The position numbers and the translations under genes were made by a program. Of a stretch of DNA of 64,000 bases, positions 1 to 64,000 are shown in pieces. The notes beneath the pieces were generated by a model that had not been told where the DNA came from, made no database searches, and saw only the letters and a program-made list of their open reading frames with translations. Origin of the DNA: Acytostelium subglobosum LB1. Lineage: Eukaryota > Evosea > Eumycetozoa > Acytosteliales > Acytosteliaceae. Numbering within the stretch: position 1 is the stretch's first letter; every line of letters begins with the position of its first letter. The stretch lies in assembly GCF_000787575.1 (NCBI RefSeq), contig NW_012236504.1, forward strand, positions 372,001 to 436,000, read 5' to 3'.

Positions 1-48
1 GCATGGTGCCATATTACTGCCGCTGCTGTTGTTGAAGATACAACATAG
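1..48 (+). CDS. possible 3' end of a gene entering from the left edge
   Basis: Frame 1 is open from the first base to a TAG at 46-48 and reads AWCHITAAAVVEDTT. Codon use is GC-rich like the coding DNA here, and AT-rich sequence begins right after the stop. It would converge with the small minus-strand gene that ends at 131. Only 15 codons are visible, so no function can be assigned and the call is weak. Confidence 0.3.
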   Translation, partial: AWCHITAAAVVEDTT

Positions 49-130
49 TAACTAATTAATAAACTGTTTGTTGTTGTTGTTGTTGTCGATACTAATGATG
101 ACACATTCATTCAATCATTCAATCAGTCAA

Positions 131-576
131 TCAATCATCATTACGATGTAATGTATGATGTTGCTTCTTCCAAAGAATGAATGATTGAATGTCACTTTGA
201 TGTCTTTGATGATTGTCAGTCTGCAAAGATTCGATGGTCTTGCCATCACAAGATCAAGACGATCCTACTCTTAGGAGATAAGTATGTTGTTGTTATATGA
301 TTGAACAACTTATGATTAGTGACGATACTATTATGTTTGTTTGACTTATGAATACATTGTATAACTATTCATCAATAGGATTAGATAGATACAACAATTG
401 ATTGAATTTCCTCTAAACATACTTACATGACAATCATGAATGATCGAAGACTGAGGAGGGACTTCGATAGAACCCCGAAAACTAAATGGAACTAGTCTGC
501 GGAAGTATCCAGCTCCTTTATTTAAGCCAAAGTGCACTGACCTGTCAAACGTCAACTTCATCAGTTTGTTAATCAA
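131..576 (-). CDS. hypothetical protein, 94 aa, two exons
   Basis: Exon 1 is 576..427 (50 codons) and ends at a GTAAGT donor. An intron of 161 nt ends in GAGTAG, and exon 2 is 265..131 (TGA). The join keeps phase 0. The exon 1 product contains a basic stretch and reads FRRLVPFSFRGSIEVPPQSS near its end; exon 2 begins HDRLDLVMAKTIESL when joined, then becomes His/Gln-rich. I do not recognise the family. The upstream AT-rich stretch at 577-658 is shared with the divergent O-methyltransferase start at 659. The second exon is less certain than the first, since its acceptor rests only on phase and openness. Confidence 0.5.
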
Positions 577-658
577 TCAATCAATCAATCATCTAATAAT
601 AAGATCTTTCTTAAACTACAAACTTTATTACTTTACTTAACTTATAATCACATACATA

Positions 659-1923
659 ATGTCTAACTTGCCTGTTGCTTACGATGTCAAGACCGGAGTC
701 ACTGAGGAGATGTACAAGTACATGATCCAACACAGTGTCCACTTGCACCCAGCCCAGAAGGACTTGTACGAGTGTATGTTTATATCTAATCATTCAATGT
801 TGATTGATACACTTGAGACTTACATACATTCATTCACTCATTCTTTCATCCACATCCAGTCACCAAGAACCATGACAGAGCAATCATGTAAGTGTTTGAG
901 TGAATGATGTTGTTGTTGAGTTGGTTGGACAATCACCAAGTTCTTGGAACTGACCATATATTGTTGTTGTTTGAATGAATATAGGATGACTGCTTTGGAC
1001 CAATGCTCATTGTTCACCTTCTTTGTCAAGATCCTAAATGCCAAGAACACCATTGACGTTGGTGTGTTCACCGGTTTGAGCTCACTCACTGTTGCCCTCG
1101 CTCTCCCAGAAGACGTATGTTTGTCACTTTAACATCAACCAACCTTTAATGGTATTGATTGGCTAATCAACCTTAATCAATATGTATTCATATGATACAG
1201 GGAAAGGTCATTGGATGTGATGTGTCTACAGAGTACACTGACCACGCCAGGAAGTACTGGAAGCAGGCTGGTGTCGACCATAAGATTGACTTGAGAATCA
1301 GACCAGCCACTGAGACTCTCCAGGAGTTGATCAACCAAGGCAAGGAGGGTACCTTTGACTTTGTCTTTATCGATGCCGATAAGCCAAACTATGATGCCTA
1401 CTATGAGCTCTCACTGAAGCTCATCAGAAAGGGTGGTATCATCGCCTTTGACAATGTCTTCTTCCACGGTGATGTCCTCAAGCGTATGTATTATTATATC
1501 CCATCATCATCAACGTTCGTCATCTCTTTTGATCTGTTATATGTGTATGTTGCGTATGTTATTGTTATGTGTGTCTGTTCAAAGATGATGTGATTCGTTG
1601 CTCGCAAGCCCGGGCCACAAATATCCAATCACTTCACTTTACATCACACTACTTTGATATCCAAGCGCGGATACCTCACCAATGCAGATACATCAAACCA
1701 AGCGCCGACCAATCAATCAATCAATCATTTGATATCATGATAATATATGATATACTAACTTACATCGCCAACATATTGATCTAAACTACCCAACAAATAT
1801 ATAGCCACTGAGCCACAAGCACAAGCCATTGACACTTTGAACAAGAAGTTGCTCACTGATAAGCGTGTTGTTATCACCACATTGGCCATCGCTGATGGAT
1901 TGACATTGGTCACCAAGGCCTAA
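659..1923 (+). CDS. class I SAM-dependent O-methyltransferase (caffeoyl-CoA OMT type)
   Basis: Five exons are proposed: 659..773, 860..887, 985..1114, 1201..1483 and 1805..1923, giving 224 aa. All donors are GTATGT or GTAAGT and all joins are phase-consistent. The product shows the family landmarks in order: the SAM-binding segment IDVGVFTGLSSLTVALALPE, VIGCDVSTEYTDHARKYW, and the metal-binding DFVFIDADKPNYDAYY, followed by GGIIAFDNVFFHGDVLK. Family members methylate catechol-type hydroxyls using a divalent cation. Length matches the usual 220-240 aa, and there is no signal peptide, so it is probably cytosolic. The second exon is only 28 nt. The last intron (321 nt) is several times longer than the others. 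The substrate cannot be read from the sequence. Confidence 0.93.
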
Positions 1924-2406
1924 ATCAAGTTCCAAGTTCTCTTTCTCTCTTTTCTTTTCCCTCTCTCTCGCTCTATGCAGGTGTGTGACGTGAGTCGCAG
2001 CAGCTGACATCATCAAGCCTACACTCGCACGCAGTGTTCAGAATAAAGTGATGCAAATTGGACCTCCCCCCACACGGTGATCAGGGCCTCATCAGCCCCC
2101 GCCCCCTTTTTTTCCTTTGCAAAAGAGACACACACAATCACAAATAAACTCAAACTTTTGATTTACAATCAAAAAAATCAATGGATTTAATGTTGTCCTG
2201 CCTGCAGGATGGCAAGTTGTTGCTTGTCTCTCGAACCAATTGCACCCTGCACTCTAACAAGCTCGTCTTTGCAAGTCCAACTTCCTATCATTCTTCAACC
2301 TCACCTCCCAACAGGTACAAACACACACACACAAACACAAATATAGACTTGTTTGTTCCCGGGTCATGATCAATCAATCATCGCAACAACATTGAATGAA
2401 TGAGTG
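1924..2406. other. intergenic region between O-methyltransferase and PP2C-like gene
   Basis: Holds the methyltransferase 3' end, a pyrimidine-rich stretch at 1945-1975, a poly-T run near 2105 and the leader of the PP2C-like gene. A short reading frame from ATG 2181 is followed by a GTACAA donor-like site at about 2315; it could be a leader exon or an upstream reading frame. CAATCAATCA occurs just before the PP2C-like start. Confidence 0.4.
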
Positions 2407-5400
2407 ATGGATTCCAACAATAATACTACTTCTTCAACTTCGACGACAACATCATCATCATCATTCACATCCAGACTTAAATCAATCAATATAACAAAGA
2501 GTACAGCTTTCCAGAATTATGCTGGTCGCATCAAGTCGCTGAGGACTCACAATCTGGGCCATGAGGGCCAGCAGCTGGCAATCAATGATAATTCAACGAT
2601 CATGGAGGTTTGGTTCGAGTCCAATCAGGCACTGTTCTCCAACATCAAGATGACCCAGGTGTTCATATGCATTGACTCCAACACCAATCTAATCTCATCA
2701 ATATTGAACGTCGATCCCCAAGACATGCACCTATCACGTTGGCGCAAGAACATCCTGGTCTTTGACACCATACTCGAGGGCATGGGCCGGAACACCAATC
2801 TCATCAAGATCAGCCATGTGCCCATGTCTGACCCATCGTCATCTTCCACGTCCTTGTCCTCTCCCTCGTCATCATTCATTGGCGCCAATGACAACAATGG
2901 GGGCGGAGCTACAACCAGCGCACCTGGCACACAGCAGACTTCCAATTCAACGGCCACGGCAACAGACAACTCAACGGCAACAACGTCTCATGCTCAATCT
3001 ATTCTCTCGATCATACATAATGTCAAGCAGATTGTCACACCGCCCAAGAACTCATTCATCGCTTCAATCCAATACCTGCTGGCTCAGAGTCTACTGCGCG
3101 CACTCAGCAACTTTACCAACCGTATTCAACGCGATCGACTGTTCTACAATCAGGTGATATCATACAAGAAGAATGAGGGCATGTACATCCCATCATTGTT
3201 TCTCTCTCGCAAGCCTCTCATGCTGTTGTCCAACACAACTGATTTGGTAGTGGTGTCACCAGACACATCATCAACAGACCAACAAGATGGTGGAGTACTC
3301 ACTCAATCCAGCTCCATTCACAACATCAACTCGCTATGCAAGTGCCGAAAGATCACTCCAATGCTATCCAACAACATTGTGTTGGGTGGTAGTCGACAAT
3401 CAGCAAGAGCATCGGCCCAAGTCAATGCAGAGGTACAAGGTGGCCTCGATAACAACAACAACATACTTTCCAAATCAACTGTACGACCAACGATGACGCC
3501 ATCAACATCAACAACAACAACAACATCCACAAACTCGTCCACCTTTAAGGTTGTAACGAGACCTTTGAAGCAATCAATGGAAAAGGACAAGCCGTGCTAT
3601 ACTCTGTATGATACTCAAGATGGCCTTGGCACGGCTTGTATCTCATCACTCTATGGCTGGGACTTTGAGAAGAAGGAGCGCTCTGGCGAGCCCTTTGCCG
3701 ACTGCTTCTGCATCTCAACAAACATTCATCCAAACATCCATGCATCCATGACCATTGCCGATGGCAGTGGTATTGGTGTTGACTCCCTGAGAGCTGCCAC
3801 GCGGGCTGTCCTTGGAGCCAACGAGTACTTTGAGAAGATCAGTATGTACCTCCTCCATCCCTTTGGAATCATTCCAATCACTCACTCACTCCCTTACTCA
3901 TTCAATCACCCAAACTTAGGCAACGTTGAGATAGCCACGACTAATGAACTGCTGACCAATATTGGCAACGCGATAATGAAGGGACATATTAGGATTGTGA
4001 AGGATGAGTACTATCAGACGGAGGACATACATGTTGAACCAAAGGGTGCCACGACCTTTTGTTTCGGCTGCCTCGCACAGACAAGGAATGTGCTCCAGAA
4101 CATCAACACTACCTCTGCTCACCTGCCACAAGAGAAGAGTGGCATACCATTGTCCAAGAAGAAGGAGCAGTACAATCGACCACTACCACAACGTCCACCA
4201 GACAAGAGCAACGGCAACGGCAACAACAGCTCTACTACTTTGGGATCAGGATCAAACACACCAGAGTCCACAGACTCGTCACCGTCATCAAGCTCACCAA
4301 TACTGACTGGAAATGGTGATGGTGGACGTGACTCTGCACAGTTGTCAGGCGACATGAATGAGGCTACCGCTACAACAGGTGATGACGAGAACCATGTCAT
4401 GGACATCATTCACGATATCTTTGATATCATCGATGATCATCGCGATGAACATCTACAAGATCACTTCCAGAATGTGTCCGATTCGTCATCCAAGGGACAA
4501 CAACATCAGAGTGGCCACCAGGGCACAAATGATGTTGACCCTTCCAAGGTATCGACTCAAAGTGATAGGGCCAAATCACCAAGATCAAACACAAGCGCAA
4601 CAACAACAGACAACATTGGCACACATAGGGACAAGGACAGAGACTCGGATGATATGGCACCAAACAACAGACTGGCCAGCACTGATGGACAGTGGTTCTT
4701 CATGGTGGGATCGGTTGGCGATTGTCGCGCATTCAGATGGTCATGCAAGAGTAAGGAGGTCAAGGAGGTGACCAACCTGAGGGCCTCGATCAGGAACTTT
4801 AACGAGGCTGGCGGTCAACTTGGATGGATGTGGGGTGGCGACGGTAAGACGTGGCCCATCACAGCACAGGACTATCCAAAGAACCCGCTGCCCGAGCTCA
4901 AGGACGAACTGCTGAAAGCACGTGTAGACAAGTCCGTGCCCAACCTCAAGAACCTGCACTTTGGTCTGGTCCTTGTCAACCCGGGCGACAGGGTGTTTAT
5001 CGCGTCCGATGGCGTCACCGACAACTTCCTGACCGTGAACCCAGGCACCATCAGCACAAGCAATGATGCCGAAACCAACACCAACATATCAGACGACGAC
5101 ATTGATATCAATATCACTCGATTCTTTGCACAGCAGACACCAGAGACGCTGGCCACATGCGATAGTATGTGTCAGGCAATCATCACTCATTGTCTGGAGA
5201 AGACCCAACAGTTTAGAAACATTCAGGAGGAGATCAGCAGGACGATGATGTCAATGAAGGAGACTGAGGCCACTGTCAAAGACCTATCCAACGACCAATC
5301 CTATCAATATTTAAAGAAGAACTACTCACGTCTAGTCAACAGTATCAGACATATCAAGTATGGTAAACCAGATCATTCGTCCATTGTAATGTACGAAGTG

Positions 5401-5553
5401 CCAACTACTCCTACTCCTCCTACTACTACAACTACTCCTACAACTACTACAACCACAAATACTCCTTCTACCTTACCAACAACAACAACTAATAGTAGTA
5501 ACAACAACCACAACAACAACAACAACAACAAACACAACAATAACAGGTTGTAA
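2407..5553 (+). CDS. large PP2C-like (PPM) phosphatase-domain protein
   Basis: The first in-frame ATG is 2407. The open frame to 5553 contains a probable in-frame intron at 3842..3919 (GTATGT...TTAG, 78 nt); removing it changes the product from 1048 to 1022 aa. The N-terminal third is unique, with Ser/Thr-rich tracts. A split PP2C domain follows: FADCFCISTNIHPN, then IADGSGIGVDSLRAATRAV (for the canonical DGHGG), a low-complexity insert of about 250 residues rich in Ser, Asn and Asp, then FFMVGSVGDCRAFRW (for GDSRA) and RVFIASDGVTDNF (for ASDG.WD). The metal-binding Asp positions of the PPM fold appear kept, so activity is possible, although DGSG in place of DGHG is atypical. The C-terminus is a Thr/Pro/Asn tract. 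It is probably a cytosolic regulator; the substrate is unknown. Confidence 0.85.
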   Translation: MDSNNNTTSSTSTTTSSSSFTSRLKSINITKSTAFQNYAGRIKSLRTHNLGHEGQQLAINDNSTIMEVWFESNQALFSNIKMTQVFICIDSNTNLISSILNVDPQDMHLSRWRKNILVFDTILEGMGRNTNLIKISHVPMSDPSSSSTSLSSPSSSFIGANDNNGGGATTSAPGTQQTSNSTATATDNSTATTSHAQSILSIIHNVKQIVTPPKNSFIASIQYLLAQSLLRALSNFTNRIQRDRLFYNQVISYKKNEGMYIPSLFLSRKPLMLLSNTTDLVVVSPDTSSTDQQDGGVLTQSSSIHNINSLCKCRKITPMLSNNIVLGGSRQSARASAQVNAEVQGGLDNNNNILSKSTVRPTMTPSTSTTTTTSTNSSTFKVVTRPLKQSMEKDKPCYTLYDTQDGLGTACISSLYGWDFEKKERSGEPFADCFCISTNIHPNIHASMTIADGSGIGVDSLRAATRAVLGANEYFEKISMYLLHPFGIIPITHSLPYSFNHPNLGNVEIATTNELLTNIGNAIMKGHIRIVKDEYYQTEDIHVEPKGATTFCFGCLAQTRNVLQNINTTSAHLPQEKSGIPLSKKKEQYNRPLPQRPPDKSNGNGNNSSTTLGSGSNTPESTDSSPSSSSPILTGNGDGGRDSAQLSGDMNEATATTGDDENHVMDIIHDIFDIIDDHRDEHLQDHFQNVSDSSSKGQQHQSGHQGTNDVDPSKVSTQSDRAKSPRSNTSATTTDNIGTHRDKDRDSDDMAPNNRLASTDGQWFFMVGSVGDCRAFRWSCKSKEVKEVTNLRASIRNFNEAGGQLGWMWGGDGKTWPITAQDYPKNPLPELKDELLKARVDKSVPNLKNLHFGLVLVNPGDRVFIASDGVTDNFLTVNPGTISTSNDAETNTNISDDDIDINITRFFAQQTPETLATCDSMCQAIITHCLEKTQQFRNIQEEISRTMMSMKETEATVKDLSNDQSYQYLKKNYSRLVNSIRHIKYGKPDHSSIVMYEVPTTPTPPTTTTTPTTTTTTNTPSTLPTTTTNSSNNNHNNNNNNKHNNNRL

Positions 5554-6217
5554 CATTAATGGCTGAATGAGTAAACAACTCATTGGTCGATCGCCAAACC
5601 ACCTTGCACTGTCTCTAACCCCCTCCCTTCAAACACTTTCACCATTATTCACCATTCTGATCTACATCTCCAATCCATCCCCACCCCACCCACCCCACAT
5701 TCAACACAACACTACCTAGGTGCAACATAGGAACTAAAGGAGGGAGGAGGTACTACATGATCGAAGTGTTCTGTACTTAATGAGAATGGTGAAAATGGGG
5801 AATGTGGGGTGTGGGTGAGTGGGTTCTACCGAATCACCAAAAACGAAGATCTTGCTCGAACCAGGGCTACTTGAACGAATGTTTATTTATTAAATTAAAT
5901 GATGCACATGATTTCCCAAATTAAATGGTACCAATCTCGGCATAAGGTGTATGACAGCTTCATCTTACATCACTCTTTATTCATTCATTCAATCAACAAC
6001 AAACAGTCAGTCAGTCTGAAAGTCAGTCTAAGTTTATCTTTATTAATATATATATATATATAACTACTTTACCGATCCGACATTACTTATATATTATTTA
6101 TTTATTTATTAATATCTATAATATCTTATATTGTTTACTACTAACAACTATTTATTAAACATCACATCATCACCATCATCATCAACAACATCATTCATTA
6201 TCATATAAACAAACTTC
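5554..6217. other. intergenic region upstream of DMT transporter
   Basis: GC- and C-rich sequence (5640-5710) gives way to very AT-rich DNA with a TA run at 6045-6062 and ATTTATTTATTT near 6100. The AT-rich part is likely the promoter and leader of the transporter gene that starts at 6218. No reading frame here is convincing. Confidence 0.4.
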
Positions 6218-8072
6218 ATGTCAACTGTAACAACCACGACCACAACGACGGTCAACAACAACAATATGCTAAAGAGTAGTAATACTCTGCCGGCATCGAC
6301 ATCATCATTATCATCATCTACAATGACAACATCACCTACAACTGTAAAGATATTACTTACAAGTAGTAGTGGTGGAGGCGCAGGCATCACCACACCTATG
6401 ACAAACGATCACCCTACATTGATCGCTCAACCACCCTCATCATCATCATCAACATCATCGACAATGTCATTACTCAAAACACCAATCAATCATTATACCA
6501 TAAACAACAACAACAATAACAACAATAATAACATCCAAGTCGAGGATGATGATGTACTTGAAGTGTTGGAGATAAATGCTCCAGCACAATCATCAAAGTA
6601 CATGGCACTGCCTGATGGCGCCGACTATGAACAGACGACCGACGATATCAAATCCCCAATTCTGCCAGTGACGTCACCAAAGTTGAATACCCCAACAACC
6701 GTGTTACTTGAGAATGGTCTACAAGAGACAACGTTCAAGTTAAAGTCGAGCAGCACACTCAATCGCTCTCGCCTACTTCAAAAGTCTGTCAATCAACTCA
6801 GCTACAGTATGGACCATATGGTTCTGTCGGCCTCAACCGACGACCATATGGGTGTTGGCTCAGTACTCTCCAACTCCATTGCAATGGTGCCAATCAACTC
6901 GTCCGAGAACGAGGAGGACTCACAGAACTTGCTGGCGGTGGAGGTGGCCGATGACACTCTTGAGGAGATCGAGCTCGACGCCACTCAGGTCGAGATCAAG
7001 CCAGAGACCACCAAGGAGAAGGTGGTGTTCTGGTTCCAAGCACGTATGGGTTTGGTGTTCATGGTGGCCAGTGCATTCTTCTTCAGTCTTATGGCGCTCT
7101 TTGTCAAGGTCTTGTCCAAGCAGAACTTCCAATCGCTCGAGTTGGCCTTCATTCGAAGTGTATTCGGCATTGTTGGATGCATCATTGTACTCTCCTCTCT
7201 AAAGATCAATCCTCTGGGGCCTGCTCCCAAGCGTGTCCTGCTCACTGTTCGTGGAATGTCAGGCACTGTTTCACTGGCGGCCTACTACATCACACTCACA
7301 AAGTTGCCCATGGCCGAGGCCGTGTGCATCAGTTTCATCAGTCCAATCATCACTGCTGCCGTCAGTGCAGTAGTGTTGAAAGAGAAATGGGGCATCTTTG
7401 ATGGCCTCTGTGCAGTTGTCAGTTTGGTTGGTGTTGTAATCATTGCTAAGCCAGCCTTCATATTTGGTACATCAGTGTAAGTACACAACCAGAGTTCTGT
7501 GTCGTCTTGTCATTGACCTAACCTCACTCACTCTTCTTTCCATTCATTAGACACAACATACCTACATTGACACCAAATGAAAGATTATTATATATCTGTA
7601 TTGGAGTTACTGGAGCCTGCTTTGCTGCTGTCTCCTTCATCACAGTTAGAAAGATTGGACCTGGCATCAATCCATTTGTCCTTGTCTTCTTCTTCTCGGT
7701 CGTCTCCACAATCGTCACATTGGCCGGATCATTATCATTCGAGACCTTCATTATGCCAACATTCCGTCAATGGGTACTATTGACAGCACTTGGTACATCA
7801 GCCTTTGTAGCACAAGGATGTATTAATAGGTATGTTATGTGTATCTCATCAATCTCCAATGACATACATACTGACATCAATCATTCACCAATCACAACAG
7901 AGGACTACAACTTGAGAAGGCTGGAAGAGCTGTATCCATGAACTATATACAGATCGTATTCACGTTCTTATGGGATTTGATATTCATTCATGACCCAGTG
8001 GATGTGTTCACCATCATTGGTGCGCTGCTCATTCTAAGCTGTGCAGTAATAACAGCATTCAAGAAGAAATAA
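6218..8072 (+). CDS. EamA/DMT-superfamily membrane transporter
   Basis: Exons are 6218..7476, 7551..7829 and 7901..8072, giving 569 aa with all joins in phase. The first 270 residues or so are cytosolic-looking and low in complexity (Thr, Ser and Asn runs). About ten hydrophobic segments follow in two EamA halves. The first half includes GLVFMVASAFFFSLMALFVK, ELAFIRSVFGIVG and LPMAEAVCISFISPIITA. The second begins at LLYICIGVTGACFAAVSF and ends with a lysine tail after IIGALLILSCAVITAF. This is the drug/metabolite transporter fold, as in nucleotide-sugar and SLC35G-type carriers. The substrate cannot be inferred. The long Thr/Ser/Asn leader is typical of dictyostelid orthologues of shorter proteins. 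Confidence 0.9.
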
Positions 8073-8142
8073 TACCATTATAATATAATATTATGTAGTT
8101 AACTGTACATATGATAAACTTGTCATTCATTCATTTATTTAA

Positions 8143-8785
8143 CTAACAACCAAGAGTTGCCTTACATAGCTCTGTATAGAGAGTACTTGTTGGAGCTCTA
8201 TCCAGGATCGTATTGATGAACTCATTCTTGTGTAGAGTGAATGCATCACACTGGGAGAAGGATGATAAGTTAGAAAGGGTAGTGTAAATTCCAGGGTTTG
8301 AACAACAAACTTACAATTGATAATGGGATGGGACTAGTGATAATGGAGAATAGTACTCCAACAGGTGGTATTAGACCTATTACTCTACCCAATAGGTTGT
8401 CGCACATGTTGGTAAGGAACTCTTCAACATGTGCTACGGTCTTACTTAAAGGTATCTTTTTGTGAATAGTTACTAATACATTCTCGCAAGCCTTGCAATC
8501 TGCTGGTGATGGAGGAGCAATAGGATTGTTTCGAGACATTGCAGGCGATATGCCTTTTGGAGGAGCAATGGCAGATTTGTCTTGTTTTACTGGAATGTTG
8601 ATAGGACCACTTTGGGAGCCAGCAGGAGGAGGAGGAGCAGGAGGAGATTTAAGTGGATGATTGACATCTTCTGGAACATTTGAAGCTGGAGACTTCTCCT
8701 TTGGATGAATCAAAGATGCTGATACCAAAGTGGATAAAAGTATCAACGATACAAGTATCTGGAAGTTATTATTATTATTCCTCAT
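8143..8785 (-). CDS. secreted saposin B-type protein
   Basis: Exon 1 is 8785..8315 and exon 2 is 8250..8143, joined in phase 0 across a GTAAGT...CCCAG intron; 192 aa. A signal peptide (ILVSLILLSTLVSA after an Asn run) precedes a Pro/Ala-rich linker of about 85 residues and one saposin-like domain. The domain has six cysteines in the saposin order: CKAC at its start, one in NMCDNLLG, one at the splice junction (CDAF), one in YTELCKA, and a terminal Cys. Family members bind or disrupt lipid membranes, either activating lysosomal hydrolases or forming pores in bacteria (amoebapores). The hydrophobic centre (LIPPVGVLFSIITSPIPLSI) suits membrane contact. It lies divergent to a secreted NlpC/P60 gene. 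Which role applies is inference. Confidence 0.88.
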
Positions 8786-9349
8786 TTTAAGTTTATAGTT
8801 TTATATCTCTAAATATTATAATTTAATACTAATAATAATAATATGGAGTAACCAACCAATCAATCAATCATTTAACAATTAATCAATAAAACATATAACT
8901 ATCATTAATATTAGGAGATTTGGAATGGAGATAACAAATAAATTATTCGTAATATTAAAAAAGTCAATTTACAATTATTATTAGTCACAACTTATCTGAA
9001 GTCAGAATAATAAGTTTCAATTGTTTGTGATTGATTGCATGTATGTGTGTGGTGATACATGTCATCACTCTCGTTCCCACACAAACAAATCTACATTCAC
9101 CCCTTACACATAAATACTTACTTGAACACTCATCTTACTAATTGGATATCAAATTGTATTTACTAAGCCACCATCTTAATATAGATTATCCAACTAGTTA
9201 CCAGTTGTAGTAGGCCCAATAATCACTATCCTGGTAAACATTGAAGTCAACTCTAACTTGTTGAACTTTCTCTTTAGAATTCCTATGTAAGGAGCTTTCC
9301 AAAGATATTTAGTTTCAATGTGATTGTATTCCTACGATTTTTCTTCAAG
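8786..9349. promoter_or_regulatory. divergent intergenic region of saposin-like and NlpC/P60 genes
   Basis: AT-rich DNA with CAATCAATCAATCA at 8855-8870 and poly-A/T runs. It lies between the saposin-like start (8785, minus) and the NlpC/P60 start (9685, plus), so it can hold both promoters. No conserved motif could be assigned. Confidence 0.4.
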
Positions 9350-9529
9350 ATGAATAGTGATCACCTTTCACTATCAAAGCGGCGACACGAGTACCTGAAA
9401 AAAGTTAACCCCCAAACCTTTGGGCTCAAATCACTCCAAGATATTTTATTTGATGGAGTACCTCCTGAGAGTGGGGCTATTCGTGTGTTGTTGATATTTA
9501 TGATCAAGAGCTATGATGGGTCACCTTGA
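9350..9529 (+). pseudogene. fragment resembling the start of a TBC (Rab-GAP) domain protein
   Basis: An open frame of 59 codons from ATG 9350 reads FGLKSLQDILFDGVPPESGA followed by IRVLL. This resembles the opening of TBC1D13-like Rab GTPase-activating domains (leucine-rich helix, then FxGIPxExGxLRxxxWK). After IRVLL the similarity stops where the Trp-Lys helix should follow, and the frame ends 16 residues later. No further TBC motif was seen before the NlpC/P60 gene at 9685. It is best read as a truncated duplicate in the shared promoter region; a short expressed gene is not excluded. Confidence 0.35.
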
Positions 9530-9684
9530 GGCCTAGATATTATGATTTTATTTATTTAAATAGATTGACTGATCAGTGTCTCGAGACACCTCTCCTATCG
9601 ATCACAAACCTTTAAAATCTCATCACCTTTGCAAATATCAATATAATTATCCTCCTACATATATATACATACAAATATACCAAA

Positions 9685-10658
9685 ATGATGAAAGTTTCAT
9701 TTATTGTTGGACTGGTCCTTTGCCATGTCCTTATCGCCTCTGCCTTGAGCACCAAGGAGATCAGTGACCTCTTCAATGAGAAGAGATTCAACTTGACCAG
9801 TAAGGATCACTCACTATTATGACAGCCCATCAATCAATCAAACTAACACCTACTCCCCCTTCCGCACCTTTGTAATGATCTTGCATATTAGTTCCAATGT
9901 CACAGTGTCAAGCTGCTGCTACACAAGCTATGCACTATGCTTCATGTGGTTGCCCATACGTTTGGGGAGGCACGCAGTGCGGTTGTGGTGGATCTGGTGG
10001 CATGGATTGCTCCGGACTTGTCTACACCGCCTATAATGAGGCCGGTTACACCTCGATCGGACGTACTACCTACGACCAATGGCCCCAAGGAGTCCAGTGT
10101 GGTGGTGGCAGCGGTACCTCTGCCGTCTCCTCTACTACTCAGTCTGGTGAATGCTCTGCTGCCTCCACTGGTGGCTCATCTGCTAGCTCCTCAACCGGAG
10201 GTGCCTCCACTGGAGGTTCATCGGGTGGTTCCTCTGGCACCTCCTCATCTGGTGGCTCATCCGGCGGTTCATCCACTGGAGCCGAGTCCCTCACTGGCAA
10301 CTGCAGCCCATCCGACACCTCTGGCTGCACCGTTGGTGACTTGTTCTTCTACTGTTTCGAGACTCCATGCCCATCGCACGTCACCATGTACGTTGGAGAT
10401 GGTCTGATGGCTGAGTGCCCACACACTGGTGTCGACTGCCACATCGTCCCACCATACACCGAGTCCTACTACGGATGTCGTTCATTCTGTGGAGGTGGTG
10501 CTCCATCCACTGGCTCTGCTACCTCTGGTGGTTCATCCTCAAGCTCTGGAACCACTAGCAGTGGCTCCGGTTCTGGTACTACCAGCGGCGGTTCCTCCAC
10601 TGGCTCATCCGGTTCCTCATCTGGCTCATCATCTGGTTCCTCCTCTGGTGCCAACTAA
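9685..10658 (+). CDS. secreted NlpC/P60-family protein (peptidoglycan hydrolase type)
   Basis: Exons are 9685..9799 and 9892..10658, giving 293 aa. An N-terminal signal peptide (VSFIVGLVLCHVLIASA) is encoded by exon 1. The NlpC/P60 core follows: CPYVWGGTQCGCGG, then GGMDCSGLVYTAYNEAGY with the nucleophile at Cys78. His201 lies in CPSHVTMYVGDGLMAECPH, and His222 in DCHIVPPY is a candidate third residue. Between Cys78 and His201 sits a Ser/Gly/Thr-rich insert of about 60 residues, and the C-terminus is a second Ser/Gly repeat. NlpC/P60 enzymes usually cut D-Glu-(meso)DAP bonds in bacterial peptidoglycan. In an amoeba the enzyme would act on ingested bacteria in phagosomes or outside the cell. 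Ancient bacterial origin is an inference; the intron and codon use are host-like. Confidence 0.9.
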
Positions 10659-10920
10659 GCTAACAAACTAACTTATCATTTGTTGTTAAATCAATATATG
10701 GTTTACAATAAATTGCATATATATAACATATTTATATCATCACATCATTCAACTAGTTTGATGTTCCTTCACCCAGTCTAATTTGATTGATTGGGTGTCA
10801 CCCCTTTCTTCGTTTCCCTCTATTAGAACGAAACACCACAACTTCACTTCACTTTGCATTCACCATTCAAAGAAGTACACAGACAGAGAATAAGTAATAA
10901 CTTAACTTACTCCCGATCCA

Positions 10921-12608
10921 ATGTCTTCTCTTAGGCTCAACTTTGATGATGAGTTGGTAGAGCTTGGAGGGTTGAAATACAACAAGGTCGTTGTGTTCAA
11001 TCACTTCACAACAGGCAGAGTTAAACAAATCTATGACCTTATAGCTGATCGATTCGACATATCCAGAAGCTCGTTCGAACTGTCTGTCGACGATGGCTTC
11101 GTTATTCTACCTGAGGAGAACATCAAAGTATTGAATGGAATAGGTGTACTTGAGTATGTAGTCAATCAATCTTTTGAGGTCCATGTTGCTCATTCTTTCA
11201 TTCATCCAACAGAGTCAAGGCTATTGAACAACAGCAACAGACATTGAAAAGGAAACATAGAGATGAGGAACAATCAAATGGACAAGCCAATACCAAGAGA
11301 GTGAAGACAAACAAGAAGATAAAAGAGGTTGTCCATGATGAAGAAGACGATGAGGATGAGGATGAGGAAGTGGAGGATCAAGAACAAGAAGACATACCAA
11401 GTAGCAGTAGTAGTGAAAGCGAGAGTGAAAGTGATGACGAAAGAAGTGATAGTGAGAGCAGTAGTAGTAGTAGTAGCAGTAGTAGTGATAGCGAGAGCCA
11501 ACAGCCATCTTCTGATGAATCTGAGAAGAGTGATGATGAGGAGGAGATTATCGATACAAAGAAGAAGGACCACATAAAGAACAAGGACAAGAGCAAGGTC
11601 AATGGAAAGAGAAATGGTCAAACGAAACAAAAATCAGAGACTTCTCCATTACCTTCACCAGTGTCATCTCCACAGAATAGAAATATAGTAGTAGACAAAC
11701 CTGTGCCAAAGGCACAGGGAAACAAGAAGGTATGGTATACCAAAGTCCTTGAGTGTCGTACCATGGTACTAACTTGCCCCATTCAGTTCCAACCAAGAGA
11801 GGATGTAGCCACCAACTATAGTTATTATATTAGATGCAATGACTACTTCAAAGAGGATGGCACACCAATATTGTCCAAGGACTTCACCCAGTTACCAGAC
11901 CTCACGGTTATACCTGTCGTTGGCTCCAGGATTGCATTCAAGAAGCATGTGTTCATAGATTACAATTTGAAGTTGTCCGATTACATCGTATGTCATCATC
12001 TTCCAACAACCTGGATTCCAGTTTCTGACATCAATTCACAACATATAGGAAGGAGTAGTTGAGAATGTCCAAGGCAACATTCTGAGTATTAGAGTATGTG
12101 ATGAGTATCTCCAGTTACCTTCAATGGAGTACGAGATGTTCAATGATAATGGCCAAATGGAGATTGGATTCGAACTGTTGCTCAATCCAAAGTTGATAGA
12201 CCAACAACAGCAACAGCAGAACATTGTGGATGATCAACATGAACAACAGAGGAATGACAAAGATGTACAGGATACAATTGGAAATGGCAATGGAAATGGA
12301 AAGGCAAACAATGACGCGGTGGCCACAAAGAAGAAGAAAGAGGAAGGTAATGTCCAACTTTGAAGACCTGCAAATTCATTCATCAATCCTTATATCAACA
12401 ATCAATCAATCATTCATTCATTCATACAGAGTCACATCCAAAGGTCACAAAAGGAATCAATACAAGCGAGTTCACATGTGTATCACCAGACGTTCCACAG
12501 GAAAGGTTGCCTGGAGAGAAGCGAAAGAGAAGAGGTGGAGCTGGTACACTCATGTCTAGGATAGTCCAGACACTGAGACAACAGAAGACAGATAATGATA
12601 AAGAATAA
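10921..12608 (+). CDS. coilin homologue (Cajal body scaffold)
   Basis: Exons are 10921..11153, 11213..11987, 12049..12346 and 12430..12608, giving 494 aa with all joins in phase. The N-terminus has the ubiquitin-like coilin fold pattern (SLRLNFDDELVELGGL at the start, then FELSVDDGFVILPEE). A long Ser/Glu/Asp/Lys-rich disordered centre follows. The C-terminal part matches the coilin Tudor-like domain: FKEDGTPILSKDFTQLPDL, then VGSRIAFKKHVFIDYNLKLS and DYIEGVVENVQGN across an intron, like the KDYSSLP...GEKIAFK...SDYKEGR region of animal coilin. A Gln/Asn and Lys-rich tail includes EKRKRRGGAG, a possible nuclear signal. Coilin organises Cajal bodies and snRNP maturation. Distant homology makes this a confident but not certain call. 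Confidence 0.8.
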
Positions 12609-12674
12609 AAGACTTTATCATGGATGTAGATGGTTATGTACAAACAACATGGGTAAAGGTATGTGTATTGGCTA

Positions 12675-15600
12675 TCAGTTCTGATCGTCGTCCACCTCAG
12701 AGTCGGTCATCAGATGTTGGTTCGAAGACCTTTGTCGCTTTCTAACGATTGGTGATATCGCACGTGACTTTCTCTTGTGATTGGGAGTCCTTATGCTGTC
12801 ATCGTCGTCGTCGTCGGTGGAATTGGAATTTGAGGCATCACTAAGTATCTCCTCGTCATGGACATCACTGGAATGGTCTTCCTCCTCCTCATCCTCCTCC
12901 TCTACCTGTGCTCTTCTTCTCAACCTCAGAGTCAGTCCCCTGCCCTGTCCATTGCTGATGGCCTTGGCCTCGTTAGCACTGCCATTGGCATTGGCAAGGG
13001 CTTTGTTCCTGGCCCTCCTGGTTACTGTGGTTGTTGTCGTTGTCGTCGTCGTCGTGGTTGAGGTGATGAGTGTTGGTGCTGTCAAGTTCAAGAGCTCGTC
13101 ATCGAGGGCAACTTCTTGGTCGTCACTCTCCTCACCAGCTTCCTTGCTTGCTGGCGCCTCTTCAAGATAGGGCCTGAGTACCTCCACAACCTGCAGATGA
13201 ATCTTCTTGGAGTTCCTGGCAATGGAAGTGTTGGGCATATTGTAGGTGAAGGCATTCTTCATGACAAGTTCCGAGTCAAACAAAACAGCCTCCACTCGTC
13301 GGTAATAGTTGTTCTCCAAACGCTCCGTTATGGTACCATAGTCCATCGGGTGTGATACGAATTGAATGTACAATGGATAGTCATTCAGATCAACTGGATC
13401 GAGATAAAGATCGCACAAGTCTTGTTCAGTGACACCTTTCAAACCTGACATGATGGATTCCTTCACTGCTTGTTATGTTTGTGTTAGGTGATTATCGAGT
13501 GGACACATGATCAATCATTCAATATTCTTACCGCTATCATCTATTCCCTCAGGTATGTCCTTTAGCCTTGAGCTAAGGAGCTTGGTGATCAACGGCTTGG
13601 AATCGTCCAAGTCGTGAGGACTTCCATCTGCTTCACCACCAGTGATATCGATCTCCCATGGGCTGACTCTTCCTTCCTCCCCATCTTGGTCCCTAGGTTT
13701 GTGATTGAGTGTTAGTGGATGATATAAAGGCTTCCAATCAATCATATTGGTACTATACCATAGAACAACTATTCTCTCCCAGAGACTATCGGGGAAGTCC
13801 ATGTCCGATGGAGTGAGGTCTCTGATCGTGCCAGTGTACCATTGCTCCTGATCTGGATAGTACATCCTGAATTGGGTGCCAATGATCGACCACTGCAGAC
13901 TCTCAATGGACCTTCGCACACGTGAGGCCATCACCAAGTAGTCGGGTAGTTCGCTGACATGATATGCAAGCTTCAACTGAACATCTTGTCGATCCTCTCT
14001 GACTGTCGAGAGTGTGAGTATTGCTTTGTGTAGGCCAGGTGTGCTGGATAGTTGAGACGAGATGATGTACATGATGCTGGTGATTACGCATTCTTGCGCG
14101 CTGTCCAATTCCATTGTGGTGATGTCTGTAAGTGAATGCTCAGACTCTGGATAGTTCTCGATATACAGTTTGTATCCTTGTGGGAACAGGACAACATTGT
14201 CTCCAATCTGTGGTGCGTATGATGGCTCCAAGGGGCTGTTGGATGTGTTTCTTAGCCACTTTGGACATTCAACATTGGAGTTGGCAGTGTTGTTGTTGGT
14301 GTCTTCTGTGTTGTTGGTTCTCTTGTTGTTGGCCTTTCTGGTGACCGCGGGCTTCTTGTTGACCTTGGGCGAAGACGCACTCTTGGCCAATGTGAACCTT
14401 GACCTCCTCTTCTTTCTCGGTGATGGCTTTGGTTTGTTCGACATTGAGTACTCTTCATCTTCGTCATTTGAATCGTTGTTGGACACGTGATCATCATCAT
14501 CCTCCTCTTCGCTATTTACATAATCGTCATCATTGCTATCGTCGCCTGATTTTTCGTCCTCTTCACCACCAACATAGTCATCCTCGTCAGACATTGGCAA
14601 ATCATAAGATGGTGCGACGTTGCTATCCTTGTATCTCCTTCCATTGATTCTTGAAGGTCGAGTTGTCTGTGTTTGATTGTTGTTGTTGTAGTTGTAATTG
14701 TAGTTGTAGCCGCTGTTGCTGTTATTCATATTGTTGTTGTTACTGTGGTGTAGGTCGTAGAGTGGATCATTCATTTGTTCATCATAGTCTGAGTCTTGTC
14801 CTGGTGATCCAAGCTCGTCTGGCAACTCAAGGGTCTCGATGATCTCATCCAGTTGCTGTGATGTGACCCTACTCCTGGTCAATGGCGTCGTCATATTGAG
14901 TATCTTTCTCTTCCTTCTCTCAATATCCTTCTTTGTTTGGCTCCTCGTTTGGATCTGATCATCGTCATCCTCGCCATCATTCATCTGTGCGTCACTATCG
15001 TCGTCATCTTGGTCCTCATCGCTGTCATCATTATCATCTGCCTCGTCTCCGGCTTGTGTCGCATCATCCTCTTCGCCACCGTCCCAATCATCGTCCGATG
15101 AGCTCTCAGAGTAGTCTTCATCGGAGCTATCACTGGGCACAGGCAGGTCGTAATCTTCAATCGAAGCATTGGTATTGTTGCTGACCACGCTGACATTGTT
15201 TGCACCATCACCCGCTGCTGCGATGGCCTCTGGTCGGGGTGGCTCAGCTGATTCGGGTGCTGTTGCCGATGGGCTGAGGAGTACATCTGGCACGACAACA
15301 GGCTGGAGCTGTCGATTGAATATCATCATCTCCATGGCCACCGTCTCATTGTAACGCTGTATGTCTTTTTGGTACTCCGGTGTGTCGACGTAGGGCTCGC
15401 CAAGTTTGGGCTGGCTGGGTTGGGTGTTGTAGGGCGCGCCCTGGTAGTTGACAAGGATGGGCTGGGGCATCAGGTGGGGAGGTGTCTGGGTCAGCTGGTC
15501 CAACACATTGCCACTGTGATCGCGGACAATTGGTTGGTAGTCGGTTTGGAAGAATTGCTCGCCAGGTATGTTGTCTAGGCGTCCTGACAGGCGATCGCCC

Positions 15601-17747
15601 TCGCCGCCCACTTGCAGGATGTACCATCGGCCAAATGTGGTGGTGACGCCAAAGCGGGTGCCGTCAGGCGAGAAGCATCCGTCTGATATCTGAATCTGAT
15701 TCAGGCCTTCGATCACGTATCGATTGAGCATTACGCCAGATTGGATGTCCCAGAGAATGACCTGAGAGTCGTAGCCGGCACTCATCAACAGACGTGGGTT
15801 TGATGGGTGCGGCTCCAAGATGAACACGTCCGAGACGTGCGCCGCCAGTTCAAATAGTGGCTCGCCATCCTTTGCATTCCACACACGGACCACATGATCT
15901 GCCGTGATTATATATTGGTCGTCCAATGACCAGACCACTGTTCGCAGCTTGACCTTTATCCTCTTGCTATTCAAGCCTATTCCTCTAATGTAAACTGTTT
16001 GTTTTGATTGATTGAGTGAGTGAGTGAGATTGGATGATTGATTGAGTGGGTCACTCAGGAGCACTTACATGATGTCTTGTCCCAGTTGTTTCCATATGTA
16101 TTCCTCCAGATGATTAGATGTCCATCTTCTGAACCGGATACAATGGCATCGCTTTGGTTGTTGTATTGCAGTAGTTTGATTGGGAGTGTGTGGCCTTGGA
16201 GTGTGCTCACAAGTTGAGGCGGATAGGTCACCAACGACCAAATGAGCAGCTCGGTGCCACAGCTGGCAACAATGAGTGTGCCACCTCTGTTGAACATGGC
16301 GCAGTAGACCGGTGCCGCATTGCTCTCATGTAGCACCATGTTCTCGCCCTGATCAACGTCCCACAGACGACACGTTCCAAACGTATCTGATGATAGCAGT
16401 AGGTTGCGGTTTGGCGCCGGACAGAATGAGACCGAGGTAATCGAGTTCCTCTGGTTGGTCTCGTGACCGAGCAGTACAGAGATGGGGACCGAGGTATGAA
16501 GGTCCCACACTCTGATCGTATTGTCGTTGGAGGCGGTGGCGAGGTATGAGTTCTCAAAGTTGATGCTGATGTCTGTGAGGTCTCCAATATGTGCTCTCAG
16601 CGTGTACTGAAGTCTGGAGGTATTCGACGACCATATCTTGACCAAGTGATCATCTGAGCCCTGTAGGGTAGTCAACCGCGCATTGTTAGTGGGCCGTCCA
16701 GACGGTGAGGGATGCACGCGCATCGTGATACATACAGTGATGAACTTATCACCAGTCTTGTCAAAGGCGAAACAATAGATGGCAGCTCGATGTCCAAACA
16801 CTCCAAGCGTCATTGAATACTCGTGTAGGAGTGGAGTGAGTTGGGTGAGCTTGTTGGATCCATTGAGTTCGCGTGATAGTATCTTGGTGGCCAGTGGGCA
16901 TGTGTTTGTGTCGAGCTTGGATGATGCGTACGCCTGTAACTGTGATGCTGTTGGGCGTCGTGAAAGTAATGTTCGCTGTTGTTGTGGAGGATGGGTCATC
17001 GTCATCCTTGTGCCAGATGGCATCGATGCTGCTGATGTGATAGATAGTCTAGGTAGTTTATCACTGTGTGTTATGTCCATAGTTGCTTGATTGGGAATGA
17101 TAGATGTGATTCCAATGTATCCCTCGGTGGTATGTGTATCGTTGTTTGTATGTTGTGTCGTTGTAGTTGACGTCTTTGTCGTATCGTCATTGTTGTGTCC
17201 TCTGTCTAATAGACGAGGGTTCAATATAGTATGTGCACCACCGCCTAGTATAGTGTCGACCTTGAATGGCAATGATTGTTGATGGCCATGTCTCTGTTGC
17301 AGACTCAACAAAGTCTGTAACATACCCATCAACATACCCGGTGTACAATGATTATATCTCTGTTTCTGAATGATTGAATGATTGATTGAATGAGTTAAGA
17401 GTTGGATACACTCAACGAGTGAAGTGTAGGACACATACTATCTCATTGAAGCTTTGATGATTGTGTTGCTGACCATTCCAATCAGTGCGTAGTGGTAGTT
17501 GATCACGGTGATTGAGCTCATCAAACAATGTAGAGATGAGTGCTGGTGATAGATGCTGTTGTGACAGCCACTCCAACACTACATAGTTCAACTCATTTGC
17601 GCTGATCTGCGGAAGAGTAACATCAGTAACATCATTATCCACTACTATATTATTGTGATGCTGTTGTTGTTGCTGTTGATTATAATGTTGTAGATGTTGT
17701 AGTGGTAGTGAAGGTGATTGAGATGCTATTTGTTGTTGCTGCTGCAT
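12675..17747 (-). CDS. PHIP/BRWD-type WD40-repeat bromodomain protein
   Basis: Exons on the minus strand are 17747..17439, 17365..16736, 16660..about 16069, 15984..13532 and 13465..12675; about 1,590 aa. The N-terminus carries the BRWD helical segment ending LPLRTDWNGQQ. An eight-bladed WD40 propeller follows (for example KFITGSDDHLVKIW across an in-frame intron 16661..16735, and ATASNDNTIRVWDLHTS). Next is the BRWD signature FFQTDYQPIVRDHSGNVLDQ and TPPHLMPQPILV. After a long acidic region comes a Tudor-like segment (FRMYYPDQEQWYTGTIRD) and one bromodomain (LYIQFVSHPMDYGTITERL). The family reads methylated and acetylated histones. The join 16069/15984 with the consensus donor is out of frame; using the weaker GT at 16064 restores it. 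The last acceptor is a tandem NAGNAG. E2F-like TCGCGCCAAA lies about 165 bases upstream. Confidence 0.9.
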
Positions 17748-17909
17748 GTGTGACAAGTTATAACATTGTATCTCTTTAGTTGAGATACCTTATTATCTCT
17801 CTTTAATTAATAATTAGTTGTTTGAAACAATGAAGTGTAATTGTGTTGAAGTTTAACAAGGTTTGGGCTCAAAAGGCGCACTTTGAACTTTTCAAAATTT
17901 AAATGAAGG

Positions 17910-17919
17910 TCGCGCCAAA
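17910..17919. promoter_or_regulatory. E2F-like site upstream of the PHIP/BRWD gene
   Basis: The sequence TCGCGCCAAA is the reverse of TTTGGCGCGA, which fits the E2F/DP consensus TTTSSCGC. It lies about 165 bases upstream of the PHIP/BRWD start (17747, minus strand) and between that gene and the 3' end of the TMEM87-like gene (18006). An AAAGGCGCAC half-match sits about 35 bases away. Function is inferred from the match alone. Confidence 0.35.
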
Positions 17920-18005
17920 CAAGATGATCAAGGTCGAGGCCTTTTATGCCTTGGAAGAGGAAGGACTGCCTTTGTTTAATACAACGCCATCACAATGGCA
18001 ATGGC

Positions 18006-20065
18006 CTAAAGTTCAATCACTTTTGTTATGTCTCTCTTGAACTGCTCGAACTCGTCGGCTTCGGAAAGTGCCTGTTCTTTCTGTTCTTTCTGTTGTTGTT
18101 GATGTGCATTGTGCTCGTTCTTTGGTGAGCCTATAATCTCACCATTATCATTCTCTCTATTGACGTTCAAACGTCTTGATACACCACCCTCGGCCATCTC
18201 CACTGTTCCATCCTCGTCGTCGTTGATGTCCAGTTCATTATAGCCCAGTCTTGGGTTCAATTCCGATGGTCTCCATATCCAAATGATACTGCACAGTACC
18301 ACCATGTAGTTGACATCCCAGAAGCCATCCCATATCCAATTAGTCTTCCACGTCTCATCATATGACTTGGTATAGTGTACAATCCTTTGAATGGATGGAT
18401 GGTGTGAGTGAGCGAGCTTCATGATTGATTGATCGATGAGACTTACAGATTGGCAATGATAAGGATTGTTGTGATCAATGCAGAGATGGCCAGGACGTAG
18501 AAGAAGTACTTGTAGGTGTTGAGTTTGGCCTCTTGTCGCTTCAAGGCAAGGCCACTCAATATGCTAAGTAGGCTGATACATGTCCACCAATAATAGATAG
18601 TGTCCAACACGGCCACTGGTACAACCAATATACGAGTGAAGCTGCGATCTGATGATGTTGGCTGTGGTACCAACCATTCATAATACAACGATACACTGAA
18701 TACAATGTATGTTATAGTCAATGCTCCAATCTTATACTTTGTCATCCTTGGGAATACAGGTCTTTGGATCAATTGATTGATTGTGTTAGTGTAAGTTCAT
18801 TCGCTTCGCGTGACCAATGCGATCACGTGGTAACAACATACAGGATGATACCATAGCCCATGGAGACAATCAATACTATTAGACGGGATGATGCGTCTTT
18901 CATTGTGCTGAAGAATGACATGAAGAAGACTGATGCTTTGTTGAACTGTCCAGTCTTGTTGGTATCACTGAATGCTGCATAGTTGGTGAGCATCTCCAAG
19001 AAGCCAAGTGCAATCACTGCCGCTATCCAGTACTGAAGTGGCAACAAAGTCTTCCTGTATCGCCAGCAAAGCACAAGCCAGAAGACTGCCACAACAGTAT
19101 ATACCAAAGACATTATCAAGTAGAACTAAGTTGGAGTTGGATTGATTGATTAAGTTAGTGATGATTGATTGATTGAGTGAGTGGAGTTAGCATGTGATCA
19201 ATCATACATAGAGATCAGGGAACTTCTCGCCACTTAGGTATCCATATGGATTCATAAAGGTTGTCGTGCCAGTGATGAAGAGGTTGGTGTAGTTGCGCTG
19301 TGATAACAAGTCGCAACTGAGCACAAGTAGATAGTATACTCCTTCCTTGGTCACTTCATATCTCTGGAGTGAATGAATGATGGTGAGCATGATGACTGAA
19401 TGACTGATCGACTGGCGTTGTTTCCTCCAAACTTACGATTGGTACTTGAACAGGAGTGTCCTGAGTCAACGCATTGAATTGAATGTTGATGTACTTTATA
19501 GTGCTGTCCACTATGATGGACTGATTGACAGAGGTTTCATTGAGTGATTGGACTGTCGACGTGGAGTTGATGATGAGTGTGTCCAGCTTGGAGCACACTT
19601 TCTGCTCGATCAATGCCTTTGTACAGCAGTAATCTACATCTCCATTGCTGTTGTGATAACCAATGCGTGCAAAGTCTGAAGTATGATAGAATACAAGGTC
19701 TGCTGTTGCCACTAATTCGGGTGATGTCGGTGTCGTTTCCAAAGAGAACTTGCCATCAAACTTTGCATAAGATTCTCCATTACCAGGTGGACTATCATAT
19801 GTACCTGGAGGGTATTGTGTTGACCTAAATAGCCATGATTGATCCTATACATTGATTGAATGAGTGAATGAGTGAATGCATGTGATGAATGTGATGAATG
19901 ATTGCGTTGGTTGGTTGAACGTACAATAGTGGATCTTGGAGGGAAGGTCAAGATAAATGAATGTGTCTGCTGAGGTGCCTGCGATGCAAGGAGCAAGACC
20001 ATCAGAATCGTTGTCGTCAACATTGATCTGAGTTTGATCATTGAGTAGTTGTAGCTAGATATCAT
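18006..20065 (-). CDS. TMEM87-like Golgi seven-transmembrane (GOST) protein
   Basis: Exons are 20065..19925, 19844..19437, 19363..19208, 19125..18842, 18761..18447 and 18384..18006, giving 560 aa with all joins in phase. A signal peptide (MLTTTILMVLLLASQAPQQ) precedes a lumenal beta-rich GOLD-like domain with paired cysteines (VDYCCTKALIEQKVCSKLD) and several N-glycosylation sites. Seven hydrophobic segments follow, beginning at FYLIMSLVYTVVAVFWLVLC. The cytosolic tail starts IIWIWRPSELNPRLGYNEL, close to the WRPS.NN.R segment of TMEM87A/B, and ends in a Gln/Glu-rich helix. GOST proteins act in Golgi-to-endosome trafficking. GPR107/108 relatives are the alternative, but the WRPS tail favours TMEM87. 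Confidence 0.85.
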
Positions 20066-20400
20066 CGCTCATGTATATGTTTATGTTTATGAATATGTAC
20101 AAAGTGAAGTGAAGTGAATGAAGAGTCAAAGTTTGAAATTGAGGTGGGGCAGAAGAAGATGATGAAAAGTGGTCGTCAACGTGGTCACGCGATGGTCTCA
20201 TGGTCATGACCCGCGCCTTGCAGGGTCGTCATTCCCCGTGATGGTCCCTCATGTGACTCATTAGAACCCATTTGTCCAGTCAACAAACAAACACTCTTAG
20301 TTCTCCCAGACATATTTTGTTATTATTATTATTTATCAAAGAGTTACATTTATTTATCATAATTATAATATTATATATTTGGTCAACTCACACTGACGTA

Positions 20401-21836
20401 TTAATAGATGTTTCCAACACCATGATTGATATGGTTGTAGGCTGGCTCTTCGTAGTTGTCAACCATTGATATCTTGTGATAGGCGTACTCGCCGTGCTCG
20501 ACGAGGTCAAGGCCGTGCTCCTCCTCAGAGTCGTCGATGCGCAGACCAATGAACTTGTCGATGATGACGATCAGGACGATGGTGACCAGGCCAGACCAGG
20601 CTGCGGCGACGACCACCGCCATGATCTGGATGCCAAGCAGGTGGGCATTGCCGTAGAACAGACCGTCTTGGCCGGCGGGGTTGATGGACTTTTGCGCGCA
20701 GAAGCCAATGGCGATGGCGCCAATCATTCCGGTCAGGCCGTGCACTGAGCCCACGTCCAGGGCGTCGTCGACGTGCAGACGGTGCTTCATAATGTATACA
20801 GATAGGTAGGAGGCCAGTCCCAGCGTGATGCCCAGTCCAATGGAGTACTGCGAGTTGATGTAGCCGGATGCCGGTGTGATGCCTGCCAAACCGGCGATGA
20901 CTCCGTTGATCACGGCCACAGTTGATGGCTTGCCCTTTAGCCATGAGAGGATGATCCAGACGATGCCGGAGAAACTGCCACCGATCTGGGTGGAGGCGAC
21001 GGCCGATGTTGCCACAGCTCCAGCGGCCAATGCCGAACCGGCATTGAATCCAAACCAGCCCATCCACAGCAATGCAGCTCCCAGAGCGGCCAAGGGAATG
21101 TTTGAAGGAGGGAATTCGCCTCCATACTTCTCAAATCCCTTTCTCTTTCCCAAGTCTAAAAGTTTGATTGATTGATTGATTGAGTAAGTGAGTGAGTGAG
21201 TATGATTGATTGATTGAGTGAGCGAGCGAGTGAATGAATGAATGACTTACATATAGCAATGATGGTACCACTGACACCAGCGGTAGTATGAATGACAATG
21301 CCTCCAGCAAAGTCGAGGACACCCATTTTCTGCATCCATCCACCTCCCCAGATCCAATGGGCTACGGGGTAGAAGACGATGATCTCCCAAAAGATGGTGA
21401 GGACGATGAAGGAGCGGTACTTGACGCGCTCGGCATACGCGCCAGTCATCAACAGTGGTGTGATGTTGGCAAACATCATCATGAACATGGCGTAGGCGGC
21501 CGCCGGGATGTGCGGTGCATTCGGGTTGCAGTCGTTGTAGCTGACGCCAATGAGGAAGGCGTGGTCCAGGTTTCCGATGATGCCCGCTTGGTCCGGACCG
21601 AACGTCAGCGAGAAACCAAACGCCTGCCACATCACCGTCAGCACGACTATACCAGAGATGATCTGGGTTATAATGGACAATGTGTTCTTTGATCTCAACA
21701 GACCGGCTTCAAAGAAGGCCAGTGCTGGCATCATTCCCAACACCAATATAGTTGATAGCAAGACCCATGTAGTGTCTCCTGTATCTGGTTGGTTTCCAAT
21801 ACAGTTCGGGTATGATGTCCCGTTGTTTGTAGACAT
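20401..21836 (-). CDS. ammonium transporter (Amt/MEP/Rh family)
   Basis: Exons are 21836..21251 and 21155..20401, giving 446 aa. The product has the Amt signatures in order: FFEAGLLRSKNTLSIITQII, HWIWGGGWMQKMGVLDFAGG with the conserved Asp, IHTTAGVSGTIIA, FGFNAGSALAAGAVATSAV, and DVGSVHGLTGMIGAIAIGF with the second pore histidine. Both pore His residues and the Asp are present, so it should conduct ammonium. It lies in the plasma or endolysosomal membrane, with an acidic and Tyr-containing cytosolic tail (EEEHGLDLVEHGEYAYHK). Dictyostelids use several Amt proteins to sense ammonia during development; which paralogue this is cannot be told here. The leader just upstream carries a long sense-strand CAAT repeat. 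Confidence 0.96.
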
Positions 21837-21871
21837 TATGTTGTGGTGTGCGTGAGTGTTTGATTGATTGG

Positions 21872-21915
<44 letters not shown>

Positions 21916-22704
21916 GTGAGGTGAATGTAGATGTATGTGTGCGCGTGTATATATTTGTTTATAGATATATATATATAAATGATGTTTAAGGATGACGAAC
22001 AACTACAACAATAAGATTGGGGATAGTTTGTTAGTGGGTGACATGCATGTCATGACATTCAGCCAGTCAAGTCAGATGTGGATTGGAAAGTTCTGCTCCA
22101 ACCTAAACAAGGTAGACTTTGGGCAAACACCCTGTTTTATTCTTTTGTCAAAATCACCCTTGTTGCTCAAACACACCTGGGTCGCGAGCCACCTTCAAGT
22201 CGTTGGCGTGTGGTTAAAACCCAGGGCTATCAATAGTTTTTTGAACATGTCTGACATCTGTCATCCCAGGGATTAATCTGAGACATTAGTTTTGGATGTG
22301 TGAGTTTTTACTCTCATCACTAGCAGAGGGAAAAGTAATATCCCTTATGTAAAATAGTTCCAAACAAAAAAACAGAATGTTTGTATTCTATTAATGTTTA
22401 GCTATTCATCATTTGATCTGATGATCCACCAGGATAAGTTAACAACATCCTCAACAGATTTATAAATATTATCAATTTAATTTAATTTAATTATTTTGTT
22501 GTTATTTATTGATGATTCATATTGGGTCGTCCCTCTAGTTGCCATTTTAATTGGCTTGTCCGTCAATGACTATATCACATCAGTTCAGCCTATTCATTCA
22601 TTTTCGCCCATCATTTATTAATTCTTTTTTGTTGATCTATGTTTGATCAATCAAAGCTGTTGTTGTTGACAATAATAATGTTGTTAACATTCATGTTTTA
22701 ACAG
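21837..22704. other. intergenic region between ammonium transporter and first ankyrin-family copy
   Basis: The left part is the transporter leader with a pure ATTG (sense CAAT) run at about 21866-21914. From 22000 to 22370 the DNA is less AT-rich and has no long frame; I see no gene or RNA motif in it. From 22380 to 22700 it is AT-rich and would be the promoter of the ankyrin-family copy. Confidence 0.4.
21866..21914. repeat. ATTG tetranucleotide microsatellite
   Basis: About twelve near-perfect ATTG units, reading CAAT on the sense strand of the ammonium transporter, within its leader. The same unit occurs in shorter runs in most introns of the window. Confidence 0.9.
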
Positions 22705-24963
22705 ATGGAACTGGATACCAGACAACAACAACAACTTAATGAATGATACAAAGAAGATGTATCAGTTACTAAAGACAGTGTTGCAGAGCAGAGTGATTCG
22801 GATGAATGTCATGCATCATGTGCATCAGATACATGTCGTGTTGATGAAGGCAGCAGGTGTGCCACTGACACACATCATGTCAGGTGATCAGTTTGAAAAG
22901 GAACGATGTCTCCCAACAATGTTGCGATATGGCAGGACTGACATATTCATGAAGTACTTTGATGCATTTGTCCAGGCAAAGCCACAAGGTGTCACTCTTC
23001 ACCTTCGACATCTGCTTAAGGTGGCAATCGATACCAACAACATCAATGTGGTGAGACATCTGTTCAAATTCAATCGAGATAACAAACTCTTGGACGACAG
23101 CTCATCAGTCATTAATCAACAGATCGAGTTAACCGTCAAGATGGATCGACATGACATGGTCGGTCTGCTACTGTCCGAATTCGAGTTCGTCAACAATAGA
23201 AAACGATCATCACACAACAAAACAAATGAGCAGATCTCTTTTGGACGGATGTACTGGATGTGCCAGTCATTCAAGATGCTTCAGACAATCCACTCGCAAT
23301 GCCATCTGTTCAAACCACAAGTCGGACCAGAGGATGTTTCAGTCCAGTTGATTCGGACACTGACAATCGACGATTTCCCAGTCCTCCTCGCCTTTCTCCG
23401 AGGCCCCAGCCTCAACGCCAACAAAGCCTTCTACAACATCTTGGTGCATCACATGAATAACATACCTCTACTTGACTGCTTCTTTAGCCTGGAGACGTTT
23501 ATGGCAAGCACTCGTAAATACCTTGCGTATAATATCTTCCCCGACAGGGAAGATGATTGGAGCAGTATGGACCTCCTCACCTCGATGCAGACACCAGAAG
23601 GCTTATACTTTGCCAAACGATATCGCCAACACCTTCCAAGCGACTGCATCTACTTTGCCGCAGCCACTCATGGAGAAGTTGATCTCGCACAATGGACCAT
23701 TGAACGACAACTACCAGCATTCTCGGACGTCCATGTCGCCGCCGCACTCGAGCACGGCTTTATCGACGTTGCATTATACATCTTGGACAATTGCAATGTG
23801 GCTGACGATGATAATGGCGAATGCCCTCCGTCCCTGTTCCCGAATTACAATGACAATGGACCACGAACATGGCTACTAAATCGTCCAATTGACGACTCCA
23901 TTCACTCGATGGAGCTTCTTCAGCGGCTGGCATCGTCCCGCAACATCACATTTGAATATGGCATCCTCTTATCACCCGGTATGACACTGGAGACATTAGA
24001 ATTCATCAAGGCGAACGATCCATGTTGAGGGAGCCACAGATTATGCTGGTCAAGGACATCACTTTGATCAGGAAACTCTTGGAACGAAACACGGACAATC
24101 TTAATTTAATGGTGGCGAACGTCGTTATCAGCGGGCGTCACGAAGTTCTGGCAGTACTTGCACAGACTGGGTGTAGTGTTGGTCCTGAAGTACTGGCTGA
24201 ACTTTGCACTGTTGAGCAAGCTCGAGTTCTTCTCGACTCGGGATGTTTGGCGCAAGAAAACAAGTCTCCTATTATTGGCCCCCTGGAGGTCATCATTGAT
24301 TGCTTCAACGACATATCATTGGTTCGTGACTATCACAACAAGTTTGGCAAAGTCGATGCAGATGAGTCACGCTCATTTTCTCGTGCAATGACAAAAGCAG
24401 TTGGGCATGGCAACATGGAGATTGTTCGCTTCCTTCACCAACACCATCATCACGGACTAGATGATTGCGATAAGAATGATTTGCAAGAGGCAGTCTACGA
24501 TGGACACATGGATGTGTTCAAATTCCTCATTGACAATTACACAACAGAGTGGAGCATGTCACATCTCTACCAAGCTGTTGAGAATGGACACACGGACATA
24601 GTGGATTACATCCTTCACTCGCATGTCCATCTCCTGAACCTTCCTCGAGACATTGCCGCCTACTTTGGTTATGTTGAATGTGGACACCTTCCAATGTTGA
24701 AGGCCTATGTCAGTTTGGTAACTCGCATGGACAAAGAGGATCAAAGAAAGGCTGTCTATAACCTCACGGTACATGCCTATAGTAACTTGCCTCGATACTA
24801 TACCTCAGCCATGGATCGTTGATACAAGGTAGCAATTTGTCTCCAATACCTCATGGACCATCTTTTAATTCCAAACATGGATGTACCCATTGCCAAACTG
24901 CTTGGACAGGCATATGAGCGAGGTCATCTCCTCATGGTTGAGTATCTATCTAAACTCCATTAA
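22705..24963 (+). pseudogene. ankyrin-repeat family copy A, interrupted
   Basis: The copy matches the intact 754-residue copy at 45136..47400 over its length. It starts either at ATG 22705, with a one-base slip near 22735, or at ATG 22739. The N-terminal dictyostelid block (VMHHVHQIHVVLMKAAGVPL, THIMSGDQFEKERCL) is followed by degenerate ankyrin-type helices such as NGHTDIVDYILHSHVHLL. There is a frameshift near 24,020, where about a dozen residues are also missing relative to the intact copy. A TGA at 24820-24822 replaces the Gly codon GGA seen in both other copies; the frame then continues to the family C-terminus at 24963. As a whole it is probably non-functional, although a shorter protein of 429 residues could be made. 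Confidence 0.8.
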
Positions 24964-25405
24964 CACAAACTCCACCAACCACTCAATCAATCAATCAATC
25001 AACTAACCAACCCAACCAAACAAAAATATTACATTTAAATGTATGTATGGCACATTCGACTCAAATGATTAGGTAATAAATAGTATCAATTATGTCATAA
25101 TAATAATAATCAATGAGTCATTAAACAATATTTGCAAATGATGTGTGAGTGTCAATCAATCTTTGACACAAGTCCCTTGACACACACAAAGATGTCAAAG
25201 TTGAATTGACAACCAATCATGATGGAACTGTGTGATTTTGACAAAAGTTGCTCATTTCTTTGCCGTTTCGTTGATCTCTCTCTCTTGAGACGACATGAGT
25301 TCAATGTCCACTACAACTTGAAGTATTCAATGTTGCTGTTGTTCTTATTGTGTATATATTTATATATATGTAAATAGAAAGTGTATTCAGATATATATAC
25401 ATATA
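24964..25405. other. intergenic region upstream of mitochondrial intermediate peptidase
   Basis: AT-rich, with a TATATATTTATATATATG stretch at about 25355-25375 and ATATATATAC at 25390-25400 just before the peptidase start. It is likely the promoter. Short duplicated phrases around TTTGACACA occur near 25160. No gene seen. Confidence 0.4.
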
Positions 25406-28256
25406 ATGCTACTCAATAAAAGTAGCATAAGCAACCTGAGAAACACTGGTTCGCTCATTACACGACGTTTGAGTTGTAGACTACCATTGGAACGACTTCA
25501 ACAATATTGTAACATACAACAACATCAACAAAGATACTTCCACTCAACAACACCACAAACATATGCAATCAATCACTCTTCACCTGTCAATGGAAGAGTG
25601 ACGCCTGATCGATCACAACAAAGATGGCCACCCTCAGACCCACGACAAGACCCACGACATGACCCAAGACAGGACCCAAGACATCAACATCATCAACATC
25701 ATCAACATCATCAGCACTCTATTGCAGAGGATAGAGCAATGCAGTTTGATCACTTGAGAAGACATAGACAATGGATAAGTCTGCGACAGTTCCATTTGAC
25801 GCAGTTTGAAGATAGTGGCTTGGCCAACAAACCCACTGGACTGTTTGGAATCGACATGTTGGACTGCCCGGCAGGCTGGCAGACGCTGTACAATCAATGT
25901 CTGAGTCGATGTGAGGAGAACTTGGCACTGCTGCTGGAGCGGCCCGTCACCCAACACGACAGCATCACTCAGATCATCAGGAGACTGCATCTTCTCGATG
26001 GTATATCCATTGAGATCTGTAGTCTGATGGATCCGGCCGAGCTGTGTCGATCAGTCATGGGTGGCACACCTCATGCCCACTCTGCCGATCAATACTACGA
26101 CCTGATGGCGCACTATGTACATAAACTGAATGCCAACCCAGACATATACAACACTCTCAGAGCCATATACCAGCATAGGTAAGTGATCTACATCAATCAT
26201 TCGCACTCCTTGGAACCATTCCACTCACTCAATCAATCAATCAATCAGAGAATTTGCCAACCTCCCACCAACACATAGGGAGTTCGTACTGGAGATGATG
26301 AAGGAGTCAGAGATCAATGGTATACATTTGTCCGAACAGCAGAGGAAGCAGGTGATCGAACACAAACAAGCGATATCAATGGAGGGCGCATATTTTATGA
26401 GGGCATCCAATCAACCGGCACCAGTCTCCTCATTCACAGTTCCCAAGCAAGCATTGGCCAACCTGCCTCAAGATTATGCCGGCTCTGTGCGTGTCCAAGG
26501 TGAGCAGGCACAGTTGCCAACCTCTCAATTCATGGCAGAGGGCGTACTGCGCCATGTTGAGGATCCAATGATCCGAAAGAGGATGTACATCAGCACAAGA
26601 AACACACCGACAAATGGTAAGTATGAGTTGAGAGTCAGGACCATTGAGGCCCAGGTAGCGTCCATTTACCAACACCCAATCACCCAACATCCAGACGTTA
26701 GCCAACACCTACAGAACATGATAGTGACGAGAGATAGGATGGCAAAGATACTTGGATATAATACCTATTCCGAATATGCACTGTCCACAAAGTTGATTGA
26801 GTCTCCAGAGAAGGCCCTTGCATTTTTGAACGTAGGTCACGCCAATCAGCACCAGCAAGATGACATTACCTGATCAGTAGCTTACTTACCTACCTTCTCA
26901 ATCATGTCCAACCAACATTTAGCATCTTTCAAACGAGTATAGAGAACAAACTGATCAAGAACTCAATCTTCTATACAGTCTTAAGTGCAAAACTGAGCTC
27001 ACTGGCGATCCAATCTTCCAATGGGACTTTGATTACTATGCCAACATTATCAAGACCAATGCGATCGATTCACTCAAGGCACCCAGCTCATCAGAACTCT
27101 CTGAGTACTTCATGTTGGACAACGTGCTGGAAGGACTCAGTCGCATCGTTCATCAAATGTTTGGTCTAAAGCTGAAACAGGTATGTGATCGATAGATTGA
27201 TTGAATGGAGATGGACAGCCTTGTTCTAACTTGCAAGCCCAACCCCCTAGGTCCCAATGAATCCTGGAGAATCATGGCACCCTGATGTTGTAAAGACAGC
27301 GCTACTTAGTAGACACGAGGGCATTGTTGGATATATTTATATGGACTTGTGGAATCGTGCAAACAAGCAGTCGATAGGCGTCAACTATGTCTTGGAATTG
27401 GGATACCGAGATAAGAACTATAATATCGTCACGACCGACTTGCCCAACATGAACGACTATCGCACGCCAAAGGTGGCTTTGGTGTGCTCATTCCACTCCA
27501 AACATGCCGGCGATCAGATGAGATCACTACTCGATCACTCTGAACTCGAGGTATTGTTCCACGAGTTTGGTCACAGTCTCCACACAGTACTCTCAAGAGG
27601 TGACTTCCAACATCTATGTGGCACACGTGGGCCCGTTGACTTTGTAGAGATACCCAGCACACTGATGGAGAACTTCACATGGGACCCCAAGATACTGCGG
27701 CAGTTTGCGCATCATCACTCAAGCGGCAGAGTGCTCTCTGAGCAAATGATCAACTCATACAAAGAGGCCAACACCAACATGTTCAAAGGAGTCGAGACAC
27801 AGAAACAGGTAAGAGTTTGATCAAAGTGATACACGCATGTCCACTCATACTTACTCACGCTCCCATCACAAACAGATATCAATGGCAATGTTGGACTTGA
27901 TATTGCATGGAAAGCATCCAGTAACAAAGTCACCACAACAGATAATGTCAGAGTTGCACCAGAACAATCTGAAGATTGCTGGTGATATTGGCAACAGGTT
28001 CTTGGCAGGCTTCTCTCATCTCTACTTCTATGGATCAAGTTACTATTGTTATCTGTTGTCCAAGTATTACGCCGATAAGATATGGAAGAACTTCTTTGTC
28101 AATGGATACAAGGTCAACAGAGAGCGAGGCGAGATATACCGACGCAAGTTCCTCCAGAAGGGTGCTTCACTGAAGCCTCAATCAATCATCAACAACTTCA
28201 CTCGTGGTGCTGCATCATCACCGCCATCATCATCATCATCTTCAACCTCATTATGA
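25406..28256 (+). CDS. mipep: mitochondrial intermediate peptidase (M3 metallopeptidase)
   Basis: Exons are 25406..26178, 26249..26831, 26923..27180, 27251..27808 and 27876..28256, giving 850 aa with all joins in phase. The first 55 residues are rich in Arg, Leu and Ser with few acids, a mitochondrial presequence; an Arg/Asp/Pro and His repeat follows. The family block GLFGIDMLDCPAGWQTLY and the zinc motif VLFHEFGHSLHTVLSR (HEFGH near residue 642) are present, with the downstream zinc-ligand Glu in FVEIPSTLMENF. The enzyme removes octapeptides from precursors already cut by MPP in the matrix. It is longer than the animal protein (about 713 aa) because of the N-terminal repeat and a Ser-rich tail. 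Thimet oligopeptidase is the alternative, disfavoured by the presequence and GLFG block. Confidence 0.95.
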
Positions 28257-28557
28257 TGAATGAATGAACGACGATGTAGACCATGGTTCACTTTAATACA
28301 TAGATTGTTACGACTAACTATAGTCTACCCCAACGAGAATGTACAAGAGATAGGACAAAAGGGATTCGATTGTGTACTTTATGTTCTTGGACTGGGATGG
28401 ACTGTGATGAAAGGGTCGTTGTGAGCATCGCATCATCATCATTAGTGAGGTGGGAAGGAAGGAAGTGGTGTTGAAGAGGATGGTTGGATGTTGGAGGAGG
28501 CGTTCTTTGGATTGATCCAAAGCAATGATGGCTGACGGGCTGCTGCTGGCTATGAAG
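28257..28557. other. convergent 3' intergenic region (peptidase and STAT)
   Basis: About 300 bases between two converging stops. It contains short purine-rich runs and no credible reading frame or RNA motif. It is probably both 3' untranslated regions. Confidence 0.4.
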
Positions 28558-30793
28558 TTAATTTCCAAGAGGTTCATAACCACCTACTGGAGCTGGTGCC
28601 GACTTCTTTGGCGCGAACGATCCCAACACAGAGTCCTTGTGTGACTTGAGGAACCTTGGCAGTCCATCTGGACCTTTGGTCCATTGCAATATATAAATGA
28701 ACTGTGGATGCTCAGCCAAAAAGTCTGGGAATGTCTTCTTTGCGGCGGCAGTGTCGTTTGGTTGCACCAGATAGTGCTTGATGCGATGTGGCAGCTCATT
28801 TCCAATGTAGGCAATAGCAAACTGTCCTGGATTCCTCTCACTGAAACGGATGATGAATGTGCCTGGGTCTTGATTGGTGAGCGCATCATTTACCTCTTGT
28901 CTTCCCATGTATCCGTATATTATACTATAAATTTGGCANGGCGTATGGTTAGCTTTGTGGTCGAGATCTTGATGATGGCGCACATATGTATACATACCCC
29001 TCTTGCCAGAGAGCCGAAATGTGTCTTTGATACCTCAAGGTCTGCATTGACTTTCCAAACCAGTTCCAGAACCTGTCAAAGTCTTGCTGATGGACAATCG
29101 TTCGGTTGGCAAAGAAGTGCTGCTGGATGTACTTGATGTCAAACTGTGATAGAGGTCGCTTTGGTCGCACTGGATCCTGTTTGGTCGCTATCAAGAAGTG
29201 TCTCTGAAGTGTGTTGATGAACTGAGCCCACGATATCTCAAGCTAGTAGTTGATTGATTGATTGGTTAGCACATTGATTGATTGAATGAACAAACAGCAC
29301 TTACCTGTCCATCGAATGCATCCTTCTTTAGCAATACACCAGCACTGCCTTCCCATTGACACTCGTTCGTGATGACCACAAAGGAGTTGGACGAGTCACT
29401 CTCAACGGCGGATGTGACGTTGTCCATGTCACGGATGTTGACGCCAAACTTCAAGTTGACTGAGCTCTTCCTGGTGCCAGCCAGGAACTTTAAGGGGAAG
29501 TGTGCTGTCAATGTGGCTGGATATATTGGCTGCGAGTCCATCTCGAGCTGCTGCTGCGAGTTGTTCTTGTTGGTTGGCGTTGAATCACACATCAACGACG
29601 CCTTGACAGGACCATTGATGTGGAAGTTTGATCGTGCGCCCGTCAGGATTTGCACAACCAGTTGATTCTCGCTCAGCTGCTTTCCCTTTGTGATCACAAC
29701 TGGGAATGGTTGTGTCTTCATTACAAGTGCGACACTAAACGTGATTGGTTGGTTAGTATATGAGTGAGTGTGACCATGGTTGTGACGAGCGGCGATACAC
29801 TTACTTTGGTTTGAGGCTCTGGCTGTTTGGATTTAGAATAGCTTGTACCTCTTGATGTAGGAGGGTCAGCTGCTTGAACTGTATTTGGAGGTCCTGCTTC
29901 AGGGCAAACAACTTGGCAAGGTCGGTGGGATCGAGGATCATACCCTTCTTGGTGGCGTCAAGGGCAGACATCTCGGTGTTCATTTGGTTGGACAGGGTGA
30001 CCTGCTGCTGTGAAAGGTTCTGCAGACTGTGCACCGACTGCTCGTCCAGTGGCTGTGTGAGGCGATTCAAGACGATGGACTGCTCGTGTATCATCTTGAC
30101 CAGGTTGGTCTCTTGCTCTGACAGCAACTTATAGATCGTGTCCAGGATGGGCTGTGGGGAGCTGACAGCGGTCGATGGCAACTGCTGCTGTTGTGCCGGC
30201 TGAAGTTGCTGTTGTGCAGTGTTGGTCGATGCCTGAGGCTGTTGAGGTGGTGACTGAGGCAGCATCTGATGAGGAGATTGGTGGTACTGTGGCTGCTGTG
30301 GTTGATACTGCTGCTGAGGCTGCTGCTGGTACTGCTGGATGGGTGGCTGCTGCAGTGGGACCTGACTAGATGATCGACCATTGTTAAATGTGGCCTGTGG
30401 TGCAATCAATGGAGACGATAATTGCTGTGCCTGCTGTTGCTGGCCGCCCATGTGGAGGGGGGTCGCACCATTACTCTGCTGTAAATAGGGGATACCCTGT
30501 CTCGATGCTCTGTAGTCAGCATGTTGTTGTTGTTGATAATACTGATCCTGACTGGCACCATTATATCCACCATTATTATATTGCAAGTGGTTCAACGTAG
30601 AGTTGATACTTTCGTTTAATCCTCGTGGACTGGTATGGTAGTATCATCACATGATGATTAGTAATCAATCAATCAATCAACCATTCATTCAATCAACAAC
30701 ATACTCTGTACCCTCGAACAAATTCTTTGTTGTCAAGTTTGAACTGTCAAAGTCTTCAAAGTCGGTGTCCATTTGAAATTCACTGCTAGACAT
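28558..30793 (-). CDS. dstA: STAT transcription factor, STATa type
   Basis: Exons are 30793..30705, 30629..29805, 29734..29305, 29242..28998 and 28924..28558, giving 651 aa with all joins in phase. A short acidic N-terminus and a Gln-rich region are followed by a coiled coil (LFALKQDLQIQFKQLTLLHQ), a STAT-type DNA-binding beta domain (PFPVVITKGKQLSENQLVVQ), a linker (FNRFW-like DRFWNWFGKSM) and an SH2 domain. The SH2 joins as LWQEGIIYGYMGRQEV and has the phosphotyrosine-binding Arg in GTFIIRFSERNPGQ. The tail ends PVGGYEPLGN, placing Tyr646 five residues from the end, the same spacing as Tyr702 of the 707-residue D. discoideum STATa. STATa is activated by cAMP signalling and governs tip and prestalk fate. 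One undetermined base (28940) lies in the last intron. Confidence 0.93.
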
Positions 30794-31509
30794 CCTAGTT
30801 GTTACTGCTTCTGCTGCTGTTGCTTCTTGGGCTTGTTATATGTAGTTTACAGGTAATAATAATATTAAGTACTATGAACAAATGTACAAAAAAAAAGTAA
30901 TCGTCTGTCTGTCTGAGATGATCAATGATTGATTGATTGGGATAGATTGATTAATTGATAAAGATTGATTAAGATTGATTAGAATCAAAATGGGTAATAT
31001 TATTGGGTAGTAAGGAATGAAGGAAGGAAGGACTAGGACAAGTAAAGGATGAATGAAAGAAACAAGGAAGGAAGGAAGGAGAAGTAGGATGAGGTTGGGT
31101 TGGTAGGTGACAGACAATGTTTGTTATTAATATTGATTGTTGATTGTTGATTGTTGATGTTGATGTTGATGTTGATGTTGCTTGATGGTGGATGTGTTGT
31201 TCTGGAAGGGAAGAGATGTGTTTATGTTTTGTGTTTGTGTGTGTGTGTGTTTATATATGTGTGTGAGAGAATGATGTTGATAGAGATAAGTTTTGAAAGG
31301 GTACTTACTGTGTGTGTTGAATTGAGGGGGTTCAACCATAATTAAAATAAATTAAAATCAACCCACCTCACTTCTAAACACACCTTTAATCACATCGTTG
31401 GCACAAACGACACTGATTTGATATCTTTGACGACTGGTCGTGGGGTCATGTGTGTCTTCAAACACACACATTTAAGTGTCGTTCATTACATCATCAATGT
31501 TACGACATA

Positions 31510-31545
<36 letters not shown>

Positions 31546-31626
31546 GATGTGGACATGGATTTAAATAACAATGTGGATGTAATGTAAAGAAAACAGAGGA
31601 CCTGATGTATTTTTTCAATCAATTGA
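30794..31626. other. intergenic region between STAT start and L,D-transpeptidase-like stop
   Basis: Promoter side of the STAT gene and 3' side of the transpeptidase-like gene. It has GGAAGGAAGGA-type tracts at 31018-31085, GTTGAT repeats at 31140-31185, GTGTGT at 31225-31265 and an ATTG run at 31506-31540. Apart from the weak small-gene model, nothing is assigned. Confidence 0.4.
30969..31339 (-). CDS. possible small two-exon gene, low complexity
   Basis: A model of exons 31339..31309 and 31201..30969 joins MVEPPQFNTH to a Gln/Thr/Ser-rich segment across a clean GTAAGT...TTCCAG intron and ends at TAA 30971-30969 (87 aa). The intron contains CACACACACA repeats. The product is low in complexity and I do not recognise it. 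It may instead be the leader of a longer non-coding transcript. Confidence 0.25.
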
Positions 31627-32760
31627 TCAATCAATAAGCTCAACAGATAGGATACCTTGTGGATGGTATGGATATGGAAGTTGTCCAAAGGTGTTGTTGC
31701 GAATGTACACACCAAGGTCATTGGTCAGGATCTGCCAGATGTCATCGATGTAGGTTGGATAGGAATGAATGCATCCGTGTGATGGTGGCATGGGCTGCGA
31801 TGGTGTCCAACCAGCCCACTCGCCAGTATGCAATAGTATACCGTCTCTAATGTTACTGATGACGATGTAGGCATTGCCGGCCAATCCCTCCACCGCTCTA
31901 TTCACTGGGTATGGTCCAAAGTCTGCTGGGTCATCCTCCGGTGAGTTCAAATCGAATGTATACAATCCAGTTGGTGTTGCTCCATCTGGGCACAACTCAT
32001 TGTATGGATTTCCATTCGAGTCACTCTGTCCAAGTGTCCTAAGTTGATTGATTGGAATGATTGAGTGAGTGATTGATTGAGTGGGATGATTCCAATGATG
32101 AACTGGAATGATAACATACTTGACGGTAAAGGTTAACAATGGCTTCAAGTTAGAATCAAAGAGAGTGGCATTTGTCTCAATTGAACGATTGCGGTAAACT
32201 GGAACATGGACCTTGTAAAGGAATCCAGGTGGGATCTCACCATTGTCCTTATATCCATCATCCAAATTCTTATCCAACAATACTGTGGCGGTATTAATAT
32301 CCATCACACCAGTTGATGAACTATATACATATATAAATATGATGGAAGTATGTTAGGTCATCAATCACATAACATAATGATCAACTATGTTTACATTTTG
32401 GCTACAGATTGGAACTTCTTGAGAGCAGCCTCAGTGAGCTCATCAAATGTAGCAGAGAGTGGGATGTTTGGAACAGTCCTCTCAAGCAATGATTGAAGGA
32501 TATAGACATCTTGTCCAGTCATTGGTTGTGATGGTACGTATGACAACTCTCTAGTGAATGGGCATGGGTACTATTGTTTGATTGATCGATTATTTGATTA
32601 GGTTGTTGATGTGAGTTAGTAAATGTGATGATGACTTGGTCATCAATATGTTGATGTTACATACTGAGGAGTTCACTGTTATGTATTGATGATCTCTTGA
32701 TTGAGCATTGCCAATCATCAAGGTCACTATAACCAATGTAATGATTGTATATTTGTTCAT
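31627..32760 (-). CDS. secreted YkuD (L,D-transpeptidase-like) protein with peptidoglycan-binding domain
   Basis: Exons are 32760..32665, 32570..32395, 32320..32120 and 32038..31627, giving 294 aa with all joins in phase. Residues 1-20 are a signal peptide (YTIITLVIVTLMIGNAQS). A PG_binding_1-type domain follows (QPMTGQDVYILQSLLERTVP, then KKFQSVAKISSTGVMDINTA across an intron). The C-terminal half is YkuD-like: GLYTFDLNSPED, AYIVISNIRDGILLHTGEW, and MPPSHGCIHSYPTYIDDIW. The catalytic set is His228, His245 and Cys247; the spacing matches the HxX(14-17)[ST]HGC motif, with His in place of the usual Asn/Arg after it. Bacterial enzymes make 3-3 peptidoglycan crosslinks. In an amoeba it probably binds and acts on food or pathogen walls. 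Four host-type introns show it is a resident gene of likely bacterial ancestry. Confidence 0.9.
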
Positions 32761-32876
32761 ATTTATTAACTTGAAAGAATGATACAACTAATATTGTTAT
32801 ATACGTATGTATGAATATATGTATTAGTAATACAACGTGTAGTGTCAAGTGATTGAATAACTTGCCATCCAGGTTA

Positions 32877-33053
32877 TCAAGTTGGTATGTAGGCCCAAAC
32901 CTTGATCAAAAAAGACACAAGATATTTCAATGCATAAGATGCCCATTTTGACAGATCTTCCTCACTGGGCACCACTCGCCCATCAAACCAATCACGAATC
33001 CAGAGAAGAATGACCTTACCAGGATGGATGGATGGAAGATGTTGAACAAACAT
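32877..33053 (-). other. unassigned open frame of 58 codons
   Basis: From ATG 33053 to a stop at 32877 the minus strand reads a balanced, non-repetitive peptide including DWFDGRVVPSEEDLSKWASY. Codon use resembles coding DNA. A donor-like GTAAGG lies 34 codons before DWFDG's end region, so this may be an exon or a relic. It sits between the AP-2 alpha 3' end and the transpeptidase-like promoter. I do not recognise it. Confidence 0.25.
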
Positions 33054-33290
33054 GCAACAAGTTATTATTATTATACATTTGAATTTATTGCCATTGATTG
33101 ATTGAAGAATGATTGATGATTGGTTGGTTGGTGTAGTTTGACAAGACGCCAAGCTGTAGATTGATGATGGATGGTTGTTGTTATTATTGGTTGTCACATA
33201 ACATAAAGAATTGTATGTTGTATATATCACTGATTGATAGAGATTGATTGATTGATTGATGAGCGTTGTACTATAAGTGTTGTTGAGTGA

Positions 33291-36200
33291 TTATGAAAGA
33301 TGAGTGACAATCAATTGCTTGGTAGCATTGGACATGACGGCAGACTGTGAACGGATTGTCAGACGACACATGCATGCTTGTGGATTGCACTCAATGCGAA
33401 TCAGAACAAAGAGTGGACTCTTGCCATATGGGAACAGTGCTGCAGACACAAGGTTGTTGGGGTTGGGGTCGATCATCTTGAGCGTCGTGATCTTGAGACC
33501 CTCGCTCAACGTCTTGTTGAAGGCGGCAGTGTCGATGGGCTTGCTTGGCTTGAACACCTCCTGGATCTCGACGGGCTTGCCGGGCAGGATCTTCCACTTG
33601 GCAAAGAAGTCGCCAGAGTTGAGGTTGTATGGCTCAAAGAACTTGGACACGACGATCGGCAGCCTCAGGTGGATGGTGATTGGTCGGCCTGGTGTGAGGA
33701 AGTTGATCACAGCCGTTGGCGACTCGGAGAACTCGCCAGTGCATGTAAATGTGATTGTCTGCTGAATCTGTACCTTGGGCTGGATCACAGGCGCGATCGA
33801 CTGTGCCTGCACTTGGAGTGCGCTGGTCGAAGCCGACTCGATCACTGTGTTGAAGCCCGACAGTGGGAACGATGAGTTGTTGCCGTAGTACAGGACGATC
33901 CTGCCCTGTGCACCATTGTACTCGGACTTGAGACCAATCTGGATCATGGAGTCCTCGTATAGGACACCCTCGGCGTTCAGACACAGACGGTTGAACGCGT
34001 TGGCAATCTTGATCTGAAGCGGGTCGATGGGTGAGCCTGTCGAGCCAGTGTTGGGCGACAAGTTGGCCATGGTTGGCGACAGGAGGTTGTGCTGGCCCGA
34101 GCCAAATGGCGAGCCGCCCGCTGGCTGCTCAAGCTGTGGTAGAGCAGGCTGCTGCATGAGTTGCAGCTGTGGCTGCTGAGGTGGCATCTGCTGCTGTGGC
34201 TGGTTGCCCACGCCAAGTCCGAATGGATCGAGCAGGTCCAGTTGGTTACCGCTGGCAACGTTGCTGTTGCCGCCGCCGTTGGACAGGGCGGTGGCGGGGA
34301 TGGCCTGATGGTGCTGCTGTGGCTGCTGCATTCCATTGGAGCCATGCGCGCCAATGCTGCCAGTGTTGCTGTTGATAAGGTCTCTGTTCTCAGAGAATGC
34401 TGGGATGACATCGAGCACGGTCTGCATCAAGTCCTCGTTGAGGTTGGTGAGGTTGAGGTACTCGCACGCACGCTGCTGGATCTCGGCGTCGATGTAGTTG
34501 GTGTGCTGCTTGAACACCTCCTGCGTCTGCTGTGTTAGCTCGGGGAACAAGTTGACAAACTTGGCGTAGGTGGACAGCAACAGCGCCTTGGTCTGTAGGC
34601 CGCACGTGGCAAACTTGGAGTGCAGAGTGTTGAACTGGATGAAGGGTGTGCTGGCAGGGTTGTCGGCGATCAGATGACCAAACTCACCGAGGATGTAGCC
34701 TCCAACCTTGACCAGGGTCTCGTGAGAGTTCTTGGCCTGGAGCGCATTGAACACGGTGCTGGCAGCATACGTCTGGATGTCCTCGTGGTTGGTGACGATC
34801 TTGACCACGCGGTACCAGATGTCGTCCGAGACAAAGTCGCCGGCTGATGTGATCAGCTGGAGGATGACGTCGACGTACCACGAGTAGTTCGAAGCGAACT
34901 TCTCGGCAAGGTTGGCAATCTTAATGACCAACTCCTCTCTGATGTTGTAGTCTGCTGTCTGGAGGTAGGTCAACAGCTCCGCAACAATAATCTTACTCGT
35001 GTCCTTATCGCACATGCCGTACAGCAAGTCCAATGCTCTACGTCTAATACTGATATCTGCGTCTCTGAGTGATACTACGTTATTGATTGATTGTTAGAGA
35101 GTGATAGAAAGCAATGCATGGATGTGGACTACATACGAATGACAGTGTCTTGGTACTTCTTGATCATGACTGATGTCTCGTTGGAGAGCGATGCAAAGTG
35201 AGACATTGCCTCGAGGCCCAAGTATCTAATGTTCGTCTCCTTCGCAGTGATGAATCGGCCAAGCAGTGTAGAGATCTGAGCCAACAATGCTGGATCGCTA
35301 TTGATTGATTGATATAATGAGTGAGTGATCATTGATTATTGTGTCACATACAAGACAACAACCAACATACTTATCATAATGGATGATCAAATTGATTGCC
35401 TCGAATAGGACAGCGTTCAGGGCGTTCTTATGATTGATGGTACCGGCCTTAGCACTCTCGGACACGGAGAGGACAGAGTTGAGCACCTCGGTGAGCTTGC
35501 GTGCATTGGCATCGTTGTCCAAAGGTGGGAAGTAGCGCAGGAAACGCAGAAGCTTGACCTGGAGCCAGGGACAGGCGATGTGATAGTAAATGTATTCCTT
35601 GGCCGTCTCCTTCTGTATGACGATCTTGTGAAGCAGGTGCACGACCTTGGGCACGGCGGGCTCCCAGCCCTCAGCCTTCTCCGACACCAAGTGGATCAAC
35701 AGACTCATCAACGAGTTGAGCACACCAAAGTCTGTCTCGTTGAGCACTGAGATCAATCTCTCCACCCAAGCATCAGGAGTAACCAGTCCTATATGATTGC
35801 GATTCATCCTAAGTATAGCCAAAGATGCTCTCTTCTTTACCATTGGTGATGATGTCCTAGTTTGTTTGATTGATTGATTGATTGATCGAGTGTGAGTGAG
35901 TGAATGAGCAAGCAAGAGACGATGAATCAATCAACTTACTCGGCAATCAATAACTTCTGAATGACTGGTGCAAGAAACTCGGCTGTTTCCTTTCCACCAA
36001 TGTTACAGATGGCTGACAAGGCCAATGATTGGAAGTAATCACTTCTGGCCATGAGGTCCTCCTTGAACGAGTTGATCACCAATGGCAACAACTCATGAGT
36101 TTCACTCAGTAGTACTCCAAGTGCAATGTATCCCTAGATTATAGATATACATATTAGATCATCATGTGATTGATTGATCGAATCGATTGAATGATCAAAG

Positions 36201-36571
36201 GATAACATACAATCTGCTTCTCAGAGAACTTTGTAGATGAGAGCAAGGTGACAGCCTCCATGTATCCAAAGTCGATCTCGTAACCGAGCATGTACATGTA
36301 GATTAGCTTGCAGACATATTTCCTGCGCTGATATCCATCAATGTTCTTATTCTCCTTGAACTCCTTCCTAATGTGAGCCATCTCCTTTGTCACCCTCTTC
36401 TCCTCATTCTCTTTTGATGTGGCTGCAACATATATAAGTGTTAATTAACACATGTCTGTCTGACTATCTGTTTGCCCGTCTATATCAATCACTCTTACCA
36501 TTTCTAATATCAGCAATGAAGTTGGTCAGACCTCTCATCGCATTCTTTGAAAGGTTTGGATTCTGTGCCAT
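33291..36571 (-). CDS. AP-2 complex alpha-adaptin
   Basis: Exons are 36571..36499, 36422..36211, 36133..35940, 35856..35371, 35297..35137 and 35074..33291, giving 969 aa with all joins in phase. The start [20 protein letters not shown] is the classic alpha-adaptin opening, followed by [20 protein letters not shown] and [16 protein letters not shown] across an intron. An alpha-solenoid trunk of about 620 residues leads to a Gln/Pro/Asn-rich hinge with DLLDPFG, then the appendage (ending [19 protein letters not shown]). Alpha-adaptin binds PtdIns(4,5)P2 and cargo in clathrin-mediated endocytosis at the plasma membrane. Length agrees with the 940-990 usual for the family. Gamma-adaptin is excluded by the [12 protein letters not shown] start and the appendage type. 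Confidence 0.95.
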
Positions 36572-37256
36572 TGTTGTTGTATTTGTTTTGTTTGTTTATC
36601 TTTCGTCGTCCTGTAATATCTGTTTGTTTTAACTTAATATTATATTATATTATATATATGTATGTGAACGAATGAATGAATGAATGAAGAATGAATGTTA
36701 TACAACAATGATCTGATTGATTGATTTGATTGTGTCGTTGAATGAATGAGGTTGAAGCAATAATGTTTGTGGTTGATGTGTTGTGAGGTGGTGTGAAATG
36801 AAGTGAAGAGTGTTGTGGAAGAGTGAAGTGCTAAAAACATTTAATACGTCTTTTGTTTGTGTGTTGTTCGTGATTGGATGAATGATGATGATGTTCCAGT
36901 CAGTATCCAGATACAAATACTAATTGGACCAATCCCAGGTTTGATATTGATGTTTATGTTTATATTTATGTTATTCTCGTGGATTGTTAATCCAAGAGAG
37001 TAAACTATATTAGTACGACCTTTATTTACAAAGAATTCTTTGTTGGTTGTGCCACTGCCACCATTAATGATTGGAATAAGGATGGTGGATGGATGATGGA
37101 TGGAAGTGGCGGGAGAGAGAGAGAGAGAGTTGTGGCGTATATGAGAGAGAGATAGAGAGACAGAGGGTGTTACAAAAGCATTGCCAAGTGAATGAGTTGG
37201 GAGGGATGATGGATTGATGGATAGGTGGTTGGGCAACATTGCCACCAACCAATGAC
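36572..37256. other. intergenic region upstream of AP-2 alpha
   Basis: AT-rich promoter side of AP-2 alpha, with TATATTATATTATATATATG at 36640-36660 and a GAGAGAGAGAG run at 37113-37130. The right end is the 3' region of the ribonucleotide reductase gene. No gene is supported. Confidence 0.4.
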
Positions 37257-38261
37257 TTAGAAATCGGCATCGAGAATAAAGGCACGTGATTGAGCCGATG
37301 ATTGGTTCTGACCGGAGCTCTGCTTGGCCACGCCACTCTTGGCGTACTCTGAGACTCGGTTCTCAAAGAAGTTGGTCTTGCGCTGCAACGAGATCATCTC
37401 CATCCAGTCGAATGGGTTGGCCGAGTTGTATATCTTCTTGTAGCCGAGCGAGACCAGCAGACGGTCGGCGCAGAACTCAATGTACTGGCTCATCTGGCGG
37501 CCGTTCATGCCGATCAGATCGACGGGCAGCGACTCGGTGATGAACTCCTTCTCGCAGGCGACGGCGTCGCGGATGATCGACTCGAGCACCGCGGCATCCA
37601 GACGGTTGACCAGCTTTTGGTACAGCATGCAGGCAAAGTCGCAGTGCAGACCCTCGTCTCTGCTGATCAGCTCGTTGGAGAACGACAGGCCGGGCATCAG
37701 ACCGCGCTTCTTCAGCCAAAAGATCGAGCAGAAGCTGCCGCTGAAGAAGATGCCCTCGACGGCGGCAAAGGCCACGAGACGCTCGGCGAACGACTTGGAG
37801 TTGGAGATCCAGCGCAGGGCCCAGTCGGCCTTCTTCTTGACGGCGGGGATCGTCTCGATGGCGTTGAACAGCTCCTTCTTGCGCTCGCTGCTCTTGATGT
37901 ACGTGTCGATGAGGAGACTGTACGTCTCAGAGTGAATGTTCTCGATGGCGATCTGGAAGCCGTAGAAGCAGCGTGCCTCGGGTATCTGCACCTCGGACAT
38001 GAAGCGCGTGGCCAGATTCTCGTTGACGATGCCGTCCGACGCGGCAAAGAATGCCAGCACATTCGTGATGAAGTGGCGCTCATTGTCGTTCAGCTTGTTC
38101 TCCCAGTCGTTGGTGTCTGCGGCCAAGTCCAACTCTTCGGCAGTCCAGAACGATGCCTCAGCCTTCTTGTACATATTCCAAATATCTGGATACTTGATTG
38201 GGAACAGGACGAATCTATCCTTATTCTCTCGCAATAGTGGTTCATCTTGAATCGCTTGCAT
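37257..38261 (-). CDS. rnrB: ribonucleotide reductase small subunit (R2)
   Basis: A single exon of 334 aa. All R2 landmarks are present: [20 protein letters not shown], the first helix with ligand Glu, [20 protein letters not shown] with ligand residues and the radical-region Tyr, [20 protein letters not shown], and [18 protein letters not shown] with the Glu/His pair. The C-terminus AFILDADF is the peptide that docks to the R1 subunit. The protein carries the diiron-tyrosyl radical for making deoxyribonucleotides in the cytosol. Lack of introns fits its high, cell-cycle-linked expression. The promoter side (38262-38710) has two E2F-like sites. Codon use is the most GC-rich of the window, as expected for a highly expressed gene. 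Confidence 0.98.
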
Positions 38262-38445
38262 TATTATATTATGTGTTTGTGTTTGTGTATTTGTATTTGT
38301 ACTTGTACTTGTATATATGTTTGAATGAATGTATAAGATTGAGTTGATTGTTATCTGTTGATGTAATATTAGGACACGTATTAATAACTTATGCACATTA
38401 CATTGAGAATGACGTGAAATGTACAAAACTAACGTAACGCACTCG

Positions 38446-38453
38446 TTCGCGCC
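38446..38453. promoter_or_regulatory. E2F-like site, rnrB proximal
   Basis: TTCGCGCC lies 185 bases upstream of the rnrB start (minus strand). It fits the common E2F/DP core TTCGCGCC. Ribonucleotide reductase genes are known E2F targets in animals and plants. Binding here is inferred. Confidence 0.4.
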
Positions 38454-38693
38454 CTGTTTGTGTGTGTTGTTCAATCAAATATATTACCGTTTCTTGTAAA
38501 TGATGTAACTGTGATTGATCAATCAAACAATATATCTATCTAACTTTGATTGGCAAGCAATTACTTCTGTTTATCTGTTTGGTTTGATTGAGTGTGAATA
38601 AGTGGATGATGTGTGTGTCTTGTTCCGGAACAAGACTCCAGATCAGTCAGTCATTCGCTCATCATCAATTTTAAAATTGAAAGAAAGAATGGG

Positions 38694-38707
38694 TTTTGGC
38701 GCCAATT
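38694..38707. promoter_or_regulatory. palindromic E2F-like site, rnrB distal
   Basis: TTTTGGCGCCAATT contains the palindrome TTGGCGCC AA and matches the E2F consensus TTTSSCGC from both strands. It lies about 435 bases upstream of rnrB in a region that serves only that gene, since the next gene to the right ends at 39016 on the same strand. Together with the proximal site it suggests S-phase control. Confidence 0.45.
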
Positions 38708-39015
38708 TGCAAACACACACATGTTTTATTCAACTTGTTTGTTGATCGATGAATCTGAGCGAGCTTGCTGGGAGGGGGAACGGGAGAGGGCACCTCCTAA
38801 TCAAGGTGGTCCTAATAAGCATGGTGATCGACGAACCATGTGCACATGTGTATGTGTATGTGCAGGCAGCAGTGTGTTCAACATCACTGCTAGAACGTTG
38901 GCGCACAAAACAAAGGTGTTGGTGGATGGGATGGATGGAGGTGACGATAGATGGCAATCGGTTGGAATGGCCACGGCTATGACATTGTTGTGTAGGGTCT
39001 GGTCTGGGTGGGTGT

Positions 39016-41788
39016 TCAGAGGATGTGAATCGGATACTCTTCGTTTCCATTCTGGTGTAGTAGATGCATCTTGCCTTTGGATAGTGGTAGGCCTACGATA
39101 TCCATTTGCTGTTGCTGTTGTTGCTGTTGCATGCATTTGTTTGGAAGTTGTTGGTGATACGAATATTGTTGTTGTTGTTGTTGCTGTTGTTGATGATGTT
39201 GCTGATGTTGCTGATGGAAATATGGATGGTGGTGGATCTGTTGTTGGTCAAAGGCAACATAGTGAGCCGGGGCCACGGCAATGGGGGCAGGATTGAGTGA
39301 TGCGGCGACTGCTGCCGAGATGGGACAGTCATAGTCAGCTTCACCCCAACCACCATGGTCATCGAGGTTGGAGTCGTGGTCTGAGCTGTCGTCTTGGAAG
39401 TCGTCGTCAGATTGTTGGAAGTAGTGGTGATGGCTGTTGGGGCCGTCCACACCAGCGAACTGACCTGGATAGAAGTTGTGTAGGTGTGCTGCTGCTCCTG
39501 TTAGACTATCTATCGAGGGCAGTTGATAAAAGTGATGTTGGGCAGTGATTGGTGGTGGTAGTAGATGTGCTGCCACTGATTGTTGTTGCTGTTGCTGTTG
39601 TTGATGTTGGAAGAGATGATTGCGGGTTTGTGGCTGCTGGATGATTACAGCTATTGGAAGCTGATATCCATATTGATTACCCTGTATTATTGGTTGTTGC
39701 TGTTGAAGTTGTTGTTGCTGCTGTTGCTGTTGCTGTTGTTGTTGTTGGTTGGAATAGTCAACAAAAGATAGTTGTGGATATTGATGATGCGTGTTGTGTG
39801 ATTGGCTAAAGTTGTCTGTCTGATGCTGCTGCTGATGCTGTCTTTGTACCGATCTTGGTTGTGCTGCACTGCCAAAGAATGCTAGGCTGCCTGCTCCATT
39901 GCCACAGACAGCACCGCCACCATTCTTTGAATGTCCTGCGTCCGAAGAGTAGGAGTTGCTACAGCTACTGTTGTTGTTGTTGTTGTAAATGGAAGCCGAG
40001 AGCTCAGGCAAGAGGAACTTGTTTGATGAACTAAAGTCATTGGCTTGTAGCTGCAGGAGATGATGCGTGGATGGCAATTGTGGTGTGGCGGCATTGGCCG
40101 TGATCGAGGAGGCTGCGCTACCTGGAGTGTTTGACAAACAAAAGGCTCCACGCTGGGGCGCGTTGGAGGGTGGTGGAGGAGTGATGCTGTTTGGGCGATA
40201 ATATGAGGGCACCGCAGGCTCGGTGAACGAGTGATGCGTAAGATGATGGGATAAAAGATAATCGGCGGCCTTGCTGGGCTCTGATGAGGAGGGATATGAT
40301 GAGAAGGAGTTGGGGTTGGAGTTGAAGTTTGGTTGATGAGTTCTGTTGTTGAATGCCATGTTGTTGCTGTTGTTTCCTGCTGTGGCTTGACTGCCTCCAC
40401 CACAACCACCATTGACACCCTGGGGATGCTTAGCGACACCGCTGAGCATTGATGATGTTGACGATGATGAACATGCTGCTGCATTGTTAAAAAGTAGACT
40501 TTGCTGTTGCTGTTGTTGTTGTTGGGGTATATCGATTGATTGAGATGGTACGTAGTTGTGTAGATGTTGTAGTAGCGGTAGCGGTAGACAGTGCTGCTGG
40601 TACTGCTGTCGCTGCTGCTGTAGCTGATGGTAATATATATCTTGAATGAATGTTGGCGAGCTTGGAATAAGTGACTCGCTGACATCGCATGCCGTGTGGA
40701 AAAAGGGATGATTCAATGCCTGTAGACTGGTGATCCTCTTGCGCGGATCCAGCTCGAGCATCTTGGAGGCCAGGTCGAACAATGTGGGCAGTGACGAGCT
40801 GAGGTGCGGGAAGCAATCGTTGAGCGACCTGTGACTGTAGTGCTCGAACGAGAAGTCCCAGAGGGCGTACGAGGTGACGCCCGGCCACGAGCACTCGTTG
40901 GGCGTTCCAAAGCGCTTGAAGATCAGCTCCAGCTGCTCGGCCTCATTCTTGCCGGCAAACAGATACTTGTTGGTGAGCATCTCCATCAGAATGCAGCCTA
41001 CGCTCCAAATGTCGATTTCTGGCCCGTAGTTGATGCATCCGAGCAGTAGCTCGGGAGGTCTATAGTACAATGAAACAACGTTGTTTGAGAATTGCTCGTC
41101 GCCTTGTGATTGGAATGATGTCGATAGTCCAAAATCTGTAAGCTTCAACTCGCCTTCGCCACTGATCAATAAGTTGGCAGCTGTTAACATTGATTGATTG
41201 AGTCCAGGTGGCAATGAGATTGAATGAGAATGAGTGGGATGTCCAGTGAGTCCATGAGTAGAGTTGGAGATAGATGACGATGTTAGTGTCTACGTAATAA
41301 GGGACGATTCCAATGTGATGGATGAATGTATGTCTTACGTTTGATATCTCTGTGCATGATGCCTTTGGAGTGGCATTGATAGACTGCTTCTAGTATCTGT
41401 CTGATAAAGTTCTTGATTGAATCCAATGATAGGCTGCATGATGGGTTGGATAAGACCTTCCAAAGATCTCCCTCTAGATACTCCATCACAATGAACAGCT
41501 CGCTTGGTGACAAGTAGAATGAGTCGTATATATTCACAATATTTGAAGTGTTCCTTAGTTGCTCCAAGTACTTGATCTCAACTGCTCGCTATAGTGTGTG
41601 TGTACGTTGATGTGAGTTACGAGGCCTCCACTCTCCTTCATTGACTCGTTAATGATGATACATACACCACCTTCTTTGGCTACATTGGATACCTTCTTCA
41701 GCGCTACAACCATGTTGTTTCTAATATCTATTGCTTTGTAGACGCTTCCATATGTGCCTGCTCCACACTTCTCAATCAACCTGTACAT
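39016..41788 (-). CDS. CDK-like Ser/Thr protein kinase with long Gln-rich tail
   Basis: Exons are 41788..41666, 41588..41339 and 41180..39016, giving 845 aa in phase. The kinase domain fills about residues 1-290: glycine loop CGAGTYGSVYKAID, catalytic lysine in MVVALKKV, hinge FIVMEYLEGDLWKVL, HRDIKPANLLI across a splice, LTDFGLSTSF, and VVSLYYRPPELLLGCINYGP. The layout is that of CDKs, but the helix with PSTAIRE is not recognisable (AKEGGRAVEIKYLEQ) and the activation segment has Ser-Leu-Tyr where CDKs have Thr-Leu-Trp. The remaining 550 residues are Gln, Asn, Ser and His-rich with several poly-Gln tracts and are probably disordered. Which CDK subfamily it belongs to is open; cyclin dependence is not certain. 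Confidence 0.85.
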
Positions 41789-43032
41789 TCTTGATGTTTC
41801 AGCGTTGGCTCTGTCTCTCTCTCTGTCTCTCTCTCTATCTCTCTATCTCTTTATCAATGTTGATGAGGCTGAGACTATGTATATATATATATGTTGAGTA
41901 AAATGGTTTGTTATCATATAGATGACTTTGTCATTGATTGATTGATTGGTTGATTGTGTATTGATTCGAATAGGTAAACCTGGTAATCGTTGTTGATGTT
42001 AATGAGGAATAATCGATGATGAGAGATGCAGTTATTGTTATTGTTGATTTGTTAATATTATAAATGAATATATTATTATTTGGATATTGAGGGGACGATG
42101 ATTATGGAGATGAAGATGATGGTGTTGGGCAGAAGGGGGTCACTATCACTCACTCACTTGCGCACACACAAAATAACAAGGGCGGCGTCAACAACAATCC
42201 AATGCAAGCCAAACCAAACCAAACCAAACAACTGGCAACTGCTTGTTTGGGAGGGAGGTGAAACCTGGAGCGAGAGAGCAAGCAAGGACAGTTATGTTAT
42301 ATATGTTGTGCCAGTCAGTCAGTCAGTCGGTCAGTCACATAAGGTTGTTTGTTGTTGTTGTTGGTGAATGCTTCGAGGGACTATTCGCTTGTTGTTTGTG
42401 TTTGTGTTTGTTTCTTATTATCCAAAAGTGCCCACGACACGGTTGTTATTGCTGTTGCTATTGTTATTGTTGTGCTCTTGCTGGATGGATGATGTTATTG
42501 TGAATGTTGTTGTTGTTATTGCTGTTGTATGTGTGAGAGTGTGTATGTATGTATGTTTGATTGGAGCGTGTAGGGTAAGCTTTAGCACACAATAAGTGTG
42601 AATGAAGAATTGAAAGTGACGATAATGTGTGTGGTTGTGAGTGGAACCCTTGGGTTGGATAAGGTCATTCAGTTTTGTCTGTGTGAGGGTTTTTTTGCCG
42701 TGGCGAGTAGTTGGTGGTCTGGTAGCTGCAAAGTATTGAGAGGGTACACACGTTGGCACTTTGCCTTTGATCGAATGAATAACATAAACTTCAACTCGAG
42801 TGAATACATACATGTATAGTAATTGACATCACTGTGATGATTGATTGTTTATTATTAATATTAATAATAAACTAGTTATTAGGGTTCGGGTTAGATATGC
42901 ACCAACCACCTCTGGATGTTGTTGATATTGTCAATAACAACAAACCAAAGACAGTGGATGATGACTTAGTAGCTGCCAACCGGTTGTATCATCAGTAGTA
43001 GTGGTCATGAATACAACTGGTTGGCTTAGGAG
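41789..43032. other. long intergenic region upstream of CDK-like kinase
   Basis: About 1.2 kb holding the kinase promoter and the 3' flank of the AGC kinase. It has TCTCTCTCTGTCTC at 41810-41850, TATATATATA near 41880, ATTG runs, and GTTGTTGTTG and CAGTCAGTCAGTC tracts at 42305-42360. Plus-strand frames between 42080 and 42820 are low in complexity. Nothing coding is supported. Confidence 0.35.
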
Positions 43033-44592
43033 TCAGGTGATCGGTGATGAAGATGACGAGCCAGCACCTCCACCGAAATAGCTAAAGCCCTGGAAGAATG
43101 CCTGCTGGGAGGTGCTGAGCTGCGCGGATGTGCTCAGTTTGGCATCGTCCTGGGCGTACTTGGCGAGATGCTCAACATCAAAGTTGCTGATGTCAGAGAT
43201 GCCAGTGGTCTTTGGCACCAATGGCACGGCACACTGGCGTGCCTCCAGCTTCCTCCATTGGATGTTCTTGAAGAAGGCATGCTGCTTGATCTTCTGAGCG
43301 CCACCCACGGTGCCCAGTCGCTTCTTTGGATCCTTGGTCAACAAGGCCGTGAGGAAGGATCGAGCATGGGGCGAGACGAACTTGGGAAACTTGACCTTCT
43401 CGTTGATGATGCGGTCCTGGAGCGGGTGGTTGGGCTGCGAGCAGAATGGCAGCTTGCCAACGATCATGTCGTAGAGGAGCACGCCCAGTGCCCACCAATC
43501 TACAGCCTTGCCATATGCCTTGCGCTGGAGCATCTCTGGGGCCATATAGTCAAGTGTGCCGCAGAATGATCCTGCCGAGAACTCATCTCTAACCTCCTCC
43601 TTTGCCAAGCCAAAGTCAGTTAGGACGATATGTCCCTCAGAGTCCAATAGTATGTTCTCTGGCTTCAAATCGCGATGGATACTAATATATGGATTGGAGG
43701 TATTAGCTAGTGAAGGAGTCTGAGGCTGTGAGATGTCACAATACATACATGTTCAATCCATGGAGATGCTCAATGGCGAGGATCAACTCTGCAGCATAGA
43801 ACTTCATTTGGTCCTCTGAGAACATTGACTCTCGAAGTAGGTGATAGAATAGTTGTCCACTATATGATTGATTGATGTATTAGAATGTGCTGGATTGGAT
43901 GACAATGATATCAAACAAACATACCCATTAACAAAGTCCATTACAAGATAGAGTCTCTTCTCATCTTGAAAGGCATAGTGAAGCTTGACAATGAATGGAT
44001 GCTTGACTCTCTTGAGTATATCCTTCTCGGATAGAGTGTTCATTACACTGTTGGTCCTGATGATATGATCCTTTCTGATGGTCTTGAGTGCATAGACCAT
44101 GTTATCATCGTTCTTGATGACCTGGTGCACCTTTCCAAAGCCACCTCTTCCAACGAGGTGAGTGATCTTGAAGCTTGATAGACCAATTCCGGTGGAGAGG
44201 TCAAGAGTCTTGACAATGTTGGATACACGCAGTGGGACATAATCGGTCTTCCTGGATGATGATGGAACGGTGTTGTCATCATCACTTGATACATTGGCAT
44301 CGGACTCCTCGGATGAGGATGAGAGGCCATCAAATGACTCCTCGTCGGTATGGTCAGGAGATTGGATGGCGAGGGACGCCAATACATCAGCGGCATCAGC
44401 ACACTTTGTTGTTTGAATCACTGTGGTGAGGATGTTGACAACTTCATTCTTGATAATGATGAGGTCGGTTCCTGCTCCTCCACCCTCGTCTCTGTTGTCT
44501 GCATGGTTGGCAGCTTGTGCCTGAGTCTGGGGATCGATTGCTGACGATGAGGGCGTGATCATGGGATATTGATTAATTGCAATTGGTGACAT
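43033..44592 (-). CDS. AGC-family Ser/Thr protein kinase (S6K/Akt-like)
   Basis: Exons are 44592..43925, 43859..43749 and 43681..43033, giving 475 aa. The start is the first ATG; the upstream frame has none. An acidic Ser-rich N-terminus precedes the kinase: [37 protein letters not shown] across a splice, [15 protein letters not shown] across a second splice, LTDFGLAKE, and the activation loop [17 protein letters not shown]. The AGC tail has a hydrophobic motif [12 protein letters not shown] (FxxF-Ser-Tyr), and [19 protein letters not shown] precedes it. The T-loop Thr in FCGT is a PDK1-type site and the Ser of FSY a TORC2-type site. No PH domain is seen, which favours S6K/SGK-like or Pkg-type over PKB. 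The order and spacing suggest an active enzyme. Confidence 0.92.
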
Positions 44593-45135
44593 AATAGTCG
44601 ACAGTGATTCGGTGGCTGGTGCCGCTGATGTATATAATGGTCGATAAGGCTTATTGGAGTGTAAATTTTGTTGCTTGTTGTTTACTTGATTGATTATCAA
44701 GTCTATTTAAACCTATTCACTAAACTATATTATAGGTATATTTAGTTTGAATAGGTATAGACAATAATCAAATAATAATAAGGGTTATAATATAATATTT
44801 AGTATAAGGTAACTACTTATTATATGTATATGTATATGTATATGTATTTGTTTGTGTGTGTGTGGATATTTGTAAGAATGACCAGGGAACTCAAAACAAT
44901 GTGTGTTTAAACAATATATTCCTTCCAGATTAGTCATTTTAATAATATTATTATTAATAAATAATTAATTGTGGATATATATACCTAAACTTTATATATA
45001 AATTTTATTATTGTTATTAGTATTAAAATAAATAAAATACATTTTATTTTATTAATTATACTCACTCCAATGATTCCTGGATTATTGATTGATTGATTGA
45101 GTGGAATAATGAGTTACCTATAAGGTGGAGTTGGT
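44593..45135. other. AT-rich region between AGC kinase and ankyrin-family copy B
   Basis: From 44700 to 45060 this is among the most AT-rich DNA in the window, with TATATGTATATGTATATG at 44820-44840 and TAATAATATTATTATTAATA near 44945. It is likely the AGC kinase promoter plus the 3' end of copy B. No gene seen. Confidence 0.4.
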
Positions 45136-47400
45136 TTAAATAGATCTTAGATACTCAACCATCAGGAGATGTCCTCTCTCGTAGGCTTCTTCAAACAGTC
45201 TTGCCATCGTAACATCCATGTTGGGAAGAAGAAGATGGTCCATGAAGTATTGGAGACAGACTGCTGCCTTGTATCCACGATCCATGGCTGAGGCACAGCA
45301 CCCAGGCAAGTGACTTTTGGCATGTACCGTGAGACTATAGATAACTTGTCTTTTATCCTCTTTGTCCATTCTATTTATAATACCGACATAGGCCTCCAAC
45401 ATTGGAAGGTGTCCACATGCAATGTATTTAAAGAGTTGGCTTCTGATATGAGGAAGGGATAGGCGATGGACATGCGATTGAATGATGTAGTCCACCATGT
45501 CCGTGTGACCATTCTCAACTGCTTTGTAGAGATCTGACATGATCCACTCTGCTTTGTAGTTTTCAACGATGAATTTGAACATCTCCATATGTCCGTTGAT
45601 GGCTGCTCTTTCCAATGCTGTTCTATGGCAAATATCTGGTTGGTGTTCTTGAAGGAAGCGAGCAATCTCCAAGTTGCCGTGTTGAGCTGCTTCAATCATC
45701 GGACCCTCAGATGATGGAAATTGGACATTGCCAAACATGTTGTAAAAGTCGCGAACCAATGATATGTCATTGAAGCGTTGAATTATGACCGTCAAGGGAT
45801 TGGTATGATGATTGGTGGTTGGCGCCAAACATCCAGAGTCGAGCAGAACTCGAGCTTGTTCCGCAGTGCCAAGATATACCATCTCTTGAAGACCAACACG
45901 ACGTCCAGTCTCTGCAAGTACTGCGAGAACGTCGTGACGATTGCTAATTATGGCGTTGGCCACCACTTGATCGAGTTTTTGTTTGTTTCGTTCCAATAGT
46001 ACCCTGATCAGTCTAATGTCCTTGATTAGCATCACCTTTGGCTCCCTCAACACGTGTTGATATTCATCAAGTTGTGAATCAAAGAACTTGGTCTTGATGA
46101 ATTCGAATGTATCCAGTGTCAGACCAGGTGAGAACAGTATGCCATGTCCATATTGGATGTTGTCGTACGATGTCAGGCGTCTGAGCAGTTCAATTGAAAG
46201 AATTGATTCGTCAATTGTATGATCAATTAGCCAGAGTGGACGTTTCTTGTCGTCGGCAGCAGTAGACTCACCATCATCAACGTCATCGCCATCGCCCTTT
46301 GGAGAGACCAATGGACATTTGTCAAGGATAACAAATGCTACGTCGACAAAGCCGTGCTGTAGCGCCAATCCGACATGGTTTTGGTAGGTGGCTGGTATTT
46401 GATGTTCAATGGCCCATTGTGTGAGCTCAACGTCTCCATGACTGGCTGCGGTCAAATAGATGAAGTCACCTGGAAGGTGTTGGCGATATCGTTTTGCAAA
46501 GAATAGGCCATCTGGTGTCATCAGTGAGTTCAAGAACTCGGTCTTCCTGTCAAATGAGTAGTAAAAGGCATCTTTGAGATATTTGCTAGTTCTTCCAACG
46601 ATCGTCTCATGACTAAAGAAGCAGTCAAGGAGAGGTATGTTGTTCATGTGATCCATCATGATATTGTAAAAGGCGATGTCCACGCTGAAGATGGGTACTG
46701 GGCCGCCGAGAAGCTCGAGGAAGTCTGGGAGTTCGTCGCATGTCAGTGCCCCAACCAACTGATCACGAGCCTGCACGGGTTCGTTCTGGGGTTTGAACAG
46801 GTGGCATTGCGAGCGTATTGTTTGAAGCATCTTGAACGACCGGCACCCCGAGTACATACGGACAACAGAGATAGGCTCGAATTCATTGACGTTGTCAACC
46901 TTTCTGCTCCAGACGTCGAGTTGTCTGTTATTGTTGATGAACTCGAGTTCGGACAGTATAAGGTGTAATATATCATGTCGATCCAGAGTGACTAGATCTT
47001 TGATCTGTTTGCAAATGACCAATAAGGTGTCGCGAATGAGATTGTTGTCTCGGTTGAACTTGAACAGATGTCGCACCACATTGAAGTTGTTGGTGTTGAT
47101 TGCCACTTTAAGAAGATGACCAAGGTAAGGAGTGTTACCATGAGGATGTGCCTGGACAAAGACATCAAAGTACTTCATGAACAGGTCAGTCCTGCCATAT
47201 CGCAACATTGTTGACAGACATCGCTCCTTCTCAAACTGTTCACCTGACATGATGTGTGTCAGTGGCACACCTGCTGCCCTCATCAACACGACATGTATCT
47301 GATGCACATGATGCATGACATTCAATCGTATCACTCTGCTTTGCAACACTGTCTTTAGTAACTGATCTATCTTCATTGTATCATTGTGTTGTTGTTGCAT
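45136..47400 (-). CDS. dictyostelid ankyrin-repeat family protein, intact copy B
   Basis: One uninterrupted exon of 754 aa from ATG 47400. The N-terminal block has VMHHVHQIHVVLMRAAGVPL and THIMSGEQFEKERCLSTML, shared with copies A and C. The rest is built of degenerate ankyrin-type helix pairs, clearest at NGHMEMFKFIVENYKAEW and NGHTDMVDYIIQSHVHRLSL. No transmembrane segment or catalytic motif is seen. Ankyrin proteins mediate protein contacts, and this large dictyostelid family has no known role that I can name. It is the only one of the three copies here without breaks, so it serves as the reference. A 21-bp perfect inverted repeat lies just upstream of its start. Confidence 0.88.
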   Translation of the reverse strand: MQQQHNDTMKIDQLLKTVLQSRVIRLNVMHHVHQIHVVLMRAAGVPLTHIMSGEQFEKERCLSTMLRYGRTDLFMKYFDVFVQAHPHGNTPYLGHLLKVAINTNNFNVVRHLFKFNRDNNLIRDTLLVICKQIKDLVTLDRHDILHLILSELEFINNNRQLDVWSRKVDNVNEFEPISVVRMYSGCRSFKMLQTIRSQCHLFKPQNEPVQARDQLVGALTCDELPDFLELLGGPVPIFSVDIAFYNIMMDHMNNIPLLDCFFSHETIVGRTSKYLKDAFYYSFDRKTEFLNSLMTPDGLFFAKRYRQHLPGDFIYLTAASHGDVELTQWAIEHQIPATYQNHVGLALQHGFVDVAFVILDKCPLVSPKGDGDDVDDGESTAADDKKRPLWLIDHTIDESILSIELLRRLTSYDNIQYGHGILFSPGLTLDTFEFIKTKFFDSQLDEYQHVLREPKVMLIKDIRLIRVLLERNKQKLDQVVANAIISNRHDVLAVLAETGRRVGLQEMVYLGTAEQARVLLDSGCLAPTTNHHTNPLTVIIQRFNDISLVRDFYNMFGNVQFPSSEGPMIEAAQHGNLEIARFLQEHQPDICHRTALERAAINGHMEMFKFIVENYKAEWIMSDLYKAVENGHTDMVDYIIQSHVHRLSLPHIRSQLFKYIACGHLPMLEAYVGIINRMDKEDKRQVIYSLTVHAKSHLPGCCASAMDRGYKAAVCLQYFMDHLLLPNMDVTMARLFEEAYERGHLLMVEYLRSI

Positions 47401-47440
47401 GTTTGTGTGTGTGCGCGAAGATGTGACTCATTCGCATATG

Positions 47441-47533
47441 ACTTTCAAAGCAAGAGCAGGAAGGTCAGAATCGATACCAATTTTTGTCGTTGTTTTGTAA
47501 AATGTGAAAGCATCCTGCTCTTGCTTTGAAAGT
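47441..47533. repeat. perfect 21-bp inverted repeat with 51-nt loop
   Basis: The arm 47441..47461 (ACTTTCAAAGCAAGAGCAGG plus A) is the exact reverse complement of 47513..47533. The arm can be extended outward by two G-U pairs in RNA. It lies between the divergent starts of ankyrin-family copy B (47400, minus) and a membrane-protein gene (47607, plus). Confidence 0.9.
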
Positions 47534-47606
47534 TGAACATCAACACCTCTTCATTCAGTCAGTCAATCATTCGACATTATATCTTATATATATATTATCT
47601 TTGAGA

Positions 47607-48541
47607 ATGATCAACAACTACTATAACATTCAGAGATACATCAGTCGATCAATAACATTGTTATTACTGATAACTTTATTAGTCTCAATATCTCTTGCAC
47701 ATGATCTAAGGCGTATGTCATTTGATTGATTAATGATGGTCATACATTGATACTAATTCAACTCAATTGATTGATTGAACAATGTAGCTTATAATTTAGG
47801 TGATCCAATCAAACTTGAATGTAGGAATAGTAAAGGTGACTGGGGAAAAGGTCCAGTTTGTATAGATGTACGTTATTATGTGATCAATCACTACGTTAGT
47901 TAATATTGCTTGACTAATGGATGACTCACTCACCGCTCATCAATCAATGGACTCGATCAATCAATCACATCAACATTATTGTTCAGAATCACGAAGAGTT
48001 AACATTCTTTTATGGAAGGGATACGTTCTTACATTGTGGCGTAGTTGTGGACACTGATGAGTTCTATAGACATTTGGTCAATATATCAAGACAGGAACAG
48101 GCATGGGAATGCCGCGTGGCAATGTCGACAGACGAGACAATCAATTTATACTATCCACTGCAGATCCCCGTGTGGGGCATTGAACAGGCCGATCATCTGG
48201 ACGTGGCCAATCATATCAATGTGGTGTTCCACGCCGACGAAGGACTGATCAGCGCCGTGTCCATATACCCGATCAAAGACAGACATCTCGACATCCGCAC
48301 CAAGTCTGTGATCTCATTCCACGGTCACATCAAATGGTTCCGTGGCACATCGTTCGAGGAGCTCACCTCGTACAACCCGGATGATGAGGAAGGTCGTTCA
48401 TGGAAGCTATTGTCATCGGGCTATGTGCCCATGGTCTTTGTGTTCCTGTCCACGCTCATCTTTAGCTTGTTGGCTGCTGCACTACTCTACAAGTTTACAT
48501 TGAAACCAAGATTGATTCGAAAGTATCTAAAGAATGATTGA
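47607..48541 (+). CDS. type I membrane protein of unknown function
   Basis: Exons are 47607..47712, 47788..47867 and 47987..48541, giving 246 aa with joins in phase. A signal peptide (SITLLLLITLLVSISLA) is followed by a lumenal or extracellular domain of about 170 residues. It has paired Cys (LECRNSKGDWGKGPVCID, FLHCGVV and WECRV), and the phrases LQIPVWGIEQADHLDVANHI and VISFHGHIKWFRG. One C-terminal transmembrane helix (MVFVFLSTLIFSLLAAALLY) and a short basic tail (KPRLIRKYLKND) complete it. I do not recognise the family. Topology points to a secretory-pathway or surface protein. Its start is divergent to ankyrin-family copy B, with the inverted repeat between them. Confidence 0.75.
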
Positions 48542-49637
48542 TCCAATAACATCGTTTCAATCCAGTCAATCAATCAAACATGGTCATGTCTTGGACAAGC
48601 ATGTCACTTCATCGTCCTTCAATGGACGCTGTTTCAACTGTTGGCGTCACAAACCTCTCGCCTTCTCTCTTGAATGTTTCCATCCGTTGTACAACCAGGA
48701 TAGATCTTTGATTGATGGTCTTTGTGATCAGTACCATTCACACTCAAACACTTAAGAGGTCTTGTGGACCTATTTTTGGTCTCAGCGTTTTGACCAATGT
48801 CAAAATAGTGCAGAAAAGGGTTCTGCTAACTTTGTTCAGTGTCGTCTCAACTGTCTTGAACGTGGTGGGGTGGTTCATCGTCTGTCTCGTAAGCTTGATA
48901 ATCTACTCCTCTGCTGATGGGCTTCGGAAAACAGCTTGGTGCCCTGTTTTGGGGGCGCATTGGACCTTTGGGGTCAACTCAACAGCATCAACAAACAACA
49001 TCAACAGCTCAAGTCTTGTCTGTCTTCATCATCTTCAAACCAAGGTAACTATACTCAATTAGTTAGTAATCATTCATTCTTTAAGCAGCTCAACAACAAA
49101 CAGAAACACAGTAACAAATAATCAAACATAATATTTATGTAGGTCATTGAACATCACCATCTCATCAATCAATCAATCAATCAAACAATCAATCGACCAA
49201 TCATAACAAGACATTACACTCATTCATGATCATCCCAACCATCATTCCATCCAGTAGTTAGTTGTTCAAGTAAATCGATTTGATCAAACACTCATCACTC
49301 AATCCCTCACTCAATCACTCACTCCCCTCAACTCATCAATCAATCACTCAATCACCCAATCACATCCACCAATCCCCACATCACACTCACTCACACACAT
49401 TAATAATAAGGTTCATTCATGATCACTTTGTTTGGAAGAGTGATGATTGATTGATTGAATGAATGAATGTGTTTAGTTAGGGAGAGTGACCTGGAGAGAG
49501 CCGTGTGATCGTGTGATCAGGTGATCGTGTGCAATCACACCACATGCATGATTGATCGTATGGACCATCCATCCAACCATCACACATCACCATCACTACC
49601 ATTTATACTCATTAAACATATTTAGACTGTCTATCTA

Positions 49638-49668
<31 letters not shown>

Positions 49669-49882
49669 GTCTCTATCTATCTGTATATATACATATATAT
49701 ATGTATGTGTCGATCCATGTGATGTGTTAATGTCCAATCAATCAAACATATATTGTGTTACCAATCCTGTTCAATCACTTACCAATCTCACTCCACTCAA
49801 CCAATCAATCAATCCAATCAAAAATAGTGATTAGTTGGACTTAAGGAAAACAAGGAATATTATATAATTATAAGATAAGAAG
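48542..49882. other. long intergenic region upstream of rasC
   Basis: About 1.34 kb. The left 500 bases are GC-richer and hold open frames such as 48712..49062, but they match nothing I recognise and may be a 3' region or relic. From 49090 the plus strand is saturated with CAATCAATC and CACTCACTC words, and a CTATCTATCTGTCTGTC array lies at 49627-49690. This reads like a long rasC leader, perhaps with a leader intron. Confidence 0.4.
49627..49690. repeat. CTAT/CTGT tetranucleotide array
   Basis: Alternating CTAT and CTGT units, about fifteen in all, in the region upstream of rasC, followed by TATATATACATATATATATG. Confidence 0.85.
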
Positions 49883-50615
49883 ATGTCAAAGCTATTAAAG
49901 TTGGTTATTGTTGGAGATGGAGGTGTTGGCAAGTCAGCACTCACCATTCAATTGACACAGAATCAGTTCATTGCCGAGTATGATCCAACCATTGAGAACT
50001 CTTACCGCAAGCAAGTGGTCATCGATGAAGAAGTCTACATGCTCGATATCCTAGATACTGCCGGTCAGGTATGAATACGATCACTTGATCACTCAATCAC
50101 ATCGATCACTCGATCACATCAATCATGGAATCATTCCATCATTCAATCATTCCACCACTCAAACACACTCAATCAGTCAATCATGGAATCATTCCACTCA
50201 CTCAATCAATCAATCAAACAATATGTAGGAAGAGTACTCAGCGATGAGAGATCAATATATTCGCTCTGGAAGAGGATTCTTGATCGTTTATAGCATTGCC
50301 TCGAGACCGAGCTTTGAAGCAGTGACATCGTTTAGGGATCAGATTCTGCGAGTTAAGGATTTGTCGACATATCCAATGGTGATCATTGGTAACAAGGTCG
50401 ATCTGCCAGATAAGGAGCGCAAGGTCAGCACGCTGGAGGGCAAGGAGTTGTCCAAGAGCTTTGGAGCGCCATTCTTGGAGAGCAGTGCAAAGTCACGTGT
50501 CAATGTCGAGGAGGCCTTCTTCACGCTGGTTCGCGAGATCAAGAAGTGGTCCACCAATCCAGAGAACCAGGAAATGACACATACAACCAAGAAAAAGTCA
50601 TGTATCATCCTTTAA
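49883..50615 (+). CDS. rasC: Ras-family small GTPase RasC
   Basis: Exons are 49883..50068 and 50229..50615, giving 190 aa. The G motifs are all present: [14 protein letters not shown] (P-loop), switch [32 protein letters not shown] across the splice, [12 protein letters not shown] and ESSAKSR. The C-terminus KKKSCIIL has a CAAX box ending in Leu, which favours geranylgeranylation, preceded by a lysine cluster. The sequence follows D. discoideum RasC closely, including [20 protein letters not shown] from residue 5 and [20 protein letters not shown] later. RasC acts at the plasma membrane downstream of cAMP receptors, driving TORC2/PKB and adenylyl cyclase activation in chemotaxis. Gly12, Gly13 and Gln61 equivalents are normal. 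Confidence 0.96.
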
Positions 50616-51384
50616 AACAAGTATCATCATCCTTATATCGTTCGTTCGTTCGTTTGTTCAAACAATCCACACAACCATCAAGACATCGTCACGGCAGCAG
50701 TCAACACTCTAGGCAGCTGGCATTCAACTCAACTCCCCTCCCTCCGCAACTATATACTACTCTCCTACTCTCTACTCCTCAACTGGCATGACCCCGGTCA
50801 GATCTGATAACAAAAGGACAAACCTTTTTTGTCTGTCTCCAAGCGATACAAGGGTCATGTCCCCTCCAGCAATATTCATCCAACCTAACCAAACTTGATT
50901 GATCACCTTGGACAACAAACATCATCAATGAGTATCAAACCATGTCTAATACGATATGAAATATTCAGAGATGACTTTGTGATCACGACTATCAACAAGC
51001 AACCCTCAATCATCCAATCATTCAATCAACCATTCACCAACCAAGTGTACATTTACAGCCAGTCAACAAGGAGTACGAAGTAAACTTCTTCTTTAATCAA
51101 CTTTGTCTGTCTCTTTTATTCCCAAAACTCTGAGATTTATTGATTGATTGAGTGTGAGATCACATTGATCGTTCCAAAAAAAACAGTATTATTCCAGAAA
51201 GAAATAGACCATAATTATTCTATTGATCAATTTAATTAAACTTTATTAACTATTATGTATATTAAGTCCAACAAGGTCTCATCACAGCAACCAACATCGT
51301 GAAGAACAATTAGTCAGAGACCTGTTCTATCAACCAACCCATCAATTAATTATATTATTATTTTATATTATTAGAAATATATTT
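50616..51384. other. convergent intergenic region between rasC and phosphodiesterase
   Basis: Two converging 3' ends. It has TTCGTTCGTTCG at 50638-50652 and an AT-rich stretch from 51170 to 51384. No reading frame is convincing. Confidence 0.4.
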
Positions 51385-52914
51385 TTATTTAGTCGTTTCG
51401 AGGTTTGATATATTGTTCCATGTTCTAATGTTCTCTTGGAGATGATCAAGACAACTCTTGGTCTGTGGGAACAACTCAACCATTTGACTAAAGAATGGCT
51501 CACCAATGTATATCATAAAGTTGAGGGAGTTCTTGGCTACGGTGGTCTTGGACTCGTCCATCCAGTCGGTCGTGGGGATGCCCAGCTCCACCTCCTTCTT
51601 GCCCTGCAGGAAGCTCTCGTGTCCAATGCGCTCGCACCACAACTTTGAGATATCCCATGGTTTGGCAATGTTGGAGATGTCGGCCGCGTGCAGGATCAGC
51701 TCCATGAGGAACTGGCGATCTTGAGAAGTGCTGTTGATGTACTTGAACTGGTTCATCTTCTGCTCGGTGACCTTTTGTTTCAGCTTGGTCACCAGGGGAA
51801 AGTGCAGGGACATATCTGTGGCGATGATCGAGTTGATGATTGATGTGCGGAACTCCTTCTTCTCGTCCCACTTCAAGTTCTTGAGGAATTGGAACTGGTC
51901 CAACAGGGTCCACATCAGCTGAATGTGATGGTTCTCCAAAACTGACTTGTCGTTGTACTGGATGGCCAGTGGGTCGAATGTATTGACTAAGAATGCGTTG
52001 TTGTAGCCGGGATGATTGAGGTCGTGGCACAGTCCGCTCAGCAGCAGCGCGATGATGTCCAGATGAGTGAGATGCTTGCCAAATCCAAAGGTAGTGAGGT
52101 ATGTGAATATTGTCTGAGTGACATCGAATGCATGATAAAAGTTGTGATATGAATGGCTGTGATATAGTTGTCTAACATGTATAATAAATTGATTCAACTT
52201 GATATCGGATATCTTCAACTTCTCTGGCATCTGATAATACATAAACATTGATTGTAACATTGATATCAACTGTTCATCAGAATGATTGAATGGGTCATAT
52301 CCCCAAACTTTCAGATGTTCAATCTCCTTATTCAAATTGAACAATGTACAATGATTCGAAGTCTTATGTACCATCAAGTCATTATTACTATATGTCTTTA
52401 AAAGTGATCTAGCAATCTATAGATTGATCAAACAAATTAGTATATATTTTTGGAATATAAATAATAATTAAATACTTACTGGATTGAGATCAACTTGATT
52501 ACTTATTTGATTGGCTGATGGACCGTAGAGGTCATTGTTGGATGATATTTGAATGAGGATGTTTTCCAACTCTTTCTTGAGTGTTGGGTTGGTGGCATTG
52601 AGTGATTGATCCGAGATAAGCTCGGACAGTGAATTGGTGATTGATTCCAGAGGTGACTCCATAATGACCTTGTGTATCAGCATCTTGTTGTTGTCCAACT
52701 TTAATTGACCGACTTGATTCTTTAATAATTGTATCTCTCGCTCTTTCTCCCTCACTAACTGTTCATAATGATTAAGTCTGTCATCTGTTGTCGTCGAGTT
52801 TGATGAGTTATGATTGTGATGATCATTCAAATGATTGGATTGTCTCTTCTTCAATTTAAATATAACATTATTTAGGAAATTATCCTGGTGATAATTTGAT
52901 AATGTTGCATTCAT
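51385..52914 (-). CDS. class I 3',5'-cyclic-nucleotide phosphodiesterase
   Basis: Exons are 52914..52480 and 52416..51385, giving 488 aa in phase. The first 145 residues have Asn/His/Ser runs and a coiled coil (LVREKEREIQLLKNQVGQLK). The catalytic domain has the metal motifs SYHNFYHAFDVTQTI and LSGLCHDLNHPGYNNAF, then ATDMSLHFPLVTKL, HAADISNIAKPWDISKLW (third metal Asp) and IYIGEPFFSQMVELFP with the Gln-containing pocket strand nearby. It hydrolyses cAMP or cGMP in the cytosol; no transmembrane segment or GAF domain is present. Size and layout resemble D. discoideum Pde3 (cGMP-specific) more than membrane-bound Pde4 or the response-regulator RegA. Substrate choice cannot be settled from motifs. 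Confidence 0.93.
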
Positions 52915-53010
52915 TCTAAATTAACTAATTAATTAAATAATTATATATATTATTATTATTAATTGTATTGTATTATTATATATTATATATTAAAAAATAT
53001 GTAAGGTAGA

Positions 53011-53776
53011 TTATTTAAAAGGATATATATATTTGGTTAATATATAAATATATAAATTGATTGATTGATTGATTGGAATTGGATATGGAGATGTATGAAT
53101 CACTGTCTTGGTAATGTTGGTGATGGTAGGGTCAATGATGATGGATGGATTGGCGGCAATGTGGTCTGAAGACATCACACCCTGGCACACATTCAGGACA
53201 GCGTCATTAATAAGATCACTTCTCTTGATTGTAATCACTGTTGATCAAGAATGGAGGAGTCAGTGTGTGAGTATAGTAGAGTTGAGTTGAACGTATATGT
53301 GTGTGTGTGTGACTATTAATATAACAAAGATTGAAAGAAAGAGAGTGAGAGTGATTGAAGGTCATATGATGATTGATTACAAATTGTTTAAGAATGGATA
53401 TCTTGGTACTGGAGACATGATACACAAACACCATTCTTGATCAATACCCACTCTAATCAAGAATGCGATAACACTCGCCAAATCCCTACCCTATCCAATC
53501 AAATCCCATCCAATCCAATCCTATCCCTACGTCCATGTGACAGACAGTCCTAGATCCCCTGGATGCTGGTTGATTGATCATGTGTTAGTGAGCGTGTGTG
53601 AGTGTGTGTTGTTGAGAGTGAGTGAATGAGTGTGAATGATCAGCTGATCGAACAGTGTTTATCACACACACACACAACTTACCATAACACGGACCACTTA
53701 TAACTAATGATAATGCATCGGAGTGTGTGCCCGTTGTTACCACATCCTGTCTACACTCTTTCCTAATACGGTTCAT
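53011..53776 (-). CDS. hypothetical protein, 106 aa
   Basis: Exon 1 is 53776..53683 (GTAAGT donor) and exon 2 is 53237..53011 (after CAACAG), joined in phase. The product begins MNRIRKECRQDVVTTGTHSD and continues with ALSLVISGPCYG; exon 2 gives VITIKRSDLINDAVLNVCQG and HIAANPSIIIDPTI, then a Pro/Asn/Ile tail from repeat-like DNA. The first two thirds have normal protein-like complexity. I do not recognise it. The intron, 445 nt, is far longer than its neighbours, so an intermediate exon may be missing from this model. It carries no signal peptide. Confidence 0.5.
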
Positions 53777-54304
53777 TGTGACCCTTCCTTATTGGAGAGC
53801 TCCGAGTGACTAGGATGTGGTTCGCAGGCAGTTTGATTGATTGATTGTTTGTTGTTCGCAGGCAATCCAGTGTATCTCCATTACCTACTCTCTCTCTCTC
53901 TCTTTGAGTATGAGTGTATGAATGTGTTATTCTCCTGTTCCCTCTTCCTCCTTCAAACACATTAGGTGATTGTGTTCAACAACATTAATACTCACCATCT
54001 ATCAATCCGAATCAATCGTTGTTAGTGTGTGTCATTCAAGACTCTTGTCAATGATGGGGAGACAATGTTAAATCTACGTAGATCGAGGCCAACGTCTTTG
54101 TTCGTTACCCAATATGGTAGTATTATTATACTAATACATGCACATACTTGAATTATTTGATTAAAGTAATGGACGTGATGGTGTGTAATTAAATGATCAT
54201 GATCATCACTTTAATTATTTAGTTTGGAAATTGAGTTTGAATGAATGAATGATTGATTGATCGATTGCGATTGGGATGGGTTGTGATGATCCATGGCCAC
54301 ACAA
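53777..54304. other. intergenic region upstream of small hypothetical gene
   Basis: Contains TTCGCAGGCA twice (53820 and 53857 area), a TCTCTCTCTCTCTC run at 53890-53905, and AT-rich DNA with ATGATCATGATCATC at 54197-54210. The right end is the 3' flank of the cupin gene. No gene seen. Confidence 0.4.
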
Positions 54305-55835
54305 TTACTTCATCTTCTTGAGAAGACCCTCCTTCTTGAGCAAATTCTTCAGCTCAGTATAAGTGAAGTCTGTGGATGGTGCAAACCTGCTTCTCTTGTT
54401 GTTATCATCCAAGTAGTCAAAGTATTCATAGTGAGTGCTGTAGTGAGGTAGGTGTTAGTATTCCATTCCTCCATGGGTTGGGAGCGGTTCCTACATACGT
54501 ATCATCTGAAGCATAACGGTAACATTGGATGGTGGCACAGAAGTCGGTGGTTGATTTGTTCTTGAGCATGTGAGTCTGGTAGAGGGATGGTGTGAGGTAG
54601 GTCACGCCACCAGTCGGGAAGTTGCAGTCCAGGTAGGGCGTGGTGATCGCCGGATTGAGGTCGGAGTAGTAGGTGCAGTTGATCGATCCATGCAACACCT
54701 TGATCACTGCGAACGCACCAGAGTGCTGATGGATTGGCGAGTTGTGTCCAGTTGGCCAGAGCTCCAGAACGAATGGGATGCCCGGGCTGTATCCCTGGTC
54801 CATGCCCAAGGTGACACGGATGTATGTCTCGGTCAGCTTGCACTTGTGATCCTGTGCCTTCTTCACCAAGAACTTGGACAGCTCACCTGATTTCAACGAG
54901 AGTTGGATGGCTGTGGCGATGTCATTTTGGAGGACGACATTTGGGCCGGCGACCACTGAGTAGAGCATTTGGCACTCGGTTGGCAGGTTGCCAATGGTCG
55001 TGATAAGTCCGTTCTCAATGTCGTCCAGGGTGACGAGGTCAGAGGAGATCACATTGGGTGGCAGTTGAAAGGTCACGGGCAGCTCGTAGATCAGGACCTT
55101 GGTCATAATCTTTGTGTCGCTCACAGACAAACCGACGTACTTGAGGTCGGGGAGGAAGGCGCCGACCGGCACATCATAACGGAGCAGTGTTAGTGCTTGG
55201 GTGGCCTCTCCCTTTCCATACTTGAGGACGCTGTTCTTCTTGTCGAGGGACAGCCAGTAGTAGACGTCGTTGTTCTTCTCGCGAACGGCCTTACGGTCGC
55301 TGGTGCTAGCCAGGACACTAGTGAGCGCATCGTTGTTGTGGTTGAGCAAGATGACCGAAGTCTCATTGACCTCGAGACAGTAGAGTGGTGTGACGCCGGC
55401 TGAACTCTCGGATTTGGAGTTGATGTAGATGCGGAACTTGGACATGGGGTTGGTCATCTTGATGCGGACGACTCCCTGGGAGGCCACTGGAAGTGAGGCG
55501 CTAATGTAGTACTCTGGCATCACCTCATTTGGCTTGTTGTTCATCATAACAATGTTGTTGGCTGAAGGGGCTGCTGCTGGGGGCATTGACTTTAGCAACA
55601 ATTTGGCATGAGATGGTTCAGCGGCCACGCTTCTGAAGGCAGGTGTCCTGTAGACGGTGTATCTTGGTGCAGTTTCTGTTTGAATCATGATTATATGATT
55701 GATTGATTAATTGATTGATTGGATATAGTTGTTTGTCAGAGTCTGGACTAACTTTATACTTGTTGGTGTTGCCAACATTGTTGTCACAATCAAGCAACCT
55801 AGCAGGGAAGCAAGGGACACGATAGCAATGGGCAT
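54305..55835 (-). CDS. secreted cysteine-dioxygenase-like cupin protein
   Basis: Exons are 55835..55760, 55675..54499 and 54437..54305, giving 461 aa in phase. Exon 1 encodes a clean signal peptide (MPIAIVSLASLLGCLIVTTM). The middle 250 residues are a beta-rich domain unknown to me (for example YYISASLPVASQGVVRIKMT). The C-terminal third resembles cysteine dioxygenase: WPTGHNSPIHQHSGAF then AVIKVLHGSINCTYY supplies the first two iron-ligand histidines (His341, His343), and LTPSLYQTHMLKN the third. The crosslinking Cys of animal enzymes is replaced by Ala, as bacterial forms have Gly. A secreted thiol dioxygenase would be unusual; the first exon uses a GTATAA donor and is the least certain part. 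Without it the protein would start at ATG 55688 and lack the signal peptide. Confidence 0.78.
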
Positions 55836-56677
55836 TCATAATTGATCAACTTTACACCACACACAAGTTCTGATCAGTGTAGTAGGCTGCACAGGGGGTC
55901 GAGTCCAATCTACACATCGGCAGTAATTGAAGTTGTTTGTGGGCGGGCAGACATCGATCCACAATCGGGAGACTTTTAATCACATGACCATTGATGCACA
56001 CAAGTCATCATTGCCACAGTGTTGCTTGGGACAAAGGGGGGGAGGTTCCAATCCATAATGAGGATTTTGCCCACTGGGAGCGATCCTGGTTGTCAGCTGA
56101 CTCTGAGCTCTATCTGTTATTATTACTTTGATTCTGTGTTGTAGTATGTGCACTCTACATTTAACTATCTACCTCTCTTGTTCATCTACATTTACATTAC
56201 AACAAGCACCCAATCACAACAAACATGTAAGAAGTACCATTCTCTGAATGTGTTGCATGTCTTTTATGTTGGATTTAGATCTCCAATATTCTCCTTCTCT
56301 CTCTCCATTGTTGTCATAACACAAGAGTCAACCAATCAAACATGGTCTGCGCAGTTTAATGTGATTGATTGATTGATTGATTTGTTGATATCATTAATAC
56401 ATATGTATAACTAAATAACTATGTATTATTATACTAATACCACAACTAATGTAATAACTAATAACAATCATCATTGGGTTGTCAATGGAAAAGTGGATGG
56501 CTTGAAGGGTGACCCAACTGTTCAAATATCTGAAACTAACAAATAAAATTTAATGAAACAGTGTGTGAACAACAAGATGGACCATACCCCAACCCATTCA
56601 ATCTCATTCATTATTCATCCATTCATATACAATCAATCAGATATTCATTACTTATTTATATATATATATATTAAGAT
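55836..56677. other. divergent region between cupin gene and LIM gene
   Basis: About 840 bases that can hold two divergent promoters. The left half is GC-richer with GGGGGGGAGG near 56035. The right half is AT-rich with TTATTTATATATATATATAT at 56653-56673 just before the LIM gene start. A frame at 56148..56372 is open but not protein-like. Confidence 0.4.
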
Positions 56678-57140
56678 ATGTCAAAGTTTGGAGGGGCACC
56701 AAAGTGTCCAATTTGTACAAAGTCTGTCTATGCCGCTGAGAAGGCATTGGGTCCAGGTGGCAACGATTACCACAAGTATGTGTTCAATGGTCGGCTGTCA
56801 ACTTGTTGTGAGAGAAGGAGAGGGAGAGGGAGGCATAGGGAGAGTGAGAGGGATAGATACAAACAGAGTTAGATGACAGGATTATGATAAGAGGTCAAGG
56901 ATCAACATAGCGAGAGAGATTATAGAAGAATTGGAACTCACACCATCAATCATATTCCAATCAACAACTACGTTTCGAATGAATAGGACTTGTTTGGTCT
57001 GTGTAACATGCAAGAAGTCATTGGACTCAACCAATCTGTGCGAGAATGACTCAAAGCCATACTGCAAGGCATGCTATGGCAAGAACTTTGGTCCAAAGGG
57101 CTTTGGTTTCGCTGGAGGTGGTGCCATCATGCACACATAA
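56678..57140 (+). CDS. single-LIM-domain CRP-type protein
   Basis: Exons are 56678..56775 and 56987..57140, giving 83 aa in phase. One LIM domain has all eight zinc ligands: CPICTKSVYAAEKALG, DYHKTCLVCVTCKKSL across the splice, and KPYCKACYGKNFGPKGFGF. The tail GPKGFGFAGGGAIMHT is the hallmark of the CSRP/CRP family, where two such modules usually sit side by side. The protein therefore looks like half of a CRP. Such proteins bind actin or actin-binding partners in the cytoskeleton. The intron (211 nt) is purine-rich with GAGAGAGGGAGAG words on the sense strand, unlike the CAAT-rich introns elsewhere. Confidence 0.92.
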
Positions 57141-57253
57141 TCGATCAATTCAGTCCAACGAATGAATGTAATGGTCGAGCAATGTCAACTTGTATTAAAT
57201 GAGAACAACACACTGTATTCCACATCCTATCTATACTATCTATCTGTCGGCTA

Positions 57254-57845
57254 TCAGTTACTCTGCTGTTTCTTCAGTTCCTCTTCTTGCTTTATCATCC
57301 TAACATGGTTGTCATGTCGTTTTATCATCTCTTCGACCTCATCCAATGAATTGTACAACGAGAAGAAGCCATGATATGCCATTGAGGACACTGTCAATGT
57401 GCCCAACACCAATGGGAACATCTTTCCATGTTTGAGTGCACTTGCCCATGTTGAAGCGGACAATGCAGCCGACAGTCCACCTGCCAAGAATGCGCCTGTG
57501 TTCGTATAGCTATTGTCTATCAGCAGTCTGTTGATTGCGTTATTGAGTAAGATTGATTGATTGAGTGAGTGAGTGAGCGAGGTGCAGTGGACAGGCGCAA
57601 GAGGGAGTGAATAGGACCACTTACCCTGAGGTCAGGAACAATCCCGATGAGATCAGTGATACCTTTGCCATTAATGGCATACGTCTGGAAGTGTAATAGG
57701 CAAAGGTACCAAAGAATACTGCACTCATTGCATATGTAGGCTTGGCCATTATAACATATTTCTTCTTTGGAGTAGGTTGTAAATCTAATATATTATTATT
57801 ATTCTTATCATCTTTAGAGGGTATTGAAGATGTATTATTAGACAT
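57254..57845 (-). CDS. TMEM14-like small membrane protein
   Basis: Exon 1 is 57845..57625 and exon 2 begins at 57527 (CAACAG acceptor; 57509 is also in frame) and ends at 57254; 164 aa. After a polar Asn-rich start come four hydrophobic segments: KPTYAMSAVFFGTFAYYTSR, VSLISSGLFLTSG, GAFLAGGLSAALSAS and MFPLVLGTLTVSSMAYHGFF. The Gly-rich short helices, the SRRMPLM loop and the total number of segments match TMEM14 proteins, which act in mitochondrial or ER membranes (porphyrin or fatty-acid export). A Glu/Lys coiled tail follows. The family call is by pattern rather than by strong motif. Confidence 0.65.
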
Positions 57846-58006
57846 TATGTATGTATATGTTTGTATGTGTATATGTACAAGTATTTCAAAGATTGAACCA
57901 AAAAGAGAGACACCAAAGTTGTGTCAAAGTCAATAAAGAGGCACGTGTTTTGATTGTTTGATTGATATACAGATACAGATACAGATACATAACATAGACG
58001 TATAGG

Positions 58007-58829
58007 ATGATGAACATAGCATTGACAGGTTCTCGTATGTTCTCTGTTCGTCAGAGGGTTAGGAGTATCATATCACCGATGGTGATCATTCATAGTAGAT
58101 CAATGTCATCAACATCAGGGAGAAAGAATATCTTTGAAGATGACGACGATGATGATGATAATGGTAGAGATAACAAACAACAACAACAACAACGTATACC
58201 CAACAATCAATCATCATCACAACAACAACAACAGAGTCATGTGACATATCCGATTGTCATGCCTACATTTAAGCCGCGAGGTAGTAACTTCATGACCCCG
58301 AGACGTCCACCTAAGCAGCCAGATGCAATAGTACTGACAAAGGAGGAGATTGATTATATGTATGTTACCGAGTGATGAAGAAGGTTGTGATACATACACA
58401 CATACTGACCTCGATCAATCAATCAATCAAAGAGTTGAACATGATGTACCAAAGCCTAAAGAGATAAGGAATATATTATTGGAGGATGATGAGGATGAGG
58501 ATATCAATTCAAACTCTACTTTGAATCTAAACAATATGAACTCGACAGACGCAGCAGACAAGAAGACATCAGAGGCATTTGATGAGGTGGCAGGCATGAA
58601 GTTTGAAAGTCTACTAAAGATGATCTTTAAGAATAAGAGGACGGGCGAGTTGGATCTGGACCAGGAGGACATCGAAGAGTTGGAACGTATGATCACTCAA
58701 CAGTCTGCTGGTGGTGGTCTATACACTGTCGATCCAAATATGCAGGCACATCAACAACAACACCAACAGCGACGACAACAACAACATCTTCAAAATAGTA
58801 GTAATAGTACAGATACAGATAAACGATGA
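58007..58829 (+). CDS. probable mitochondrial protein of unknown function
   Basis: Exons are 58007..58359 and 58433..58829, giving 249 aa in phase. The N-terminus (IALTGSRMFSVRQRVRSIIS) is basic, hydroxylated and acid-free, like a mitochondrial presequence, ending near RSMSSTSGRKN. A poly-Asp and a Gln/Asn run follow, then a conserved-looking stretch (VTYPIVMPTFKPRGSNFMTP, RRPPKQPDAIVLTKEEIDYI). Exon 2 adds VPKPKEIRNILLEDDEDED, and KFESLLKMIFKNKRTGELDL before a Gln-rich tail. I do not recognise the family; the central segment could belong to a mitoribosome-associated protein. Confidence 0.7.
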
Positions 58830-59564
58830 TGATTAATGATGGATGGATAGATACACATGTCCATCAATCATGTAAATAATTCAATGCATCCAGTTTCAAA
58901 TGTTCCATTGACATACTTTTATGAATGAAAGTTGGATTGATTGAATGATTGATCGAATGGATACAATATGATTGATGATCGTGGGAGTACCTACCTACCC
59001 AACCCAAGGGGCACCTTGGACATCACCATAACCAATCCAGGAGGTTATGGAGTTTTTGTTCAATTACAATCATTGGATGATTGACCATCTTGAGGTCCTC
59101 TTACAGCAACCAAACAAACGTATCCTACAAAACTTAAATGTCTGGAATAGATAATGCACATACCCAGGGGACCTGTCTTCTTATACCATTTTATTCCATC
59201 TCCATCAGTCTGATCACTATCCATCCTCAATCACACAAAAGCTTGGATTGATCGTACACAAAACGACCAAACTCTCAAAAAAGTGACAAAGTGAAGAGAA
59301 ACGCATAAACTTCGTCATTCTCCTCCACTCAATCATATAATTAGTGTATTAGTGTATTTGTATAGTTTGTTATCGTGATAAGAGGTACGTCTACAGTGCA
59401 CAGTGTCATTACATATGATTGATCGAACGAACGAATGAATGAACGAACGAATGAACGCGAATGAATGAAGTACTAATACATCAAACTTGATCAATCGACA
59501 ATGTTGAATATTATATAGCTCGCGATACAGAAACAGAACAACAACACGACAAAGTAGGACAATC
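58830..59564. other. intergenic region upstream of mS33
   Basis: About 735 bases. The left part is the 3' flank of the previous gene; the middle (58990-59230) is GC-richer without a convincing frame; the right part has AACGAACGAATGAATGAACG at 59424-59455 and is the mS33 promoter. Confidence 0.4.
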
Positions 59565-59885
59565 ATGTCTGCAACACCGCTCTTATCAAGACCACTGATG
59601 AGCACTTATCAGGCTGGACTCAAGATCTTTGGGTTCAGACCAGAGGGCAGCATCAACTTGGGTCTCAAGTATCTGCGCAAGCCACTGAAGGGACAGTATC
59701 TGGACAACTACTACCCAGAGATGGACCTGTCACTCGAGATGATTGGCAACAATAATGACAAGGGCTGGTTCAAGGCCGACCGTACAGAGAGACGTGAGGA
59801 CAGAGGCAAGGTCAAGGTTAAGAAGGGAAGTGGAAAGATGGCTTTGAAGAGAGCAAAAGACTCGTCAAAGAAGCAACAACAATAA
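59565..59885 (+). CDS. mrps33: mitochondrial ribosomal protein mS33
   Basis: A single exon of 106 aa. The order of features follows MRPS33: a short leader, AGLKIFGFRPEGSINLGLKY (the LS.RLFGE.xRP...SMKVVK region), LRKPLKGQYLDNYYPEMDLS (for LPLAKKKETYDWYP), and a basic tail with KVKVKKGSGKMALKRAKDSS, close to the KKGEGKRAAKRK ending of animal mS33. It is a component of the head of the small mitoribosomal subunit. Length matches the family (about 106 aa). Similarity is modest in the middle, so the call is good but not absolute. Confidence 0.85.
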   Translation: MSATPLLSRPLMSTYQAGLKIFGFRPEGSINLGLKYLRKPLKGQYLDNYYPEMDLSLEMIGNNNDKGWFKADRTERREDRGKVKVKKGSGKMALKRAKDSSKKQQQ

Positions 59886-60206
59886 TAAAAGATGTGAACG
59901 AACGAACTAGTATATATATATATGCGATATCAAACAACAACAATAACTATTACTACTTATTGATTAAAGAAGATATTCTTTGAATTATGGTCAGAGTCAG
60001 GCTAGACTTGTCTCTCCTCCACTTCATCGTCGTCCTCGTGCATTATTGAGGATGAGTCATTCAAGTTGACGTTGCACCACACACACACACTTGGAACAAA
60101 TAATGTCTTGCTTGCCCCTTCATCTCGCTCATTCATTCATTCATTCAATCATTCATTCATTAAGTACATAGATATATAACAACAAACATTTAGTTGGTTG
60201 GAAGAT
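59886..60206. other. intergenic region between mS33 and Bet1
   Basis: Short intergenic DNA with TATATATATATATG at 59910-59924 and CATTCATTCATTCAATCATTC near 60130. No gene is seen. Confidence 0.4.
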
Positions 60207-60766
60207 ATGAAGAGGGACATGGATAGGTTGTAAGTTATTGTTATCTGGATCATTCCAGTTTAAATGATTGCGGACGCTAATCAATCAATCATTCAATGAA
60301 TCAATGAATCAATAGCAATACAAATATAAATAGTCGATCGACTAGGAATGTATTGGGATTGGATGATAACAATAGTATGAATAGATCATCACCAAACAGC
60401 TTCAATTCAGAACAGTTGGTCGAACAACGCAATGATGAACAAGGTCAAATGCTTAAAGAGAAGACAGAGGTTCTGAAAAGAGTATGTGGACTGACTCAAC
60501 AACGCGATCGCCAACGTTGTTACTAATGCGATGCCATTCAGATAAGCATAGATATAGAGTCACAGGTTCGCGAGAGTAACTCATTGCTGGATGACTTGAA
60601 TGGCGATTTGTCGAATGCACAAGCATTGTTGTCCAACACCATGAAGAAGTTGACACACCTTGCACAGACGGCCACCAGTCGACACATGATGTATCTGATC
60701 CTCTTTGTTGTATTTGTATTCCTACTACTCTACTACATCATCAGCTGGGGAAGAAGACCAACATAA
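60207..60766 (+). CDS. bet1: Bet1-type Qc-SNARE
   Basis: Exon 1 is 60207..60229, exon 2 starts at 60316, 60334 or 60346 and ends at 60481, and exon 3 is 60542..60766. All three acceptors keep the frame without a stop; the shortest form has 127 aa. The SNARE heptads run through NSEQLVEQRNDEQGQMLKEK, TEVLKRISIDIESQVRESNS and LLDDLNGDLSNAQALLSNTM with the Gln zero layer in IESQV. The C-terminal anchor is MMYLILFVVFVFLLLYYII. The layout (short N-terminus, one SNARE motif, tail anchor, almost no lumenal residues) is that of Bet1, which works with Sec22, Bos1 and syntaxin-5 in ER-to-Golgi fusion. Other short Qc-SNAREs such as Sft1 cannot be wholly excluded. Confidence 0.85.
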
Positions 60767-61202
60767 CTTATTGTTGTGCTTGTCTAATACATACATATAT
60801 AAATATACACACAAACAGGTCATCGAGTTCAACGCATCCATCTATGTTAAGGTGTGGACATCACATGGCACCTTCTCCTTCATTGTATCATAATGGCATT
60901 CAATCATTCATTCATTCAAACAAGACAACCCCAATGATGACATCAAAGAAAGCTGCCTGGTGGCTGCATTAATACATCAATTAATAATACAGCTACAAGT
61001 TATTGTATTTGTTTGATCGTTACATGTACCTTGGGATATGTTTGATGCACAATTACTTTTCTTCAAACTTGTTGGCCACGACAAATGAGCATCGGGATTC
61101 CCTTGATCAATCAAATCAGTTGTTGATAATCATAATTTAGTTATTGTAGATAGATAATGGTACTTGAAGAGGAGCAGACTGCAGACATCGTTGGGTTGAC
61201 AA
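60767..61202. other. region between Bet1 and ankyrin-family copy C
   Basis: Holds an exon-like stretch at 60819..60893: a CAAACAG acceptor-like site followed by 24 open codons (VIEFNASIYVKVWTSHGTFS onward) and a stop. It could be a relic or an alternative last exon. The rest is AT-rich promoter-like DNA. Confidence 0.3.
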
Positions 61203-63486
61203 TTGGAAACCATACAACAACAACAATGCAATAATACAAGGAAGATAGATCAGTTAGTAAAGAGATTGTTGCAAAGCAGAGTGATACGAGTGATCATCAT
61301 GCATCATGTGCATCAGATACATGTCGTGTTGATGAAGGCAGCAGGTGTGCCACTGACACACATCATGTCAGGTGATCAGTTTGAGAAGGAACGATGTCTG
61401 TCAACAATGTTGGGATATGGCAGGACTGACCTGTTTATGAAGTACTTTGATGTCTTTGTCCAGGCAAAGCCACAAGGTGTCACTCTTCACCTTCGACATC
61501 TGATTAAAGTTGCAATCGAGGTCAACAACATCAATGTTGCTCTTCATCTGTTCAAGTTCAATCGAGACAACAATCTCATGCACGACAACTCATTGGTCAT
61601 TGCCAAACACATCGATGATGTTGTCAGGTTGGATCGACATGACATGGCTGAGCTGCTTCTGTCCGAGCTCGAGTTCGCCATCAATGGATCACTCAAGAAC
61701 AAAAAACAACAGAGGTTGGCAAGATGTACTCGAGTTGCCAGTCTTTCAAGATGCTTGAGACAATCCACTCGCAATGCCATCTGTTCAAGCCCCTTCACAA
61801 ATCAGTGTACATTAGTGTCAAGTTGATAAAGACACTGACTTGCAGCGATATCCCAGTCTTCCTCGAGTTACTCCGAGGAAGTACCAAAAACGACAATACC
61901 ATCTCCAACGTCGTGTTGTGTCACATGGACAACATACCTCTCCTTGACTGCTTCTTTAGTCTGTGGATGTTAGTGGAAAGCACTCGTAGATGCATCGATG
62001 AAAAGATCTTCCCAAGTGTCGATGAATGGACCAACAGGCACCTCAAATCGTTGCAAAAGCCAGAGGGCATAATCTTTGCACGGATATATCGCCTACATCT
62101 TCCAAGCGACTGTATCTACTTTTCCGCAGCTACACATGGAGACCTTGAACTGGTTCAATGGGCTATTGAACATCAACTACCAGCCAAAAATGACAGACAT
62201 GTCGCTGTGGCGCTGCAGCATGGCTTTGTTGACATTGCATTTATCATCTTGGACAAATGCCAACTTCGCGATTGCGATTACCAGTTCTCATTGTATTACA
62301 CATTAGATTATCTTCGATGGCTACTAGATCGTCCAATTCACGACTCCATATTCTCGATGGAGCTTCTTCAACGACTGGCATCGTACGGCAACATCCTATT
62401 TGGTTGGGAAATGCTACTCTCACCTGGTCTGACACTGGACACATTGGAATTCATCAAGGCCAACCTCATTGGTTCACGAACTTATCTTGACCCAAACAGA
62501 TTCAAGAGGATGCCAGAGTTGTTTTTGGTCAAGGACATTACATTGCTCAAGGATGTTTTTGAACTAATCACCTTGGATCTTGGTGACATGATGGTGCGCG
62601 CCCTCATCCGCAGGCGTCCCGATGTTTTCACAGTACTTGCAGAGACTGGGTGTCGTGTTGGCCCTGGGGCTCTATCATCTCTTCACTCTGTTGAGAATGT
62701 TCACGTACTGATCGACTCTGGATGCTTGGAGCAAGAACCCACGCAATATTATAACAATATCCTGAAAATCATCATTGAACGCTACTACGACATATCATTA
62801 GTACGCGACTTTCACAACAAGTATGGCCGTGTCTATGCCCATACAAATGAGTCAAACTCAAGTTCTACTCCTGTAATGGAGTATGCAGCTCGACATGGCA
62901 ACCTGGAGATTGTACGCTTCCTCCACCAAAACCTACCATAAGTTATGATAAATTCACTTTGAATGAAGCAACCTATAGTGGAAACATTGACGTGTTCCAA
63001 TTCATCAAGGACAACTATACAATGAAGTGGAGCATGCCATATCTCTACCAATCTGTTGAGAAAGGACACACAGACATGGTGGATTACATCCTTCACTCGC
63101 ATGTCCATCTCCTGACCATCCCTGATTACATTGAAACATACTTTCACAACGTTGCATGTGGACACCTTCCAATGTTGGAGGCCTATGTCAGTTTGGTAAC
63201 TCGCATGGACAAAGAGAAAAAAAGAAAGGTTGTCGAGATCCTCGCCAATAGGGCACGTAACTTGACTAGTTACTATACCTCAGCCATGGATCGTGGATAC
63301 AAGGTAGCAGTCTGTCTCCAATACCTCATGGACAATCTTCTTCTTCCCAACATGGATGTTCCAATTGCGGAACTGCTTGAAGAAGCCTACGAGAGAGGAC
63401 ATCTCCTGATGGTTGAGTATCTATCTAAACTCCATTCATCCACAACCATCGCCACCACCCAACCAACCAACCCAATAAAGAATTGA
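61203..63486 (+). pseudogene. ankyrin-repeat family copy C, interrupted
   Basis: The copy matches intact copy B along its length. The family start codon is missing: the frame that reads QQQQCNNTRKIDQLVKRLLQ is preceded by TGA and TTG, and the nearest upstream ATG (61157) is in another frame. The N-terminal block (IMHHVHQIHVVLMKAAGVPL) is intact. A frameshift lies between 61,690 and 61,730, where the reading resumes at MYSSCQSFKMLETIHSQCHL, and a second one-base slip lies near 62,935 (before TISYDKFTLNEATYSGNIDV). The last part ends at a TGA at 63484-63486 with a longer Thr/Pro tail than copy B. It is probably a pseudogene; the 405-codon central frame alone could still be expressed. Confidence 0.8.
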
Positions 63487-63774
63487 GGTACCTTGTGACT
63501 TGTATAATATACTTTTAAAGTAGTTCTATAGACCTGTACATAATGTATGACCGTGATCGATCAAGGTGGCGCTGGTGGATTGATTGAATGATGAATGATT
63601 GAATGAATGAATGAATGATCACTTCAAATCTTCTGATTCCAAATCAGTTCATTCAATGTGTATCGCGATATGCACCATAGTAGTCTGATTGTTGTCATGT
63701 TGGATGGATGGATGATGAGGGTATTAGTCAATCGATCCTGATCACAATAACGTTGGGGAACCTTGGTGTACTAC
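63487..63774. other. short intergenic region at right edge
   Basis: Contains ATTGAATGAATGAATGAATG at 63598-63618 and GGATGGATGGATGATG at 63702-63716. The right end is probably an intron of the partial minus-strand gene, given the donor at 63776. Confidence 0.3.
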
Positions 63775-63775
63775 T

Positions 63776-64000
63776 TACTTGAACAACTGAACGAAATCTA
63801 ATGAACGGAAGAAACAGTCAAGTAGCAGACGTAGGATGGCAAAGGGAAGTATGCCACGAACGTATACGAGCATGGTGCATTGCTGTGGAACGGAGAGAGC
63901 AAATGAGTTCATGGTTGGGATGAAGAAGTGCTCGAATTGGCGTCGTGGCAATGCCAGTGTACTGGCGTCGGTACACGTCAGACAGTCGCCACGCATGATG
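63776..64000 (-). CDS. partial gene running off the right edge
   Basis: The minus strand is open from the right edge to a GTAAGT donor at about 63775. It reads MRGDCLTCTDASTLALPRRQ onward, then EHFFIPTMNSFALSVPQQCT and RGILPFAILRLLLDCFFRSL. The complexity and codon use are those of coding DNA. The visible Met at 63996 may or may not be the start. I do not recognise the protein; the second half is hydrophobic enough to be a buried helix or a membrane segment. The following exon would lie to the left, within 63487-63774 or beyond, but I could not place it. Confidence 0.5.

What the first reader, a model, noticed from the sequence alone, without database searches (positions are those of the whole stretch)
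31627..32760. Eukaryotic secreted L,D-transpeptidase-like protein with a peptidoglycan-binding domain
The four-exon model joins a signal peptide, a PG_binding_1-type domain and a YkuD domain with His228, His245 and Cys247 in the canonical spacing. L,D-transpeptidases are known as bacterial cell-wall crosslinking enzymes. An intron-bearing amoebal version suggests domestication of a bacterial gene, perhaps to cut or remodel walls of prey. His replaces the Asn/Arg that usually follows SHGC, so the reaction may differ.
Basis: partly seen in the sequence, partly recalled or inferred. Interest (0 to 1): 0.8.

Follow-up and report, generated by a model that had tools for sequence, protein, structure and literature searches.

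The report
Slime-mould gene for bacterial-wall-cutting enzyme
A social-amoeba chromosome carries an intron-containing gene for a probably secreted protein built from two parts that are best known from bacteria and their viruses, a peptidoglycan-binding part and an L,D-transpeptidase-like part, and it may help the amoeba break down the walls of the bacteria it eats.

Summary
On the minus strand, four exons (32760-32665, 32570-32395, 32320-32120, 32038-31627) with three GT-AG introns encode 294 aa: a signal-peptide-like N-terminus, a full PG_binding_1 domain (35 bits, cut-off 23) and a YkuD domain just over the Pfam cut-off (24.3 against 23.4) with His228, His245 and Cys247. A profile of 12 bacterial and phage sequences scores the spliced protein 42.0 bits, 33.5 with intron 3 kept; the best of 2000 shuffles is 6.6. 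Flanking genes are dictyostelid, so this is not contamination. The new point is lineage: in a 43-row tree the domain falls in one starred branch (100/99) with phage endolysins, RHS-tipped proteins and small bacterial enzymes, apart from 25 other PF03734 domains; its sister is unresolved. The residue after SHGCI is His; 77 of 77 relatives, mostly similar virus contigs, have Arg. Best reading: a laterally acquired antibacterial L,D-peptidase/carboxypeptidase, secreted or sent to phagosomes, not a cross-linker. Not tested: transcripts, other eukaryotes, activity. The structure prediction failed.

The parts
32665..32760 (-). exon 1; codes residues 1-32, start ATG at 32760, signal-peptide-like N-terminus
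   Evidence: Kyte-Doolittle peak 3.1 at residues 6-14; no signal-peptide program was run
32571..32664 (-). intron 1 (GTATGT...TAG, 94 nt)
   Evidence: splice sites and frame only
32395..32570 (-). exon 2; first part of the PG_binding_1 domain
32321..32394 (-). intron 2 (GTAAAC...TAG, 74 nt), in-frame stop inside; interrupts PG_binding_1
32120..32320 (-). exon 3; end of PG_binding_1, linker, first part of the catalytic domain
32039..32119 (-). intron 3 (GTATGT...TAG, 81 nt, no in-frame stop; could be retained)
   Evidence: removal raises the profile score from 33.5 to 42.0 bits
31627..32038 (-). exon 4; most of the YkuD catalytic domain and the C-terminus, stop TGA 31629-31627
32278..32519 (-). 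PG_binding_1 domain, residues 50-105 (span includes intron 2)
   Evidence: 35 bits, E 1.7e-8
31738..32217 (-). YkuD catalytic domain, residues 126-258 by the relatives' profile (span includes intron 3)
   Evidence: 42.0 bits; Pfam residues 175-264, 24.3 bits
31828..31830 (-). His228, first His of the H-X(15)-SHGC motif
   Evidence: alignment
31771..31779 (-). His245-Gly246-Cys247; Cys247 is the predicted nucleophile
31765..31767 (-). His249, in the place of the usual Arg/Asn

Best explanation
A dictyostelid gene of bacterial or phage origin that codes for a secreted or phagosome-targeted antibacterial enzyme. The signal sequence sends it into the secretory route; PG_binding_1 holds it on peptidoglycan; the YkuD domain uses Cys247 with His228 (and His245 in the SHGC loop) to attack the bond before D-Ala4 of the tetrapeptide stem. 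The acyl-enzyme is then released to water or a small amine rather than to another stem, so the net effect is trimming or weakening of the prey's wall. Shown here: reading frame and domains, the catalytic residues, membership of a YkuD side branch that includes phage lysins and RHS-tipped proteins, dictyostelid context. Inferred: secretion, the reaction, the role in feeding, the direction of transfer.
For: Gene model and residues. PG_binding_1 and YkuD over their Pfam cut-offs. Independent profile without the query: 42.0 bits, best of 2000 shuffles 6.6. BLASTP with a relative from the Bacillota sample: 37 of 106 identical, E 1e-11 for that single comparison. Tree of 43 rows: query and 17 bacterial/phage rows against 25 other PF03734 rows, 100/99. 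Company of the side branch: Glucosaminidase + YkuD in L058 with PHROG endolysin matches; Rhs_assc_core before YkuD in L134 and L135. The query's own PG_binding_1 part also matches a PHROG endolysin family (25 bits). PMC3482391 (passages): RHS L,D-peptidase toxins are predicted to hydrolyse the stem peptide. PMC9638812 (passages): the T6SS effector Tlde1a has this motif and trims and exchanges stem D-amino acids. PMC10434034 (passages): SXGChA in place of SXGChR was proposed to mark enzymes that hydrolyse the stem-lipoprotein bond. Host context: Dict-STAT-coil, STATa_Ig and SH2 on one side, alpha-adaptin on the other.
Against: The Pfam YkuD score is only 0.9 bit over the cut-off. The query is the longest end branch of the tree (2.1), and its place inside the side branch is weak (91/30). 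Most side-branch rows were found with a profile or pattern that included the query, and the branch is thinly sampled outside viruses. None of 8 scanned side-branch proteins has PG_binding_1, so the two-domain layout was not found in any possible donor. Two side-branch proteins fall below the YkuD cut-off themselves (L104 17.0, L135 22.8). No solved structure matched: single sequence, one unrelated hit at E 0.81; profile A10, best E 0.031 (Pgp2). The only structure prediction failed (mean pLDDT 31.6). One relative, L133, has lost the catalytic residues, so presence of the domain does not prove activity. The secreted form rests on intron 1, which no homology tests. No RNA, localisation or activity data.
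Confidence: 0.6

Rival explanations
1. It is a true transpeptidase: the amoeba makes new cross-links or swaps D-amino acids in bacterial peptidoglycan, or uses it on a wall-like polymer or protein of its own (for example in spores or stalk).
For: The full H-X(15)-SHGC motif is kept. PMC9638812 (passages): Tlde1a does both trimming and exchange and makes small amounts of 3-3 cross-links.
Against: The Arg/Asn after SXGCh named for P. aeruginosa LDTs (PMC10434034, passages) is His here; nearest kin found include lysins and RHS-tipped proteins. Dictyostelids are not known to make peptidoglycan (recalled).
Confidence: 0.17
2. A non-enzymatic or decaying protein: PG_binding_1 does the work (bacterial recognition or opsonisation), and the YkuD domain is a remnant.
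For: Divergent domain with a long branch; His at a position that is Arg in 77 of 77 relatives; the relative L133 keeps the sequence signature without the catalytic His and Cys.
Against: His228, Ser244, His245, Gly246 and Cys247 are all intact, as are TPTGLY and the GPY and R-GI-LH surroundings shared with relatives; the frame is open across four exons.
Confidence: 0.13
3. An old eukaryotic or amoebozoan family, not a recent lateral gain; the bacterial and phage kin are only distant relatives.
For: Long branch; highest identity to a tree row 30% over 125 columns; one relative only in 1,247 genome slots over seven single-protein searches (some genomes counted twice) and none in the two GTDB-wide pattern scans.
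Against: The papers seen describe these enzymes from bacteria; the query lies in a branch of bacterial and phage rows with 100/99 support against the rest. An old lateral gain would look the same.
Confidence: 0.1

Closest known systems
Small L,D-transpeptidase of Paenibacillus polymyxa plasmids (WP_019688392) and the unnamed protein L132/L052 from the Bacillota sample
   Same: YkuD domain with G-(N/A)TPTG-Y, YG-Y, R-(T/D)-G-(I/L) and H-(G/T)-G, P-(S/T)HGC; 35% identity over 106 residues for L132
   Different: No PG_binding_1 match, Arg instead of His after HGC(V); function known only by annotation
Cyanophage-type endolysins (Synechococcus phage S-CBS4 gp063 and IMG/VR kin such as L058)
   Same: Same YkuD side branch; in L058 fused to another wall-active domain
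   Different: The partner in L058 is a Glucosaminidase domain; longer loop between His and THGC; Arg after HGC
RHS-tipped L,D-peptidase proteins (L134, L135; class described in PMC3482391)
   Same: Same side branch, catalytic His and Cys kept
   Different: Carried behind an RHS core in genomes of the Bacteroidota sample; Arg after HGC
Tlde1 T6SS effectors (PF10908; Tlde1a, PMC9638812)
   Same: L,D-transpeptidase motif used as a weapon to trim and exchange stem peptides (paper, passages)
   Different: The query did not match PF10908 up to E 1; L132 touches it below cut-off, 17.4 against 30.1 bits
Fungal CwhA, a secreted NlpC/P60 endopeptidase of Aspergillus fumigatus (PMC12332128)
   Same: Secreted eukaryotic protein made of a bacterial-type SH3 domain and a cysteine peptidase domain, lytic for some Gram-positive bacteria (paper, passages)
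   Different: Different catalytic family (NlpC/P60) and different second domain

Membership tests
YkuD / L,D-transpeptidase catalytic domain (PF03734) | Score over the curated Pfam cut-off | tested here: met
   24.3 against 23.4 bits; 25.4 for the unspliced exon 3-4 frame
YkuD / L,D-transpeptidase catalytic domain (PF03734) | Catalytic motif H-X(14-17)-(S/T)HGC-h | tested here: met
   His228, 15 residues, Ser244-His245-Gly246-Cys247-Ile248; motif as written in PMC9638812
YkuD / L,D-transpeptidase catalytic domain (PF03734) | The fold of the family | tested here: inconclusive
Classical cross-linking L,D-transpeptidase | Arg or Asn after (S/T)XGCh | tested here: not met
   His249; of 45 rows 43 have Arg, one Asn, the query His
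Classical cross-linking L,D-transpeptidase | Makes 3-3 cross-links or anchors lipoproteins | not testable with these tools
   needs purified protein and muropeptide analysis
Phage-lysin / RHS side branch of YkuD | Groups with the side branch against other PF03734 domains | tested here: met
   100/99, 18 against 25 rows; long branch, sister unresolved
Phage-lysin / RHS side branch of YkuD | Arg after (S/T)HGCh | tested here: not met
   His in the query, Arg in 77 of 77 relatives; described as a divergent relative of this branch, not as one of its lysins or toxins
Tlde1 domain (PF10908) | Match to the family profile | tested here: not met
   no match up to E 1
PG_binding_1 (PF01471) | Score over the curated cut-off, full profile | tested here: met
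   35 against 23 bits, positions 1-57 of 57
Laterally acquired eukaryotic antibacterial wall enzyme | Signal peptide and secretion | tested here: inconclusive
   Hydrophobic N-terminus by Kyte-Doolittle; no dedicated predictor or localisation; exon 1 joined by splice sites and frame only
Laterally acquired eukaryotic antibacterial wall enzyme | Absent from most eukaryotes, close prokaryotic sister | not testable with these tools
   no eukaryotic collection held; no close sister found

The most novel reading that the evidence does not exclude
A social amoeba has taken over the catalytic tip of a bacterial or phage weapon, an L,D-peptidase of the lysin/RHS branch, joined it to a peptidoglycan-binding domain and a signal peptide, and changed the active site (Arg to His) so that it works as a hydrolase on prey walls. 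That would be an L,D-peptidase arm of bacterial digestion by a phagocyte; the D. discoideum killing review seen here (PMC13399256, passages) has no occurrence of a word beginning with peptidase in its main text.
Probability: 0.35. Interest if true: 0.75.

Novelty: new variant of a known kind. Interest (0 to 1): 0.5.

Why it matters
Dictyostelids are model phagocytes. The review seen here counts at least 22 putative lysozymes in D. discoideum (PMC13399256, passages), enzymes that hydrolyse peptidoglycan. An enzyme cutting the peptide stems would be a second, complementary way of taking walls apart. It would also be an intron-bearing eukaryotic use of a fold known mainly as a bacterial wall builder and a beta-lactam target, and a case, beside fungal CwhA, of eukaryotes arming themselves with bacterial-type wall enzymes.

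Tried and rejected
Close prokaryotic relatives were sought and not found. tblastn of the whole protein: plasmids 0 records; phages 10 records, none better than E 0.02, three of them Synechococcus phage records matching in the catalytic part and seven matching in residues 31-97. GTDB-wide scan with GILLHTGxW and [EPT]MPxSHGCI: 17 pattern stretches, 0 relatives. GTDB-wide DNA pattern for H-x-G-x(13)-HGCIH: 34 stretches; 8 lie in an open frame over 100 aa with the motif, and by eye and BLASTP (best E 0.005 over 25 residues) none is a YkuD protein. Single-protein searches of 1,247 genome slots: one real relative (L052, E 6e-7). Of the other seven hits, L048 (a 143-aa frame with a chance THGC), L049 and L053 were opened and show no YkuD protein; L050, L051, L054 and L055 were not opened. 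With the 5-row profile A10, which holds the query: 1 of 199, 1 of 150, 2 of 148 and 1 of 4 genomes (samples overlap the earlier ones, and the first and last hit are the same gene). Virus contigs: nothing with the query or its core alone, with artificial alignments or with DNA patterns (10 and 1 stretches, all chance); 74 relatives of 91 stretches with A10.

Dropped rows: before the alignment, L133, L139, L144 and L158 (motif not found by my pattern; L133 was later opened and lacks it) and L162 (second fetch of L132's gene); before the tree, L154 (same row as L147) and L129, so 43 of 45 aligned rows. Of the 78 loci L001, L002, L056, L057 and L058-L131, 15 were aligned. The ordinary PF03734 rows come from 30 loci out of a longer match list over 12 genomes. 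The 77-row residue count covers 77 of 78 loci (L058-L135 without L133); its pattern did not ask for Arg, but the scan that brought in 74 of them allowed only Arg or His there, and many are near-copies.

Structure: the job on A11 failed (pLDDT 31.6), so no fold search was made on it. A12 was misaligned and not used. Papers: YkuD with eukaryotes and lateral transfer, Dictyostelium with transpeptidase, L D-transpeptidase with eukaryotes, dictyostelid transfers, YkuD with Dictyostelium (one paper, PMC3482391): no paper on a eukaryotic L,D-transpeptidase was seen in these listings; the library holds open-licence papers only.

Full report
What is there. The minus strand of 32760-31627 reads as a four-exon gene with three GT-AG introns of 94, 74 and 81 nt, giving 294 aa. 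The first 20 residues are strongly hydrophobic (peak 3.1 at residues 6-14) and look like a signal peptide; no dedicated program was available. Pfam finds PG_binding_1 at residues 50-105 (35 bits) and YkuD at 175-264 (24.3 bits, cut-off 23.4). His228 is followed after 15 residues by Ser244-His245-Gly246-Cys247-Ile248-His249.

Is it more than chance. A profile built from 12 bacterial and phage relatives, without the query, scores the spliced protein at 42.0 bits; 2000 shuffles of its catalytic half reach 6.6 at most; among 1,194 stop-to-stop frames of the window of at least 30 aa the only hit is the unspliced frame of the same gene (34.4 bits). Removing intron 3 lifts the score from 33.5 to 42.0 and extends the match over the first strands. 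Intron 2 lies inside PG_binding_1, whose profile is matched end to end only after splicing. Intron 1 is supported by splice sites and frame alone. In each exon the predicted frame has the best codon-usage score of three, narrowly so in exon 1, but one frame of intron 3 scores higher than any exon, so this measure adds little. Two of the three joins thus rest on homology, none on RNA. Intron 3 has no in-frame stop and could be retained.

Where it lies. The flanking frames carry Dict-STAT-coil, STATa_Ig and SH2 on one side and alpha-adaptin domains on the other, so this is dictyostelid chromosomal DNA, not a bacterial contaminant. The species was not identified. One YkuD motif stands in the window: the only other [ST]HGC in the six frames, at 24504 on the plus strand, lies in a frame broken by stops.

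Relatives. No close prokaryotic relative was found in what was searched. One distant one was, an unnamed protein from the Bacillota sample (L052, fetched again as L132; 37 of 106 identical). The phylum is that of the named genome from which the sample was drawn. Through it came small enzymes on Paenibacillus polymyxa and Rhizobium plasmids, 74 virus-contig loci and three more hits, L133 in the Pseudomonadota sample and L134 and L135 in the Bacteroidota sample. The rows aligned share TP-G-Y, a YG motif in most, R-x-G-(I/L/M) before H-x-G in most, and (S/T)(H/N)GC.

Tree. With 43 rows, the query and 17 side-branch rows are separated from 25 ordinary PF03734 domains by a branch of 100/99 support. 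The two RHS-tipped proteins stand apart from the other 16 (91/30, weak); the query, L104, L132, the plasmid pair and the phage group form an open fork. The query has the longest end branch (2.1), so its sister cannot be named. Most side-branch rows were collected with queries that held this protein, which favours their grouping; the support against ordinary domains is nevertheless high. Against solved structures, the profile A10 has 15 listed chains up to E 1, best Pgp2 at 0.031, below significance.

What the side branch does. L058 is Glucosaminidase plus YkuD and matches PHROG endolysins; the kin in Synechococcus phage S-CBS4 is annotated N-acetylmuramidase or endolysin. L134 and L135 carry Rhs_assc_core before YkuD. 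L133 has a degenerate copy without the catalytic residues, with a weak Tae4 match (20 bits, cut-off 27) behind it; Pfam did not list YkuD for it. The plasmid and Bacillota proteins have no known role. A 2012 survey of polymorphic toxins (PMC3482391, passages) proposed that RHS L,D-peptidases hydrolyse stem peptides. This is a company of wall attackers more than of wall builders.

The odd residue. P. aeruginosa LDTs are described by (S/T)XGCh(R/N), and Ala there was proposed to mark enzymes that hydrolyse the bond between stem and lipoprotein (PMC10434034, passages). Here it is His. Among 45 aligned rows 43 have Arg, one Asn, the query His; among 77 relatives, 74 of them virus contigs and many near-copies, all have Arg. 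This fits an altered fate of the acyl-enzyme but does not prove it.

How it most likely works. Secreted or delivered to phagosomes, held on peptidoglycan by PG_binding_1, Cys247 attacks the stem peptide next to D-Ala4 and water or a small amine releases it. The shown steps are frame, domains, residues, lineage and host; secretion, chemistry and role are inferred. In the passages read, the review of killing by D. discoideum treats lysozymes (at least 22) and membrane-permeabilising modules (PMC13399256). A. fumigatus CwhA is a worked parallel in a fungus (PMC12332128, passages).

Limits. The YkuD score is marginal, the structure prediction failed, no eukaryotic sequences could be searched, and none of 8 scanned relatives has PG_binding_1, so where the two-domain layout arose is open. 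The gene may already be listed in dictyostelid annotation under a domain name; no paper on it was seen in the listings.

Noticed in passing
32119-32039: Intron 3 is 81 nt with no in-frame stop, so a retained form would add 27 residues inside the catalytic domain.
   Followed up: partly
L133:751-1944 (minus): A protein from the Pseudomonadota sample with the side-branch YkuD signature (profile E 1.1e-18) but without the catalytic His and Cys, followed by a weak Tae4 amidase-effector match.
   Followed up: partly
L134:1183-2370 (minus), L135:997-1971 (plus): RHS-core proteins from the Bacteroidota sample with the same YkuD side branch behind the core, one with a further SH3_3 domain.
   Followed up: partly
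L058-L131: 74 virus-contig loci encode this YkuD branch, most in frames of about 318 aa; L058, the one long member scanned, is a Glucosaminidase-YkuD protein with endolysin matches.
   Followed up: partly
about 31510-31545: A tract of ATTG repeats lies just downstream of the gene; similar short tracts are seen nearby.
   Followed up: no
33291-35930 and 37257-38474: Conserved neighbours: alpha-adaptin (AP-2) pieces and ribonucleotide reductase small chain, both on the minus strand.
   Followed up: no
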